Part shown: in pieces, positions 1-64,000 of the stretch
How positions within the stretch are numbered: the first letter of the stretch is position 1
Layout: the number at the start of each line of letters is the position of its first letter
Assembly: GCA_021817325.1 (NCBI GenBank)
Contig: JAKAVK010000007.1
Span: 1-64,000 of the forward strand
Direction of reading: 5' to 3'
DNA from: Microcaldota archaeon
GTDB lineage: Archaea; Micrarchaeota; Micrarchaeia; Micrarchaeales; CABMGC01
Length of the DNA stretch: 64,000 nucleotides
Program-made: the position numbers and the translations under genes
Notes under the pieces: model-generated
Databases searched by the model: none
Seen by the model: only the letters and a program-made list of their open reading frames with translations
Told to the model about the DNA's origin: nothing

Positions 1-79
1 GTACATTATTCACCGAATCGAAGACCTCCTTTGGGCTCTTGTCTACCAAAATCGTAATCGTATAATCCCGGCCAGCCAT
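1..79 (-). CDS. SRPBCC/AHSA1-like domain protein, N-terminal fragment cut by window edge
   Basis: Minus strand reads MAGRDYTITILVDKSPKEVFDSVNNV..., typical N-terminus of SRPBCC/AHSA1 proteins (xVDxSPxEVFDxVNNV). Confidence 0.6.
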   Translation of the reverse strand, partial: MAGRDYTITILVDKSPKEVFDSVNNV

Positions 80-356
80 ATGGCTCACAATTTAACATGA
101 AGTTGAATTTATTTAAATCCCCTGCCGGAGAGGGGCTTGGCGCACATCATGTGCCTTAGGCAGCATTCTGTAATAAGCATATTCTCGCCACAACCCTGTC
201 CAGAAATGCATATCCGTATCGTCAGCTGTTGGGAAATCGATGGTAATTTCTTGCTTCGTGCGCCTTTCCTAAATATAAGCGTATAACTGCTATGTCAGCA
301 CACAACGCTTAAATAGGCTGCTGGTTCCAGACTTATGCACGGGGAGCTGGAGCCAT

Positions 357-1328
357 ATGATACCGGCCAAATTAAAGAGAGGGGACAAGGTAGCGGTAAT
401 TGCGCCTGCAAGAAGCCTGGCCATAATCGGAAGGGAAGTCAGGAAAGCAGCGATAGGCAGGCTTGGCGAGCTTGGCTTGGAGGCAGTCTTCTCAAGGCAC
501 GCCGAGGAGATGGATGATTTCAATTCGTCCTCGGTAAGATCAAGGCTTGAGGACCTGCATTGGGCATTTGAGAATAAGGAGTTCAAAGCGGTGTTCACGG
601 CAATCGGCGGATTTAACTCAAACCAGCTTCTAAGCAACATCGATTACTCACTTATCAAGTCAAATCCCAAGATCTTCTGCGGCTATTCAGACATAACCGC
701 ATTGCACAGCGCCATATACACGCAGACGGGGCTAGTGACCTACTACGGCCCGCACTTCTCAAGCTTAGGGATGCAAAAGGGGCTAGGCTACACAATTGAC
801 CATCTAAAACTATGCCTGATGACCTCAAAGCCGTTCAGCATAAACCCTTCAGGGGAATGGAGCGACGACAGGTGGTTTGAGGACCAGGAGAACAGAACAT
901 TTATCAGGAATAGTGGTCATGTTGTAATAAACACGGGTTCAGCGAAAGGCACGATAATAGGCGGAAATGCGTGTACGTTCAACCTTCTTCACGGAACAGC
1001 ATTCATGCCTGACCTGCAAAGCAGCATACTCTTCATAGAAGACGATTTGGAAAGCAAGCCGCATCATTTCGACAGGAGCCTTCAGTCCATAATACAACAG
1101 CCAGGGTTCGACGGGGTCAGGGGCATCGTCATAGGCAGGTTCCAGAAGGGCAGTGGCATGTCACAGAAGCTGCTTAAAAAGATTATAAGGGGCAAACGCG
1201 AACTGGATGGGATTCCGGTAATTGCGAACGTCGACTTCGGCCATACGACCCCACAGATAACCTTCCCTCTGGGCGGAGAAGCGCAGCTGGACACGGACAA
1301 AGACATATTGAAGGTTGTAAGGCACTAA
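357..1328 (+). CDS. S66 family peptidase (LD-carboxypeptidase / MccF-like)
   Basis: LKRGDKVAVIAPA N-terminus, AIGGFNSNQLL, GYSDITALHSAIY nucleophile region, FIEDDLE. Confidence 0.88.
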   Translation: MIPAKLKRGDKVAVIAPARSLAIIGREVRKAAIGRLGELGLEAVFSRHAEEMDDFNSSSVRSRLEDLHWAFENKEFKAVFTAIGGFNSNQLLSNIDYSLIKSNPKIFCGYSDITALHSAIYTQTGLVTYYGPHFSSLGMQKGLGYTIDHLKLCLMTSKPFSINPSGEWSDDRWFEDQENRTFIRNSGHVVINTGSAKGTIIGGNACTFNLLHGTAFMPDLQSSILFIEDDLESKPHHFDRSLQSIIQQPGFDGVRGIVIGRFQKGSGMSQKLLKKIIRGKRELDGIPVIANVDFGHTTPQITFPLGGEAQLDTDKDILKVVRH

Positions 1329-1346
1329 TTGCAAGCTGGCGGGCCT

Positions 1347-2054
1347 ATGAGCGTACTAGTAATACAGAATATAACCAGGGAAGGGCCAGGCCTGATCGGC
1401 AGGGTTCTGTCAGAGAATGGCATATCCTACGAGACGGTAGACCTAAGCATGGGCCAGGAATTTCCAGATCCTACAGCTTACGATGCACTGGTTGTAATGG
1501 GCGGACCGGCAAGCGCAAACGACAGGACCCCTGTCATGCTGGATGAGATAGCGCATGTGAGAAAGGCCCTTGACAAAGGCATTTCTTATCTTGGTATCTG
1601 CCTTGGGATGCAGGTGCTTGCAAAGGCATCCGGGTCTTCAATAGTGCGCAGCAGGGTGCAGGAAGTCGGCTGGCGCGGGCCAGATGGCTCAGCATTTGAG
1701 ATAGAGCTCACCGCGGCAGGTGAAAGTGACCCTATCTTCTCCGGCGTCGAACGCAAGCTGGGCGTTTTCCAGCTCCATGCAGAAGCCGTAGAGCCAAGCA
1801 GCTCAATGAAATTGTTGGCCAGGGGGCGATTCTGCGAGAACCAGGCGATAAGGGTGGGCGAGAACGCATACGGTTTCCAGTGCCATCTAGACCTAACAGC
1901 AGACATGTTCGACGTCTGGGTGCGTGAGGACGCTGACCTGCTTAAGCTGCAAAAGACCACTCTCGAATCGGACTACCTTAAACTGAGGCCAGCATACGAG
2001 AAGGCGGGGATGCGGATCTTCTCAAATTTCTTTGGCATTGCGGGGCTATTATAA
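1347..2054 (+). CDS. Class I glutamine amidotransferase (GMP synthase-like GATase domain)
   Basis: GGPASAND, YLGICLGMQVLAKASG, FQLHAE, GFQCHLD motifs; ATG at 1347 preferred over TTG at 1329. Confidence 0.85.
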   Translation: MSVLVIQNITREGPGLIGRVLSENGISYETVDLSMGQEFPDPTAYDALVVMGGPASANDRTPVMLDEIAHVRKALDKGISYLGICLGMQVLAKASGSSIVRSRVQEVGWRGPDGSAFEIELTAAGESDPIFSGVERKLGVFQLHAEAVEPSSSMKLLARGRFCENQAIRVGENAYGFQCHLDLTADMFDVWVREDADLLKLQKTTLESDYLKLRPAYEKAGMRIFSNFFGIAGLL

Positions 2055-2198
2055 AGAGCTAGAGCTGCAGCCAAAGTAAAGGCAGCTTACAACGCATGTG
2101 GCAGCCGGATCAGCCCGCTTATCAAATAAGCGTACTGAGTTATAAGCAAAAAGCATTAAACGCAAAAGAAGTCCGGCCCAGGCAGCGCCTCAATGCGG

Positions 2199-3419
2199 TT
2201 AGCGCATCGCGTTTGGGAGCGCAGGCTGCGGCGCCTTGTCTGTTATCCGCTCGGCCGCCTTCAGGTAAGTCAGGCAGTAGAGAACCGTAAGCGGAAAGCC
2301 GTAAAGCACATATGTGGCGTTAGAAGGCGATTCAAAGAGCAGCAGGGCCACTGCAGCAAGAGATGCAAACCTTCCAACATAAAGGTAAAATTCCCTGTTG
2401 AGCCAGTAGTACACCCTGTTCTTTGATCCGCGGTCTATGAGCTCCATGAAATTTGAGGTCACCTGGTTGTTGAAAGGCGTGTACGCAAGCGTAAACACCA
2501 CCGAGAACGCAAAGATGGCAAGCAGGGGGCTTATAATTCCAGGCGCAAGCAGCAGCAGGGAGCTTCCCACCGCGCCAGCTACAAGAATCCTGCTAATGTT
2601 TCTCCATGCTGCCGTTCTCACCCTTCCGAGGTAGTTGGCAAATATGGCAACAAAAAGAAGAAGGCTTCCGTAGACGCCTGTCAGCGTGTAGCTGCGCGTG
2701 ATCTCAAAGACATAAATGGGCAGGAGGATGCTGTACGGTATGTAAAACACCTGCGATAGGAAGAAATTGGCCTTGTATATCCAATACCCGTCATGCTTTA
2801 TCCTTATGTGGCGCATGCTGAAATTGAGTGGTCTATCTGCCTTCTGCATCTTCACAAGCGAGATTACGTATGCCGAGGCGATGAGCATAACGCAGGCCGC
2901 GGCAAAGTCGTAGGCAAATTTAAGCGATCCGGTGTAAGGCGCATACTCGATCATAAGTCCTGCAAGCGTAGGCGCTATGAACGATACGACACTGCCTATC
3001 AGGTTGTTTCTGTATACAAAGCCGCGCCTGTCAATGCCTGCTGAGATATCAGAGCTAAGAATGTTGTTGCCCAGCCAGAAGGTCCCTATCGAGATCCCAT
3101 ATAGAAGGCCGAAGACCAATATGTTGGAGATAAGGCTAGCCGCAGCAAGCAGAGAGATCAGGGTTATCGCGCGTATTAGGTTTCCTACAATATAGAAGTC
3201 CTTTGGATCGACCCTGGTGACCCCGTACGCGCAGCCAAAGAGCGCTATCTCAAGGCCGGTGTAGTACAGTATATTGAAGAGTATTACACCCAGGAGCGAC
3301 GAGGTTGCAAGCACGAAGAGGTTGATAAATAGGGTTACCAGTCCACCCGAGAATATGTTCAGGTTGTAAGAGATATAGTACAGGCTGGCTCTATCCAATT
3401 TCATGAAAATACAAGGCAT
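2199..3419 (-). CDS. MFS-like multi-pass membrane transporter
   Basis: 406 aa, about 12 hydrophobic segments, MFS-like spacing. Confidence 0.6.
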   Translation of the reverse strand: MPCIFMKLDRASLYYISYNLNIFSGGLVTLFINLFVLATSSLLGVILFNILYYTGLEIALFGCAYGVTRVDPKDFYIVGNLIRAITLISLLAAASLISNILVFGLLYGISIGTFWLGNNILSSDISAGIDRRGFVYRNNLIGSVVSFIAPTLAGLMIEYAPYTGSLKFAYDFAAACVMLIASAYVISLVKMQKADRPLNFSMRHIRIKHDGYWIYKANFFLSQVFYIPYSILLPIYVFEITRSYTLTGVYGSLLLFVAIFANYLGRVRTAAWRNISRILVAGAVGSSLLLLAPGIISPLLAIFAFSVVFTLAYTPFNNQVTSNFMELIDRGSKNRVYYWLNREFYLYVGRFASLAAVALLLFESPSNATYVLYGFPLTVLYCLTYLKAAERITDKAPQPALPNAMR

Positions 3420-3550
3420 TTAAGCAAATAAATAGTTTCCCTTGCCCTATCTATCGCGCACGCTCCACATCCAAGGCACGGCGCTATCTGCCTTCCCCAT
3501 ATTTTACCAGGCCCTATCAATCAGTTATATAAAGTTGTTCGTTGCCTATA

Positions 3551-3560
3551 AGTTATAACT
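3551..3560. promoter_or_regulatory. Perfect 10-bp palindrome AGTTATAACT followed by half-site GAGTTATAAA, upstream of HTH-suf operon
   Basis: Sequence ...CAGTTATATAAAGTTGTTCGTTGCCTATAAGTTATAACTGAGTTATAAAAG... 20 bp before the ATG of the regulator. Confidence 0.5.
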
Positions 3561-3580
3561 GAGTTATAAAAGCGATTTGG

Positions 3581-3922
3581 ATGATAAACGGATATGCAAG
3601 GGCAACCAATGAGATAATACCCGCAGTGCGCGCCATAATAGCCAAGGAGCTAAAGCAGAGGTACCATATGAAAGAGCAGGACATAGCAAGGTACCTTGAT
3701 GTAGCACAGGCTGCGGTCAGCAAGTATCTCAATTGCGAATATTCAAAGAAGATAAAGGAGCTGGAGGCGAAAATAGACAAGAGCACTATAGAGGCCTACC
3801 TAAGCAAGCTCGTACAAGGGAAAAAGGAGTACGCTAACATGTATGTATGCGCGGTCTGCAAGAAGGAGAACTACTTCGACTGCAAGTTCTCGCAGGCTGC
3901 ACTGCCGCAGGCAACCCAATAG
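3581..3922 (+). CDS. HTH transcriptional regulator with C-terminal Cys motif, upstream of suf operon
   Basis: HTH region MKEQDIARYLDVAQAAVSKYL; C-terminal CAVCKKENYFDC (CX2CX7C). Confidence 0.75.
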   Translation: MINGYARATNEIIPAVRAIIAKELKQRYHMKEQDIARYLDVAQAAVSKYLNCEYSKKIKELEAKIDKSTIEAYLSKLVQGKKEYANMYVCAVCKKENYFDCKFSQAALPQATQ

Positions 3923-3935
3923 GTGCATTTGACTC

Positions 3936-5348
3936 ATGGTGAACGAAGGATTAGAAGAGATGGTTGAGAAGTCGGAGTATGTGGAAAAGTACGGATTCAG
4001 CAATGATATCGTATACGAAGAATTTCCAAGAGGGCTCTCCGAAGAGATAGTAAGGAAGATATCGGAGATGAAGAGCGAGCCGGACTGGATGCTCGAGAAG
4101 CGGCTCACGGGCCTGAAGGTATTCGAGAGCAAGCCTGTTCCGCGGTGGGGCGCGGATCTCAGTGCCCTCAATTTCGATGATTATTACTACTACCTGATGC
4201 CCAAGTCCAAGGAGTCAAACAGGTGGGAGGACGTCCCAAAGGACATCAAGGACACGTTCGACAGGCTCGGGGTTCCAGAAGCGGAGAAGAAGTTCTTTTC
4301 CGGCGCAGAGGCGCAATTTGACAGCGGGGTGGTCTATTCGCACATAAACGAGGAGCTCGAGAGACTGGGCATAATATTCACCGACACTGACACCGCGGTC
4401 AAGAAGTATCCGGAGCTGTTCAGGAAGTACTGGGGGACGGTAATCCCACCTACGGACAACAAATTTGCAGCGCTGAACACCGCCGTGTGGAGTGGAGGTT
4501 CGTTCATCTACGTGCCAAAAGGCGTCAAGGTGCCAATGCCGCTCAATGCGTACTTCAGGATAAACGCAATGAATGCCGGACAGTTTGAGAGGACGCTGAT
4601 AATAGCTGACGAGGGTGCAGATGTAACTTACATAGAGGGCTGCACGGCTCCAGTATACAAGAAGGACTCGCTGCACGCAGCTGTAGTCGAATTGGTCGCG
4701 CTTGAAGGCGCCCACATAAGATACGTAACCATCCAGAACTGGTCGAAGAACATCTACAACCTTGTGACGCAGAGGGCGCACGCTTCAAAGAACGCAAGAG
4801 TCGAGTGGATCGATGCAAACATCGGCAGCAAGATTAACATGAAGTACCCATCAATCTACCTGATGGGTGAGCATGCCAGGGGAGAGGTCCTCTCAATAGC
4901 CATTGCCGGCGACGGCCAGGTGCAGGATTCCGGCGGAAAGATATACCATCTCGCATCCAACACCACCTCAAAGATCGTATCCAAGAGCATCTCAAAGGGA
5001 TCCGGTGTTACCTCGTTTAGGGGGCTAATGCACATAGCAAAGAATGCTGCCAGTGTCAAGGCGCACGTCTCCTGCGACGCCCTCCTTCTAGACGAGTATG
5101 CAAAGACAAATACCTATCCGTACAACCAGATAAACAGGAGCGATGCGATAATAAGCCACGAGGCGAAGGTGGGCAAGATAAGCGATGACGACATATTCTA
5201 CCTCATGTCGCGAGGCATACCAGAGGACGATGCCATAGCGATGATAGTGCTCGGCTTCATAGACGACCTGACCAAGGTGCTGCCGCTCGAGTACTCGCTT
5301 GAGCTCAAGAGGCTTATAAAGCTGGACACAAGCAAGGGAATAGGCTGA
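3936..5348 (+). CDS. sufB: Fe-S cluster assembly protein SufB
   Basis: VYSHINEELERLGIIFTD, AVWSGGSFIYVPKGVKVPMPLNAYFRINA, YIEGCTAP, GMPEDDAIAMIV-like end. Confidence 0.96.
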   Translation: MVNEGLEEMVEKSEYVEKYGFSNDIVYEEFPRGLSEEIVRKISEMKSEPDWMLEKRLTGLKVFESKPVPRWGADLSALNFDDYYYYLMPKSKESNRWEDVPKDIKDTFDRLGVPEAEKKFFSGAEAQFDSGVVYSHINEELERLGIIFTDTDTAVKKYPELFRKYWGTVIPPTDNKFAALNTAVWSGGSFIYVPKGVKVPMPLNAYFRINAMNAGQFERTLIIADEGADVTYIEGCTAPVYKKDSLHAAVVELVALEGAHIRYVTIQNWSKNIYNLVTQRAHASKNARVEWIDANIGSKINMKYPSIYLMGEHARGEVLSIAIAGDGQVQDSGGKIYHLASNTTSKIVSKSISKGSGVTSFRGLMHIAKNAASVKAHVSCDALLLDEYAKTNTYPYNQINRSDAIISHEAKVGKISDDDIFYLMSRGIPEDDAIAMIVLGFIDDLTKVLPLEYSLELKRLIKLDTSKGIG

Positions 5349-5356
5349 CAGGAACG

Positions 5357-6610
5357 GTGCGAAGAATGGATTCTTACAGGGAGTTTGTCAACGAAGCGGA
5401 GCGCTACCACAAGACGCTGCCATACGAGACGGTGGACCTCTATAAGAAGTACAGCGTCGACATCCAGCTACTCAGCGGAGAGAGGGAGTTCAGGCAGCTG
5501 AGCAGGCCTGCGGTAGAGTCGGCAGCATTCGTTGCCGAGACGGAGAGCAAGATGCACATGAGGTTCGACGTGGTGGTGAGCGACGGGATGGCAAGGTGTG
5601 CAAGCCCGCACGCAAGGATCCTCGAAGGCGACCGGGCTGCAGGCATAGTCTCGTCAAAGATCTTCAGGAGCAGCGAGGACAAAATAGCCGCGTTTCTCAA
5701 CGCAAAGTCGAGGTATTATGTAGTCATAGACGTGCCAAGCGGCGAGAAGGCCGCGGTAAACATGCTGTTTGCGAGTACGGGGCACCTGCCTGTGCAGGTG
5801 ATAATAAACCTCGCAAGGAACTCGGCGCTCAATGTCTCCGAGTACTATGCATCTAATACTGAAGAGGATCCGTCACTGATGGCAGTGCTCCACGAGATAA
5901 ATGCCCAGGAGGGCTCGCGTGCGCAGGTCAGCATGCTCCACAACGAGAATGGCAAGACCGACGTCGCAAGCATCTACAAGGCTCTCGCGGCCCAGGATGC
6001 CCACGTGGAACTAAATTCGGTATACTGCGGCGGCAGGTACACCAAGGCGCGGGGCACGCTCGATGCCAGCGGGCCAATGTCCAGAATGGAGGCTACCGAA
6101 CTGGTCCTGGGCAGCGAAGACCAGGCGTTCGACATAAATACGGTAATAAACAACGTAAAGCCAATGAGCTACACCGATCTGCGGTCCGGGGCCGTTCTTG
6201 ACGGTGCGTCCAGATGCATGCTCAAGGGCTTTGCAAAGGTGGAGAACAAGGCGCGCGGCGCCAGCTCGCGCATAACCGAGCGTGGCATATTGCTAAGTCC
6301 TGATGCCCACATAGACGCGCTGCCGGACATGGCCATAGACTACAGCAACGAGGTCAGGGCAACCCACTCGGCATCCACCTCGCCGATAGACACAGATGCC
6401 CTCTTCTATATGACATCGCGCGGCCTGGACGAGGCGAAAGCAAGGCAGCTCTTCGTAGCCGCATTCATCGCCAAGTACATAGCGAGGATGGAGAGCCCTG
6501 CGATGAGAGAGGTCGCGATGTCTGTACTGCTCGACAAGCTCGAGACCGGCAGGTTCGGAACGCTTAACGAAGTTACACCCAGAAACATCTGGATAACCGG
6601 AAAGACGTGA
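5357..6610 (+). CDS. sufD: Fe-S cluster assembly protein SufD
   Basis: SufB/D fold sequence, ARGASSRITERGILLSPDAHIDALPDMAIDYSNEVRATHSAS; between sufB and sufC. Confidence 0.92.
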   Translation: MRRMDSYREFVNEAERYHKTLPYETVDLYKKYSVDIQLLSGEREFRQLSRPAVESAAFVAETESKMHMRFDVVVSDGMARCASPHARILEGDRAAGIVSSKIFRSSEDKIAAFLNAKSRYYVVIDVPSGEKAAVNMLFASTGHLPVQVIINLARNSALNVSEYYASNTEEDPSLMAVLHEINAQEGSRAQVSMLHNENGKTDVASIYKALAAQDAHVELNSVYCGGRYTKARGTLDASGPMSRMEATELVLGSEDQAFDINTVINNVKPMSYTDLRSGAVLDGASRCMLKGFAKVENKARGASSRITERGILLSPDAHIDALPDMAIDYSNEVRATHSASTSPIDTDALFYMTSRGLDEAKARQLFVAAFIAKYIARMESPAMREVAMSVLLDKLETGRFGTLNEVTPRNIWITGKT

Positions 6611-6614
6611 TGGT

Positions 6615-7340
6615 ATGTTATTGGAGATAAAAGGCCTTCATGTAGAGGCCGAAGGCAAGGAGATAGTAAAGGGCGTCAGCCTAAAGGTGAGCAGCGGGGA
6701 GCAGCACGTGATCATGGGCCCGAATGGCTCGGGCAAGACAACGCTTGCAAAGGCCATAATGGGCCATCCCCTTCTTAAGGTGACTGGCGGCGAGATGCTT
6801 GTTGACGGAGAGAGCATCCTTGAGATGAAGGCCAACGAGCGCGCGAAGAGGGGCATCTTCCTCGAGTTCCAGAGTCCTACCGAGATAGAGGGCCTTGGGA
6901 TAATGAACTTCCTGAATACCGCGAGGAGCGCGATTGGAAGCAAGGGTTCGTTCAAGGAGTTCATGACCGAGGTCAAGCAGAATGCAGAGAGCCTAAGGCT
7001 GAAGGATGATCTGATAGGCAGGTCTCTGAACTACGGCTTCTCAGGAGGGGAGAAGAAGAAGGTGGAGATACTCCAGATGTCCATACTCAAGCCTAAGATA
7101 GCGATATTGGACGAGCCGGATTCGGGGCTCGATGTCGATGCGGTCAGGGTGGTCGCAGAGAACGTAAACAAGTTCCACAGGGAGACCAACGCCGGCCTTG
7201 TGGTGATAACGCACTACAGCAGGATACTAAACTATATGAAGCCGCAGTTCATACACATAATGCATGACGGCAGGATAGTGAGGGAAGGGGGCGTGGAGCT
7301 GATAGAGGAGATAGAGAAGAACGGGTACAACTTCGAGTGA
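6615..7340 (+). CDS. sufC: Fe-S cluster assembly ATPase SufC
   Basis: Walker A GPNGSGKTTL, FSGGEKKKVEILQM, DEPDSGLDVDAV, ITHYSRIL. Confidence 0.97.
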   Translation: MLLEIKGLHVEAEGKEIVKGVSLKVSSGEQHVIMGPNGSGKTTLAKAIMGHPLLKVTGGEMLVDGESILEMKANERAKRGIFLEFQSPTEIEGLGIMNFLNTARSAIGSKGSFKEFMTEVKQNAESLRLKDDLIGRSLNYGFSGGEKKKVEILQMSILKPKIAILDEPDSGLDVDAVRVVAENVNKFHRETNAGLVVITHYSRILNYMKPQFIHIMHDGRIVREGGVELIEEIEKNGYNFE

Positions 7341-8593
7341 TGCGGATGGGGCTTGACGTAGAGAGCATAAGAAAGGATTTTCCCATACTGAGCACAACGT
7401 CCCACGGCAAGCCGCTTGTCTATCTCGACAGCGCTGCAACCTCGCAGAAGCCTGTGCAGGTTATAAATGCGGTCTCGGAGTACTACAGGAACTACAATGC
7501 GAACATACACCGCGGCATCTATGAGATATCAGTCAAGGCGACAGAGGAATATGAAAGGTCAAAGGAGCTGGCCGCCAAGTTCATCAATGCAGGCTCGTAC
7601 AGGAGCATAGTCTACAACAGGAACACCACAGAGGCCATAAATACCGTTGCGATCGCCTGGGGGGAGGCGAACATAGGCAAGGGGGACCACATACTTATAA
7701 CGCAGATGGAGCACCACAGCAACATAGTGCCCTGGCAGCTTCTTGCAAAGAGAAGGGGGGCGATATTGGACTACGCGCCGCTCGACAAGGAGAACCGCTT
7801 CATAGACATGGAGGGCTTAAAGGAGCTGCTGGAGCGCGGCCCTAAGATGGTCTCATTCACCCACGTCTCCAATGTGCTCGGCACCATAAACGATGCAAAG
7901 GAGATAACCGCACTCGCCCACAAGGCAGGCGCAAGGGTGCTGGTTGATGGAGCCCAGGCGGTGCCCCATATGAAGGTCGATGTTAGGGAGATAGATTGCG
8001 ACTTCTATGCGTTCTCAAGCCACAAGATGCTCGGCCCCGCAGGTACAGGCGTGCTGTACGGCAAGGAGGAGCTGCTCGAGGAGATGCCGCCGTTCCTGGG
8101 CGGCGGAGAGATGATAAGGTCGGTGGGCTTCGATGGCGCCACATGGAACGACATTCCGTGGAAGTTCGAGGCGGGGACGCAGAACACCGAGAGCGCCATA
8201 GGGCTTGCCGCTGCAATGGAATATCTCGGAAGGATAGGCATGGACGAGGTCAGAAGGCACGAGGAAGTGCTGACAAGATACGCCTTGGAGAGGCTGCAGG
8301 ACACGAGCGGCGTAGAGACGTACGGACCGGAGGGAAATGACCTGAAGAGAAAGGGCGGGGTGATCGCATTCAACGTAAAGGGCGCCCATCCCCATGACGT
8401 TGCAAGCATATTCGACAGGGAGGGCATTGCGATAAGGGCCGGCCACCACTGCGCCATGCCTCTTGTCACAAAGATGCTAAACGAGCCTGCCGTTGCGCGC
8501 GCAAGCTTCTACATATACACAAGCGAAGGGGAGATAGACAGGATGGTCCAGGCGGTATCCAGGGTCAAGGAGGTCTTGCATCTTAACAGGTAA
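7337..8593 (+). CDS. sufS: Cysteine desulfurase SufS
   Basis: YLDSAATSQKP, ANIHRGIYEIS, AFSSHKMLGPAGTGVLYGK, RAGHHCAMP; 4-nt overlap with sufC. Confidence 0.96.
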   Translation: MMRMGLDVESIRKDFPILSTTSHGKPLVYLDSAATSQKPVQVINAVSEYYRNYNANIHRGIYEISVKATEEYERSKELAAKFINAGSYRSIVYNRNTTEAINTVAIAWGEANIGKGDHILITQMEHHSNIVPWQLLAKRRGAILDYAPLDKENRFIDMEGLKELLERGPKMVSFTHVSNVLGTINDAKEITALAHKAGARVLVDGAQAVPHMKVDVREIDCDFYAFSSHKMLGPAGTGVLYGKEELLEEMPPFLGGGEMIRSVGFDGATWNDIPWKFEAGTQNTESAIGLAAAMEYLGRIGMDEVRRHEEVLTRYALERLQDTSGVETYGPEGNDLKRKGGVIAFNVKGAHPHDVASIFDREGIAIRAGHHCAMPLVTKMLNEPAVARASFYIYTSEGEIDRMVQAVSRVKEVLHLNR

Positions 8594-8637
8594 TCTTTTT
8601 ATTTGGTGGCGGAGAGATATGATAGCAAGGAGGTTTT

Positions 8638-9672
8638 ATGCAAAGGTTAGGTATCCGCAGTCCCGGAAAGGTTGAAGCAGGGCCCAGCGCAGCGGACAAC
8701 GCCGTTGCCGCAGGACCAGCATCCGCCACCGAGCCATGCGTCAGGGCTCGCAGCTGGGAAGGCAGATTCGAGAAGCTCTCAGACATGCCGTATCAGCAGC
8801 TTGCCGAACTTGCTAGGGATCTGAGCAGCTACAAGGAGCTGTTCGAGAGACTAAGCGAGAGCGGGCTTGTGAGCGAGGAGCTCACATATGGCGCCGTCTA
8901 CAAGGAAGTGGTCAGCAGGCGCAGATTGATACTTAAGCCTGGCTCGGGCCTTGTGGAATCCAATGCAAGGCGCACAACAGCGCTAACAAAGCTGATACCA
9001 ACCGAGTACCTGGAGGAACTGAGGCTGAGATCGTATGAGGATGTAAGGATAATGATAGAGCGCATAACTGATGCTGCTGACAGGGCAATTGAGATAGATG
9101 CGAGGATAGCAAAGACCCCGGGCTACACGGCTGCCGACGAGAAGGAGCGTTCGGCGATCCTCATCGGGGTTGCCGGCATGCTGCACGTGCTTGCCCAGCG
9201 ATACGGTTACATAGGCCAATCGGAAACATCGAGACGGCTCGAGCAGCATTGCGATGAAATAACTAAGTCTGCAAACGAGCCGCGCAGGCCGGGCATGGCA
9301 ATGAGCCTTGATGACCTTGCCAAGAGTGTTGCAGCCCAGCACAGGCCTCTGGTGCCGCAGGGCACAGATCCGCAGACCGCAAAGGCCGTAGAGACCATAC
9401 AGAGGCTCGTGGCGGATGCAGCAGCAATGAGGCCAAAGGTCGCATCCGGGGTTGTTGGCGCAGGGGATCTGGCGGAGCAGCTGGACAAGATAAGAAAGGG
9501 GATGGAGTATGTGTCAGACAAGTACTATCATCCCGGCAAGCAGGCCCTGAAGCAGCCAACGCAGAACCTTGCCGCGGCGAATTACTGGCAGGCGATGGCC
9601 GATGAGGCGCAGCGGCTAAGCAAGGCGATAGGGGCCGCTCCCGCAGATTTTGCAGGTGCCGTGCGAAGATGA
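8638..9672 (+). CDS. Hypothetical alpha-helical protein
   Basis: Long ORF with local codon usage; no family recognised. Confidence 0.6.
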   Translation: MQRLGIRSPGKVEAGPSAADNAVAAGPASATEPCVRARSWEGRFEKLSDMPYQQLAELARDLSSYKELFERLSESGLVSEELTYGAVYKEVVSRRRLILKPGSGLVESNARRTTALTKLIPTEYLEELRLRSYEDVRIMIERITDAADRAIEIDARIAKTPGYTAADEKERSAILIGVAGMLHVLAQRYGYIGQSETSRRLEQHCDEITKSANEPRRPGMAMSLDDLAKSVAAQHRPLVPQGTDPQTAKAVETIQRLVADAAAMRPKVASGVVGAGDLAEQLDKIRKGMEYVSDKYYHPGKQALKQPTQNLAAANYWQAMADEAQRLSKAIGAAPADFAGAVRR

Positions 9673-9830
9673 AAACCGAGCCTTATGTCTGCGAGTGCGG
9701 AAGCACGATATTTGTAAGATATACGGGTGACAAACGGATATACTGCAAGAGGTGCCGCAAACCTGTCCCTGAGAATGTCGTATTTAAGGATGAATTCGGG
9801 CAGGGAAAGCCAGACCAGCACGTCCTCTGA
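9669..9830 (+). CDS. Small zinc-ribbon protein (53 aa), absent from ORF track
   Basis: MKTEPYVCECGSTIFVRYTGDKRIYCKRCRKPVPENVVFKDEFGQGKPDQHVL*; two CxC/CxxC knuckles; ATG overlaps end of upstream ORF. Confidence 0.65.
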   Translation: MKTEPYVCECGSTIFVRYTGDKRIYCKRCRKPVPENVVFKDEFGQGKPDQHVL

Positions 9831-9835
9831 CCGCA

Positions 9836-9990
9836 TCATGCGTGGAAGCTATCGCAGTCGGCGCATTTCCTATCAACGCAGGCCGCGTCCAATCCATGCA
9901 TGCTTATGCCCAGCTCCTTCCCACCAGCGTATCCATCGTACTCAATGCTCTTTGCGAGTATGCCGGCAAAGACGCTGCCTCTGAAAATAG
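9836..9990 (-). pseudogene. 3'-terminal remnant of an unidentified minus-strand gene
   Basis: Minus strand PIFRGSVFAGILAKSIEYDGYAGGKELGISMHGLDAACVDRKCADCDSFHA* has RNY-type codons typical of the genome, while the plus frame here does not; no plausible start. Confidence 0.35.
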
Positions 9991-10393
9991 GTGTGGATGC
10001 GGGATGGCAGGAGATCGTCTGGAACGGGCTGCGCAACCTAAACAGGTACTACTGGAGGCCGGCATTCACCGTGCAGGTGGGCCAGGGCAGCGAGACCGAC
10101 GATGACAACTGGGATACGGTGGCCATGATAAACAGGCTGAGCAACTCTGTAGTAGACGGCAGGCCATTCGAGTTCACGGTATCGCCGTTGTACAACATGC
10201 CCCTTGGCAGGATAAAGGCCAGGCGCGTGGACGGCACGCAGCTGAGCAAATCAATGCTTGCAGTTTACTACGCCGCGCACAGACACCTTGCGAAAATGGC
10301 TGGAAGGTCGACTTGGAGAAAGCGAAAGTCCACGGCCTGCCATCAGGCGGGAAGGCAATCGAGTCTTGGGCGGTGGCAAAGAACACGCTCTAG
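9960..10393 (+). pseudogene. Hypothetical protein with apparent 1-nt frameshift at the A-run near 10293-10296
   Basis: Frame 1 MPAKTLPLKIGVDAGWQEIVWNGLRNL...AVYYAAHRHLAK continues in another frame as NGWKVDLEKAKVHGLPSGGKAIESWAVAKNTL* ending 10393, directly abutting the convergent gene. Confidence 0.6.
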
Positions 10394-11005
10394 TCATCTG
10401 GTCAGCAGCGAGACCACAATGTCCTCGAAGAAGAAGTGCACCTTCTCTGTCCTTGAAACCCTAAAGCCCTGCCTCTTTATCTCCTCATCCAGCATCTTGG
10501 TGTTGCTAAGCGAGCTGTGTACAAGTACTATCGCGCCTGTCTGTTTCAGGCAGCCGCCTGCCTGCTTCAGAAACTCAATCGAGACTTCCACGCCGTTCCT
10601 GCCGCCATCGAATGCCTCCTTAAGGGTTTCGCCCTCGCCTCTGTGCCTAAGATAAGGCGGGTTGAATATTATGAGATCGTACTGGCTGAGAAGGCCGCTG
10701 AGCAGATTGCACTCCTTGTAGTCGCATCTCGCTACGACGCTGTTCCTGTTGCTGTTTACGTTTGCCTCAGCAAGCCTGACCGCATCACTGTTCACGTCGG
10801 CGAATGTGACCTCCTTCACCTTCTCGTTCATCGCCGCGACAAGGCCGAGCAGGCCTGTGCCTGTGCCCACGTCAAGAACCTTCAGCCCCCTATACGCTAT
10901 GTCGCCAAGATAGCTCTCAACCATTCCTGCTGCGAGCGTGGAATCTTCAGCGGGCTCGTAGACCCTCTCAGAAGTCTCCAGCCGCAGTGCCTTGTAGTGG
11001 AACAT
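10394..11005 (-). CDS. HemK/PrmC-type class I methyltransferase
   Basis: VYEPAEDS, LDVGTGTGLLG, LIIFNPPYLRHRGEGE (NPPY motif). Confidence 0.88.
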   Translation of the reverse strand: MFHYKALRLETSERVYEPAEDSTLAAGMVESYLGDIAYRGLKVLDVGTGTGLLGLVAAMNEKVKEVTFADVNSDAVRLAEANVNSNRNSVVARCDYKECNLLSGLLSQYDLIIFNPPYLRHRGEGETLKEAFDGGRNGVEVSIEFLKQAGGCLKQTGAIVLVHSSLSNTKMLDEEIKRQGFRVSRTEKVHFFFEDIVVSLLTR

Positions 11006-11092
11006 TCAATCACCATACGCCTTCTGTGTGGGCTACGATAAAGAATAAACCCTTATCTATCTTTCATAGTTTATAAGTATTTGTGAGTTTGC

Positions 11093-12871
11093 ATGCTCTT
11101 CGAGGAGGTTGCCGCCTGCTATGATAAACTGGAAGGTACATCGTCAAGGCTTGCCATGATAGACATACTCACCGAGCTGTTCAGGAAGGCCGGCAAGGAC
11201 GAGGTACGCAACCTGATCTACATGTCGCAAGGCTCACTTGGTCCGGCATATGAGGCCCTGCAGCTGGGCATAGCCGAGAAGTTTGCAGAGGCCGCGATAG
11301 CCAGTGCAACTGGCTTCGAGAAGGCTCAGGTGCACGATGCATACAAGAAGAGCGGTGACATGGGCATTGCCGCGGAGGAGTTCGCGAAGAAGACAAGGCT
11401 GAAGAGGATGTCGAAGAGAAAGTTCTCGGTCAACGACATCTTCGAATCAATGCTCCGGATAGCCGGAACAGCCGGCCAGGGCAGCCAGGACACCAAGATA
11501 AAGATGCTTGTCGAGATGCTCGCAGCATCAACTCCGCTCGAGGCAAGATATGTGATAAGGTTCGCGCTCGGGCAGCTGCGCCTTGGGGCGGGAGACGCTA
11601 CAATACTCGAGGCGCTCTCAAAATCCGCGACAGGGGAGCGCGAGTTCAAGGCCCAGTTGGAGAATGCATACAACATCTGCGGCGATCTGGGCAAGGTTGG
11701 CGATGTGCTTGCGCGCGAGGGGGTCAAGGGAATCGAGCACATGAAGGTCTCGCTCTTCAACCCTATAAGGCCGGAACTTGCCGAGAGGCTGCCAACAGCA
11801 GGACAGATACTGGAGAAGATGGGCGGCAAGTGCATGGTGGAATCAAAGTACGACGGCCTGCGCGCGCAGCTCCACATCGACAGGAAGGCGAAGAAGGTGG
11901 AGATATTCTCAAGGAACCTGGAACGGCTTACCGAGATGTTCCCTGAGATCGTCAAGGCCGCACTCGACGAGATAAAGGCGGACAAGGTCATCATAGAGGG
12001 GGAGGCCATCGCATACGATGACGTAACCGGGGAGTTCAGGCCTTTCCAGGAAACGATACAGAGAAAGAGGAAGCACGGGATAGAGGAGCTGAGCGAGTCC
12101 ATGCCCCTGCACCTCTTCGCATTCGACCTGATGTACATAGACGGCGAGGACTGGATGGGAAGGCCTTACGAGGAGCGCAGGAAGAAGCTCGGATCGATAA
12201 TAAAGGAGGGAGGCAGAATAAGGCTCTCCGACAGCACGACGGTCACACAGCCAAAGCAGCTTGACAGGTACTTCGAGCGTATGGTGGGCCAGGGCCTCGA
12301 GGGAATAGTGGCCAAGGATCTCCGCTCAAGCTACGTCGCAGGTGCAAGGAAGTTTAGCTGGATAAAGCTCAAGAGGAGCTACCGTGGCGAGCTCTCTGAT
12401 ACCGTGGACCTTGTCATACTGGGCTACTACCTCGGGAGGGGAATGAGGGCCCGGTTTGAGTTTGGGGGCCTGCTCAGCGGCGTCTACAACGAGGAGAGGG
12501 ACACATTCGAGACTATTACAAAGATAGGCACCGGATTCAGCGAGGAGCTGATGAGGAATTTCAAGACGATGCTCGACAAGATAAAGGTGGCCAGGAGGCC
12601 TGCAAGGGTCGACTCGCTGCTGGAGCCCGACTTCTGGGTGAACCCGCAGTACGTGATAGAGGTTCGCGCCGACGAGATAACAAGGAGCCCGATGCACACA
12701 TGCGGCAAACCTGGCGACGGGAGCGAGGAACCGGGCTATGCACTCAGGTTTCCGCGCATAATAAGCAACGGCGTGAGGGCGGATAAGAGGGCCGAGCAGG
12801 CCACGACAACAAAGGAGATAATCGAGATGTACGGCCAGCAGAAGAAGATAAGGGTCGAGGACGTCAGATAA
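11093..12871 (+). CDS. lig: ATP-dependent DNA ligase
   Basis: Nucleotidyltransferase motif ESKYDGLRAQLHI, EGEAIAYD, EGIVAKDLRSSY, WIKLKRSY. Confidence 0.96.
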   Translation: MLFEEVAACYDKLEGTSSRLAMIDILTELFRKAGKDEVRNLIYMSQGSLGPAYEALQLGIAEKFAEAAIASATGFEKAQVHDAYKKSGDMGIAAEEFAKKTRLKRMSKRKFSVNDIFESMLRIAGTAGQGSQDTKIKMLVEMLAASTPLEARYVIRFALGQLRLGAGDATILEALSKSATGEREFKAQLENAYNICGDLGKVGDVLAREGVKGIEHMKVSLFNPIRPELAERLPTAGQILEKMGGKCMVESKYDGLRAQLHIDRKAKKVEIFSRNLERLTEMFPEIVKAALDEIKADKVIIEGEAIAYDDVTGEFRPFQETIQRKRKHGIEELSESMPLHLFAFDLMYIDGEDWMGRPYEERRKKLGSIIKEGGRIRLSDSTTVTQPKQLDRYFERMVGQGLEGIVAKDLRSSYVAGARKFSWIKLKRSYRGELSDTVDLVILGYYLGRGMRARFEFGGLLSGVYNEERDTFETITKIGTGFSEELMRNFKTMLDKIKVARRPARVDSLLEPDFWVNPQYVIEVRADEITRSPMHTCGKPGDGSEEPGYALRFPRIISNGVRADKRAEQATTTKEIIEMYGQQKKIRVEDVR

Positions 12872-13033
12872 GGTGCCCATGCAGGCAATAGCCATCCTTG
12901 GAAGTGCTGAGGGATCTGATGAGCCAGGCTCGTTTGCAGACGTGCCAGGAGGCCTGTGGAACTCGCGCAGTGGGCCGCTGCCCAGCTGCAGGGCGATGGG
13001 CAGTAGGAAGACTGTGCGTCTGTTTGGGGCGGC

Positions 13034-13444
13034 CTAGCCCTGCCTTATTGCGCCTTCCTCCCTAAGCATCCTTATCTTGCCCTGCCTTCCTCCCTTTCCG
13101 GAGTAGTTGCCATATCCCCCATCGCTTCTTATCACCCTGTGGCATGGAACGTAAGGCGCCAGCGGGTTCTTCCTCACCGCTGTACCAACTGCCCTGTATG
13201 CCCTAGGTCTGCCTGCCATCGCAGCCAGCTTCTTGTATGTGACCGTCTGTCCTCTGGGTACGTCCATCAACTTTGTAAGTACCTTCTTCTGGAAAGCGGT
13301 AAGTCCGCCATCCGAATTCAACCTCTCAAGTATCTCCTTTCTCCTCATAAACAAATCATCCGCTCTAAAACCATAAAAAGCCAGCGTCCCTATTCCATAA
13401 TCATGGCATTTGCTCCTGCGCTGACCCCCCTTAAATAAGCGCAT
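13034..13444 (-). CDS. ogt: Methylated-DNA-protein cysteine methyltransferase
   Basis: TYKKLAAMAGRPRAYRAVGTAVRKNPLAPYVPCHRVIRSDGGYGNYSGG-type active site (PCHRV). Confidence 0.93.
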   Translation of the reverse strand: MRLFKGGQRRSKCHDYGIGTLAFYGFRADDLFMRRKEILERLNSDGGLTAFQKKVLTKLMDVPRGQTVTYKKLAAMAGRPRAYRAVGTAVRKNPLAPYVPCHRVIRSDGGYGNYSGKGGRQGKIRMLREEGAIRQG

Positions 13445-13476
13445 CTTCCATGATTTTCGTATATTTGTAGCTGTAT

Positions 13477-13511
13477 CTTTTACTCAAGTAAATAACTTTT
13501 ACTCAAGGTAA
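13477..13511. promoter_or_regulatory. Two tandem operator-like palindromes in ogt/ftsZ divergent promoter region
   Basis: TTTACTCAAGTAAA (13479-13492; 6-bp arms TTTACT/AGTAAA) and TTTACTCAAGGTAA (13498-13511), repeat period 19 bp. Confidence 0.55.
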
Positions 13512-13584
13512 TACATTCCGGTAAAAGCGGCCTCTGCAAAAGATATTTAAATGTATTTATAATACTTGTATCACAGGCGATCGG

Positions 13585-14631
13585 ATGGTAGACTTCACGA
13601 ATGAGTTGTTAGGTGGAAAAAGTCAGGAGGACGCATCAATGTCCCCGCAGATAAAGATAGTGACCATAGGAGTGGGAGGCGGAGGAAACAACACAGTCAA
13701 CAGGCTATTAAAAGTCGGCGTAAAAGGCACCGATCTCATCGCTGTCAACACCGATGTCACGCACTTCAAGATAATAGACGACAGGATCAAGAAGATACTG
13801 ATAGGAAAATCAATAACCAAGGGACTTGGCGCAGGGGGCGACCCTGAGATAGGCGCAAAGGCCGCTGAGGTGGACAGGTCGGCACTCGAAGAGGTTCTCT
13901 ACGGCGCGCAGCTCGTCTTCCTATGCGCTGGCATGGGAGGAGGCAGCGGAACTGGAGCAATGCCTGTCATAGCGCAGATTGCAAAAGAGCAGGGCGCAAT
14001 AGTCGTCTCGATGGTAACATATCCTTTCGACCTGGAGAGAGTGAGAAAGGTAAAGGCAGAGGAGGGAATACAGAGGCTCAGGAAGTACAGCGACAGCGTT
14101 ATCATACTGGACAACAACAGGCTGGTCAAGCTTGTACCCAACCTTCCTATGAACGAGGCGTTTGCAGTTGCAGATGACATACTGGCGAAGGCGATAGGGG
14201 GCCTCGTATGGACAATAACCCAGCCAAGCCTGATCAACATAGACTTTGCAGACGTACGCTCAATAATGGGCAGCGGGGATGTGGGTTTCATCTCGGTTGG
14301 CACAGGGAAAGGGAATGACAAAGTGACTGCCGCAGCAGAAGCCGTGCTGAAGAACAAGCTTCTCGATGTTGACTTCGAGAATGCAAAGGGCGCGCTGATA
14401 CACATATCAGGAGCATCAGACCTCTCGCTGGGCGATGCCATAAAGGCTGGAGAGGTAATCACAGAGCGCATGGATCCAAAAGCCAATGTAAAGTGGGGCG
14501 CGAGGATCATTCCGGGATACGAGGGCCAGATAGAGATAGTTGCCATAGTGACCGGGGTCAGGGGATCAAGCATAGTGGGAAGGTTCCAGGAACGCCAGGA
14601 GACTGCGTACACCGGCCTCGACACGATATAA
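13585..14631 (+). CDS. ftsZ: Cell division GTPase FtsZ (first paralogue)
   Basis: IGVGGGGNNTVNRL, CAGMGGGSGTGAMPV, PSLINIDFADVRSIM T7 loop. Confidence 0.97.
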   Translation: MVDFTNELLGGKSQEDASMSPQIKIVTIGVGGGGNNTVNRLLKVGVKGTDLIAVNTDVTHFKIIDDRIKKILIGKSITKGLGAGGDPEIGAKAAEVDRSALEEVLYGAQLVFLCAGMGGGSGTGAMPVIAQIAKEQGAIVVSMVTYPFDLERVRKVKAEEGIQRLRKYSDSVIILDNNRLVKLVPNLPMNEAFAVADDILAKAIGGLVWTITQPSLINIDFADVRSIMGSGDVGFISVGTGKGNDKVTAAAEAVLKNKLLDVDFENAKGALIHISGASDLSLGDAIKAGEVITERMDPKANVKWGARIIPGYEGQIEIVAIVTGVRGSSIVGRFQERQETAYTGLDTI

Positions 14632-14669
14632 GAAAGGAGCAATAGGCATAAGATAATCAAGTTTGCAGC

Positions 14670-14676
14670 TTTTTTT
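14670..14676 (+). terminator. T7 tract downstream of ftsZ1
   Basis: GCAGCTTTTTTTCTTGGCTGC in the 80-bp ftsZ1-ftsZ2 spacer; T-rich tracts terminate archaeal RNA polymerase. Confidence 0.4.
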
Positions 14677-14711
14677 CTTGGCTGCATTTATCTTTAAATG
14701 GTGACCAGGAA

Positions 14712-15731
14712 ATGTCGAACGACTTTGACTACGATTCGTTCTCACCGAAAACAGCGGTGGTGGGCGTTGGGGGACAGGGAAGCAACCTAGTGAACAGGCT
14801 CTTCAGCCATGGCATAAAGAGTGCAGATACGATAGCGGTTAACACCGATATCGGGCATTTGAATATGATCAAGGCTCACAAGAAGATACTGATAGGCAGG
14901 GAGATAACAAACGGTCTTGGGGCCGGTGGATTTCCAGAGGTAGCTGCAAAGTGCGCCGACATGTCCAGAGCGGAGCTCGAGAAGGCGCTGGAGGGCTACA
15001 ATCTTGTTTTTGTTGCTGCAGGAATGGGTGGCGGGACGGGAACCGGCGCCGCGCCTATAGTCTCGAAGGTAGCCAGGGAGATGGGTGCAACAGTTATAGC
15101 TACAGTAACCTTTCCATTCGCGCTAGAGAGGTCAAGGAAGCTCAAGGCTGAATGGGGATTGGAGCAGCTGCAGAAGCAGGCAGACTGCGTGATAGTGATA
15201 GAGAACGACAGGCTTCTCTCATACGTGCCTAACCTTCCCATAGAAAAGGCGTTCGAGCTTGTGGACAACATCACCGGGAACGCTGTCAAGGGGATAGCAG
15301 ACACTATAACTCTTCCAAGCCTGATAAACCTGGACTACGCTGACCTAAGGAACATAGTCAGGGACACCGGCACAGCTGTGATAAGCATAGGCGTTGGGAG
15401 CGGCCACGATAAAGTGGAACAGGCAATAAAGTTGACAAGGACCCATCCGTTGCTCAATGTTGACTACGAGGGCGCAAAGGGCGCTCTTGTCCATGTGATA
15501 GGCGGCACGAACCTCACCATAGGCGATGCAACAAGAATAGGGAACGGGGTCACTGAGCAGCTCGCCCCAGATGCCAACGTGATCTTCGGGGCCAGGATGG
15601 TGCCTGAATTGCACGACCAGATACGCGTAATGTCTGTTGTGACGGGCGTCAAGGCCAACTTCGGCGTGAAGGGAGACAGTGAGGCTTACACTCCGTCAAT
15701 GCGGATGGAGAGCCTCGAGACGCTCTACTAA
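14712..15731 (+). CDS. ftsZ: Cell division GTPase FtsZ (second paralogue)
   Basis: VGVGGQGSNLVNRL, AAGMGGGTGTGAAPIV, PSLINLDYADLRNIV. Confidence 0.97.
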   Translation: MSNDFDYDSFSPKTAVVGVGGQGSNLVNRLFSHGIKSADTIAVNTDIGHLNMIKAHKKILIGREITNGLGAGGFPEVAAKCADMSRAELEKALEGYNLVFVAAGMGGGTGTGAAPIVSKVAREMGATVIATVTFPFALERSRKLKAEWGLEQLQKQADCVIVIENDRLLSYVPNLPIEKAFELVDNITGNAVKGIADTITLPSLINLDYADLRNIVRDTGTAVISIGVGSGHDKVEQAIKLTRTHPLLNVDYEGAKGALVHVIGGTNLTIGDATRIGNGVTEQLAPDANVIFGARMVPELHDQIRVMSVVTGVKANFGVKGDSEAYTPSMRMESLETLY

Positions 15732-15782
15732 ACACTGCACAGCCATGGATAATCCTTCTTGGTTAGCCATGCGCATCTTCTG

Positions 15783-17039
15783 CTATACCCTGTCCAGTCC
15801 TCTCATGTAGCCTGCGATCCTGGACTTGTACCGCCTCGGTACATAGATCCTCGCATCATAAAGCCTCCTCTTGCCTATTACCTGCATTATGAGGCCGTGG
15901 CTGTCTGTAATTTTCCTGCCATGACCCCTGCCCCCCACAAAGATCGGTGTCCTGTCATCTACAAGGCCCAGGTCCCTGACGTAAGCTGGGAAGATCCACT
16001 CTGCAGGCACGCCCGCCTCAGCTGCAAAACTCTCCCGCCTGTGGTCATCATACTCCATCTCCTTTACGACCAGGTTCGCCTGTGATCTCTCACGCTCCTC
16101 TGGGATCACGTTCATGAATGCAGCCGAGAGCGGTTTCCTGAGCAGGAACATCCTGACCAGCTCCCTAAGCTGCGCATCCTTCCCGTCCCGCGCATAGCCG
16201 TGCATCGCCGAGTAGACCATGTGGTCGTCGTATGCTAGTATCTCAGACTCATCTGCCGAGCCAAGGATGTCGTTTGGATGCCTTATCACGTTCTCTTCCA
16301 CAAACCTCTCGAATATCCTGCTGGCCATGACATAGAAGGCTGTGACCGTCTTGTGGTGGTATACCGACCTGTACATGTGGTATCTGCCCACAAGAAAGCT
16401 CTCTACAGCCTCGTCGTCCTTGCCGAATACAATCCTGCCCCTCTCAAACGAGGCGTTGCGTATCAGCCTCTGTAGGCCGACCCTGCCGTATCCGACTCCT
16501 GTATGGTAGGCATCCCTGAGGAGGTAATCCGACTTGTCTGCGTCGAAGGCAGAGGAGAGCAGCATCCCTAGCGGGTCACGGTTCTCCCCTCTTATCATGG
16601 CGGTTATCTTCCCTATGCCATATGGGGAGAGCAGCTCCTTGTAGAAACCGCCAAGCAGCGCTGTCCCGAACCTGGTGTGACTGCTGCCGCCCATCTTCCG
16701 TGTTATCACGTTCTCCAGCGTATGTGACATCGGATAGTGGCCTATGTCATGCAGCAGTGCGGCAAGCCTCATCGTCTGTATTGTATCCGGATCTTCTGTT
16801 ATAGGCGCCCCGCCGCTCCTAACATGCTGGAGGAACTGGTCCATCACGAACATTGTCCCCAGGCAGTGCTCGAAGCGCGTATGCGTTGCGCCAGGATATA
16901 CCAGGTTTGCAGGCCCCAGCTGCGCCACGTTCCTGAGCCTTTGGAAGAGCGGCGTGTCGACCACCTGCAGCTCTACCTCTGTCAGGCCTATGTATCCGTG
17001 CACGTTGTCATATATCTGCTTCTGGGTCTTCAGGACCAT
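15783..17039 (-). CDS. HD-domain phosphohydrolase (SAMHD1/dGTPase-like)
   Basis: DTPLFQRLRNVAQLG, YPGATHTRFEHCLGT, ALLHDIGHYPMSHTLE, DADKSDYLLRDAYHTG. Confidence 0.93.
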   Translation of the reverse strand: MVLKTQKQIYDNVHGYIGLTEVELQVVDTPLFQRLRNVAQLGPANLVYPGATHTRFEHCLGTMFVMDQFLQHVRSGGAPITEDPDTIQTMRLAALLHDIGHYPMSHTLENVITRKMGGSSHTRFGTALLGGFYKELLSPYGIGKITAMIRGENRDPLGMLLSSAFDADKSDYLLRDAYHTGVGYGRVGLQRLIRNASFERGRIVFGKDDEAVESFLVGRYHMYRSVYHHKTVTAFYVMASRIFERFVEENVIRHPNDILGSADESEILAYDDHMVYSAMHGYARDGKDAQLRELVRMFLLRKPLSAAFMNVIPEERERSQANLVVKEMEYDDHRRESFAAEAGVPAEWIFPAYVRDLGLVDDRTPIFVGGRGHGRKITDSHGLIMQVIGKRRLYDARIYVPRRYKSRIAGYMRGLDRV

Positions 17040-17093
17040 GGCAAACAGCCTATAACGGAATATGCCGTGCTGCTATAAAATAGGCATGCATGG

Positions 17094-18644
17094 CTAGTTG
17101 AGCGAAGGAGTCTGGATCCCGTACCTGCCCTCGTACAGGCCGGATCCCTCTCCGCCTGCCGCGATCTCATCGGAATACTGCACGTCGCGTTTCGCGCATA
17201 GCCTGCTCCTCTCGCTCATTGCAAAATCATATATCTCCTTCGGCTTTCCCGCAAGCGAGCCGATCGCCTCAAGCGCCTTGTCAAGCTCCGTGCCTCCAGA
17301 GGTCATGTCCCGGTACGCCGCTGCGGTGATATACCCTGTGACAGCATCAAACACCTCCTGCTTGTCCGAGAACCTGTCCCGCGTCTCCTGCACCAGCGGC
17401 CTTTCCAGCATATCGCAGAACCTGATGGCTCTGTGTGCAGTGGAATTGCAATCTACGCCATTTAGCACCTCCTGTATGTCATCCATCGCATCTGGAATGC
17501 CCTTGTACTTCACCATGAGTCCAAGCAGCCTGTCGGTTGCCTCGTCAATCCTTCCAGGCCCTTCCATTTCTCCTATGCCTCTTGCGCATATGAACCCCTC
17601 CGCAAGCTGCTGGCCGCGATAACGGAACTCTCCTTCGTCAAGAACCTTTGCCATCTCGCGGAGTGCTGTAGAGAGCGGATCGCTCGCGATCTCGATGGCC
17701 AGCTTCCAGCTGAGCCCCTCCCACACGTCATAATCATCATCGATGTCAGAGAGGACATTGGAGCAGGCAGTATGCAGTATGCCGGCAGCAGCAGGCAAAT
17801 CGGAATAATGCATAAGGGCTACGGCGAACGGATCCCTGCCTGCATCTACCATGCCCCTGAGGATCTCCTCAAATTCGGCGCGCATCTGCCCGTTCCTAAC
17901 AACGCTATAGAGAGGATCGCCTGCGTTGCCCCGATCGGTGTTCTCCTCGATGAAATACAGGATATTGCTCATCACCTCCCCTGCGACCATCGGCGCCTTC
18001 CCATACTCAAGTACGGTCACGATCAATTCCTGCCGCCACCTGTTCCCACCGGGGAGGGAGTCAACCTCTGTTATCGCTCGCATGGTGTTCACCAGCGCTA
18101 TAAACTTATCCTCAGTCACACCGCCGTCGAGGAACATGTGCACCACCGCCTTTGCACTGCTGCGGCCGCACATAGCCAGTATATCCTTAACCTCCGGATC
18201 CGAAGCTGCACCGTGATCCATCACATATGTATCGAAGATGAAATTCGCAATGCCGGCCGCTATCTCCGGAGACTCCCTGTAGCTGCCCACCGCTGCTGCC
18301 TCCTCCTTTCCATTCATCTTCCCAAGCGCAGCAGAGATCCCGGCAATGCCTGTCAGGGAACCGGAAAGATTCTCTGCGCCAAGCCAATTGGTGACGTTCT
18401 CGATGAAAGAGATCCTGGCAGGTCCTTCAATGCCGCAGGCAATAACTGCCCTGCCCAGCCTCTCGGCAAGCTCAATGCCATCCTTGTCCTGTGCCACCGC
18501 AGCGGCAAGCTCGTTCACCTTGCCAAGAAGTTGTCTATCGCCATGGGCAGTGATATCCAGCAGCTCATCAAGTCTTGCCACGAAAATCGCCTTCCTGTCC
18601 CTGGCGCCCAATCGTCTAAGCTCCAAGAAAATACACCTCCTCAT
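17094..18644 (-). CDS. Hypothetical alpha-helical protein
   Basis: Long ORF, genome-typical codon use; start set to internal ATG at 18644 (MRRCIFLELRRLGARDR); no family recognised. Confidence 0.55.
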   Translation of the reverse strand: MRRCIFLELRRLGARDRKAIFVARLDELLDITAHGDRQLLGKVNELAAAVAQDKDGIELAERLGRAVIACGIEGPARISFIENVTNWLGAENLSGSLTGIAGISAALGKMNGKEEAAAVGSYRESPEIAAGIANFIFDTYVMDHGAASDPEVKDILAMCGRSSAKAVVHMFLDGGVTEDKFIALVNTMRAITEVDSLPGGNRWRQELIVTVLEYGKAPMVAGEVMSNILYFIEENTDRGNAGDPLYSVVRNGQMRAEFEEILRGMVDAGRDPFAVALMHYSDLPAAAGILHTACSNVLSDIDDDYDVWEGLSWKLAIEIASDPLSTALREMAKVLDEGEFRYRGQQLAEGFICARGIGEMEGPGRIDEATDRLLGLMVKYKGIPDAMDDIQEVLNGVDCNSTAHRAIRFCDMLERPLVQETRDRFSDKQEVFDAVTGYITAAAYRDMTSGGTELDKALEAIGSLAGKPKEIYDFAMSERSRLCAKRDVQYSDEIAAGGEGSGLYEGRYGIQTPSLN

Positions 18645-18766
18645 TGGTCCAAAAAGGTTTCGATGAAAGCCAATGCAATATCTACTGGCAATCACCATTT
18701 TTATAATTATCCTATGTAGGCGGGAGAGAATGCGCGTGCGGGATTGGAAGGGAATGTTTAAAAGAG

Positions 18767-19141
18767 GTGCATAAGATAGAGAAGCGCAGGTGTGGGCCAG
18801 TGACGCGGATTGCCGGGCGCAGGTCGATCAGGAGGGCGAGGTACCTGAGCATGCTTGCAGACGATGCCAGGAGGGCCGGCATTGAGGACTGTGCTGCAGG
18901 CGCGCTGCGCTTCGCAGTGCGCAAAGACCTGGAAGTGGTCGACATATTCAGCATGGCCGCAAGGGACGTAAGGGGGATACTGCCCAACGAGGCGAAACAC
19001 CTCCACAAGCTTGCCAGGAGGCACAGGAGGTACGCAATGCAGACGCGCAGCCTTGCCGCCACCATGGAGATGGATACAGAAAGGCGGTACAGGCAGTACG
19101 TTGATGCGGTTAACGCGCGCAGCGACCAGGCACGCGGGTAG
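18767..19141 (+). CDS. Hypothetical basic protein
   Basis: GTG-start ORF, Arg-rich, no family recognised. Confidence 0.45.
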   Translation: MHKIEKRRCGPVTRIAGRRSIRRARYLSMLADDARRAGIEDCAAGALRFAVRKDLEVVDIFSMAARDVRGILPNEAKHLHKLARRHRRYAMQTRSLAATMEMDTERRYRQYVDAVNARSDQARG

Positions 19142-19210
19142 GCGCTTAACAAGAAGCTTTTTTAACTTGAATCCTCATTAAAATAACGTGATTTATTGCC
19201 AGAAGACATT

Positions 19211-19600
19211 ATGTACGCATCAATGAAGGACATAAAGGTCGGTCGGTTCATACTAATAGATGGTATTCCATGCAGGGTAGTCAACCTGGAGTTCTCTGCT
19301 CCAGGGAAGCACGGGTCGGCCAAGGTCCGGGTCACCGCGATGGGTTTATTCGACAATTCGAAGAGGACGCTTCTCGCGCCAAGCCATGCGGATGTCGAGG
19401 TGCCGATAATAAACAAGAAGAAGGCGCAGGTGGTCTCGCTGACAGACACAAGCGCGCAGATGATGGACCTGGAGACGTATGATACTTACGAGGTGCCTGT
19501 GCCGGAAGACCTGAGGGCAGTCATCAAGGCAGGCTCAGAGGTGGAGATAATAGAGAGCATGGGCAAGCGGGCAATAGGCAGGGTAATAGGGCAGGGATAG
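19211..19600 (+). CDS. eif5A: Translation initiation factor aIF5A
   Basis: PGKHGSAKVRVTAMGLFD hypusination region; YEVPVPEDL. Confidence 0.96.
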   Translation: MYASMKDIKVGRFILIDGIPCRVVNLEFSAPGKHGSAKVRVTAMGLFDNSKRTLLAPSHADVEVPIINKKKAQVVSLTDTSAQMMDLETYDTYEVPVPEDLRAVIKAGSEVEIIESMGKRAIGRVIGQG

Positions 19601-19621
19601 AAGGGATAGGAAGGCGATTGA

Positions 19622-19948
19622 ATGGAATTAAGCATAAAGAACGACAGGGAGAACAAGCTGCTTGAGAGAAGGGAGATACGCGCCAGCGCAGTATACGATG
19701 GAAAGACACCCACCCGCGAAGAGATAAAGGAGTCAATATCAAAGAAGCTCAGCCTCAACCCCGAGCTGGTTGAGATAGTCAAGATAGACCAGATATACGG
19801 GCTGAAGTCGAGCGCAGTAACCGCCTACTGCTATACAAGCAAGGAGGCCCTGGAGCGGTACAAGAGGAAGAGGGGCGCCAAGAAGGAGGCAAAGCCCGCT
19901 GCTGCGCAGCCCAGCACCGCAGAGAAGAAGGAGAACAAGAAGCAATAA
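19622..19948 (+). CDS. rps24e: Ribosomal protein S24e
   Basis: NKLLERREIRASAVYDGKTPTREEIKESISKKLSLNPELVEIVKIDQIYG. Confidence 0.94.
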   Translation: MELSIKNDRENKLLERREIRASAVYDGKTPTREEIKESISKKLSLNPELVEIVKIDQIYGLKSSAVTAYCYTSKEALERYKRKRGAKKEAKPAAAQPSTAEKKENKKQ

Positions 19949-19969
19949 TATTAATAGAGGTCGATTTGA

Positions 19970-20119
19970 ATGGCAGATAAGCCCGCTGAGAAGAAGAAGG
20001 TTGCCGCTTACAAGCCAGTGTCCAAGTTCTGCATAAAGTGCGGGGCAAGGATGGCTGACCACAAGGACAGGTACGCCTGCGGAAAGTGCGGATACACGGA
20101 ATGGAAGCCGGGCAAGTAG
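19970..20119 (+). CDS. rps27ae: Ribosomal protein S27ae (49 aa, absent from ORF track)
   Basis: [49 protein letters not shown]: CxxC..CxxC, follows S24e as in other archaea. Confidence 0.93.
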
Positions 20120-20134
20120 GAGGGGCGAATTGCT

Positions 20135-20818
20135 TTGCCTGCGGCTGCTCCTGTGAGGAATGACCTGTTCCTAGACGCACTCAGCGTCTCTGTATTCTTC
20201 GCGATAATGCTGCTCGTGAACCTGCTCCTGGCAGCCGCGCCGCTTGTGCTCTATCTCCTAAAAAACATAAGTTACAATACATTCTATTTCATACTCAATT
20301 CCACCCTCTCGCTCTCTTTCATGCTGACCGTGCTCCTCTATCTCAAGCTGTACAGGAAGGTCGCGCTGCGCAGGATACCGCAGGTGCTCGGCCTGTCAAG
20401 AAGCTCAATTTCGCTGAGGCTTATAGTAGTCGGAGCGCTCCTCTTCTTCGTAGTCATCGCGCTTTCTGAGATAACAACGGTGTACAACTCCGTTTCAGGC
20501 GCACGCATAAGCAGCAACGTCGGCATAGTCTTCGGCTCCGCTCCCATCTGGGCCTACCTCTTCTCCTCATTCATCGCCCCGATAGACGAGGAGGTGCTCT
20601 TCAGGGCATTCCTTGTACCAAGGCTCGGCGTATTCATAAGCGCAGCTATCTTTGCAGTAGCGCACTACGGCTACAACTCAATCATAGAGGTGGTAGCCGC
20701 ATTCATATTCGGAATCATTGCAGGGTACATATTCAGGAACAGCAAGTCCCTCTATCCAAGCATCATAGCGCATGTGCTTGTGAACGCAACCACTCTGCTG
20801 CTCCCGCTGCTGTTGTGA
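20135..20818 (+). CDS. CPBP family intramembrane metalloprotease
   Basis: APIDEEVLFRAFLVPRL (EExxxR), FAVAHYGY, SIIAHVLVN, multi-TM. Confidence 0.88.
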   Translation: MPAAAPVRNDLFLDALSVSVFFAIMLLVNLLLAAAPLVLYLLKNISYNTFYFILNSTLSLSFMLTVLLYLKLYRKVALRRIPQVLGLSRSSISLRLIVVGALLFFVVIALSEITTVYNSVSGARISSNVGIVFGSAPIWAYLFSSFIAPIDEEVLFRAFLVPRLGVFISAAIFAVAHYGYNSIIEVVAAFIFGIIAGYIFRNSKSLYPSIIAHVLVNATTLLLPLLL

Positions 20819-20822
20819 GGCA

Positions 20823-21512
20823 ATGAAGCTCAAGGTCATAGTCGTAGAGCCCAAGTATCAGATAAACATAGGCTATATTGCCAGGGTCTCAATGAATTTC
20901 GGCGTCAAGCGGCTCTTCTTTGTCAGGCCAAGGGCGAAGCTGACCGGTGCAAAGGCGATAATGTACTCAAAGCATGCAAGTAGGCTGCTTGAGCATGCAA
21001 AGGTATACAGAAGCTTCGTAGACGCCATCAAAGACTGCGACATAGTCATAGGAACCACAGGCCTTAAGAGCAGGTCGAAGGCGAGCTTCAAGCGCATCTT
21101 CCTGATAGAGCAGGCCGCAAAGCGTGCAGCCGCCATGGGGAAGAGGAGATCCACCGTTGGCCTGCTGCTTGGCAGGGACGACACCGGCCTCACCGCAACG
21201 GAGATGGAGAAGTGCGACATGCTCGCCTACATAGGTACTGACCAGGGCTATCCTGTGCTCAACATCTCCCATGCTCTTGCGATAATGCTCTATGTAATGA
21301 AGAGGGAAGAATTCTCTGACATAAGCGAGGTGCAGGGGAGCAGGCCTGAGAGGAGGGAACAGGAGTACCTGTTCAGCCTCTTCGATGAGATGGTGGAAGG
21401 GAAGGGGAACATAAGGAACAAGAAGGCGGTCAGTAGCATCTTCAGGAGGATAATACAGAACTCACAGCCTAGCAGCCAGGAGCTGCATGCGCTCATAACC
21501 GCCTTAAAGTGA
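20823..21512 (+). CDS. SPOUT RNA methyltransferase (TrmJ/TrmH family)
   Basis: VVEPKYQINIGYIARVSMNFG, LLLGRDDTGLTATEMEKCD, PVLNISHALAIMLY. Confidence 0.92.
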   Translation: MKLKVIVVEPKYQINIGYIARVSMNFGVKRLFFVRPRAKLTGAKAIMYSKHASRLLEHAKVYRSFVDAIKDCDIVIGTTGLKSRSKASFKRIFLIEQAAKRAAAMGKRRSTVGLLLGRDDTGLTATEMEKCDMLAYIGTDQGYPVLNISHALAIMLYVMKREEFSDISEVQGSRPERREQEYLFSLFDEMVEGKGNIRNKKAVSSIFRRIIQNSQPSSQELHALITALK

Positions 21513-21777
21513 CCGTGAGCAGTGAGCATGCCAGAGGTCGGCTCATCACAAGTCACCTGCACGATGCTGTAGCCTGCAACTCCCTGCCCGCCTTGGCGGG
21601 CATTTATCCTAGGCGTCACCGGCTTGCTATTCGGGAATGACGTTATCCCCAATGGAGACGTGCCCTATTCCGGGGTCTTTAAATTTGGCCACGAGCATGA
21701 AGCGCCATGCCAATCAATCACCGTTTCTCAAAACAGATAGCGCAGCAGGGCATGGCTAACCCTAACTGAATCAATAA

Positions 21778-21795
21778 GGTGCAGATAGCTGCACC
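21778..21795 (-). terminator. Hairpin GGTGCAG-ATAG-CTGCACC downstream of sepF
   Basis: Perfect 7-bp stem, 19 nt past the sepF stop on the minus strand. Confidence 0.3.
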
Positions 21796-21813
21796 GCAAA
21801 AATAAGTAACTGA

Positions 21814-22191
21814 TTACTTGCCCTGCTTCTTTCTCTTGACTATCTTTACCTTTGAAGGCGTGACAAGCACCCTGTTTGCATCGATCTGACCTATGTCGCC
21901 GTTGATCTTCTCAACGTATCTCTTAAGTTCGGCAACGACATTGCTCCTTGTAGTCGGCCTCTTGTTCAGCTCTGCCATGTCAAGCAGCAGGATGTTCTTC
22001 TTTGCCAGTTCATCCTCAACAGGCTTGATGTCATCCTCGCTCACTATGGAGACAGGCTTGACGTACATATCAGCAGGCTCGTGGAGCAAGTCCACGTCCT
22101 CCATCTCAACGGAGTTCATGTAGTCCTCTACACTTATCTCCTTTTCACCACCAGAACCAAAAGCTTGACCAAGCTTACCGAAAACTCCCAT
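21814..22191 (-). CDS. sepF: SepF, FtsZ membrane anchor
   Basis: Start reset to MGVFGKLGQAFGSGG (membrane-targeting-like helix); YVKPVSIVSEDDIKPVEDELAKKNILLLDMAEL...LKRYVEKINGDIGQIDANRVLVTPSKV. Confidence 0.88.
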   Translation of the reverse strand: MGVFGKLGQAFGSGGEKEISVEDYMNSVEMEDVDLLHEPADMYVKPVSIVSEDDIKPVEDELAKKNILLLDMAELNKRPTTRSNVVAELKRYVEKINGDIGQIDANRVLVTPSKVKIVKRKKQGK

Positions 22192-22308
22192 GTTTTTCAC
22201 CAATCGCCTTTTATACCTAAATGTCACTAGACATATTAAATGGTTGTTTTTATAATACTTTCTATCGGCAAGTTTTATATCTCTTAACGAATAAACATCG
22301 GTAGTTTC

Positions 22309-23328
22309 ATGGGATTGATAAACTCTCTTCTGACAATATTCATACTAATAATAGTGGTGGTCCTGCTCTACCCATACATTTTGCAGGCGCTGAGCTCGCT
22401 GCCCAGCGCGAACCAGTCTGGCCTCCAGCTTACCAACTACGCGCAGCCTCCAACCTACGCTCCAAGCAACGCCACTGTCGCGTACGCCCTGCAGCTCATA
22501 AACAATGACAGGAATGCGTTCGGCGTGGCAAATGTGACCGTATCCAACATAACCTCAGCCCAGCAGCACGCAGACAGCATGCTCAGGTATGGCTACTTCA
22601 GCCACTGGGATATCTACGGGATGAAGCCGTACATGCGCTATACGCTGGTCGGCGGCAGAGGCGCAGTCGATGAGAACATAGGCTACGTCTACAGGAGCAA
22701 CGGCATAAACGTGACGCAGACACTGCAGCAGATAGAGCACAACTTCGTATACAACGATGCGAAGTGCTGCAACAACGGTCATCGCGACAACATACTCGAC
22801 CCGATGCACACGCAGGTGAGCATAGGCATAGCGTACAATGCAACCACTCTCTACTTCGTGGAGGACTTCATCAACAACTACATAAACTGGCAGTCGGGCA
22901 CACCAGCCGTCACCCAGAACGCAGACGTCTCCCTGAGCGGTGTGCTTGCGCCTGGCTACAACATCTCATCTGTAGAGATTGTTTACGACACTCCGGTGCG
23001 CAATCTCACAACGGCACAACTGGCACGCTCTCCGTATAACAGCTCCTACTCATTTGGCCAGACTGTCGGAGGGGTCGGCTACAGTCAGAATGGCCGCGTA
23101 TTCTACTACCAGAACCTGACAACGATAAACGCGACAGTGTACTCGATCCAGGCAAACCGTTTCGACATACGCTTCGGCCTATCCGGGCTCATACACACGT
23201 ACGGGGCCGGGGAGTACACCGTAGTAGTATGGCTGGCAGGCTCTTCAAAGTCAAGCAGCTTCGTAGGATCAACATACACTGTCTTTGTGAATGGCAACGG
23301 GCAGGCATATGTCCCGTCCAGCGTATGA
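22309..23328 (+). CDS. Exported/anchored CAP (SCP-like) domain protein
   Basis: N-terminal TM; LQLINNDRNAFG, AQQHADSMLRYGYFSHWD, ENIGYV, GHRDNILDPMHTQVSIGIAYN. Confidence 0.85.
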   Translation: MGLINSLLTIFILIIVVVLLYPYILQALSSLPSANQSGLQLTNYAQPPTYAPSNATVAYALQLINNDRNAFGVANVTVSNITSAQQHADSMLRYGYFSHWDIYGMKPYMRYTLVGGRGAVDENIGYVYRSNGINVTQTLQQIEHNFVYNDAKCCNNGHRDNILDPMHTQVSIGIAYNATTLYFVEDFINNYINWQSGTPAVTQNADVSLSGVLAPGYNISSVEIVYDTPVRNLTTAQLARSPYNSSYSFGQTVGGVGYSQNGRVFYYQNLTTINATVYSIQANRFDIRFGLSGLIHTYGAGEYTVVVWLAGSSKSSSFVGSTYTVFVNGNGQAYVPSSV

Positions 23329-23356
23329 TCCGACGCACCGCGCAGCCGCTGCAGGC

Positions 23357-25471
23357 TCACTTCACCTGGTCCAATATCCTGCCTGCAATCTCCTTGCCAA
23401 AGAGCGTCTCCACCTTCGCCGCGCAGTCCTCCCTCCTGAGGTCGGCAACGCTCCTTATGCCATTGTCGTACATCAGCCTTGCCCTTACGCGTCCGACCTG
23501 CTCAAGGCGCACTAGGTCTGCCAGCTCCTTCTTTATCCCGTATTTGAGCCTGACCCTGAGCTCAAGTAGCCTTGCGGTGCTCACCCTGATAAGCTTTCCA
23601 AGCTCGGTGCTCGAGTAGAGCAGCCAGTCTGCATTGGTTATCTTGGCGAAGAGCGCCCCTGGCGTGGTCGAGTAGTCCTTGGTTATCTCGCGCTCCCCCT
23701 TCTCCTCTATCCAGTCGTTTAGCATCATGGCTGTGGACATCGGCTTGAGGGGATCGTAGTACATGAGGTCCTGCGATTCATAGTTTACGTCACTGTTTGC
23801 CAGTAGGTACTGGTAGCGCATGAAAGCGACCCCTGCCTCCTTAGCTGCCCTCACATACGGCCTCATCTCTATTGTATTGCATATCACGAAGAGGTTTCCA
23901 AGCTCATCGCGCTCCCTGTGCAGCGAGTCTATTATCCACTTGGCTGAGAGCGGGTCGATGTAGAGTTCGCTCACCCTCCGGCCTATCCTGGTTGCATCGT
24001 AGACGCTGCCCTTCCTCTCAACAAAACCCCACTGCGCCAGCTCGTCAAGCACCTCTGCAGTTATGCCCTTCAACTCTCCTATGTTGGAGTACTGGTATCC
24101 GTAGAGCGTCTCGCTCATGAAGTTGTTGATCGATTCCTCAGTCGTAAGGAAGCGCGTCGATATGAACGCGAGCACATGGGTCCTGAGCACCGGCATGACG
24201 CCCAGCTTCGATTCTACGGGTTCGAGCTCCCCGTTCATGTATCTGTTGTACAGTTCGCCTATCTCGCTCTTAGACCTGGCGATGAGCAGCGCCCTGCCCT
24301 CCTTATCGTACTTTGGCCTTCCGGCTCTTCCAAAGAGCTGTGTTACCTCATTTACGCTGAGACGCTCCGAACCCTCCCCCTGCCTGTACCTGCTGGTGTC
24401 CCTGACGAGCACAGTATGCGCGGGAAGGTTTACGCCCAGTCCCAGCGTCGTAGTAGAGCATATTGCCTTAAGGTACCCCCTCCTGAAAGCCTCCTCAACA
24501 GCATGCCTCTGTGCATTCACAAGGCCGCTGTGGTGAAATGCTGTTCCCTTCTCAACAAGCCTCGCCAGCTTCTCGCACTGCGACGTGGGCTTTCCAAGCG
24601 CGCCGAGTATCGCCGCGCTAGCCTCCTGCAGCCCTATTCTTTCCTCGGCGGTCAGGTACCTTTCCACGCTTGCGCTAAGCCTCTCAGCGCCTGCCTCGGT
24701 GTTCTTCTTCGTGCTGTAGAAGACCAGTATCTGCTTCTTCCTCTCAAGCGTGTCCTCCGCAATCCTTATCTCAGGTATCTTGCTGCTGCCGTGCAGCTCC
24801 TCTTCCTCCTGCTCATAGTGTGCGGTGCCGTCGAATGCAATCCCCTTCTTCAGCTGCACCGGCCTATAGTCGCTCTCGACAAGTACCGCGCCAAGCCACT
24901 GGGCGATCTCCTTCGCGTTTCCTACTGTCGCGCTCAGCGCGACTATCTGCGCGTTCTTGCACATCCTCTTGAGCCTCGTGATCAGTATCTCAAGAGTGGG
25001 TCCCCTTCCGTTGTCGTCCAGCATGTGCACCTCATCAAAGATTATGCATCCGACGTCATCCAGCCAGCCAACGCCATGCCTTATCAGGCTGTCCAACTTC
25101 TCCGTGGAGGCCAGTATTATGTCGTATCCTGCCAGCCAGTCGTCGAGGGAATCGAGCTCCCCTATCGACATCGCTACCTTCAGATAAGGGTAGGTGCCCT
25201 TGAAGTCTGTGTGCTTCTCGCTGACAAGCGCGCGCATAGGAGCTACGTAAACCGCCTTCTTCCTGTCCCACAGCACGCTCTTTATCATCGGCATCTCAGC
25301 AATCAGTGTCTTGCCGCTGGCGGTTGGCGCCGCTATGACAAAATTCTTTCCAGAGAGCAGACCCTCCTTCACGGCAAGCTCCTGCGGCGGCGTCAGCGTA
25401 CTTATATTGCGCGAACTTATCGATTCGATAGCCTCCTTTGGCAATTTTCCGTCTAGGTCGCCGATTTCCAC
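23357..25471 (-). CDS. hel308: Hel308-type DNA helicase
   Basis: IAAPTASGKTLIAEM, DEVHMLDD, FHHSGLVNAQR, QLFGRAGRPKYD. Confidence 0.95.
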   Translation of the reverse strand: MEIGDLDGKLPKEAIESISSRNISTLTPPQELAVKEGLLSGKNFVIAAPTASGKTLIAEMPMIKSVLWDRKKAVYVAPMRALVSEKHTDFKGTYPYLKVAMSIGELDSLDDWLAGYDIILASTEKLDSLIRHGVGWLDDVGCIIFDEVHMLDDNGRGPTLEILITRLKRMCKNAQIVALSATVGNAKEIAQWLGAVLVESDYRPVQLKKGIAFDGTAHYEQEEEELHGSSKIPEIRIAEDTLERKKQILVFYSTKKNTEAGAERLSASVERYLTAEERIGLQEASAAILGALGKPTSQCEKLARLVEKGTAFHHSGLVNAQRHAVEEAFRRGYLKAICSTTTLGLGVNLPAHTVLVRDTSRYRQGEGSERLSVNEVTQLFGRAGRPKYDKEGRALLIARSKSEIGELYNRYMNGELEPVESKLGVMPVLRTHVLAFISTRFLTTEESINNFMSETLYGYQYSNIGELKGITAEVLDELAQWGFVERKGSVYDATRIGRRVSELYIDPLSAKWIIDSLHRERDELGNLFVICNTIEMRPYVRAAKEAGVAFMRYQYLLANSDVNYESQDLMYYDPLKPMSTAMMLNDWIEEKGEREITKDYSTTPGALFAKITNADWLLYSSTELGKLIRVSTARLLELRVRLKYGIKKELADLVRLEQVGRVRARLMYDNGIRSVADLRREDCAAKVETLFGKEIAGRILDQVK

Positions 25472-25666
25472 AGAACCATCGCAAGCAAATCTTTACGTCG
25501 TAAAATTAATCGCATTTACTATCGCCGTAAATGATCAACTATATCTGTGGTCAATCTTATATTAATGAATAAGCATCAAAAACATATATTTAAATAGTAA
25601 TCCTTACAGTAATAATTTAAAATTTAAGTAAAGGCGAAAAAGCAATACCAAAGGGAAAGAACCAAG

Positions 25667-26125
25667 ATGGGAGACCTTTCGAAACAGAAGAGCGTAGTCC
25701 AGCAATTGGGCCGCTTACCAAAGGAACAAGGGCCAGTTGTCATTCCGGGGGGAATCGCGGATGACGCTGAGAGTAGGATCATAGGGATGCATGTTTTTGG
25801 TAATCTTTACGACCTAGATCCGAAGGTAATCAACGACAAGGAGTTGTTGACGAAGACAGTCCTCGACGCAATAAAGATAGCGAACATGACACTGGTTGAG
25901 CACAGGTCATGGGGATTCGGCGGCAAGAAGGGAGGCATATCCGTCATGGCCCTGATAACCGAGAGCCATGTGGTGCTCCACACCTGGAACGAGTACAGGT
26001 ATGCCACCCTGGACATATACACATGCGGGACCACGTCAAACCCAAATGCGGCGTTCGATCACATCGTTTCAGTATTGAAGCCCAAGAGACACAAGAAGTA
26101 TTTTGCCGACAGATCGAGCAACTGA
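25667..26125 (+). CDS. speD: S-adenosylmethionine decarboxylase family (SpeD-like), pyruvoyl enzyme
   Basis: [28 protein letters not shown] processing site region. Confidence 0.92.
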
Positions 26126-26223
26126 GCATTGCGCTGCCAGGAATATACAACTGCTTAGCGCAAGCGCTGCGGCGCAATGGCCGCCGTGTCCTCAATGCGC
26201 TACTCTGCCCTGGCATATTATGG

Positions 26224-27240
26224 TCAGTGCAGGATAGTCTGGTTGCAGCCTGCAGGTTCTGCTATCTGGCCGCTTATTATCAGCTTTAGGTAGCCCAGGT
26301 ATGGCACGCTGGCAACTCTGTATCCTACAATGCTGCTTTGGCTTGGCGGATAATTGGCAAACTGCATGTCCAATCCCTGGTTATTGTCCCCCTTAGTGAG
26401 CAGGTAGTATGTTCCGCCTGCGTCTATCGCTGCTACCACCCTGTGTATTATGTCACCGCTGAACGTGTCCTCCGCATTTGTCCTGTAGATAATTATCGGA
26501 TTGGAGTAGCTCTCATTGATTGAGACATTTGCTATCTGTATTGCGGTAGTGTACACTATTCCGTACTCGCTGCCATCCACTGCGACGTTGCCCGTGGTAT
26601 AACTATACCTTATGAGGTTGCTCTGCTGCGTGGCGTTATTCACCATACAGTGGCCGTAGTTGTACGGTTGGTCTGCATAAGAGTACTCGATTATGCACTT
26701 GGTGTTGTAAAGGCCTACCGAGTAAGCCACATTGTGCGGTATTACTCCGTTGGGGAGTATCTGCGCCGGGTCGTTGTTCACGTATGGATAATACGCAAGG
26801 AACTCGTTGTGCATGTTGCTGAGCATCGAGCTGTAGGCGGCTGCACTCACGTTGACTATAGGCACATTGTTGGTTCTTAGGAACGAGGACATGTTTGGTA
26901 TGCCATGCAGCAGCACCACATCGCCCCTCTGCAGCTGCGGCAGCATGCTGCAGCTGGTAACCACGTCGAGCGGCGCCGTTGTCTGCATCGCCACTGCAAG
27001 CACCACCCAGAACACCGCCACCACCGCAAGTGCTATGCCTACGTCAATTAGGCTCTTCTTCCATCCCTCATTCCTTATACTGTCCCTTAACTCGATGTAC
27101 AGGATGGCTATTATTGCAAAGAAGACTAGCAGCCCTATTGCTATGTTATTTGTTACTGCGTAAAGGACCACCGAAATTACAAGCAGGGGATATAGGATCA
27201 ACAGGAGTCTCTCTGGTTTCCTCTTCCTTCTAGATGTCAA
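26224..27240 (-). CDS. Signal peptidase I (S26B-like), with insertion
   Basis: DVVTSCSMLPQLQRGDVVLLHG, GDIIHRVVAAI, YYLLTKGDNNQGLD; four TMs. Confidence 0.8.
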   Translation of the reverse strand: MTSRRKRKPERLLLILYPLLVISVVLYAVTNNIAIGLLVFFAIIAILYIELRDSIRNEGWKKSLIDVGIALAVVAVFWVVLAVAMQTTAPLDVVTSCSMLPQLQRGDVVLLHGIPNMSSFLRTNNVPIVNVSAAAYSSMLSNMHNEFLAYYPYVNNDPAQILPNGVIPHNVAYSVGLYNTKCIIEYSYADQPYNYGHCMVNNATQQSNLIRYSYTTGNVAVDGSEYGIVYTTAIQIANVSINESYSNPIIIYRTNAEDTFSGDIIHRVVAAIDAGGTYYLLTKGDNNQGLDMQFANYPPSQSSIVGYRVASVPYLGYLKLIISGQIAEPAGCNQTILH

Positions 27241-27271
27241 TAATACACCACTAAACTATTGCCAGCGAATG

Positions 27272-30200
27272 TTATTTATTGCTGCCCCTGCCCCTCCGTG
27301 AAACCTGGGAAGCCCGCTCATTGCTGCTGGCCACCGCACTCGCCTCGCTAGATGCCTGCACCTTCTGCGGTGCGATTCCGCTGCCCGCGTCTACCTGCCC
27401 TGTGGCCCCACTGCCCTGGCTTGCGATTAGCTGTCCCTTTACCATGCTGGCAACCTCCAGGCCCAGCGCCTTTGATTCCTCGTTTGTCATCACCACCCCG
27501 ATTGCGGTGTCCGCATTGACTATCAGCGAGTCGTTGTGGCTGACCACTATGAACTGCGCATCAGAGCTCATCTGCTTTATCAGCAGCGAGAGCTTCTTCG
27601 AGTTCTCCTTGTCGAGCGCCGAATCCACCTCGTCAAAGACGTAGAGCGCTGAGGGCTTGCACAGGTGTATGGCGAGCAGCAGCATTAGGGAGATGAGGGA
27701 TTTCTGGCCGCCCGACATGGAGTTGAGCACCTTCTCCCCCTTCTCGTTCTTTATCCTTATCTCAAGGCCGCTGTTGAACGGGTCTGTTGGCGCGTTTAGC
27801 TCTATCGATGCCTTGCCCTCGAATACGTAGTTGAAGAGCTTGGAGAAGTTCTTATTCACATCGTTGAATGTATTCATGAAGATCTGAAGCTTCTTTGAAT
27901 CTATCTCGTCTATCATCCTAAGTATCGCCTGCTTTTCAACCTCAAGGGTGTTGGCACGCGACTCGGCCTCATCAACGCTCTTCTTTCTCTCCTCATACAG
28001 CTCCGGCGCCTTGAGGTTGACATTGCCCAGCTCCGCAAGCTTAGAGCCCAGCACCACGACCTCCTTCTCCATCGACTCGAGGCTCTCCTTGATCGGCTCT
28101 GCATCCTGCCCATAAGCGGCAAGCTCAGCGACTATGTCGTTGAGCCTGACCTCAGTCTGGCTCCTGCTCATCTTCAGCTCGTTAAGGTCTCTCTCGATGT
28201 TGCTCTGCTGAACTCCAAGCGCGCCGTTCTCCTGGCCAAGCTTTGAGAGCTCTACGTCTATGGCGTTGAGCCTCTCATATGCCTTCTTGTTGGACTCGCT
28301 GCTCCTGCTCATCTCCTTCTCGATCTCTGACTTCTGCTTAGCAAGCTGCGCCAGTTTCCTCTCCATCTCCTTTACCGCCGAAACCGTCTTCCTGTTCAGT
28401 TCCTTTCTCTGCGAGATCTGGGCATCCAGCTCCTTCTTCCTCTTCTCGAGCAGCTGGTACTCTGTTCTTGCTTCGGCATTCCTGACCTTCAGCACATCCA
28501 ATTGCGCCCTGATCCTCTCTATACGCTCCTTCTCGGCCTTTGACATCCCGTGCCTTGCAACCTCCTTTGACGACTCGATCGCCTTGTTATAAGCGGCGCG
28601 CAGCCTCTCCTTCGCATCCTTGAGCCCGCTCTCCACCTGTTCTCTGCGGGCAAGCAGTCCGTCGAGCCTCTTGTTGGCGCCGGCTGCCCTCCCTTCGGCG
28701 TCACTTAGTTTTGCGGTTATCTCCTTTATGGATGCTGCATACTTGCCGGCTACGGCCTCCGATTCGGTTATCTCGCTCTCGTAGCCACGCGCTCGCATCT
28801 CCAGCGAAGCCTGCTCCTTCCTCGCGCTGAATATGCGCGCCTGCAGCGTCTCTGTCCCCTTCTTCAGCGCATCCCTCTGCTCTTCAAGACTCTTTATCTG
28901 ATTCTCAAGGAAGCCAAGCGAGATCCTCTTTTTTACGGATCCGCCAGATACTATTCCCGACTGCTCGACAAGGTCGCCTGACAGGGTGGCATACCTGTGC
29001 TTTCCCACGCCGTAACTCTTTGCCTGTGCTATGTCCTTGACTATGTATGAGTTGTTGAATATGTACTGGAAAACCCTCCTGAACCTGGGTTCAAAGTCTA
29101 TCACGTCAATGACAGGGGAGATTCCCCGCTCCTTTGCGAATTCCTCTGCAACGTTCACCTCTTTTATCGGTATGAAGGTGGCCCTCCCGAGGTTGTTGCT
29201 TTTAAGGTAGGTGATTATCTTGTTTGCGGTGTCCACAGAGTCAACCACGAAGTACTCGAACCTGCTGCCTGCGGCGGCCTCTACAGCATACAGGAACCGC
29301 TCGTCATACTTGCAGAGCTGCGAGGCCTTTCCGTAGAAGCCGTCCTTGTCGCCAAATCTGGAGCCTATCTTATCGAGCAGGCCTCCCTCGCGCGACTGTG
29401 TCACGGCCCACTGCTCCCTTAGCGAGAGTACCTTGGAATTTATGCTCTCGAGCTCCCTGCCCATCCTGTGCAGCTGCGCCTCATTGGTCCTTATATCGGC
29501 CCCGCATCCGTCTGCGCTTGAGTTAACCTCGGCCATTCCCTGCCTCTTGCGCTGGACGTCGCCCATCTTCTCCTTCAGCATCTCAGTGTACCGTTCCAGC
29601 TCCCTTTTGTACTCCTCGCACTGCGGCACAAGCGATGCCACTTCAGTATTGGCTTGCGAGATGCTGGCCTGGACCTGCGAAAACTCCGCCTCAAGCCTCT
29701 GTATCGTGGCGTTCAGCGCGGCTATGTCCTTCTCCGAGTTGTCAGTCTCCACCTGCGCAGCCGCTTCGCCGCCAACCTGCTTTGTCAGCTCGACAATGCC
29801 CTTTGTCGTCTCCTCTACAATGTCCTTGTCAGAAAGCATCGTGGCTCCTAGCCTGTCAAGCTCAACGTTAGAATCAGCAACGAACTTGCCGAACTCATCG
29901 ATCGCATTCCTGCCGCCGCTCAATTCAGCCTCGGTGGTTGCGTACTCCTTGCTTGCCGCCTCAAGCCTGGCATTCATCTCCCCAGCGTTTGCGGTGTGGC
30001 TGCCTAGCTCCTTTGTAAGCGCCTGCCTCTCAGAGTTGAATTCGGCCATCCTGCTGCCAAGGTCCGCGATCTTTGCCGCAAGCGCGTTCTTCTTAGAATC
30101 AACTATCGCCATCTTCTTGGTGTATTCGTCAAGCGAATCTGCCAGGGACGCCTTCCTTGAGGCAAGCACGCTGTACCTGAGCAGCCTAAGCCTATCGTTC

Positions 30201-30832
30201 ATCTTAATGTAGCTCTCTGCGGCTTCCTTCTCCTTCTCAAGCTCCCTTATGAACCCTATCCTCTCGTTGAGCATTATCTTGGTCTCGCCTATGCGCTGGC
30301 TTACCGTGTCGAGCTCCTTCATTGTCTCTGCCTTCTTGTGCTCGAACTCCTTGATTCCAGCCGCAATGTCAATGAGTTCTCTCCTCTCCTTGGGTGTCAG
30401 GTCTATTATCCTGTTGATCTCTCCCTGCGCTATTGTGTTGGTCTCGTCAGCACGTATACCGTGCCTGCCAAGAACCTCCATGACCTCCTGCCTTGTCATG
30501 TGCCTGCCGTTGAGCTGGTAGGCCGTCTTGCCGTCCGACCTCACCGTCCTTACCACAACCAGGTTCTCGTCCCCCGCAAACTCCATCCTCACATGTGCCT
30601 TGGCCACGTCCGGCCCCTTCCTCTTCGTGCCGACCGAGAGCAGTTCGTCAAGCTTGCTGACCCGCATCCTGTGCAGCGCCGTCTCCCCAAGCCCGAAAAG
30701 AAGCGCATCGCATATGTTTGACTTGCCGCTGCCGTTCGGCCCAACCACACAGGTGAATCCCTTGCTAAGCAGCAGCTCCGCATGCCTGAAGGACTTAAAC
30801 CTATCTATACCCACGGACTTCAGATAGAGCAT
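27272..30832 (-). CDS. smc: Chromosome segregation protein SMC
   Basis: GPNGSGKSNICDALLFGLGE, coiled coils, hinge, LNSMSGGQKSLISLMLLLAI, DEVDSALD. Confidence 0.97.
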   Translation of the reverse strand: MLYLKSVGIDRFKSFRHAELLLSKGFTCVVGPNGSGKSNICDALLFGLGETALHRMRVSKLDELLSVGTKRKGPDVAKAHVRMEFAGDENLVVVRTVRSDGKTAYQLNGRHMTRQEVMEVLGRHGIRADETNTIAQGEINRIIDLTPKERRELIDIAAGIKEFEHKKAETMKELDTVSQRIGETKIMLNERIGFIRELEKEKEAAESYIKMNDRLRLLRYSVLASRKASLADSLDEYTKKMAIVDSKKNALAAKIADLGSRMAEFNSERQALTKELGSHTANAGEMNARLEAASKEYATTEAELSGGRNAIDEFGKFVADSNVELDRLGATMLSDKDIVEETTKGIVELTKQVGGEAAAQVETDNSEKDIAALNATIQRLEAEFSQVQASISQANTEVASLVPQCEEYKRELERYTEMLKEKMGDVQRKRQGMAEVNSSADGCGADIRTNEAQLHRMGRELESINSKVLSLREQWAVTQSREGGLLDKIGSRFGDKDGFYGKASQLCKYDERFLYAVEAAAGSRFEYFVVDSVDTANKIITYLKSNNLGRATFIPIKEVNVAEEFAKERGISPVIDVIDFEPRFRRVFQYIFNNSYIVKDIAQAKSYGVGKHRYATLSGDLVEQSGIVSGGSVKKRISLGFLENQIKSLEEQRDALKKGTETLQARIFSARKEQASLEMRARGYESEITESEAVAGKYAASIKEITAKLSDAEGRAAGANKRLDGLLARREQVESGLKDAKERLRAAYNKAIESSKEVARHGMSKAEKERIERIRAQLDVLKVRNAEARTEYQLLEKRKKELDAQISQRKELNRKTVSAVKEMERKLAQLAKQKSEIEKEMSRSSESNKKAYERLNAIDVELSKLGQENGALGVQQSNIERDLNELKMSRSQTEVRLNDIVAELAAYGQDAEPIKESLESMEKEVVVLGSKLAELGNVNLKAPELYEERKKSVDEAESRANTLEVEKQAILRMIDEIDSKKLQIFMNTFNDVNKNFSKLFNYVFEGKASIELNAPTDPFNSGLEIRIKNEKGEKVLNSMSGGQKSLISLMLLLAIHLCKPSALYVFDEVDSALDKENSKKLSLLIKQMSSDAQFIVVSHNDSLIVNADTAIGVVMTNEESKALGLEVASMVKGQLIASQGSGATGQVDAGSGIAPQKVQASSEASAVASSNERASQVSRRGRGSNK

Positions 30833-30931
30833 TTATGCACCGGTCGCAGGTAATAATGGAACAACTAACGCTTAAAACCCTTTCTGTGTGCGCAGGCAGC
30901 TGCAGCTACAAAAGGCCACAATAATGATTCA

Positions 30932-31987
30932 TTACGCAAGCCTGTCCCGCTTTATCATGTGCAGATTTATCAGCGCATGCAGCTGCTGTAGCGTGATAAT
31001 GCCAACCAGCCTTCCCTTAGATACAACAGCCGCTATGGCGGTTCCATCAGACTCCATCCTGTAAAAAGCATCAGCTGCGCTGATACCCTTTTGAATGACT
31101 GGTATGTCTATCGAGATGGAGCCTGCAGCGGCTGCGGGGCCGACCTTCTTGGCTTTTGAGATGTCGACTATCGCATAACCGCCGCCCCTGCGGATCAATA
31201 TGATGTGCGATTTTGTGTTGGCGACAAGCCTGTACAGGCTCCTGACCGCCCTGTTCTCGCCAACCAACGCAAAATGGGTGCTGATAGCGCCCTTTATGCC
31301 AAGCCCCCGCGTCTCCTTGCGCACCTTCATACCGTATTCCTCGGCAGCCACGCCTCCCCATAGGAACCAGATGAATATGACTGTTATGGCAAGGTCAAGT
31401 TCGGTATCGATAAGCGGAAGGCGGGCTACAACCACATAGATGACCGTTCCTACGAAGATAAGAATAAAAGTTATCTTGCTGATCTTTGCGGTGATGTCTG
31501 TGGCCTTGTACCTGTCATACTTCCTGCTAAGGTAGCCCCTGAAAACCCTGCCGCCGTCCATGGGGAACGCAGGCAGCAGGTTGAGAATACCCAGGAATAC
31601 GTTCAATATGAACATCAGAGTAACCAGGCGCGTGATGATTCCAACGGGCGTGAAGATTGAGAGGATGCCAAATAGGCCACCTATGACCAGGCTGGCTATG
31701 GGCCCAACTATAGCGGTGTTGAACTCGACCTTGGGGTCAACATCAATCTCATCAATCATCGATGCGCCGCCAAGGGGCATGAGTATTATCTTCTTCACCT
31801 TCAGTCCGTTCCTCATCGCAGTAACAGAGTGGGCAAGCTCGTGCAGCAGCACGCATACGAAGAGCAATATCCAGATAAGTCCAAACAAGGGGGAGACGAT
31901 CACGAAGAATAATGTCAGCAAGGCGAAGATCCAGTGTAGTTCAATGCTGATGCCGAATATGCTTCCGATCCTAAGCGTGTCAGCCAT
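30932..31987 (-). CDS. Site-2 protease family (M50) with C-terminal CBS domains
   Basis: LLHELAHSVTA (HExxH), NLLPAFPMDGGRVFRG, CBS-like C-terminus. Confidence 0.92.
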   Translation of the reverse strand: MADTLRIGSIFGISIELHWIFALLTLFFVIVSPLFGLIWILLFVCVLLHELAHSVTAMRNGLKVKKIILMPLGGASMIDEIDVDPKVEFNTAIVGPIASLVIGGLFGILSIFTPVGIITRLVTLMFILNVFLGILNLLPAFPMDGGRVFRGYLSRKYDRYKATDITAKISKITFILIFVGTVIYVVVARLPLIDTELDLAITVIFIWFLWGGVAAEEYGMKVRKETRGLGIKGAISTHFALVGENRAVRSLYRLVANTKSHIILIRRGGGYAIVDISKAKKVGPAAAAGSISIDIPVIQKGISAADAFYRMESDGTAIAAVVSKGRLVGIITLQQLHALINLHMIKRDRLA

Positions 31988-32047
31988 ATTACCAAATACA
32001 TCAATTGCGGTATAAGTATTAATACCTACGTAGACAATCCAGTATCA

Positions 32048-32764
32048 ATGTCAGTCTCATTCATGGAGGGTATTCCGGCCCTCCTTGTTGACGAGGAGAA
32101 ACTCCTGGTCGCAGGCGACCTGCACATAGGCACTGAATTCAAGCTCAGGTCCAGCGGCATGCATTTTCCAAACGCATCGCGCAGGATGGCTGTGCAGCTG
32201 CTCCAGGCATACGGGAGATCAAAGGCAAAAGGCATAGTGCTGCTGGGCGACGTGAAGGACAGCATAACATATCCAAGCAGGGAGGAGATGGCTGCCATGG
32301 CTGACTTCTTCAATACGCTCGAGGGGATCGATCTGACCATAGTCAAAGGGAACCACGATGCGCATATCCAATCTATTCTTGATCGGCTTGGATACAAGGC
32401 TGACGTATGTAATGAACTGCTGCTGGAGAAGACCGCGTTGATACACGGCAATGCGCTGCCCAGCGCCGAAGCGATGCTCAAGGAGCGCATAGTGTCTGCG
32501 CATTCGCATATCGCAGCGGAGATCAACGGGCGCACAGAGAAGGCATGGCTAATTGCAAACCTGTCCACCGGCGCAAAGAAGTTCTACAAGGGATACAACC
32601 GGAGGGCGAAGCTTGTCATAATGCCTGCATTCAACGAGCTGATAGTAGGCATAAGGGTAAACTCAGATCTCGAATGGCACATGCCCCTGATCAGAAACGG
32701 AATATTCACGGCAGAGAAGGCAAAGGTATATGATTTGGATGGTGACCTTGTAGGAACAATATAG
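32048..32764 (+). CDS. Metallophosphoesterase (archaeal COG1407-like)
   Basis: LLVAGDLHIGTE, LLGDVKDS, IVKGNHDAHI, LIHGNALP. Confidence 0.9.
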   Translation: MSVSFMEGIPALLVDEEKLLVAGDLHIGTEFKLRSSGMHFPNASRRMAVQLLQAYGRSKAKGIVLLGDVKDSITYPSREEMAAMADFFNTLEGIDLTIVKGNHDAHIQSILDRLGYKADVCNELLLEKTALIHGNALPSAEAMLKERIVSAHSHIAAEINGRTEKAWLIANLSTGAKKFYKGYNRRAKLVIMPAFNELIVGIRVNSDLEWHMPLIRNGIFTAEKAKVYDLDGDLVGTI

Positions 32765-32774
32765 GAATGGGATC

Positions 32775-33581
32775 ATGGATCAGAGAGGAATATCGTTTTT
32801 GTATTTGAATATCTATGACGGATGCAGGGAACCGGGCAGGTACAGGCGTCTGGTATCATTCGTAAAGAAGAGGAACCCTGACGTGCTCGGTCTCTCAGAG
32901 CTCAACGGGTGGGACGAAAACGACTTCGCAAGGCTGTCCGATTTCAAGAAGGAGGTAAAGCTGGATTACAGCTTGTTCTGCAGATCGCCGCACGGATACC
33001 ACCTCGCGGTCTTCTCCAGGATACCGTTCATTAAGGCAACGGTCCTCAACGAAGGGATGTGGCACGGGGCGATAGTATCCGAGCTGAGCACAAAAGGCAG
33101 GCACTATGAGGTTGCGATAGCGCACCTCTCGCCGCGTGACGAGGGTGTGCGCACTAGGGAGGCGAAGTCGGTGGTCAGCGCAATAAGGATGAAGAGTGCG
33201 ATCCTTATGGGCGACATGAACTCCCTTTCCAGAGAGGATATCAGGAATCCAGGAAAACTCATGGCTTCGCTCAGGAGCAAGGGCATAAGCAAGTTCGGGC
33301 CGGAGAAGCCCAGGAGCGATACGATTGACGCGATAAGCAAAAAGATGGTAGATGCAACAAGGCTGTTCTCAAAGGTGCCTGGCCACACTGTGCCTACCAA
33401 GTCAAACAGGGACCAAGAGCACTCGGTACCGGTGCGCCTTGATTACGTTTTCATAACCCCTGACCTGAAGCCCCACGTAAAGGCTGCAGGCATACTCAGG
33501 ACGAGTGAGACGGAGAGGATATCCGACCATTATCCGATATTCCTCGACCTCAAGGGGGTCGGCGATTCAGCCGCGCCTTGA
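32775..33581 (+). CDS. Endonuclease/exonuclease/phosphatase family protein
   Basis: LGLSELNGWD, MGDMNSLS, LDYVFI, ISDHYPIFLDL. Confidence 0.88.
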   Translation: MDQRGISFLYLNIYDGCREPGRYRRLVSFVKKRNPDVLGLSELNGWDENDFARLSDFKKEVKLDYSLFCRSPHGYHLAVFSRIPFIKATVLNEGMWHGAIVSELSTKGRHYEVAIAHLSPRDEGVRTREAKSVVSAIRMKSAILMGDMNSLSREDIRNPGKLMASLRSKGISKFGPEKPRSDTIDAISKKMVDATRLFSKVPGHTVPTKSNRDQEHSVPVRLDYVFITPDLKPHVKAAGILRTSETERISDHYPIFLDLKGVGDSAAP

Positions 33582-34040
33582 GTACTCCACATAGGTGAAC
33601 TCCGAAAAGTCCTCTTCCTTGTCCACCTTCCAGTCCCTCATGCTGAATCTAGGAAAGAAGATGTCGCCGCTATATTCCTTCTTGATGTAAGAGAGCAGCA
33701 TCCTGTCGGCAAATCCTATCACCTGTCTGAAGATCTGCCCTCCTCCAATGACATACGCGTCTGGCCCGTATTCCTTGGCCTTGGCGATAGCCTCATCTAT
33801 TGTCCTGCACACGTCTGTATTCTCAAATCTCCCCGCCGCCCGCGTCACTACGATGTCATGGCCTCCTGCGAACGGATGCCTCATCTCTGCAAAGGTCTTC
33901 CTACCCATCACTATCGTCTTGCCGCGGATAATGTCCATGTAATGCCGCTTCTCCTCACCAATGTTCCATGGCAAGCCAACTCCCGATCTGGCGATCACGC
34001 GCTTCCTAGTCATTGCGGCAACCAAAATTATCAAGCTCAC
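33567..34040 (-). CDS. folA: Dihydrofolate reductase
   Basis: GVGLPWNIGEEKRHYMDIIRGKTIVMGRKTFAE, YVIGGGQIFRQ. Confidence 0.93.
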   Translation of the reverse strand: MSLIILVAAMTRKRVIARSGVGLPWNIGEEKRHYMDIIRGKTIVMGRKTFAEMRHPFAGGHDIVVTRAAGRFENTDVCRTIDEAIAKAKEYGPDAYVIGGGQIFRQVIGFADRMLLSYIKKEYSGDIFFPRFSMRDWKVDKEEDFSEFTYVEYSRRG

Positions 34041-34062
34041 ACCAGCCCAATTCCACGCCAGT

Positions 34063-34455
34063 TCACTGCCGCGCCCCTCCTCCTACGATCCCGCCGCCAA
34101 ACGAGATATAGTTATGCGGTATGTCATAAAGCACTATGGCGATGTCATCCGGCAAGATGCCAGCTTGCGCGGCGACCTCCCTGTTTATCTCCTCCAGAAG
34201 CGTCACGTACGTCTCCTCCGATCTTCTACTTTCCGCTGTAATCTCAAGCAGGATGAATTCTTCCGAATAGAAATGGCCATTGAATGACGGCGGATGGAAT
34301 AACTGGGCATCCGGCATCTCGAATACGATCTTAAAGAAGTCATCGGCCTCCGCATTCAGCACCTTCGCAAATGCCCTGTGCACTGCCTGCGAGACCTTCT
34401 CAAGCCGCGAACGCTCATAAACGCCCTGCGGCGCATAGATCTTTACCAAAGGCAT
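34063..34455 (-). CDS. Tautomerase-superfamily protein
   Basis: MPLVKIYAPQGVYERSRLEKVSQAVHRAFAKVL, catalytic-type Pro after Met. Confidence 0.7.
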   Translation of the reverse strand: MPLVKIYAPQGVYERSRLEKVSQAVHRAFAKVLNAEADDFFKIVFEMPDAQLFHPPSFNGHFYSEEFILLEITAESRRSEETYVTLLEEINREVAAQAGILPDDIAIVLYDIPHNYISFGGGIVGGGARQ

Positions 34456-34580
34456 CCAGGCTCCCTCTAAATATCATTACTTACTAGGATAAAAGCGTAG
34501 TGGAGCCGTACACTTCCAAAGCGGTGCGCGGCCGCGCAGGGGCAAACATCCGCAGGCAAGCCATGATGCCAGCCCAAGCA

Positions 34581-36014
34581 TCATATCGGGTTTGGCTGGA
34601 ACCTCTCCTTCACTTCGTGCATCTCGGCGTTGACTACCTTCTTCCATGCCTCGAATTCGCTGATCTGGGGGTACCTCGAGTAGAGACTATTCATCTTCTT
34701 CATCTTCTGCACGGTGTAGAGCAGGCTCTTGAAGGCGCTGAGATTCGCTATACCGCTCAGCACCTTCCCAAACGTCGTTGCTATGGTTATCTCCGGTATC
34801 CTTCCATAGCTGAGATCCTCAGCCTCCTTCTTGGTGAGGAAGTGGCTCATCCCGTAGTTGATCTGATCGTTGTTTAGCGACTGGAGGTACACCCTGAATG
34901 CCTCGAGCGCTGCTGTCTTGCTGCCGTAGAGCTCATTGTACCGTGTGTTGTACTTCCAGATGAACTCAAGGCTTGTGTTCCTTGCCGCTATCGCCTCTCC
35001 AGCAACCTCGCCTGCAAGCACTCCCGCTACCATCGCAGGTCCGATGCCCCCTGCGCTTATGGGGTTTGGCATCGCCATGCTGTCGCCAGCGCCAAGATAG
35101 CCTGGGTAGACCAGACTGTCGAATTGCCTTTTGACCGTAACCGACCAGTATCCCTTGCCATTTTCATCCGTAGGATCTATGCTGGTGCTCTTGATAAGCG
35201 GATTCCACTTCACGTATTCGTCGATCAGAGTGTGGAGCGTATCCTTCTTGCCAAGTTTTGCATTCCTTACCTCAAGGCTCTTCTTCTCCACTCCCAGGCC
35301 TATATTTATCCTCCCGTTGGTCTTGGGGAAGACCCATCCGTATCCTCCAGGCGCAAGGACCTGGTTGAGATGTATCAATGCATTCTTGGGATCGTAGTAG
35401 TTTACATCAGTCCCCTGCTGCTCGAAGCTGACTATGTATCTGCCCGTCGACTCTATGTCATCGGTGCTTACAGTGTTCTCTATGTAGATATTCTGGGGAA
35501 GCTTCCTCCTGAGCGTGCTTGCTATGCCGAGTGCATCGATGACAAGCTTCGCCTTTATCCTAACCTGCTCTCCCCTCTCGTCCCGTCCGTATATGCCGGC
35601 TACCCTGTTGTCCTCAAGCAGCGGCCCTTCAACCTCGTAATGGGGCCTGTACTCCGTCCCGTTCTTGACCGCAAGCTCGGCGAAGAACTTGGCTATCTTC
35701 GGCCTGTCAAGGCTGTAGCCCTCTCCCTCGAACGGAAATCTGTTCTTCATGTCAGGGCTAAGTACCTGGACCCCCTCAACCTTCTGGTCAAGCTGCGGCT
35801 CATGCAGCTTCATGTCAAGCTCCTTCTCTATAAAATCGAGATGGCTCTTTGCAACCGCATCCCCGCATACCCAGCCCCAGTTCGTCTTTTTGCCTACCAC
35901 TGTCTGGTCGTTCCTGTCCAGCATCAACGTTTTTGCGCCGTTGCGCGCGGATGCAGTGGCAGCAAGGGCGCCGGCCATTCCTCCTCCGGCAACGATAACA
36001 TCATATTCCTCCAA
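34581..36014 (-). CDS. Geranylgeranyl reductase family flavoprotein
   Basis: DVIVAGGGMAGALAA, ALGIASTLRR, GYGWVFPKTNGRINIGLGV, GDSMAMPNPISAGGIGPAMVAG; TTG start inferred at 36014. Confidence 0.92.
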   Translation of the reverse strand: MEEYDVIVAGGGMAGALAATASARNGAKTLMLDRNDQTVVGKKTNWGWVCGDAVAKSHLDFIEKELDMKLHEPQLDQKVEGVQVLSPDMKNRFPFEGEGYSLDRPKIAKFFAELAVKNGTEYRPHYEVEGPLLEDNRVAGIYGRDERGEQVRIKAKLVIDALGIASTLRRKLPQNIYIENTVSTDDIESTGRYIVSFEQQGTDVNYYDPKNALIHLNQVLAPGGYGWVFPKTNGRINIGLGVEKKSLEVRNAKLGKKDTLHTLIDEYVKWNPLIKSTSIDPTDENGKGYWSVTVKRQFDSLVYPGYLGAGDSMAMPNPISAGGIGPAMVAGVLAGEVAGEAIAARNTSLEFIWKYNTRYNELYGSKTAALEAFRVYLQSLNNDQINYGMSHFLTKKEAEDLSYGRIPEITIATTFGKVLSGIANLSAFKSLLYTVQKMKKMNSLYSRYPQISEFEAWKKVVNAEMHEVKERFQPNPI

Positions 36015-36018
36015 CGAA

Positions 36019-36201
36019 TCACTTGGCCGTCTTCTCCCGCAGTACAACTATTGGGATAACTCCCTCATTGAACTCAAGTTCAGCAAGCGCGAGCGGATCT
36101 GATATGCTATCAGGAACCTTTACCAGAGGCGGCGCGCCGTAGGCTAGCTGGAGAGCCCTAGCACCTATGATCCTTGCCTTCTCAAACCGTGTGTAATCCA
36201 T
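36019..36201 (-). CDS. rpoK: DNA-directed RNA polymerase subunit K (Rpb6)
   Basis: [30 protein letters not shown]...[16 protein letters not shown]. Confidence 0.95.
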
Positions 36202-36400
36202 ACTAAAGCACTAGATATATCCTCTGCCGCGGAAGGTAACCTGAGAGTATAATAGGTATTTACATGGCAACTATTTTAAAGGTTGCTGTAATCAAAGGCC
36301 CATAGATCGCTCCTGTCTATAGCCAAAGTGCCGAGCCCATTCAAAAGGAGGACCTGGCAGCCGATATAAGCTTTATAAATAAACCCTACAATATATTCTC

Positions 36401-37429
36401 ATGGGAAGCGCTAGCACGGGAATCGTCGGGGTCCTCGGTGAGGGTTACGAGGTGCTCAAGGAGAATCCAAAGATAGTGCTGCCATACCTGGTATACATCA
36501 TACTGCTAACGATCGTGATAATAGTAATAGCGCTGATTACGCTGCTTCCAGCAGCAGGCCTGCTGCTTGGGCATGGCCATCTAGGCGCCCTGCTCAATTC
36601 CTCATCTAATCCATCCACATTCAATGCGACCATAGACGCGATAATCAATTCTACGTTCAATTCGACAGGCGGCTCGGCAAGCGCCAGCGCAGGCAGCACG
36701 GCTGCAAATCTCATCATCAGCAAGTTTGTAATCCCAGTCATAATGCTGATTATACTAATCTCAGTTATTGTGGTATTCACCACTCCCCTGCTTACGGGAA
36801 TGTACGTCGACATGGCACGGCAGGCGCTCAAGGGCCGCGGCGGTGTTGATTTCGGGAAGGCATGGTCCAATGCTGTAGGCAGATACTGGTCGCTGCTTGG
36901 CAGCATAGTCATACAAGGAATCATAATACTGGTTATTGTAGCCGTCTTTGCAGTTCTTCTGAGCATCTCCATAATCGCCATAGTGGCGGGCGGCGGATCG
37001 CAAGGCGCCGGCTCACTCATAGGCGTTGGCCTTGCGCTGGTTATCCTCTTCACTGTGATACTCACGATTGTGATGGCGCTGCTTGGCGTGCTACTGTACG
37101 AGGCAACTGCTACCGTAATGCTCGAAGGCAAGACTGCTCTCGCTTCGGTGAGGAGATCGATAGAGATAGGCAGGCAGAACTTCTGGTCAATCCTCGGCCT
37201 TTTGATACTGATGTTCGTAATCTTTTTCGTTGCCTACCTGGCAGTCGGCATCATAAGGGGACTGCTGACTCTCGCGTCCCCCATCCTTGGAATAATAGTC
37301 GGGTCGATCCTTAACCTGATAGTCGGCTTATTTGTCTTCGCCTACACGTATCTTGTGATGGTCTCGTTCTACAACAATTATGTTGCGAAGGGGACCGCGT
37401 CAAATAGGCCAGTGCAGCAAAAGGGCTGA
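36401..37429 (+). CDS. Multi-pass membrane protein of unknown function
   Basis: about 6 hydrophobic segments; EGYEVLKENPKIVLPYLVYIILL N-terminus. Confidence 0.75.
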   Translation: MGSASTGIVGVLGEGYEVLKENPKIVLPYLVYIILLTIVIIVIALITLLPAAGLLLGHGHLGALLNSSSNPSTFNATIDAIINSTFNSTGGSASASAGSTAANLIISKFVIPVIMLIILISVIVVFTTPLLTGMYVDMARQALKGRGGVDFGKAWSNAVGRYWSLLGSIVIQGIIILVIVAVFAVLLSISIIAIVAGGGSQGAGSLIGVGLALVILFTVILTIVMALLGVLLYEATATVMLEGKTALASVRRSIEIGRQNFWSILGLLILMFVIFFVAYLAVGIIRGLLTLASPILGIIVGSILNLIVGLFVFAYTYLVMVSFYNNYVAKGTASNRPVQQKG

Positions 37430-38161
37430 TCAGCGTATCGGGCTGTAATCGCTCTTGGGTCTCTTGTGCACATGGTAGGAGAAGATGTTCCCTATATAAT
37501 AGAAGAAGAACCCTGAGACCCCCCATTTGCTTATCCTCCTTATGCTGGTGTGCACAACTGCGCCGTTGAGATACCTCATCCTGCCGCACCTCCTCAACCT
37601 GTTGGAGAGGTCCCAGTCCTCGTAGGTCATCATGTCCTTGTTGAATCCCTTAACCTTCCAGAACGCGTCTTTTCTTATGGCGAAATTCGAGCCTATGAAT
37701 GAGGGTCTTCCGAGCAGCATGGATGCCTTCACGAACCATACAGAGACGAACTTGTAGCCCCACCTCACCCTTCGCTTCGCCTTCTCAAGCGGAAGTATGG
37801 GCCCGGTAGCTGCAATCGTCTGCGGATCGAGGAAAGCCTCGTGGTATATGCGCAGCAGCGACGGCGTCGGTCTTGTATCAGCGTCAAGGAAGAGCAGTAT
37901 CCCGCCCTTTGCGATCCTTGCGCCCTCGTTCCTGGCGCTTGCCGCACCCCTGCCGTTATCTATTATGACCCTGGCCTTCTTCCTGGCAAGTGCCCTCGTC
38001 CTGTCATTGCTGCCTCCATCTACTACTATGGCCTCGAAACTCCTAAACGACTGCGCCGCAAGCCCGCTCATGGCATTGGCTATATACTTCTCCTCGTTAA
38101 GTGCGGGTATTATCACGCTGATCTCGACGCCTCCTCTCATGTAATCAATAACCCCCGCCAA
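37430..38161 (-). CDS. Glycosyltransferase family 2
   Basis: SVIIPALNEEKYIANAMSGL, VVDGGSNDRT, LFLDADTRP, TYEDWDLSNRL. Confidence 0.92.
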   Translation of the reverse strand: MAGVIDYMRGGVEISVIIPALNEEKYIANAMSGLAAQSFRSFEAIVVDGGSNDRTRALARKKARVIIDNGRGAASARNEGARIAKGGILLFLDADTRPTPSLLRIYHEAFLDPQTIAATGPILPLEKAKRRVRWGYKFVSVWFVKASMLLGRPSFIGSNFAIRKDAFWKVKGFNKDMMTYEDWDLSNRLRRCGRMRYLNGAVVHTSIRRISKWGVSGFFFYYIGNIFSYHVHKRPKSDYSPIR

Positions 38162-38899
38162 TTAACGTACAAATTCATAATCGCTTCTTGCCTTGTGGAA
38201 GAGATTGTAGTATACAAAATTGCTGAAGTGATAGGCGAAGTACTTGGCCATGCCCCATTTCTTGACCCTTCTAATGCTGGTTCTCACCGCAGCGTCACTG
38301 ATATAAGCTATCCTACCAACCTTGCACAGCCTGCGCGACAGGTCCCAGTCCTGATACGTCTGCAGTTTGGGGTAGAAGCCTCCAACCTCTCTGAACGCGC
38401 GGCTGCGCACCGCGAAGTTAGATCCTATTATGGAGGGCTTTCCAAGCGCAAAGAAGATGCGCATCAGCCCAACCGAGACAATCCAGAAGCCAAGCCTTAT
38501 CCCGGATGTAGCCTCTTCAAGCGGGCGTATCGGCCCTGTGGCGGCCACAACCCCGCCGTTTCTTGCAAAGCAATCATCGTATGCGCGCAGCAGCCCCTTC
38601 TCCATTGCCGTGTCGCCGTCTATAAAGAGGAGTATACTTCCCCTTGCGGTCCTTGCTGCCGTGTTGCAGCTCCTTCCTATGCCGCGCCTGCGCTCGACAA
38701 CTATCCTTATGCCCGGGTAAGCCTTCCTAGCCACTGCTCGCGTTCCGTCATCGCTGAAGTTATCCGCCAGTATGACTTCAGCGTCGCCATACCCCTGCCT
38801 CCTGATACTGGCAAGGGTTCTTGCTATATACTTGGCCTCATTATAAGTGGGTATTATAATACTGATTCTTGTCATACCATTACACATTAAATAAAGCAA
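38162..38899 (-). CDS. Glycosyltransferase family 2 (tandem paralogue)
   Basis: SIIIPTYNEAKYIARTLASI, LADNFSDDGT, LFIDGDTAM, TYQDWDLSRRL; collinear with preceding gene. Confidence 0.92.
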   Translation of the reverse strand: MLYLMCNGMTRISIIIPTYNEAKYIARTLASIRRQGYGDAEVILADNFSDDGTRAVARKAYPGIRIVVERRRGIGRSCNTAARTARGSILLFIDGDTAMEKGLLRAYDDCFARNGGVVAATGPIRPLEEATSGIRLGFWIVSVGLMRIFFALGKPSIIGSNFAVRSRAFREVGGFYPKLQTYQDWDLSRRLCKVGRIAYISDAAVRTSIRRVKKWGMAKYFAYHFSNFVYYNLFHKARSDYEFVR

Positions 38900-38923
38900 T
38901 AAACACTTTTAAAGGATTGGGAT

Positions 38924-40381
38924 GTGATGGCCGCGAAGGCAGGAAGAAGGGCAAGGTCAGTAATCAGGACCGGTTCAATGCATGGGGCAAGTGGGTCGCC
39001 GCGATCATCAGCGCATGCCGCAGCCGGGGCAATGAGATCGCGTGCAGTGCAGCCTGGTAAAGTAAGAACGGATATGCTCAGCCTCAGCGTGGCCACCGCA
39101 GTGGGCCTTGGCGCCATAATAGGTGCCGGAATATTTGCGCTAAGCGGGACTGCGATAGCGCTCGCAGGCTCAGAGGCCCTGATAGCGTTCATACTTGTTG
39201 GGATAGTGGTCTTGCTTGTGGCACTGCAGCTGGGCGAGCTCGGCTCGATACTCCCAAAATCAAAGGGCGCATCATACTCGTTCGTCTACTACGCTTTCGG
39301 CAGTGAGCTCGGATTCATAACAGGCCTGCTGCTGTACATGTGCTATGCTACAGCCATATCCGTGGTCTCGCTCAGCTTCGGGGCATATCTCTCCAGCATG
39401 CTCGGCCTGTCAACAGTGTTCTATGAGAGGATCTTTGCGATCGTGCTGATCTTCATTCTTGCACTGGTAAATCTGCGCGGCATAAAGAAGGCCGCAAATA
39501 CCGATAGCCTGCTGGTCTTCATAAAAATAGGCATACTTGCTATATTCATAGCATTCGCGCTCCTCTATGCGTTCACCTCTGGCGGCTTCTCGCCATCCAA
39601 CTTCGCCTCCGGCCCGGACAGGAGCGGCATAACACCAATCTTCGAGGCCAGCGTGGCCATCTTCTTTGCATACTCTGGCTTCCAAGCGATAAGCACCTTC
39701 ACCTCCCGGATAAGCGGCGGCCCCAATGCCGCTGCCAAGGCGATACTCTCCTCTGTCATAATAAGCATCGTACTCTACGTCCTGGTTGTTCTGGGGCTGC
39801 TCTTTCTTATGCCGGCATCGAGATACCAGATAAGCGCTGATCCGCTTGCAGGCGCGCTCCAGTACGTGCACGCGCCTTCGTGGCTCTCATACTTGGTAGA
39901 CATAGGTGCCCTTGTTGCCACCACTTCCGCTGCCCTGGCAATGATGCTCAGCGCATCAAGGATACTCTACCAGGTGAGCGAGGACCACCTGTTGCCGAAG
40001 ATCCTCAGGGTGTACAACAAGAATAAGGATGTTGCCACAAACGGCATAATCCTCTCCGCTTTTGTCGCAGTTGCCACCCTGTTCGCCGGTAACGTCTACA
40101 TAATAGCCGCGATATCAAATTTCGGGCTTATCTTCTCGTACATAATGGCAAGCTTCGCCCTGCTCCACTTCCGCAGGATACGCAAGCTGGGCACCTTCAA
40201 GGTGCCTTGGATGCCTTATATCGCCATAATAACGATAATAGCATTGCTCGCATTCATGTATGGAATGCCAAACGCATCCCTCGTAGTAGGCGTCATCATG
40301 ATAATGGTAATGATCATAGTATACTATTTCCTCAGGGAGTTCGAGCGCAAGAGGGTAATAAGGGTCAGGTTGTTCAGGTGA
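38924..40381 (+). CDS. APC-family amino acid permease
   Basis: GLGAIIGAGIFALSGTAIALAG, 12-TM pattern, FFAYSGFQAIST. Confidence 0.93.
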   Translation: MMAAKAGRRARSVIRTGSMHGASGSPRSSAHAAAGAMRSRAVQPGKVRTDMLSLSVATAVGLGAIIGAGIFALSGTAIALAGSEALIAFILVGIVVLLVALQLGELGSILPKSKGASYSFVYYAFGSELGFITGLLLYMCYATAISVVSLSFGAYLSSMLGLSTVFYERIFAIVLIFILALVNLRGIKKAANTDSLLVFIKIGILAIFIAFALLYAFTSGGFSPSNFASGPDRSGITPIFEASVAIFFAYSGFQAISTFTSRISGGPNAAAKAILSSVIISIVLYVLVVLGLLFLMPASRYQISADPLAGALQYVHAPSWLSYLVDIGALVATTSAALAMMLSASRILYQVSEDHLLPKILRVYNKNKDVATNGIILSAFVAVATLFAGNVYIIAAISNFGLIFSYIMASFALLHFRRIRKLGTFKVPWMPYIAIITIIALLAFMYGMPNASLVVGVIMIMVMIIVYYFLREFERKRVIRVRLFR

Positions 40382-40385
40382 GATC

Positions 40386-41138
40386 TTGCGGTTGATAAGC
40401 CTAAACATATGGCACGGCAGGAGATACCAGCAGATAATGGACTTCATATCCCACAACCGCAGAAGCACAGACATCTTCTGTTTTCAGGAGGTCCACAACC
40501 AGAGGGCCGGCAGCGTGCACGCCGTTCAGGAAAACGCCAATGGCATAGTGCCTGACATATACAACAGGATACAGGCGGGGCTGCGCGGCTTCTCCGGCCA
40601 TCTGAGCGGCGAGTACTCATCGCTGCACGAGAGACTGGCGATCATGAGCGCCGAGTCAATTGAGGTATCTGGAGAGGGCGAGCTGCTCCTGTGCAGGCAG
40701 AAGAAGGTCGTTGTGGATGGGAACGCGTTCTCGGAAGGCTCAAGGCTCCAGTGGGTAAGCTTCGAATGCGAAGACGGGCAGCTCACCATAGCAAACGTGC
40801 ATGGCTTCTGGGTGCCAGGCAGCAAGGACGACAGTCAGGAGAGCATACTCCAATCGGAGAAGATAATCGAGTTTCTCAGGGCCAGGGACGGCGCCACCAT
40901 CCTATGCGGGGACCTAAATCTCTCCCCCCAGACGCGCAGCATAGCCATGCTAGATGAGAGAATGAGGAATCTGATCAATGAGTATGGAGTGTCGACCACA
41001 AGGAGCAGCTTCACGCCCCCTGAAAAGGGCAGGTATGCTGACTACATATTCGTATCGCGTAAAGTAAACGTAAAGAACTTCAAGGTCATGAAGGATGAGG
41101 TCTCGGACCACCTGCCGCTACTGCTTGAGTTCTACTAA
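40386..41138 (+). CDS. Endonuclease/exonuclease/phosphatase family protein
   Basis: RLISLNIWHGRR, FCFQEVH, ILCGDLNLSP, YADYIFVS, VSDHLPLLLEF. Confidence 0.88.
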   Translation: MRLISLNIWHGRRYQQIMDFISHNRRSTDIFCFQEVHNQRAGSVHAVQENANGIVPDIYNRIQAGLRGFSGHLSGEYSSLHERLAIMSAESIEVSGEGELLLCRQKKVVVDGNAFSEGSRLQWVSFECEDGQLTIANVHGFWVPGSKDDSQESILQSEKIIEFLRARDGATILCGDLNLSPQTRSIAMLDERMRNLINEYGVSTTRSSFTPPEKGRYADYIFVSRKVNVKNFKVMKDEVSDHLPLLLEFY

Positions 41139-41449
41139 GGTCGGGAGCCCGGGCTGTCCATTATTATGTCGCCGAAGGCCCTCCTGAAGTATTCGGTTGC
41201 GTACTTGACGCTGCGCTTCCCCTCCGCTGTCAACGAGTAGACGATTATCTTGCCCTTCCTGTTCCCCGTTATCAACCCATTCTCCTTAAGGTCCTTGAGC
41301 GCTGGATAGATTGTGCCCGCCTTCGGTTTCTCTCCCCGCCTCTTGCCCAGCTCCTCTGCCAATCTGTCTCCGTGCATAGGCTCTTTCGAAAGCAGCCAGA
41401 GTATATGAAATGAGAGCATTCCGCGCATGTCGCAGGCAATGTTACGCAT
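41135..41449 (-). CDS. PadR-family transcriptional regulator
   Basis: MLSFHILWLLSKEPMHGDRLAEELGKR...AGTIYPALKDLKENGLI; start reset from 41737 to 41449. Confidence 0.88.
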   Translation of the reverse strand: MRNIACDMRGMLSFHILWLLSKEPMHGDRLAEELGKRRGEKPKAGTIYPALKDLKENGLITGNRKGKIIVYSLTAEGKRSVKYATEYFRRAFGDIIMDSPGSRP

Positions 41450-41500
41450 AATACATATAGGACAACCAATATATTTATATATTTGCCTGATCATATAGGG

Positions 41501-41516
41501 TATCATATACGTGATA
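41501..41516. promoter_or_regulatory. Inverted repeat TATCA-TATACG-TGATA in the padR divergent promoter
   Basis: 70-bp AT-rich divergent region also carries CATATAGG twice (41454, 41492). Confidence 0.4.
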
Positions 41517-41519
41517 TCT

Positions 41520-41798
41520 ATGGATGAACACGAACCAGAATACTGCGGATGCAATGTGGAGGCACAGAACGGGTATGACATCATGGAGCAGAGGCTCATG
41601 CAGATGACCTTCTGGGCGCACAAGGCAGTGCTTTTCGAGAAGCTGAAGGAGAGAATAGGGAAGCAGGAGGGCGAGAATCTCGACAAGCTCGTAGACCTGC
41701 TGATAGCGAACTCCAAGGCACAGGCCCAGAGCAGCAAGGCTGCGGCGCAAAAGAGCCGCGAGCTAAAGGATGCGCTAAAGGAGGCCTTCCCTAACTAA
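41520..41798 (+). CDS. Hypothetical protein, divergent from padR
   Basis: MDEHEPEYCGCNVEAQNGYDIMEQRLMQMTFWAHKAVLFEKLKERIG...; ATG at 41520 preferred. Confidence 0.65.
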   Translation: MDEHEPEYCGCNVEAQNGYDIMEQRLMQMTFWAHKAVLFEKLKERIGKQEGENLDKLVDLLIANSKAQAQSSKAAAQKSRELKDALKEAFPN

Positions 41799-41832
41799 AC
41801 TGCTCTCGGCCCATAATTTAACGCTGCATGAC

Positions 41833-42459
41833 TTGATAGAGGCGAGTATCTTGGATTGGACAAGTTTGGCAAGTGATGAGACCTTGGAGAGGACCATGAG
41901 CGCGCTGAAAGACAGGGGAATCGAGGCTATAGCGGTATCAAACGGCGCGCAGGCAAGGGAGAAGCTACTCTCAATGCTAAGCGATGGAGCGAAGATAATG
42001 GCCGCTTCGTCTACGACGCTCTCTGAAATAGGGATATCAAAAGAGATAAACGAGAGCGGCAGATACGCCGCGCTAAACAGCGAGATAGCAAAGGAGCCGG
42101 ACCCCGTAAAGAGGACACAGCTGCGCAGGCAGCTGCCAAGCCCGGACTACGCAATTGGAAGCGTGCATGCAGTCACGCAGGGCGGCGAGATACTGGTTGC
42201 AACAGCGAGTGCAAGCCAGATCCCGTCATACTCATTCACTGCAAACAGGGTCATATTGGTAGTAGGGACGCAGAAGATAGTTGCAAGCCTTGTGGATGGA
42301 ATCAGGAGGATATACGAGCACTCGCTGCCTTTGGAGAGCCGGAGAATGAGAGAGGCGTACGGGGCAGCGGGAAGTGCCGTAAACCAGATACTCATATTCG
42401 AAGGAAGCAGGCCAGGCAGGATCACTGTCATATTCGTAAAGGAGGTTCTGGGCTTTTAG
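41833..42459 (+). CDS. LUD-domain protein (LutC-like)
   Basis: SSTTLSEIGI, DYAIGSVHAVTQGGEILVATASASQIPSYSF, VGTQKIV. Confidence 0.88.
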   Translation: MIEASILDWTSLASDETLERTMSALKDRGIEAIAVSNGAQAREKLLSMLSDGAKIMAASSTTLSEIGISKEINESGRYAALNSEIAKEPDPVKRTQLRRQLPSPDYAIGSVHAVTQGGEILVATASASQIPSYSFTANRVILVVGTQKIVASLVDGIRRIYEHSLPLESRRMREAYGAAGSAVNQILIFEGSRPGRITVIFVKEVLGF

Positions 42460-42504
42460 GGTTCACTCATTGTTATATAAAGGCTTACGACCCAATCGCT
42501 TATC

Positions 42505-42984
42505 ATGAGATACGTACTTCCAGCAGCACTCTCGGCTCTCTTCATATTCGCGCTGGTCGTGAGCTTTTATACGCCAGCCAGCGGGCCATCAACCCTGCCA
42601 AACTCTTTCACAGTGCACAACACCACATTCAACGTAAGCTCATATGCGCTCACCCAGCAGCAGCGCGAACAGGGCCTGATGAACGCTACGATAACTAACC
42701 AGACCTTCATGCTCTTCGTATTCTACAATTCCTCAATATACCCTTTCTGGATGAAGAATACCTACTCGCCACTTGACATAATCTGGATAGAGGCAGAGAA
42801 CGGCACAGGGAGGATAGTGTACGCTGTAAACGCGACGCCTTGCGTGAGCTATGACCCTAACCAGACCTCATGCCTGGTCTACTACCCAAAGAGCGATGCG
42901 AATTACGTGATAGAGACCAAATCGGGATTTATGCAGAGGAACAACATAAGTATCGGCGATCCGATAGTTCTCAACTCGCCATGA
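42505..42984 (+). CDS. Exported DUF192-family protein
   Basis: N-terminal TM; QREQGLMNA, YPFWMKNTYSPLDIIWI, VIETKSGF. Confidence 0.88.
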   Translation: MRYVLPAALSALFIFALVVSFYTPASGPSTLPNSFTVHNTTFNVSSYALTQQQREQGLMNATITNQTFMLFVFYNSSIYPFWMKNTYSPLDIIWIEAENGTGRIVYAVNATPCVSYDPNQTSCLVYYPKSDANYVIETKSGFMQRNNISIGDPIVLNSP

Positions 42985-43030
42985 CACTTATAAACCTTGT
43001 TATCCAATCTACTAGCAGGCAAGAGGGTTT

Positions 43031-43300
43031 GTGATAATGCCTGCCAATTTGAATCTGAGATTTCGTTTCGCATACATAGAGTTCAAAAGGAAGCTGCTGC
43101 TTGTCTCAACGCTTTATTTCATAGCGATGCTGTTGGGCTTCACCCTATTCATCTACAGCGAGCTGGTATACACCAGCCAGATACTGAGGTGGTGGGCAAT
43201 CTTCCTGGTCTTTCTGCTCTTTGTCAAGATCTTTTTCGACTTCTGGAACAGTGCGCGCAACGAGTACGAGCAGAAGTTCAAGGAGCGGCTCCAGCAGTGA
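43031..43300 (+). CDS. Small two-TM membrane protein
   Basis: Two strong hydrophobic helices, charged C-terminus. Confidence 0.6.
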   Translation: MIMPANLNLRFRFAYIEFKRKLLLVSTLYFIAMLLGFTLFIYSELVYTSQILRWWAIFLVFLLFVKIFFDFWNSARNEYEQKFKERLQQ

Positions 43301-43358
43301 ACCGTCGTTTGCGTGCTGCTGTAGCATGTGCCATCGTATTGCGGCGTAAGCTCCGGGA

Positions 43359-44018
43359 TTAAAAGCCGATTCCCCTGCCTCCTCCGCCAAATCCGCCCAG
43401 GCCGCCTCCCCCCAAGCCGCCCGCAATGCCTCCAAGCAGGCCAGGGTTTGATGCCTGCCCGCGGCTCAGTAGGAGTTCGAGTACAACCAGGAATCCCAGC
43501 AGCGTAAGCGTCGTCACCTTGCTGTTGTCTGTTATGTTCATCACATATGATTCCCTTGCAAATGCTGCCAGCTTGCCAACAAGGCCTGCGGAGCCCTGCA
43601 TTTTACGGCTCACCGTTGCTACGGCATTGCCCTGTGCGTCGACAATGTTGAATTCCATGTCCAAGAAGTTACCGCTGACTGTGGCCAAAAGAGCGCCGCT
43701 CTCATCCTTAATCTCGACCTTGTTAAGTCCGCCGAGCGAGCCAATAAACTGCATAGGGACCTTGACCACTCCCAAAACCTTGTCCTTGGGCCCGCCTTCA
43801 TGGATCTGGTACTCAGGGGTCATGGCAAGTATCTTGTGTGTTATCGTTGCCAGCGTCTTGCCATCCATGCTTGTTATCGGCTGCTGTGTAACCGCGATCC
43901 TCCCCTTCGAGGACAAGATCTGGGTCCCTTCTCCGTCAGTGAACGTCAGGGTAAGCCCGCCAAACTTAAAAACCCGTGCAATTCCATAGGTCTTGTGCGA
44001 TAACGGATTATCTGCCAT
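43359..44018 (-). CDS. LURP-one/scramblase-like protein with Gly-rich C-terminal tail
   Basis: YGIARVFKFGGLTLTFTDGEG..., VEIKDESGALLATVSGNFLDMEFNIVDAQGNAVATVSRK; start reset to 44018. Confidence 0.65.
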   Translation of the reverse strand: MADNPLSHKTYGIARVFKFGGLTLTFTDGEGTQILSSKGRIAVTQQPITSMDGKTLATITHKILAMTPEYQIHEGGPKDKVLGVVKVPMQFIGSLGGLNKVEIKDESGALLATVSGNFLDMEFNIVDAQGNAVATVSRKMQGSAGLVGKLAAFARESYVMNITDNSKVTTLTLLGFLVVLELLLSRGQASNPGLLGGIAGGLGGGGLGGFGGGGRGIGF

Positions 44019-44071
44019 ATTTAGCGTATATGTGCTCAGGTTAATAAAGCATTCCTTCGCCGAAGACCTGT

Positions 44072-44818
44072 TCAGGGCTCGCGCCACCTGCTCTTCATCA
44101 TGGCGAGTGAAAAGAGCACAACAGCCACGCCGACCACGACCACCCAGTCTGCTGCCAGAGCAGCAGCGGAGAGCGGCAGGGCCCCTATGGCGTTCTGCAC
44201 TATCTGCGCAGCATATGTTGTAGGAGAGAGGTAAGCAATGTACCTGTATGGCAGCGGTATGTAGTTTATAGTATAGTATATTGGCGGTATAGTTGCCAAT
44301 ATCGTAGAGAGCATTCCTGCAAAGGCCCAGTTCTGGACAATGTCAGAGCTGAATGTCGAGAGGTAGAAGCCCAGTGCTATTGAAAATGCAAACACCGCTG
44401 CCAAAACGGCGAGTATGGTGAGCGTGCCTGCAATGCCCGTATGCACGTAAAGTACAGAGAGAATGCCAAGCACAACAAGTGCGGGAAGCGAGTAGACAAT
44501 CTCAGATACCGCCATGCCTACCAGGTATACCAGCGCGCTCGTAGGAGAGCTCACAACCATGTCCTGCAGCTTGAAGTCGTTCTTCAGGTGCGAGAGGTCG
44601 CCCTGCAGGCCTATGCCGCTAGAGACCATGCTCATTATCAGTGCGCCTTCTATTGATACCGCAAGCAGGCTGCCCCTGCTGATTAGCGTTATCACAACAA
44701 GTATAGAGAGCGGGGCAAGGAGCGTGTTTACCAGGGTGACCGGGTAATTCTTCATGGCGTACACTGCGTTGACAAGTACTGATGCGTATATCTTGCTAAG
44801 CGTGCTACCACTCATCAT
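44072..44818 (-). CDS. ABC-2 type transporter permease
   Basis: Six hydrophobic segments, ABC-2 topology, adjacent to ATPase. Confidence 0.85.
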   Translation of the reverse strand: MMSGSTLSKIYASVLVNAVYAMKNYPVTLVNTLLAPLSILVVITLISRGSLLAVSIEGALIMSMVSSGIGLQGDLSHLKNDFKLQDMVVSSPTSALVYLVGMAVSEIVYSLPALVVLGILSVLYVHTGIAGTLTILAVLAAVFAFSIALGFYLSTFSSDIVQNWAFAGMLSTILATIPPIYYTINYIPLPYRYIAYLSPTTYAAQIVQNAIGALPLSAAALAADWVVVVGVAVVLFSLAMMKSRWREP

Positions 44819-45722
44819 CTTCCTCCTCGTTCCCTATGGGCTTCTTCACATAATAGTAAAAGATGTCCTCCAACGATACCGGATTTATCGAGAAGCGAAC
44901 CTTCCTGCCGATGAGGCCTTTCGCAATCGAGTTGGCCTCGTCCTCAGTAGTTATTATCTGGGCAGATCCGTCAGATCCCCTCACCACGTATCCCCTGCTG
45001 GGCTTCCCCACCTTTTCCCCTCTCGGCACACGCACGCTGTACTGGTAGCCTATGGCACTGCGCAGCTCATCTATCGTGCCAAGCCCCATCAGTTTCCCTT
45101 CGTCAAGTATGCCTATCCTGTCGGCAAGCCTCTCCGCCTCCTCCAGATAGTGTGTGGTTAGGAAGATAAAGCAGTCCTTCTTTATCACGTTCAGCACGTC
45201 CCATAGCTCGGCCCTCGATATCGGATCAAGCCCAGTGGTAGGCTCATCGACAAAGAGGATCCGCGCTTCAGACGCGAGCACTGTTGCAAGAAGCACTTTC
45301 CTCTTCATCCCGCCAGAGAGCATCCTGGTCAGCGTGTCCGCATGCTTCTTGATGCCTAGCTGTCCAAGTACGCGGGCAATCCTCCTGTTCGCTTCCCCGA
45401 TGCCCATGCCCCTGTAGAGGAGGTACGAGAGGATGCTCTGCCTTGGGGTCAGCCAGGGAATAGCCCTGGCTTCCTGCGGCAGTATCGCAATCTCTTCCCT
45501 AAGTAGCCTGGCATCTTCTACAACGTCAAGCCCATTTATCTTGGCGCTGCCCGAGCTTGGCATCAGCTCAGTTGCGAGTATTCTGGTAAGCGTTGTCTTG
45601 CCTGCGCCATTCCTGCCTATGAGCGTGAAGATACCTCTTGTCGGTACCTCTATATTAACCTTGTTTAGCGCTGCTGCGCTCCCGTATCTCTTGGTCAGGT
45701 CTGTGCAGATCAGAGCATCCAT
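44805..45722 (-). CDS. ABC transporter ATP-binding protein
   Basis: IGRNGAGKTTLTRIL, LSGGMKRKVLLATVLASEARILFVDEPTTGLD. Confidence 0.95.
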   Translation of the reverse strand: MDALICTDLTKRYGSAAALNKVNIEVPTRGIFTLIGRNGAGKTTLTRILATELMPSSGSAKINGLDVVEDARLLREEIAILPQEARAIPWLTPRQSILSYLLYRGMGIGEANRRIARVLGQLGIKKHADTLTRMLSGGMKRKVLLATVLASEARILFVDEPTTGLDPISRAELWDVLNVIKKDCFIFLTTHYLEEAERLADRIGILDEGKLMGLGTIDELRSAIGYQYSVRVPRGEKVGKPSRGYVVRGSDGSAQIITTEDEANSIAKGLIGRKVRFSINPVSLEDIFYYYVKKPIGNEEEDDEW

Positions 45723-45763
45723 ATCAGGTCAGTTACGATACTCATCCAGCCTTTAAAAACAGG

Positions 45764-46234
45764 TCACTTCTCCAGCGCCCGCTCTGTCTCATGCTCGTCC
45801 CATGGGAAGACCACCCATTCGTCGGTCTCTCCAAGGCAGTAATCAGGCAGGAAGGTGCTCCATGGCTTCCTGAAGAGCGCGGCGCTCTTTATGTGCTGCG
45901 GCTTGTACTGTGCAAGGTATCCTACCACCCTCTTCATCGTGTCTCCCTGATCGACGAGGTCGTCCACCAAAAGTATGCGCTGCCCGTCAATACTGGAAGA
46001 GATTGTGGAAAGGATTTCTGGCGCAGTCCTGCTACCGATGCCGTCGTATGATTTGACATTTATTATCTCTATCCTTACGTCAAGCCTGTCACCTATTACC
46101 ATCGCCAGCGGAATGCCGCCCCTTGCAATGCCTATCACCTTGTCGAACCTCGCGCCGTCCTCCCATATCTTCTGCGCAAGTTCAGCGGAAAGCACTCCAT
46201 ATTTCTGCCAGTCCAGGCGCATCAATTTTGCCAT
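45764..46234 (-). CDS. Purine-type phosphoribosyltransferase
   Basis: IGIARGGIPLAMVIGDRL, ILLVDDLVDQGDTM (PRPP loop). Confidence 0.92.
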   Translation of the reverse strand: MAKLMRLDWQKYGVLSAELAQKIWEDGARFDKVIGIARGGIPLAMVIGDRLDVRIEIINVKSYDGIGSRTAPEILSTISSSIDGQRILLVDDLVDQGDTMKRVVGYLAQYKPQHIKSAALFRKPWSTFLPDYCLGETDEWVVFPWDEHETERALEK

Positions 46235-46309
46235 ACATTACTTGCTGCACCATAATTAAAAACAGCAAGCAATGCTATAATATAAGCCTGCGCTTAGAAA
46301 ATTCATATA

Positions 46310-46708
46310 ATGGCCAAGAGGGATCTCGTAGAGACTGCAGCAGCCCCTGCGCGCATGGGGTACCGCTCGTTCAGGCGGCGTGCTATCTACTCGTTTGCGC
46401 TGGTCTTTGCGGTATTGCTCATAGGCACAATAGGCTTCCATTATATAGAGGGCTATTCATACGTTGAGTCGTTCTACTTCGTCAGCATGCTGGCCACTGC
46501 CCAGGGCCCTGCATCCACTCCCGCGACTGCGGCCGGAAAGATATTTGCATCAATCCTGGCGTTCGTGTCAATCGGTGTCGTAATAGTCGCGCTTGGCTTC
46601 CTGTTCGGCCCGTTCCTCGGGAGGGTGATGCGCATGGAGGAGAGGAAGCTTGAGAGGGACGAGCATGCGCTGGCCAAGGACATTGGGAACTACGAGAGGA
46701 AAGTATAG
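46310..46708 (+). CDS. Two-TM ion-channel-like protein with non-canonical filter
   Basis: ESFYFVSMLATAQGPASTPATAAGKIFASILAFVSIGVVIVALGFLFGP matches the 2TM K+-channel pore layout but lacks GYG. Confidence 0.7.
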   Translation: MAKRDLVETAAAPARMGYRSFRRRAIYSFALVFAVLLIGTIGFHYIEGYSYVESFYFVSMLATAQGPASTPATAAGKIFASILAFVSIGVVIVALGFLFGPFLGRVMRMEERKLERDEHALAKDIGNYERKV

Positions 46709-47056
46709 GCAAAATTATGCCTAAAATCTGAATCAAACCGGACTGAATAAACGGAATAGGAACGCTCATATTCAAGGATGGCAAATGGATTTACATAGAC
46801 ATGGCAAAGCTAAGGAACGAAACATTCGCTATACCCAAGCCCTATATCAATACCGAGGGCATAGAAAAGGAAGTGTTTATTGCAGGTATAGAAGCTCTAT
46901 TTCAGGCGACTAATGCGACAGAGGCTCAGAAGTAAGCTTAGGTAATGAGTTTGTGGACAAAACCGAATATAAAAACTTTAGATGCCTATTTCAGCGCATA
47001 TATTCGAGGTACACGCCAGGCATCAGAATGATGATAAGAACTACAAAGGAGTTGAT

Positions 47057-47479
47057 ATGAAAGATTATGATATCTCTATTGGATTTATTCTGATCAACAG
47101 CAAAAACAGATTTTTAGTTATGCAAAAAGCTGTTGATGGCGTATGGGATTTTCCGAAAGGTCATGTTAAACCTAATGATGATAATGAAATCGCAACTGCT
47201 ATACGAGAACTAGCTGAAGAGACTGGAATAAGCGCGAATGACCTGAAACTTGTTGAAGGTTTTCGCAATGTAAACACTTATATAAACCCTGAGAAGATTC
47301 ATCGTAAGATCATACTGTTCTTAGCTTTATGTGATGCTAAACCAGTTCTGTCCCCAGAGCATACTACATACCAATGGGCTGACTTGGAAAAGGCAAAGAA
47401 ACTATTACGGTTCAAAGGAGGTCAGGATGCGGTAACAAGGGCATATAGGTTCTTGCAGAAACAATCAAAGGACAATTAA
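47057..47479 (+). CDS. NUDIX hydrolase (AT-rich, probably recently acquired)
   Basis: GVWDFPKGHVKPNDDNEIATAIRELAEETGI (NUDIX box); AT-rich codons; possible upstream start 46982. Confidence 0.93.
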   Translation: MKDYDISIGFILINSKNRFLVMQKAVDGVWDFPKGHVKPNDDNEIATAIRELAEETGISANDLKLVEGFRNVNTYINPEKIHRKIILFLALCDAKPVLSPEHTTYQWADLEKAKKLLRFKGGQDAVTRAYRFLQKQSKDN

Positions 47480-47686
47480 CTAACTTAGTTCGACTGAAAG
47501 TGATGAAATAATCAGAGCAAACGCCAGAGATCCAAATGATAAGGATGCACTTACAAGAAGTGTTAGAAGCGAAGATGGAGAGGCTGTAGGTTTTATAGCA
47601 GTCTACAAATCAGCTTTGATTCTAGGGGGAATAGTTACTGGGGGTTTAGTAAGACAAATTCCCTTACCTGATCCAATCCCAACCAA

Positions 47687-48160
47687 ATGCGAGGAGGATT
47701 ACAAGATGCATATCGAGGAATAATATTTCGCTATACTCGTAGATATTTTCCTCATCCAGGATCAGATCTAGATGTCTGGTTGTTGATAGACGATGCCGAC
47801 GCTGGTAAAGCAGATAAAATTGCTAGACAACTTGATTTACGTACGCTGTATCCACTCTGATGGTATGCTTCACAGAAAGAACCAGATCTTCGAGAATGGA
47901 TAAATAAAAAGCACAGAATGTATGGTGCATATAACAAACAACCATATTTATACCCAGAATCCTTGCTTAGAAGTAATGAGATACCACATTACGGTGCAGG
48001 CTTTAAAGAAATCCCAATCAATAGTATTAGTCGCGAACGCAAATTGAGGCCCGTACGTGACCGTATTGAGAGCTTTGTGTCATCCCGCGCGACGAACATC
48101 ACGTCGCGCCGAGGATTTTCACGAAGGAAAAGTTTTAGGGCTTTTCATCCACATACCTGA
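47687..48160 (+). pseudogene. Nucleotidyltransferase-domain gene interrupted by in-frame TGA (47858-47860)
   Basis: MRGGLQDAYRGIIFRYTRRYFPHPGSDLDVWLLIDDADAGKADKIARQLDLRTLYPL*WYASQKEPDLREWINKKHRMYGAYNKQ...; GSDLDVxL motif. Confidence 0.6.
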
Positions 48161-48240
48161 AGTAAGGGATTTCAAAGCCCATTAGAAAACATTAAATGCA
48201 TCGTTGAGGGGTTACTTGAATTTCCTCGAAATTAATATAA

Positions 48241-48311
48241 GCCCCAAGAGGGGATCGAACCCTCGACTTCCAGTTTACAAAACTGGCGCTCTACCACTGA
48301 GCTACTGGGGC
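48241..48311 (-). tRNA. tRNA-Thr(UGU)
   Basis: GCCCCAGTAGCTCAGTGGTAGAGCGCCAGTTTTGTAAACTGGAAGTCGAGGGTTCGATCCCCTCTTGGGGC folds as cloverleaf; anticodon loop TTTGTAA. Confidence 0.95.
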
Positions 48312-48485
48312 ATGTACAAGGAATAACTTCTGGATTTATCTATAAAAAGGTATCCAGAACTGCGTTCGGCGAATCCGCCCTGTGCATGCGGCTTTTCTCT
48401 CCAGCATTCCCGGATATGGGATGCGCCTGCTAAATTATTAAAGCTTAAAATCCTAAATAGACACTGGAAATCCTGGGCGATTACA

Positions 48486-50426
48486 ATGGGGTTTAAAATA
48501 AAGTCGCACTTCAAGGCCTCTCCCGGCCAGCAGCAGGCGATAGATCGGCTGGCCGTGGGGTTTAAGAAGTACGACAAGCAGACCCTGCTTGGCATAACTG
48601 GCAGCGGAAAGACGTTCGTGATGGCAAATGTCATCGAATGCCTCCAGAAGCCGACGCTCATAATAGCGCACAACAAGACGCTGGCAGCGCAGCTTTACAC
48701 AGAGCTTCAGGAGTTCTTTCCAGAGAACAGGGTAGAGTACTTCGTGTCTTACTATGACTACTACCAGCCTGAGTCATACATCCCTACCACCGACACCTAT
48801 ATAGAGAAGGACTCTTCAATCAACGAGCAGATAGACAGGATGCGGCTGCATGCGGTTTCAAGCCTCATAAGCCGGAAGGACACCATAGTTGTCGCGAGCA
48901 TAAGCTGCATATACGGAATAGGAAATCCAGCTGATTTCAGGGGGATGTCGCTTGACCTGAGAGCCGGAAAACCAGCGACCAGGCAGGACATCCTGCGCGC
49001 TCTTGTTGAGATCCAGTACAAGAGAAGCAACCAGAGCATCGAGCCCGGGGATTTCAGGGTGCGCGGAGACACTATAGACGTGGTGCCGGCATACGAGAAC
49101 CACATAATGCGCATAGAGCTGGACGGCCGGAGGATAGGTAGCATAAAGGAGATAGATCCAATCACAGGCGACATGGTAACCAAGATAGATTCCGTTGTGA
49201 TATATCCTGCGCGCCAGTTCGTCGTGCCGCAGGAGAAGCAGCAGGCAGCAATCGAGTCGATAAAAAGAGAGCTGCAGCAGCAGCTCCCAAGGCTCGGAGA
49301 GCTCGAGGCCCAGAGACTGGAGAAGAGGGTAAGGTACGATATAGAAATGATAAACGAGATGGGCTATACGAACGGAATCGAGAATTACAGCAGGCATTTT
49401 GACGGAAGGGCGTCGGGCGAGCCGCCGTACGTCCTGATAGATTATTTCCCGGACGATTTCCTCACCATAATAGACGAAAGCCACCAGACGATTCCGCAGG
49501 CAAGAGCAATGTATAATGGGGATCGAATGCGCAAGAAGAACCTTGTGGATTTCGGTTTTAGGCTCCCAAGTGCATTCGACAACAGGCCGCTCAAGTTCGA
49601 CGAATTCGAGTCCAAGCTCGGGACGACCCTCTTTGTGTCCGCGACCCCGGCTGAGTACGAGCTCTCAAAGAGCGGCCAGAAGGTGGACCTCATCACAAGG
49701 CCGACAGGCCTCTTGGATCCTGTCGTAGAGGTAAGGCCGATGGAGGGGCAGATGAAATACCTGATGGAACAGGCAAGGCAGACGATAGGCAAGGGCAACC
49801 GGATCCTGATAACAACCCTGACAAAGAAATCCGCAGAGGATCTCACCGACTTCCTTGCCAAGGAAGGGTTCAGGGTAAGATATCTTCACAGCGAGATAGA
49901 GAGCCTGGATAGGATAGAGCTGATACGCCAGCTGCGTGCAGGCGAATTCGACATCCTGGTGGGAATAAACCTGCTACGTGAGGGCCTTGACATACCAGAG
50001 GTGAGCACAATCTTCATACTCGACGCTGACAAGGAGGGATTCCTCAGGGACGAGAGGAGCCTGATACAGACGATAGGCAGGGCTGCCAGGAACGTCGACG
50101 GTCGCGTCATACTCTTCGCAGACGTGATGACAAGGTCGATAAATGCCGCTGTGCGCATAACAGGGCAGAGAAGGCTTGCGCAGATGAGGTATAACAGGAA
50201 GTACGGCATAACACCAAAGACGATAGTCAAGGGAATAGGACAGAAGAGAACCGCAATCAGGGGGATAAGGCACCTTGGCAGGTCTGACATACAAAAGGAG
50301 ATAGCCAGGATGGACGCCCAGATGAAGCGGTTCGCGGAGAACCTTGACTTTGAAAAGGCAATAGAGATGAGGGATATGATAGAGGAGATGAAGCAGATGG
50401 CTGCGGTGCAGGAGAATGCGAGATAA
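48486..50426 (+). CDS. uvrB: Excinuclease ABC subunit B
   Basis: GITGSGKTFVMANVI, EYFVSYYDYYQPESYIP, C-terminal UVR motif. Confidence 0.97.
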   Translation: MGFKIKSHFKASPGQQQAIDRLAVGFKKYDKQTLLGITGSGKTFVMANVIECLQKPTLIIAHNKTLAAQLYTELQEFFPENRVEYFVSYYDYYQPESYIPTTDTYIEKDSSINEQIDRMRLHAVSSLISRKDTIVVASISCIYGIGNPADFRGMSLDLRAGKPATRQDILRALVEIQYKRSNQSIEPGDFRVRGDTIDVVPAYENHIMRIELDGRRIGSIKEIDPITGDMVTKIDSVVIYPARQFVVPQEKQQAAIESIKRELQQQLPRLGELEAQRLEKRVRYDIEMINEMGYTNGIENYSRHFDGRASGEPPYVLIDYFPDDFLTIIDESHQTIPQARAMYNGDRMRKKNLVDFGFRLPSAFDNRPLKFDEFESKLGTTLFVSATPAEYELSKSGQKVDLITRPTGLLDPVVEVRPMEGQMKYLMEQARQTIGKGNRILITTLTKKSAEDLTDFLAKEGFRVRYLHSEIESLDRIELIRQLRAGEFDILVGINLLREGLDIPEVSTIFILDADKEGFLRDERSLIQTIGRAARNVDGRVILFADVMTRSINAAVRITGQRRLAQMRYNRKYGITPKTIVKGIGQKRTAIRGIRHLGRSDIQKEIARMDAQMKRFAENLDFEKAIEMRDMIEEMKQMAAVQENAR

Positions 50427-53268
50427 CATATTCATAAAAGGGGCGAGGGAGCACAACCTCAAGAACATAGACGTGGAGCTGCCCAGGAACAGGCTCATAG
50501 TCATAACCGGTCTTTCCGGCTCAGGCAAGTCAACCCTCGCGTTCGATACCATCTATGCCGAGGGCCAGAGAAGATATGTCGAGAGCCTTTCCGCATACGC
50601 AAGGCAGTTCCTCGGGCTCATGGACAAGCCTGATGTGGATAGCATAGAGGGCCTCTCGCCGGCGATCAGCATAGAGCAGAAGACCACGAACAAGAATCCG
50701 CGTTCGACAGTAGGCACAGTCACCGAGATCTATGATTACCTAAGGCTCCTGTATGCCAGGGTAGGGACGCATCACTGTCCAAGGTGCAACAGCGCAATAA
50801 AACCACAGAGCGCAGAGAACATAACAAGCCTTGTGATGGCATCAGAGGGCGAGACGCTCATATTCCTGGCCCCAATACTAAGGGGTCAGAAAGGAACACA
50901 CGAGCAAGTGGTTTCAGATTTGAAGAAGCAGGGATTCTCAAAAATCAGGATCGACCAAAAGATATACTCCTCAGATACGGTAAGCGGCGAGGCAAAACTT
51001 GCAAGATATGAGAAGCATTGGATCGAAGCGGTAATAGATACGATCAAGATATCGGACGGTGAGAGGTCCAGGATCGCCGAGGCCGTGGAGCAGGCCCTTC
51101 TCGTTGGAAAAGGGAAGATGATTGTCATAGGCAAGAAGGCCGACAGCATAAAGAAAAAGGAACTCGACAGATTCTCCGGCGAGACAGCCTACAGCACTTT
51201 CGGTGCATGCCCAAAACACCCTGAGATAGTCTTCGAGAGCCTGGAGCCTAGGATGTTCTCATTCAACAGTCCATTCGGTGCCTGCCCCGCATGCCACGGC
51301 CTGGGCGAGATAACAGAGCTATCTACAGATCTTCTCATACCGGATCCATCAAAATCGATAATGGACGGCGCCATTGCCATATACGGCAGATTTGACCTCG
51401 GCTGGCGCGCACAGCAGATTGCAGAGGCCGGCAAGAGGCACGGCTTTGACGTGTGGACCCCGATAAAGAACCTTAGCAAGAAGCAGCTTGATGTCATACT
51501 CTACGGGGACAGGGAGCCTGAGGCGGACGCCCCTAGAAGATGGCATAACAGGGGCAGCGGGTTTGAGGGCGTCATACCACAAACGATGCGGTTATACAAG
51601 GACACGGAGAGCGAGTGGAGAAAGGAGGAGATAGAGAAATTCATGAAGTCCGATCCGTGCACAACATGCAGCGGAAAGAAGCTCAAGCCGGTAGTCCTCG
51701 CAGTAAAAATACAGGGCAAGAGCATAATCGACGCGACCGACCTCAGCATAGAGCAGTCAATAGAATTCTTTGGCAGCCTTCCTTCAAAACTATCCGAAAA
51801 TGAGCTCACCATAGCAAAGCCCATCCTTAAGGAGATCAATGAGAGACTCGAATTCCTGAAGAATGTCGGACTCGCCTACCTCTCCCTGTCCAGGAGCGCA
51901 AAGACACTCTCAGGAGGAGAAGCACAAAGGATTCGCCTTGCCACGCAGATAGGCAGCAACCTCATGGGTGTATTATACATCCTGGATGAGCCCAGCATAG
52001 GCCTTCACCAGCGGGATAATGCAAAACTAATCGGGACCCTGCACGGGCTGCGCGATATTGGAAACACACTGATCGTAGTGGAGCACGACTTCGATACCAT
52101 AATGGCCGCGGACTACATAGTGGACATGGGCCCTGGAGCGGGGGTCCATGGCGGCCACATCATTGCGCAGGGGACTCCCAAGGAGATAGCTGCAAACAAA
52201 AAGAGCCTGACAGGAATGTATCTCTCAGGCGAGTTGAAAATAGAGATCCCAAAGTCCCGCAGAAAGCCGATGGGTTACATGCAGCTAAAAGGCGCTAAGG
52301 AGAACAATCTGAAGAACATCTCAATAGATCTGCCGCTTGGCGTGCTGTGCGGAATAACCGGCGTATCGGGGTCTGGCAAGAGCACGCTGATGAACCAGAC
52401 CGTGATGCCCTTGCTAAAGAAGAAGTTTGGCGAGCAGACAGAGAAGACAGGGAGCTACTCCCGCTTCGACGTTCCAAAGGCGGTGCAGAATGTGATAGTC
52501 ATAGATCAGGATCCGATAGGCCGCACCCCGAGGAGCAACCCTGCAACATACACCAAGCTATTTGACGATGTGCGTAGGATATTTGCTTCCACCAGGGAGG
52601 CCCAGGTGAAGGGATACGACGAGGGCCGGTTTTCGTTCAATGTAAAGGGAGGCAGGTGCGAAACGTGCCAGGGGGATGGAGTGCTGAAGATAGAGATGAA
52701 TTTCCTACCTGATGTCTATGTCCAGTGCAACGACTGCCACGGCAAGAGATACAACAAGGAGACGCTTGCGGTGCTCTATAAGGGCAAGAACATCTCAGAG
52801 GTGCTTAACATGGAGGTTGAAGAGGCGCATAGCTTCTTCCAGAACATTCCCTCTGTGGAAAGAAAGCTTGGGACCCTGCTGGACGTGGGTTTGGGGTACA
52901 TAAAGTTGGGGCAGAGCGCAACAACGCTTTCCGGAGGCGAGAGCCAGAGGGTGAAGATATCCAGGGAGCTTAGCAAGAGCAAGCATGGGCATGTGGTCTA
53001 CATGCTAGATGAACCTACCACAGGGCTGCATTTTGACGATACTAAGAAACTGATAGACGTGCTGAACAATCTCGTCCAGAAGGGAAACACGGTCTTCGTG
53101 ATAGAACACAATCTGGACGTAATCAAGTGCTGCGACTACGTCATCGACCTTGGGCCTGAGGGCGGCGAGGCAGGCGGAAGAGTCGTTGCGACAGGCACGC
53201 CAGAGGAAATAACGCAGGCAACGGAATCATACACAGGGCAATTCCTGGGCCCCATCCTGAAGAGGTAA
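50416..53268 (+). CDS. uvrA: Excinuclease ABC subunit A
   Basis: ITGLSGSGKSTLAFDTIYAEGQRRYVESLSAYARQFL, zinc-binding CxxC pairs, second Walker A GVSGSGKSTL. Confidence 0.98.
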   Translation: MRDNIFIKGAREHNLKNIDVELPRNRLIVITGLSGSGKSTLAFDTIYAEGQRRYVESLSAYARQFLGLMDKPDVDSIEGLSPAISIEQKTTNKNPRSTVGTVTEIYDYLRLLYARVGTHHCPRCNSAIKPQSAENITSLVMASEGETLIFLAPILRGQKGTHEQVVSDLKKQGFSKIRIDQKIYSSDTVSGEAKLARYEKHWIEAVIDTIKISDGERSRIAEAVEQALLVGKGKMIVIGKKADSIKKKELDRFSGETAYSTFGACPKHPEIVFESLEPRMFSFNSPFGACPACHGLGEITELSTDLLIPDPSKSIMDGAIAIYGRFDLGWRAQQIAEAGKRHGFDVWTPIKNLSKKQLDVILYGDREPEADAPRRWHNRGSGFEGVIPQTMRLYKDTESEWRKEEIEKFMKSDPCTTCSGKKLKPVVLAVKIQGKSIIDATDLSIEQSIEFFGSLPSKLSENELTIAKPILKEINERLEFLKNVGLAYLSLSRSAKTLSGGEAQRIRLATQIGSNLMGVLYILDEPSIGLHQRDNAKLIGTLHGLRDIGNTLIVVEHDFDTIMAADYIVDMGPGAGVHGGHIIAQGTPKEIAANKKSLTGMYLSGELKIEIPKSRRKPMGYMQLKGAKENNLKNISIDLPLGVLCGITGVSGSGKSTLMNQTVMPLLKKKFGEQTEKTGSYSRFDVPKAVQNVIVIDQDPIGRTPRSNPATYTKLFDDVRRIFASTREAQVKGYDEGRFSFNVKGGRCETCQGDGVLKIEMNFLPDVYVQCNDCHGKRYNKETLAVLYKGKNISEVLNMEVEEAHSFFQNIPSVERKLGTLLDVGLGYIKLGQSATTLSGGESQRVKISRELSKSKHGHVVYMLDEPTTGLHFDDTKKLIDVLNNLVQKGNTVFVIEHNLDVIKCCDYVIDLGPEGGEAGGRVVATGTPEEITQATESYTGQFLGPILKR

Positions 53269-53272
53269 TGCC

Positions 53273-54877
53273 ATGATGCACATAAGCGGGGCTGTGGAGT
53301 TTGACCCTGCCAAGGTGCCTACTGATCCTGGCGTCTACCTGTTCAGGGACCGGGACAATACGATAATCTATTGCGGCAAGGCAAAGAACCTAAGACACAG
53401 GGTCAGTAGCTATTTCTCAGCTCCCCAGAGGCTTCAGATAAAGACAAGGCACCTGGTGTCGAACATAAGAGACATCGACTGGATAGTTGTGCACAGCGAG
53501 GTTGAGGCGCTGCTTCTTGAGAACAAGATGATCAAGCAGCATGCACCAAAGTACAACATAAGCCTTAAGGATGCGAAGACATTTGCGTATATTGCAATTA
53601 CAAAGGACGCGTTTCCTAGGATATTCTCGAGCAGAAAGACGGGTGCAGGGTTTGAATCGTTTGGACCATATACGGATTCGGGAAAGAGGAGGGAGATACA
53701 ACGCCTGGCAGTCAGCATATTCAAGCTGAGGACCTGCAGGACCATGCCGAAGAGGGCGTGCCTCAACTATCACATAGGCATCTGCACTGCGCCTTGCATA
53801 GGCAAGGTGAGCGAAGGAGAGTACCGCTCCCAAGTGGAAGGTGCGATGGCATTTCTAGGCGGCGACACCGCCCAGACAGTCAAGATGTTAAAACAGCAGA
53901 TGGAGGAGGCCTCAAGCCAGGGAAGATATGAGCATGCGCTCGAACTGCGGAACAAGCTATACAGCATAGATGCGCTTTCAAGCAGGCAGATAGTCGACCA
54001 CGAGAGGAATTATGACCAGGATGTCTTGGCGTTCAGGAGGCTTGACGGCAGGGTTATCGCCGTGCAGATGGGGATCCGCAGGGGCGTCCTCCTAGGCAAG
54101 AAGGATTTCGACTTCGAGAACCAGGAAAACTTCGAACAGGAGTTTCTTAAGGCATTCTACTCGTCAAACCAGATCCCCCGTGAGATAATACTGGAAAAGG
54201 GGTGCTGGTCAGACGACGAGGAAAAGGCCGCACTCGAGGAGTTTCTTGCGAGATTGCGCGGAGCCGCGGTATCAATAACAGTACCGGTCAAGGGGGAGAA
54301 GAAGGCGCTAATTGGCCTTGCCGCAAAGAACATAGAGGCAAATATGGGGCATGACGGTGCGCTAGTCGAATTGAAAGATGCGCTTAATCTGCCAACCGTC
54401 CCATCAGTGATAGAATCATTCGACATATCGAATCTGGGCCATGAGCACATAGTCTCTGGCATGGTGCGTTTTGTCAACGCAAAGCCTGACAAGAGCGGTT
54501 ACAGGAAATTCAGGATGCGGACAGTAAAGAGCACAGACGACTTTGCAAGCATGAGGGAGGTCATATACAGAAGGTATAAACGGCTCCTCGAAGAGAAGGC
54601 CAACATGCCCGACCTGATACTGATAGACGGCGGAATGGAGCAGCTTGGCAGCGCTCTCCAGTCTCTAAGTTCACTCGGCCTTGCAATTCCTGCGATAGGA
54701 CTTGCGAAGAAGCTTGAGGAGATATACCTTCCAAACGAGACTGTCCCAAGGAGGTTTGACAACAACAGCAGGATGATGCTCCTCATAAGGAGGATAAGGG
54801 ATGCTACCCACGACTTCTCCATCCGATACAACAGGAAGAGAAGGCAGATGAAGATGAGGGATGAGTTCGAGGGCTGA
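53273..54877 (+). CDS. uvrC: Excinuclease ABC subunit C, apparently lacking C-terminal HhH domain
   Basis: GIY-YIG domain PGVYLFRDRDNTIIYCGKAKNLRHRVSSYF, UVR motif, SFDISNLG, LILIDGGMEQL; ends at RRQMKMRDEFEG. Confidence 0.95.
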   Translation: MMHISGAVEFDPAKVPTDPGVYLFRDRDNTIIYCGKAKNLRHRVSSYFSAPQRLQIKTRHLVSNIRDIDWIVVHSEVEALLLENKMIKQHAPKYNISLKDAKTFAYIAITKDAFPRIFSSRKTGAGFESFGPYTDSGKRREIQRLAVSIFKLRTCRTMPKRACLNYHIGICTAPCIGKVSEGEYRSQVEGAMAFLGGDTAQTVKMLKQQMEEASSQGRYEHALELRNKLYSIDALSSRQIVDHERNYDQDVLAFRRLDGRVIAVQMGIRRGVLLGKKDFDFENQENFEQEFLKAFYSSNQIPREIILEKGCWSDDEEKAALEEFLARLRGAAVSITVPVKGEKKALIGLAAKNIEANMGHDGALVELKDALNLPTVPSVIESFDISNLGHEHIVSGMVRFVNAKPDKSGYRKFRMRTVKSTDDFASMREVIYRRYKRLLEEKANMPDLILIDGGMEQLGSALQSLSSLGLAIPAIGLAKKLEEIYLPNETVPRRFDNNSRMMLLIRRIRDATHDFSIRYNRKRRQMKMRDEFEG

Positions 54878-55005
54878 GAGCAGCACGGTTTAAGCATATA
54901 TCTAGTGAGCCTTTCCAGCCCATTCTGCATCCCACTAACGCTTGGTTTGCAGTGGCGCTGTGCTCTATTTCCTTGCACCTGCTGTCTTGTTCTCAAGATA
55001 AATCC

Positions 55006-55307
55006 CTAACATTTCGGTAAAACCGTTACCGCGTAGTCTTTGCTTAGACACTCCTCCTCTCTATCGCTGTAATCGCCGCCTTCTTTGACAAATAGATAGC
55101 CCATGGATGTTTCTATTTGCTTGTTGTTTCGCTTTAGGAATTCAAGCGTTAGCCTGAACAGGGGTATTGGTATGATTACGTATCCGGCGTGTTTGGTTTC
55201 CCGCTTTTTATAGCAAGTTCTCTTGTTTGGAAGCCAATCTCCTTGATATCGGGCCTTACTGCTTCTCCCACCCTGAGACCAAGCTGCGCTCGGTATGCGC
55301 AGAGCAT
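55006..55307 (-). pseudogene. Decayed tyrosine recombinase/integrase catalytic-domain fragment
   Basis: Frame 1 MLCAYRAQLGLRVGEAVRPDIKEIGFQTRELAIKSGK then shifts to KHAGYVIIPIPLFRLTLEFLKRNNKQIETSMGYLFVKEG; GLRVGE Arg-I-type motif. Confidence 0.65.
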
Positions 55308-55347
55308 CGAAGTTTAGGATTACATACTTGTATAGTGAATTTTGAGT

Positions 55348-55421
55348 GCTCCCAACGGGATTTGAACCCGTGTCGCAGGCGTGAGAGGCCTGCGTCCTTG
55401 ACCGGACTAGACGATAGGAGC
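55348..55421 (-). tRNA. tRNA-Glu(CUC)
   Basis: GCTCCTATCGTCTAGTCCGGTCAAGGACGCAGGCCTCTCACGCCTGCGACACGGGTTCAAATCCCGTTGGGAGC folds as cloverleaf, anticodon loop CTCTCAC. Confidence 0.95.
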
Positions 55422-55485
55422 ATAAGCATATATCTTTCTGATAACAGCTTTTTATACCTTCTTTGCGAGAGTGTAATGTGGTCTT

Positions 55486-56721
55486 GTGCTATCGGATAAA
55501 TACACCCCGTATACCCTGAATGGCATAATAGGAAACAAGGCTGCGGTAGCGCGGGTGCAGCAGTTCGGGGCCGACTCCCAGTTGGGCAAGCATCCAAGGC
55601 CGATTATGATATACGGCCCGTCTGGCACAGGCAAGACGGTTGCAGCGCGTGCGCTGGCCTATATGAGTGGTTTTGAGATAATGGAGCTGAACTCCAGCGA
55701 TTACAGGGACGTAGAGACGCTCACAAACAAGGTGCTCCCCGCAAGCAGGACCAAGGGCCTGTTCAGCAAACGCATACTGATCCTGTTCGATGAGATAGAC
55801 GAGCTTTCCGGCAAGTTCGACTCGGGAGCCGAGCGGGTCATAAACCAGCTAGTCAGGGAGTCGAGGCATCCAATAATCTTCACCGCTAACGACTACTGGG
55901 ACAGGAAGATAAGCTTCCTGAGGAACTCCGTAGACAAAGTCGAATTCAGGAAGATATCAAACGATACCCTCCTCGCTTATCTCAAGGGGATACTGGTGAA
56001 GGAGGGCAAGAGCGTCGACGAGCATACGCTTGCAGAGATAGCAAAGCGCAGTGACGGCGACGTGCGAGGCGCCCTCAACGACATGGAGCTCATGATAGAT
56101 GCGCATCCGGACCTGATGGAGTCTCTGGGCATGCGCAACAGGAAGATGCAGATCTTCGGGGTGCTGGACAGGATATTCTTCTCTTCGAGTTTCGAGTCAG
56201 CAAGGCTTGCGATAACAAACAGCGACATAGACATGGGCATGCTGATAAACTGGATCGATGAGAACATACCAAACAGGTACAGGACCAAGAAGGAGATAAT
56301 GGAGTCGTATGCTAACCTCTCCAAGGCAAGCTCCCTATACGAGCGCGCATCAAGGATAAATTACTACGGGTACCTGCGCTACGCGTCTGTCATGCTCTCT
56401 TCCGGCGTCTCGCTCTCAAGCTCGGGAAATGCGAGCATGCTCACTCCATACAGCTTCCCCGCCAGGATACAGCACATGTCGCGCGTCAAGAAGGATAAGG
56501 GGGAGATGACTGCCATAGCAATAAAGCTCACCCGCTACCTGCACTCCAATACGAAGGAGATAATCAGGACAACACTGCCGCTGATCAGCGCAATGATAGA
56601 GCAAGCGAAGAAGGAACCAGGGGTAGACGTTCATGAGTTCATGCAAAGGGCATTCGCACTGGAGCCTGAAGAGACCGACGCGATAACAAAACACTTCAAG
56701 TTCAGCGGAATAGTATCATGA
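55486..56721 (+). CDS. rfcL: Replication factor C large subunit
   Basis: IYGPSGTGKTVAARALA, LFDEIDELSGKFDSGAERVI, RSDGDVRGALNDME. Confidence 0.94.
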   Translation: MLSDKYTPYTLNGIIGNKAAVARVQQFGADSQLGKHPRPIMIYGPSGTGKTVAARALAYMSGFEIMELNSSDYRDVETLTNKVLPASRTKGLFSKRILILFDEIDELSGKFDSGAERVINQLVRESRHPIIFTANDYWDRKISFLRNSVDKVEFRKISNDTLLAYLKGILVKEGKSVDEHTLAEIAKRSDGDVRGALNDMELMIDAHPDLMESLGMRNRKMQIFGVLDRIFFSSSFESARLAITNSDIDMGMLINWIDENIPNRYRTKKEIMESYANLSKASSLYERASRINYYGYLRYASVMLSSGVSLSSSGNASMLTPYSFPARIQHMSRVKKDKGEMTAIAIKLTRYLHSNTKEIIRTTLPLISAMIEQAKKEPGVDVHEFMQRAFALEPEETDAITKHFKFSGIVS

Positions 56722-58371
56722 TTCGAAGGGCGAGAGATCGATCTCCAGCGCGCTGACCGGTTCCTCTATCCCAAATGCCCCGAGCACCGCGGGATGCACC
56801 TCGCCAAAGAAGCCTATCTGGGCGTTTCCAAGGATTATCCTCGCGCACCTGCCCTCTATGAAACTGGCATGCTCTGCCTTCTCAACCTTGAAATCAAGCC
56901 TCATCATGTCGGCCAGCGCATCGACAACGGACTTTATGTGGTTGAAATTCATCTTCGCATCGCAAGCAACCGCAGCCAGGTGGTATGCCTCCTCCACTCC
57001 TGTTCCAACAATCCTGAAGGCCATGTCTAGCTCGAACATCCTCTGAGGCATTGGCTCGTGCTGAGAGCTGCCAATGTTCCTGAGGAGCGAAGGAAGAAGC
57101 CAGGTCCTTAGCATCGTGATCGCGTCCGACTTGGCGTTGCGTATCCTTACATAATTATTATCATTGTGCAGCCTCATCATTGTGAAGTTCAAGCCCTCGT
57201 TCGAGAGATAGGAATCGACAGCCTCGGTGAACCCCAGGCCTATCATCGACTCCCCGATCCTGTCCCTGAACACTGTCGCGTTCTCAAGCTGCCCTGAGAT
57301 GCCCGACTTTACCGGCATGGGTTGTATGTAATTATATCCGTATCCGACGGCTATATCCTCTATCACATCCTGCTCGTTTATTATGTCCATCCTATACTGG
57401 GGAACGTATACGCGTACCTTTGTGTCTATGTATGAGGCCTCGTATCCCATCTTTTCGGCAAGGGAAGTGGCGTTATTGACGCCTATCTTCACGCCTATGG
57501 TGTTCTCTATCTTCCTTATCGGGATCATTATCTGCCTGCTCTCCATTGTCGGGGTATTGGAGGTCCTCTTGCCCTTTCCCACACTGACGCGGCTCACCTC
57601 TGCGCCAATGTCTATAAAGAGGCATGCCAGCAGGTCAGCGCTTTTAAGGACCCCGTACTTTGACTTTCCATCCACGAAGACCAGCATACGCTTTGTCGAA
57701 ACAGTCACTCTGCTCCTTTCAGAGTTGAGTATCGGTATCAGCGCAAGCACTCCCCTAGAGTCGCACAGTGCAGGATAGCCAAACTCTCCTCCGTCTATTG
57801 TGCCTGCATAACTCCTGCCCTTGTCTGTCGACTTGAGAATATCGCTGAAGTAGGCATCCGATTTGCCGTTGAGCGGCACATACTTCCTGTCATCGTACGC
57901 ATCGTAATACAGTCCGCCTGCAGAATCGATCTTATCAAGATCGTGCATTCCTACTGCTATCTTCCTCCTGCCTCTGCCGTGCGTCTCGCAGAATTTCTCC
58001 ACGCCATTGATTATGTCTGCAAGCGCCTTCTCGTCCAATTCAAGCCCTTCTGCCACAAAGGCGGATGCATAGGGTCTCACCTTTCCGATCCTCCTGCCGA
58101 TAGCGACGCTCAATCCTGAATCCTTCTTTGCCTCATACCTGAACCGCTTGCTCCTGTGCATGAAATACCTCAGAGCGCGTGCAAAGCCCACGGCCATCAG
58201 CAGATCAGGCCTGTTCGAGGTGATCTCAATCGATATCTCTTCATCGCCAACCCTCTCAACCCCGAAGCCGAGCTTCTCTATGTCCTCAACCAGCCTGCCG
58301 TCATCAATTCCGCTGCCGACCAGGCCGAGAAGGTATTTCTTGTCAAATGTTGCTATGGGCATCCGCTTCAC
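56716..58371 (-). CDS. pheT: Phenylalanyl-tRNA synthetase beta subunit
   Basis: ISIEITSNRPDLL, YRMDIINEQDVIEDIAVGYGYNYIQP, archaeal PheT length. Confidence 0.95.
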   Translation of the reverse strand: MKRMPIATFDKKYLLGLVGSGIDDGRLVEDIEKLGFGVERVGDEEISIEITSNRPDLLMAVGFARALRYFMHRSKRFRYEAKKDSGLSVAIGRRIGKVRPYASAFVAEGLELDEKALADIINGVEKFCETHGRGRRKIAVGMHDLDKIDSAGGLYYDAYDDRKYVPLNGKSDAYFSDILKSTDKGRSYAGTIDGGEFGYPALCDSRGVLALIPILNSERSRVTVSTKRMLVFVDGKSKYGVLKSADLLACLFIDIGAEVSRVSVGKGKRTSNTPTMESRQIMIPIRKIENTIGVKIGVNNATSLAEKMGYEASYIDTKVRVYVPQYRMDIINEQDVIEDIAVGYGYNYIQPMPVKSGISGQLENATVFRDRIGESMIGLGFTEAVDSYLSNEGLNFTMMRLHNDNNYVRIRNAKSDAITMLRTWLLPSLLRNIGSSQHEPMPQRMFELDMAFRIVGTGVEEAYHLAAVACDAKMNFNHIKSVVDALADMMRLDFKVEKAEHASFIEGRCARIILGNAQIGFFGEVHPAVLGAFGIEEPVSALEIDLSPFES

Positions 58372-58375
58372 CGCC

Positions 58376-59881
58376 CTATATGGGCATCTTTCTGAGCCAT
58401 CCTATGTCATTGTTGTATAGCTGGGCTATGCTCTCAAGCTTCCTGTCCCTTATAAGCAGTATGCGCTCAAGGCCAAGCCCCCAGGCAAGCACTCCTATGT
58501 TCTTTGAAGCTGCGCCTGTTATTTCCTTCCTTATCAGGCCGCTGCCGCCCATCTCTATCCACTCCTGCTTGCCCTGTGAGTATGCGAATATCTCGACCCC
58601 TGGCTCAACGAACGGGAAGTAGGATGGCTTAAACTTCACTTCCACGCCAAGGCTCCTGTGTATGTTTATCAGGGTGTCGAAAAGGTTGGAGAGCGCAAGG
58701 TTCTCCCCTATTATTATACCATCATGCTGGTAAAAGTCAGCGAGGTGCCTGTAGTCTATATTCTCATTCCTAAAGATCCTGCCTATCGAGAAGAGCTTTA
58801 TTGGAAGTATGCTTCTGCTCTTGGTCGATATGATATTTTCTATTATCTGGTATATGTAGCGCGACGTTGTGCTTGTTGTGTGCGTCCTTAGCACCGCCTG
58901 CCTTGCAGCGTCCAGGTCCCATGCCTCATGCCATGCCTTCTCGTGCGCCTTGCTGACCTTCCTCACGTACTTGTTATCATCGAGGTCTATCCGTTCTGGA
59001 TTGGAGAGGTAAAAGGTATCCTGGGCATCCCTTGCAGGGTGGTCCTGCGGCACGAAGAGCGAATCGAAGTTCCAGAAGGCAGAGTCGATCATGGGCCCGG
59101 AGATCTCCCTAAAGCCATTGCCCAGGTATGCCAGCCTAACCTCCTCCATCAGTCTGCGCAGCGGATGCCTCCTGGCTGCGATATCCTTGCCCGTATGTAT
59201 CCCAACGTCGTATGCCTTGAACTTCTTCCCGGTCCACAGCTTGTTGACTATGATATTCTTGCTTAGCGCATCGATAACCTCCTCGTCTTCCTTTGACTCG
59301 CGCAGGGCCTTCTTCCCCTTCTCCGTTATACGTATCCTGGTAATTTCACTACGTTCCCTGACCATGACTAGCTTCCTACGGACCAGCGCCGCCATCTCCT
59401 CCGGATGCTCCTTCCTGACGCGCCCATAGGAATCTGGGTTGCCTGCCAGCGCCTTAAGCATGCGCTCGTCAGCGCTGCCTTCCCCTATCACCTTCACACC
59501 CTTCTCAGTGAGCATTACCGTTCCCCCTTCTATCGAAACGTAGCCCTTCTTCTTTGCCCAGGCAAGCCCTATCTGGTCCTGCGCGCCGCTAAGCGATGAC
59601 GCGCGCACTGTCTTTGACTCGAGCATCCTGAGCAGCCTGTTTTCAGGCAGCGTGTCAGCGGCGTACCTGCTGCCCTCATCAGTCAGGACCACCTCGCTTC
59701 TTGCACTCCTCTCAACCTCAGCATAACCGTTCTTGCCGAGGTTCTCTATTGCCCAAAGGACCTCATCCCTCTTGAGAGATGTCCTCTCCACCAACTCGTC
59801 AAGGCTTGCACTGCCGTTCTCGTGCAAAACCCTTAATACCATTATGTCATACTTGTGCAAGGTCATCCCGTCTTTGATCAT
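58376..59881 (-). CDS. pheS: Phenylalanyl-tRNA synthetase alpha subunit
   Basis: HPLRRLMEEVR, FVPQDHPARDAQDTFYL, RTHTTSTTSRYI, GIIIGENL. Confidence 0.96.
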   Translation of the reverse strand: MIKDGMTLHKYDIMVLRVLHENGSASLDELVERTSLKRDEVLWAIENLGKNGYAEVERSARSEVVLTDEGSRYAADTLPENRLLRMLESKTVRASSLSGAQDQIGLAWAKKKGYVSIEGGTVMLTEKGVKVIGEGSADERMLKALAGNPDSYGRVRKEHPEEMAALVRRKLVMVRERSEITRIRITEKGKKALRESKEDEEVIDALSKNIIVNKLWTGKKFKAYDVGIHTGKDIAARRHPLRRLMEEVRLAYLGNGFREISGPMIDSAFWNFDSLFVPQDHPARDAQDTFYLSNPERIDLDDNKYVRKVSKAHEKAWHEAWDLDAARQAVLRTHTTSTTSRYIYQIIENIISTKSRSILPIKLFSIGRIFRNENIDYRHLADFYQHDGIIIGENLALSNLFDTLINIHRSLGVEVKFKPSYFPFVEPGVEIFAYSQGKQEWIEMGGSGLIRKEITGAASKNIGVLAWGLGLERILLIRDRKLESIAQLYNNDIGWLRKMPI

Positions 59882-60654
59882 GATAGGAACTTGATGTATA
59901 TGTAGGCGGCAGAGAGCAGCAGCAGCACCACGATCCCTATGTATATGTACTCCTTGTCATTGGTGTAGATGTTGGTGAAGTACGCAGCGACCTCCCCCTG
60001 CAGTGACTGCGTTAATATGTACGAGAATGAAAACCTGTACAGCGGCTCTGCAGCGTACCACGAGAAGGCTGTGACATTCGTATAGTTGCCCACGAAGTTT
60101 GGCGGAGGCGAATCCGGCAGAGGGGAGATGGATACTATCTGCGCACCCTTCGGCACCACCAGGGTGAAACGCACATTCTGCGGCAGTGCCTGGCCGCTTG
60201 CGGTGTGCTCGAAATTTAGCACGCTGTCATTGAACGTATACTCGAACTTCCTGGGTGCAATCTCGTCTACAGTGGTGACGTTCTTTATAGAATAGGTCAT
60301 GATCAAAAGCGCATCTGCGCCGCTGCCCTGCGGTATTATCGAGCCTGGCAGGAAGGTCAGCTTCGAGACGCTAAACCTGGGGTTCAGTATATGCGGCGTA
60401 AGCTGGGTCGTCTTGAGTATGTTCTGCCAGTCGACCAGGCTGAGATTATATGCACTCCTGTCCTGCGCGTACACATTTACCGAGGCGTTGCTCATGTACA
60501 GGTAGAACGTCTCTATCACACTTGCTGTGGTCGTATTGCTTGACAGCACCACGGTGGTGTTGACCTGTGTTATGTTGAAATAGGCATGCGCACTGCCAAA
60601 AAGCAGTGTAATAAGGAGGGGAAAAGCTAACAGGCTGATGCGCTTTGCAGACAT
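59878..60654 (-). CDS. Secreted/membrane-anchored protein (signal peptide, C-terminal TM)
   Basis: LLAFPLLITLLFGSAHAYF signal; IYIGIVVLLLLSAAYIYIKFLS C-terminal anchor; many N-x-S/T sites. Confidence 0.7.
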   Translation of the reverse strand: MSAKRISLLAFPLLITLLFGSAHAYFNITQVNTTVVLSSNTTTASVIETFYLYMSNASVNVYAQDRSAYNLSLVDWQNILKTTQLTPHILNPRFSVSKLTFLPGSIIPQGSGADALLIMTYSIKNVTTVDEIAPRKFEYTFNDSVLNFEHTASGQALPQNVRFTLVVPKGAQIVSISPLPDSPPPNFVGNYTNVTAFSWYAAEPLYRFSFSYILTQSLQGEVAAYFTNIYTNDKEYIYIGIVVLLLLSAAYIYIKFLS

Positions 60655-60740
60655 GAATCTACTCTTGCAAGTCTAAACTTTTAAATGCTTGGTTGGCCCT
60701 TTTCAAAAGGCTATTAAATGTTTGATGATAAGCCTGTATC

Positions 60741-61571
60741 ATGGAGCCTTCCAAGATCCTGTCCGGTTTCAATTCCGCCCAGTTCACAGGGGTTTACTGC
60801 GGCGTATGCGGTGCCCAGGCATTCATTGCGCCAAATGCCAAGGACTGCATCTGCACATACTGCGAGGCATACCTTGCCCCCGGCATGCAGAAAAGCGGCT
60901 ACAGCCAGCAGTTTGGGGCTGTGCATGAGCTCATCAGGCAGGGCAAGGTGGATGATGCGGCAAAGGCGCTGGATGCCATCGATCCAGGTACGGATCCAGT
61001 CAGGCACTACGCGCTCTCAAGCATGTACTCCTGCCTTTCCGACATGAGGTATGCAGATGTGAGCTATGCGCTGCCAGGATTCATGCACCAAAACGCCGAC
61101 AGCAGGAATGACGAGTACGATAAGAACCCAAACAACTCGATGAGGCTGCTTTCCAGGTCAAAGGAGCTGCTCTTCCATGCCATCTACATAATAAACGACC
61201 AGCTGAAGAGTAATGACGCCGCACTGCTATACATTGAATTCATGTCAGAGATCAAGCTCGACAGGCATGCAAAGGCCGCAAAACTGCTGGAGAAGCTCAA
61301 CACCGTGGCAGGCAACGAGCTGCAGGCATCGTACGCCAACATGGTGTACGCTGTCGAGACCGGAGGGGAAGAGGCAGATGCATATCTCTCCGATCTGCTT
61401 GCAAGAAAGGAGCTGCCGTCCCTCTACTACCTGGCAAGGCACCTAGTGTCCAAAAAGGAGCTTGCCCATGCCGGAAAGGTGCTGCGGCTTCTGGGCGGCA
61501 AGGCCGATATGCCCCGCGCGCTGCGCCTATTGAAGAAGATTGAGGCTGTTGAAGAGGCAACAAGACTCTAG
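60741..61571 (+). CDS. Zinc-ribbon plus helical-repeat hypothetical protein
   Basis: YCGVCGAQAFIAPNAKDCICTYCEAYL then long helical region. Confidence 0.65.
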   Translation: MEPSKILSGFNSAQFTGVYCGVCGAQAFIAPNAKDCICTYCEAYLAPGMQKSGYSQQFGAVHELIRQGKVDDAAKALDAIDPGTDPVRHYALSSMYSCLSDMRYADVSYALPGFMHQNADSRNDEYDKNPNNSMRLLSRSKELLFHAIYIINDQLKSNDAALLYIEFMSEIKLDRHAKAAKLLEKLNTVAGNELQASYANMVYAVETGGEEADAYLSDLLARKELPSLYYLARHLVSKKELAHAGKVLRLLGGKADMPRALRLLKKIEAVEEATRL

Positions 61572-61599
61572 TTGCCGAATAGAATGGATAATATTTTAA

Positions 61600-63420
61600 A
61601 TGTCAAGCGGGAATAGCCAAATAATAAAACAGGCGCATGCTTTGGCAGAATCAACCGATAGGAAACGCGTATTCCTGTCTAACGGCATCACGTCTGCTAT
61701 AGAGAACGAGGGGCGCATCGAGTGGTTCCCGTGCCCGAAGTTCGACTCTCCATCGATCTTCTCAGGAATACTCGATGACAGGAAGGGAGGATACTTCGCC
61801 ATAAGGCCGGAGGGCAGATACTCTGTAAAGACCGCATATGTGGAGGACACGCTAGTTGCCGAGAATTTCTTCTCCACGTCAAAGGGTTCGCTGAGCATGC
61901 ATGACTTCATGCCGCTAAGCCTCCCTGCAATAATGCGCGTCTACGAGTCAAGGATACCATTCATCGCCGACATACAGCCGATGTTCAACTACGGCATGAT
62001 AAACCCGAGCGTCGAGTACGTTGAGGATGGCATATCATTCAGGAACAACGGGAGCAATGAGGGGGTTGAGATCAGCATAAACGGAGAGTACGAGGTGCTC
62101 AGCGACGGGACCCTCGAGATGCAGCCTGGCCACGGCAACTTCTTCCTGATGTACTCCAAGGATCTCAGGTACGGGCTGTTCAGCAACAAGAGCTTCGTCT
62201 TCCCGGACCCCTACGATTCGCTGCATAAGACCATAAACTACTGGCGCAACCAGCTAAGGCCTGCCAAGAAGGTGAGCAAGTACGCCCAGGCCTACAAGAT
62301 GTCGATCCTAGTAGCTCTTGGCCTCATCTACCAGCCGTCCGGCGCAATAATAGCCGCCCCAACCGCCTCACTGCCGGAGATCATAGGCGACACGAGAAAC
62401 TGGGATTACAGGTACATGTGGATAAGGGATGGCGCATACGCTGCCGAGGCACTCACCAAGATAGGTTACGCAACAGAGACAAAGCGCATATTCGACTTCA
62501 TGTTCAGCGTCACCGATCCATCATCGAAGACATTCGACCACCCCCTATACTCGATCGACGGAACTGCGCCCCGCCCCGAGGAGAACATAGGTTGGCTGTC
62601 AGGCAGCCACAAATCAAAGCCTATCAGGATAGGGAACGGGGCATACATGCAGGTACAGATGGACGTGGAGGGTGCATTCATCGATGCGCTCTACACCTAC
62701 CTTAACATGACCAATGAGAAATCGTACATAATAAATCATTGGTGGGTCATAGAAGCAGCAATCGAGTGGGTCGGCAGGTCATGGACATTCCCAAGCACCA
62801 GCCTGTGGGAGGAGCGAGAAACCCTGGCCCACTTTGTCAATACAAAGGTGATGCAGTGGGTGGCTGTCGACAGGGCCTGCAGGATGGCCAGGAGCATAGG
62901 CCAGGCGCAGGAGGCGAAGGACTGGAGCATCCTCGCTGACATGATAAGGCATGATATCATGCTGCATGGCTACTCTAACGAGACCAAGAGCTTCGTCAAG
63001 TCCTACGATTCACAGGAGGTGGATGCGGCGCTGCTGGTCATGCCACTGTACGGTTTCATAGATGCAAAGGATCCAAAATTCCTCTCAACGCTAAGGAGAA
63101 TAGAGGTGGAGCTGCTCATAAGCAACGGGCTCATGCTGAGATACAAGAACGACGCGCTTGGAAGCGTGCAGCACCCGTTCACGCTGCTCAACACATGGCT
63201 TGCGCGAGTCTACCTGCGCATGGGGGAGAGGCGGATGGCAGAGAGAGTCATAGACAGCATGCTCAGATACGCGACAGACATGCTTCTGTTCGGAGAGCAT
63301 GTCGATGCCAAGACCCGTGAGCCGCTTGGAAATTTCCCCCAGCTCTTCCCACACGCCGGCCTGCTGACCACCATTGCGGAATACGATGACCCTACCCTGT
63401 ACTCCAGGAGGGAGGATTAA
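61600..63420 (+). CDS. Glycoside hydrolase family 15 (glucoamylase-like)
   Basis: GAIIAAPTASLPEIIGDTRNWDYRYMWIRDGAYAAEAL, ALLVMPLYGFIDAKDP. Confidence 0.94.
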   Translation: MSSGNSQIIKQAHALAESTDRKRVFLSNGITSAIENEGRIEWFPCPKFDSPSIFSGILDDRKGGYFAIRPEGRYSVKTAYVEDTLVAENFFSTSKGSLSMHDFMPLSLPAIMRVYESRIPFIADIQPMFNYGMINPSVEYVEDGISFRNNGSNEGVEISINGEYEVLSDGTLEMQPGHGNFFLMYSKDLRYGLFSNKSFVFPDPYDSLHKTINYWRNQLRPAKKVSKYAQAYKMSILVALGLIYQPSGAIIAAPTASLPEIIGDTRNWDYRYMWIRDGAYAAEALTKIGYATETKRIFDFMFSVTDPSSKTFDHPLYSIDGTAPRPEENIGWLSGSHKSKPIRIGNGAYMQVQMDVEGAFIDALYTYLNMTNEKSYIINHWWVIEAAIEWVGRSWTFPSTSLWEERETLAHFVNTKVMQWVAVDRACRMARSIGQAQEAKDWSILADMIRHDIMLHGYSNETKSFVKSYDSQEVDAALLVMPLYGFIDAKDPKFLSTLRRIEVELLISNGLMLRYKNDALGSVQHPFTLLNTWLARVYLRMGERRMAERVIDSMLRYATDMLLFGEHVDAKTREPLGNFPQLFPHAGLLTTIAEYDDPTLYSRRED

Positions 63421-63487
63421 GGCCGTAGTCATATTCCTACCAAAAGATTATTATGCAAGGAAATTCATCTTTAATACGTGCATATTG

Positions 63488-64000
63488 ATGAAGAGGGACA
63501 TCGATAAGGCAGTTGCAGCGCTGAATTCGCTGGTCAAGGAGGTAGATACCTTGGGCATAAACGCATCAGAATTAGAGGCCATACACCTACAGCTCGGCAG
63601 CGTTTACGATGTACTGCAGGAGATCCAGGAAAGGCCATATGGGTTTGGCGGCAAGCAGACCGGGGAATCTGCAGAATTCAACAGGGTGATCGGGCGCAAG
63701 CCACCAAACAGGCAAAAGGCACGCGGAGCTCATAGAAAGGCCAAGGGCATAAGCGGCGCGATAAGGGTGCAAGGCGGATACAGGATGGTTCGTGGCTCCG
63801 ATGGCGAGCTCCACTTCATGGTCGACACAGAAAGGGATGCGCAGGCGAAGAGCAATCTTGCAAACCTATCAAGGAGGGAAGGAGATATAACGTTTGCGAA
63901 GAGGGAGACTCTCGAAAAGAACGGCACTGTCGAGGCCGGAAGTATCGTCGCGCTGCGCCAAGGCGACGGAACCTATGCGCCAGCTGCCTTCGTGAGGAGG
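63488..64000 (+). CDS. Hypothetical protein, truncated by window edge
   Basis: Open frame MKRDIDKAVAALNSLVKEVDTLGINASELEAIHLQLG... to window end. Confidence 0.6.
   Translation, partial: MKRDIDKAVAALNSLVKEVDTLGINASELEAIHLQLGSVYDVLQEIQERPYGFGGKQTGESAEFNRVIGRKPPNRQKARGAHRKAKGISGAIRVQGGYRMVRGSDGELHFMVDTERDAQAKSNLANLSRREGDITFAKRETLEKNGTVEAGSIVALRQGDGTYAPAAFVRR

Follow-up and report, generated by a model that had tools for sequence, protein, structure and literature searches.

A decayed tyrosine recombinase gene behind tRNA-Glu(CTC) in a Micrarchaeota genome and the split-gene anatomy of its intact relatives

Introduction

In integrases of the SSV type, also called 'suicidal' or type I, the attP site is located inside the integrase gene itself, and integration breaks the gene into int(N) at one end of the element and int(C) at the other (PMC8371274, PMC3293823). 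According to a 2021 review, these enzymes have a single origin, form one clade carrying the PF16795 domain, and represent a system of hyperthermophilic archaea; the words 'DPANN' and 'Micrarchaeota' are absent from the text of that review (PMC8371274).

Here, we analysed a stretch of 64,000 nucleotides (hereafter, the window), contig C27 of a Micrarchaeota MAG of about 1 Mb (991 kb in 32 contigs). It contains the remains of an integrase gene whose intact relatives, found in other genomes, are cut at the att site in a way that recalls the SSV type. No description of a Micrarchaeota split-integrase family was found in the literature searched (open-licence papers), and the family appears to be undescribed.

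Results

A dead integrase copy directly behind tRNA-Glu(CTC)

A preliminary description of the window had proposed an integrase remnant adjacent to tRNA-Glu, running in the same direction and with a broken frame, and had named a search of the frameshift-corrected peptide against PF00589 as its refutation test. Both peptides it listed were found: the frame of position 55307 reads MLCAYRAQLGLRVGEAVRPDIKEIGFQTRELAIKSGKPNTPDT*, and the next frame contains VIIPIPLFRLTLEFLKRNNKQIETSMGYLFVKEGGDYSDREEECLSKDY. The joined relic peptide matched PF00589 with an E-value of 2.2e-4 (21.5 bits, collinear over profile positions 34-100, the curated cut-off of 27.1 not being reached) and was 64-73% identical to intact genes in related genomes, with E-values down to 1.6e-38, which bears out the proposal. 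At the level of sequence, a chance match of the relic to intact integrases can be excluded. The tyrosine recombinase pseudogene occupies positions 55032-55321 of the minus strand, and the features around it are as follows.

48240-48311, minus strand: tRNA-Thr(TGT), the other border of the variable slot
48486-54877, plus strand: uvrB-uvrA-uvrC operon, abutting the relic
54878-55031, minus strand: putative, strongly decayed remainder of int(C), insecure (shuffle test marginal)
55032-55321, minus strand: pseudogene body, from NPKLR through the Arg-I box LGLRVGEAV and the beta hairpin to LSKDY (Pfam, relatives, DNA alignment)
55322-55334, minus strand: junction of the internal deletion (DNA alignment to L025, L026 and L028)
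55335-55345, minus strand: first 11 nt of int(C) behind the tRNA, TCAAAATTCAC (DNA alignment)
55346-55421, minus strand: tRNA-Glu(CTC), the integration target, attB (ARAGORN and Rfam)

In global DNA alignments running through the tRNA, the intact genes closest to the relic were L025, L026 and L028. The 11 nt directly behind the tRNA are identical to those of L028; right after them, an internal deletion of about 215-260 bp has removed part of int(C). Homology resumes at about 55321 with AATCCTAAACTTCGA (NPKLR), runs to LSKDY and is clear as far as about 55032, and along the way the relic has suffered two 1-nt losses, near 55305 and near 55180. These alignments refine the preliminary description at several points. 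It had the remnant start about 40 nt past the tRNA and lack its N-terminus: the 5′ part is indeed gone, but through an internal deletion, since homology starts right behind the tRNA, and it is only the body that resumes at about 55321. The frame is broken as proposed, but the site is the 1-nt loss near 55180, where 'KHAG' proved non-homologous and 'NTPDT/VIIPIP' homologous to the intact genes.

The catalytic set R-K-HxxR-H-Y is incomplete, HxxR, the second His and the Tyr being gone. Since the Arg-I half alone is kept, the relic is a remnant of the PF00589 family and not an active member, and the copy is dead; as an object, it is an ordinary mobile-element scar. One might still suppose that the 43-aa ORF in this region, a short frame with an ATG, encodes a functional small protein or RNA. 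Its ATG is a by-product of the 1-nt loss near 55305 relative to the intact genes, frames are broken twice across the region, and no orthologous short ORF was found at the same locus in relatives. We consider retained function extremely improbable.

Downstream of the body, the tract 54878-55031 extends to the uvrC stop (54877). When it was compared with four references, 5, 6, 35 and 76 of 300 shuffles reached the observed score. It may represent a strongly decayed continuation of int(C), an assignment that is not secure.

Intact relatives are XerA-like enzymes

In a scan of named genomes, the intact family was found almost exclusively in Micrarchaeota MAGs, with a few records labelled Marsarchaeota or 'bacterium' (best 80 of 163 relatives), which makes a Micrarchaeota archaeon the most likely host of the window. 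Intact members carry the catalytic motifs LGLRxGE, THSLRHYAI, FARH and TYI, and PF00589 was detected in five of them with E-values of 1e-11 to 1e-13 (2.4e-8 for one Ala copy), all above the cut-off. Searches of the own genome and of 40 relatives detected PF16795 nowhere, while the controls responded, and an hmmscan of the intact proteins did not detect it either. The nearest PDB neighbours in sequence and fold are of the XerA type (4a8e, E-value 1.5e-5; 5hxy, E-value 6.7e-9). We therefore assign the family, by sequence and predicted fold, to XerA-like PF00589 enzymes. The label 'Xer/SSV-type' of the preliminary description is apt for the sequence and fold (Xer) and for the gene anatomy presented below (SSV), with the reservation that the PF16795 domain is absent.

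The family had no match in IMG/VR viral contigs, INPHARED phages or PLSDB plasmids, so that no free form was seen. Neither a circular element nor an integrase gene uncut over its full length turned up, which counts against the split reading presented below. The integrases without a detected tRNA had been candidates for uncut attP forms and yielded no convincing circular form: several of them carry the 3′ part of a tRNA with an intron-like interruption that was missed by the ARAGORN mode used.

Small elements of the family (4-7 kb; L030, L074, L029), whose cargo was read by eye from translations, have as cargo genes resembling DNA methyltransferase/restriction functions, an OLD-like ATPase, or else ParA together with an IS630-like transposase. 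The own genome also has a second truncated integrase, a 91-aa open frame behind a predicted tRNA (L033 4399-4910, G000:C10).

The integrase gene of relatives is probably divided by its att site

Intact relatives mostly lie directly 3′ of a same-strand tRNA gene, in different genomes that for Glu(TTC/CTC), Leu, Ala, Val, Gln, Lys, Pro or Arg, and in most of them the reading frame is open through the 3′ part of the tRNA. In the window, too, the 3′ part of tRNA-Glu(CTC) encodes a frame, SGQGRRPLTPATRVQIPLGA, heading toward the integrase. In elements traceable to their far end, a partial tRNA copy (attR) is found 1.7-7 kb from int(C), preceded in the same frame by a short ATG-started peptide, int(N). 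Elements with attR and in-frame int(N) comprise those at tRNA-Glu (L092, L094, L100, L101, L103, L107 and G000:C7), tRNA-Val (L143) and tRNA-Gln (L119). The int(N) peptide of the Glu elements is M[EK]LE[NK]D[DA]K in seven copies, including the one in the own genome at contig C7; MELENDDK stands ahead of the tRNA-Val copy and MKLETRET ahead of the tRNA-Gln copy. Just upstream of the int(N) ATG, Glu elements have GGTGCTAGA or GGTGCTAGG (once GGTGCTTGA). In G135, the leader (int(N)), the att site and the start of int(C) are joined in frame, most simply explained by an element integrated beside an older int(C) stub. The Glu, Val and Gln relatives thus conform to the SSV-type definition: attP is predicted to lie inside int, with int(N) marking one end of the element and int(C) the other, in frame with each other. 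The suggestion that the rest of the gene should be sought across the element in relatives led to this tiny int(N); in the window itself no attR, tRNA copy or int(N) was found, and int(C) alone remains of the split arrangement.

The same data can be read as pNOB8-type (lambda-like) integration, in which a complete gene starts downstream of the tRNA, and chance would explain both the open frame across the tRNA and the int(N)-like peptide. The int(C) at attL does keep the whole folded protein, residues 1-47 of its frame are predicted to be disordered (AlphaFold2), and an ATG or GTG that might act as the start is present in several Glu copies, within the tRNA acceptor part or further in. Other Glu copies have none: in four of them (L103, L104, L106, L107), ATG, GTG and TTG are missing up to about codon 61, a position within the first predicted helix, so a usable start before that helix is absent. 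Coincidence would also have to account for the peptide that seven Glu copies conserve in frame ahead of attR, for its recurrence as MELENDDK before an unrelated tRNA-Val copy, and for the in-frame int(N)-att-int(C) junction in G135. We regard this reading as improbable and favour a gene divided at its att site.

What the division removes is small. The int(N) consists of only about 8 codons plus about 20 tRNA-encoded ones, so that some 20 of the roughly 28 leader codons are encoded by the tRNA gene. Because this leader is predicted to be disordered and four Glu copies have no start before about residue 61, the split seems to separate a start codon rather than a folded domain. We had entertained strong coding constraint on the leader and dropped it, since the first 16 codons of int(C) are only weakly constrained (pN/pS 0.54), which counts against the proposed split. 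In the tRNA-Pro(CGG) group (L130, L135, L142, L148), the integrase is located about 260 nt further from the tRNA and the att site is shorter (about 20 bp), a different geometry, which likewise counts against it.

Two further features of these loci were seen. At L202 (G135:C2), the integrase at tRNA-Glu is interrupted by an IS110-like transposase gene, and its attR continues in frame into a stub left by an earlier int(C), which makes this another scar like that of the window. Glu-type int(C) starts (e.g. L030 9450-9520) have a T-arm look-alike (GCTAGGGTTCAAATCTCTAGC) next to CGACGACAA just past the tRNA, and a similar motif, ACGACGACAA, lies ahead of the att site in some of the int(N) copies; these repeats may be integrase-binding sites.

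The tRNA-Glu(CTC) slot has been occupied repeatedly

The tRNA-Glu(CTC)-rfcL neighbourhood is conserved among congeners. At the same tRNA, G005 has an integrase cut by the contig end, and G006 and G007 have int(C) stubs of about 50-60 bp; no int was found at this locus in G002, G003 and G008. The interval between tRNA-Glu and tRNA-Thr is shortest in G003 (145 bp), measures 3.5-4 kb in both G008 and G002, and extends to about 7 kb in the window, where it holds uvrBAC.

Of the 41 genomes searched, three gave UvrC matches: the own genome, G013 and G015. Between these genomes UvrA, UvrB and UvrC are 80-82%, 77-78% and 69-71% identical, compared to 45-50% for PheT and 49% for RfcL, suggesting horizontal movement; uvrBAC has probably been transferred among Micrarchaeota. 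An element may have brought uvrBAC here, the relic being the left scar of an island between tRNA-Glu and tRNA-Thr. This scenario is compatible with a decayed self-splitting element, and the rarity of UvrC (2 of 40 relatives), the high identity of UvrA, UvrB and UvrC compared to PheT and RfcL, and the variable length of the interval speak for it. However, no attR was found near tRNA-Thr in the window, uvrBAC of G013 and G015 has different surroundings, with neither a tRNA nor an integrase, its GC content in the window equals that of the genome, and elements of the integrase family that were read carry other cargo. We consider such delivery possible but rather unlikely, and uvrBAC as proven cargo was discarded, given the missing attR and the different contexts in G013 and G015.

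Several further observations are added here. The G+C content drops to 0.436 at 46000-48000, versus 0.526 for the whole window. In G002, contigs C16 (L067 1-127) and C19 (L068 1-127) share an exact 127-bp overlap at tRNA-Glu(CTC)+TCAAAATTC, the mark of an assembly-graph branch, which may reflect integrated and empty sites in a mixed population. Across genera, the int-less sites L067, L070, L078 and L079 have a TTATATATA-like stretch about 10-70 nt past tRNA-Glu(CTC), followed by a GTCGTCG/GTCGCCG-like sequence, the reverse complement of the CGACGAC motif.

Discussion

A proposed history of the scar

We consider it highly probable that a small Micrarchaeota element integrated in tRNA-Glu(CTC), split its own integrase at att, and later decayed to an inert scar. 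Such an integrative element would have recombined into the 3′ part of the tRNA gene. In its circular form, a start codon with about 8 codons (M[E/K]LE[N/K]DDK) would be followed by the att site, read as about 20 codons, and then by the recombinase body, with translation beginning at the leader, passing the att site and entering the recombinase. Integration would restore the tRNA and fuse int(C) behind it without a start codon, while int(N) and a tRNA copy would be stranded at the far end (attR). We infer that the window copy integrated and was split like its relatives, and its int(C) was presumably silent afterwards. In the own genome, the element would later have been lost or rearranged, and int(C) would have decayed through the internal deletion, two frameshifts and the loss of its 3′ catalytic residues to the scar between tRNA-Glu and uvrC. 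Excision would then depend on an integrase supplied by a different element, an idea already put forward for suicidal integrases (PMC8371274).

For the family as a whole, we lean slightly towards independently evolved self-splitting tRNA integrases in Micrarchaeota. In these, att would separate the start codon, a presumed RBS and a disordered leader of about 28 codons from an otherwise complete enzyme, and integration would act as a translation off-switch that leaves the fold intact.

The interest of the locus lies in these relatives more than in the scar: intact elements keep the start codon of the integrase across their own insertion site. If a XerA-like family without PF16795 shares the SSV-type anatomy, the split arrangement would seem to have evolved at least twice; comparison of the sequences indicates, and does not prove, an independent origin. 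With so small an int(N), control of expression becomes a testable purpose of the split, and the family provides a simple marker for locating mobile elements and the scars of their integration in the genomes of tiny archaea.

Comparison with known systems

XerA, the archaeal chromosome-dimer resolvase, is the best PDB neighbour of the family in sequence and fold (4a8e, 5hxy), whereas the Micrarchaeota enzymes are element-borne, multicopy and tRNA-targeting. They resemble pNOB8-type integrases in that a nearly complete frame directly follows the reconstituted tRNA and shares its strand, but here the frame extends into the tRNA and has its start codon at the opposite end of the element. NitEve-E3, a cryptic element of Thaumarchaeota, likewise has a split integrase outside Sulfolobales and Thermococcales; it was termed SSV1-like (PMC6563490) and is set beside the Micrarchaeota family by description alone.

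SSV-type integrases (SSV1/SSV2, pTN3, pT26-2) share with the family the position of attP inside the int gene. They differ in PF16795 (Phage_integr_3), the mark of the SSV/pTN3/pT26-2 clade, which the Micrarchaeota enzymes lack, the nearest solved structures of the latter being XerA-type instead. The Micrarchaeota int(N) is also distinct in being limited to about 8 codons and the tRNA-encoded stretch, with disorder predicted, and the hosts are Micrarchaeota rather than the hyperthermophilic archaea of the review (PMC8371274). With this combination of features, the split-integrase family looks like a variant of the SSV-type principle in Micrarchaeota.
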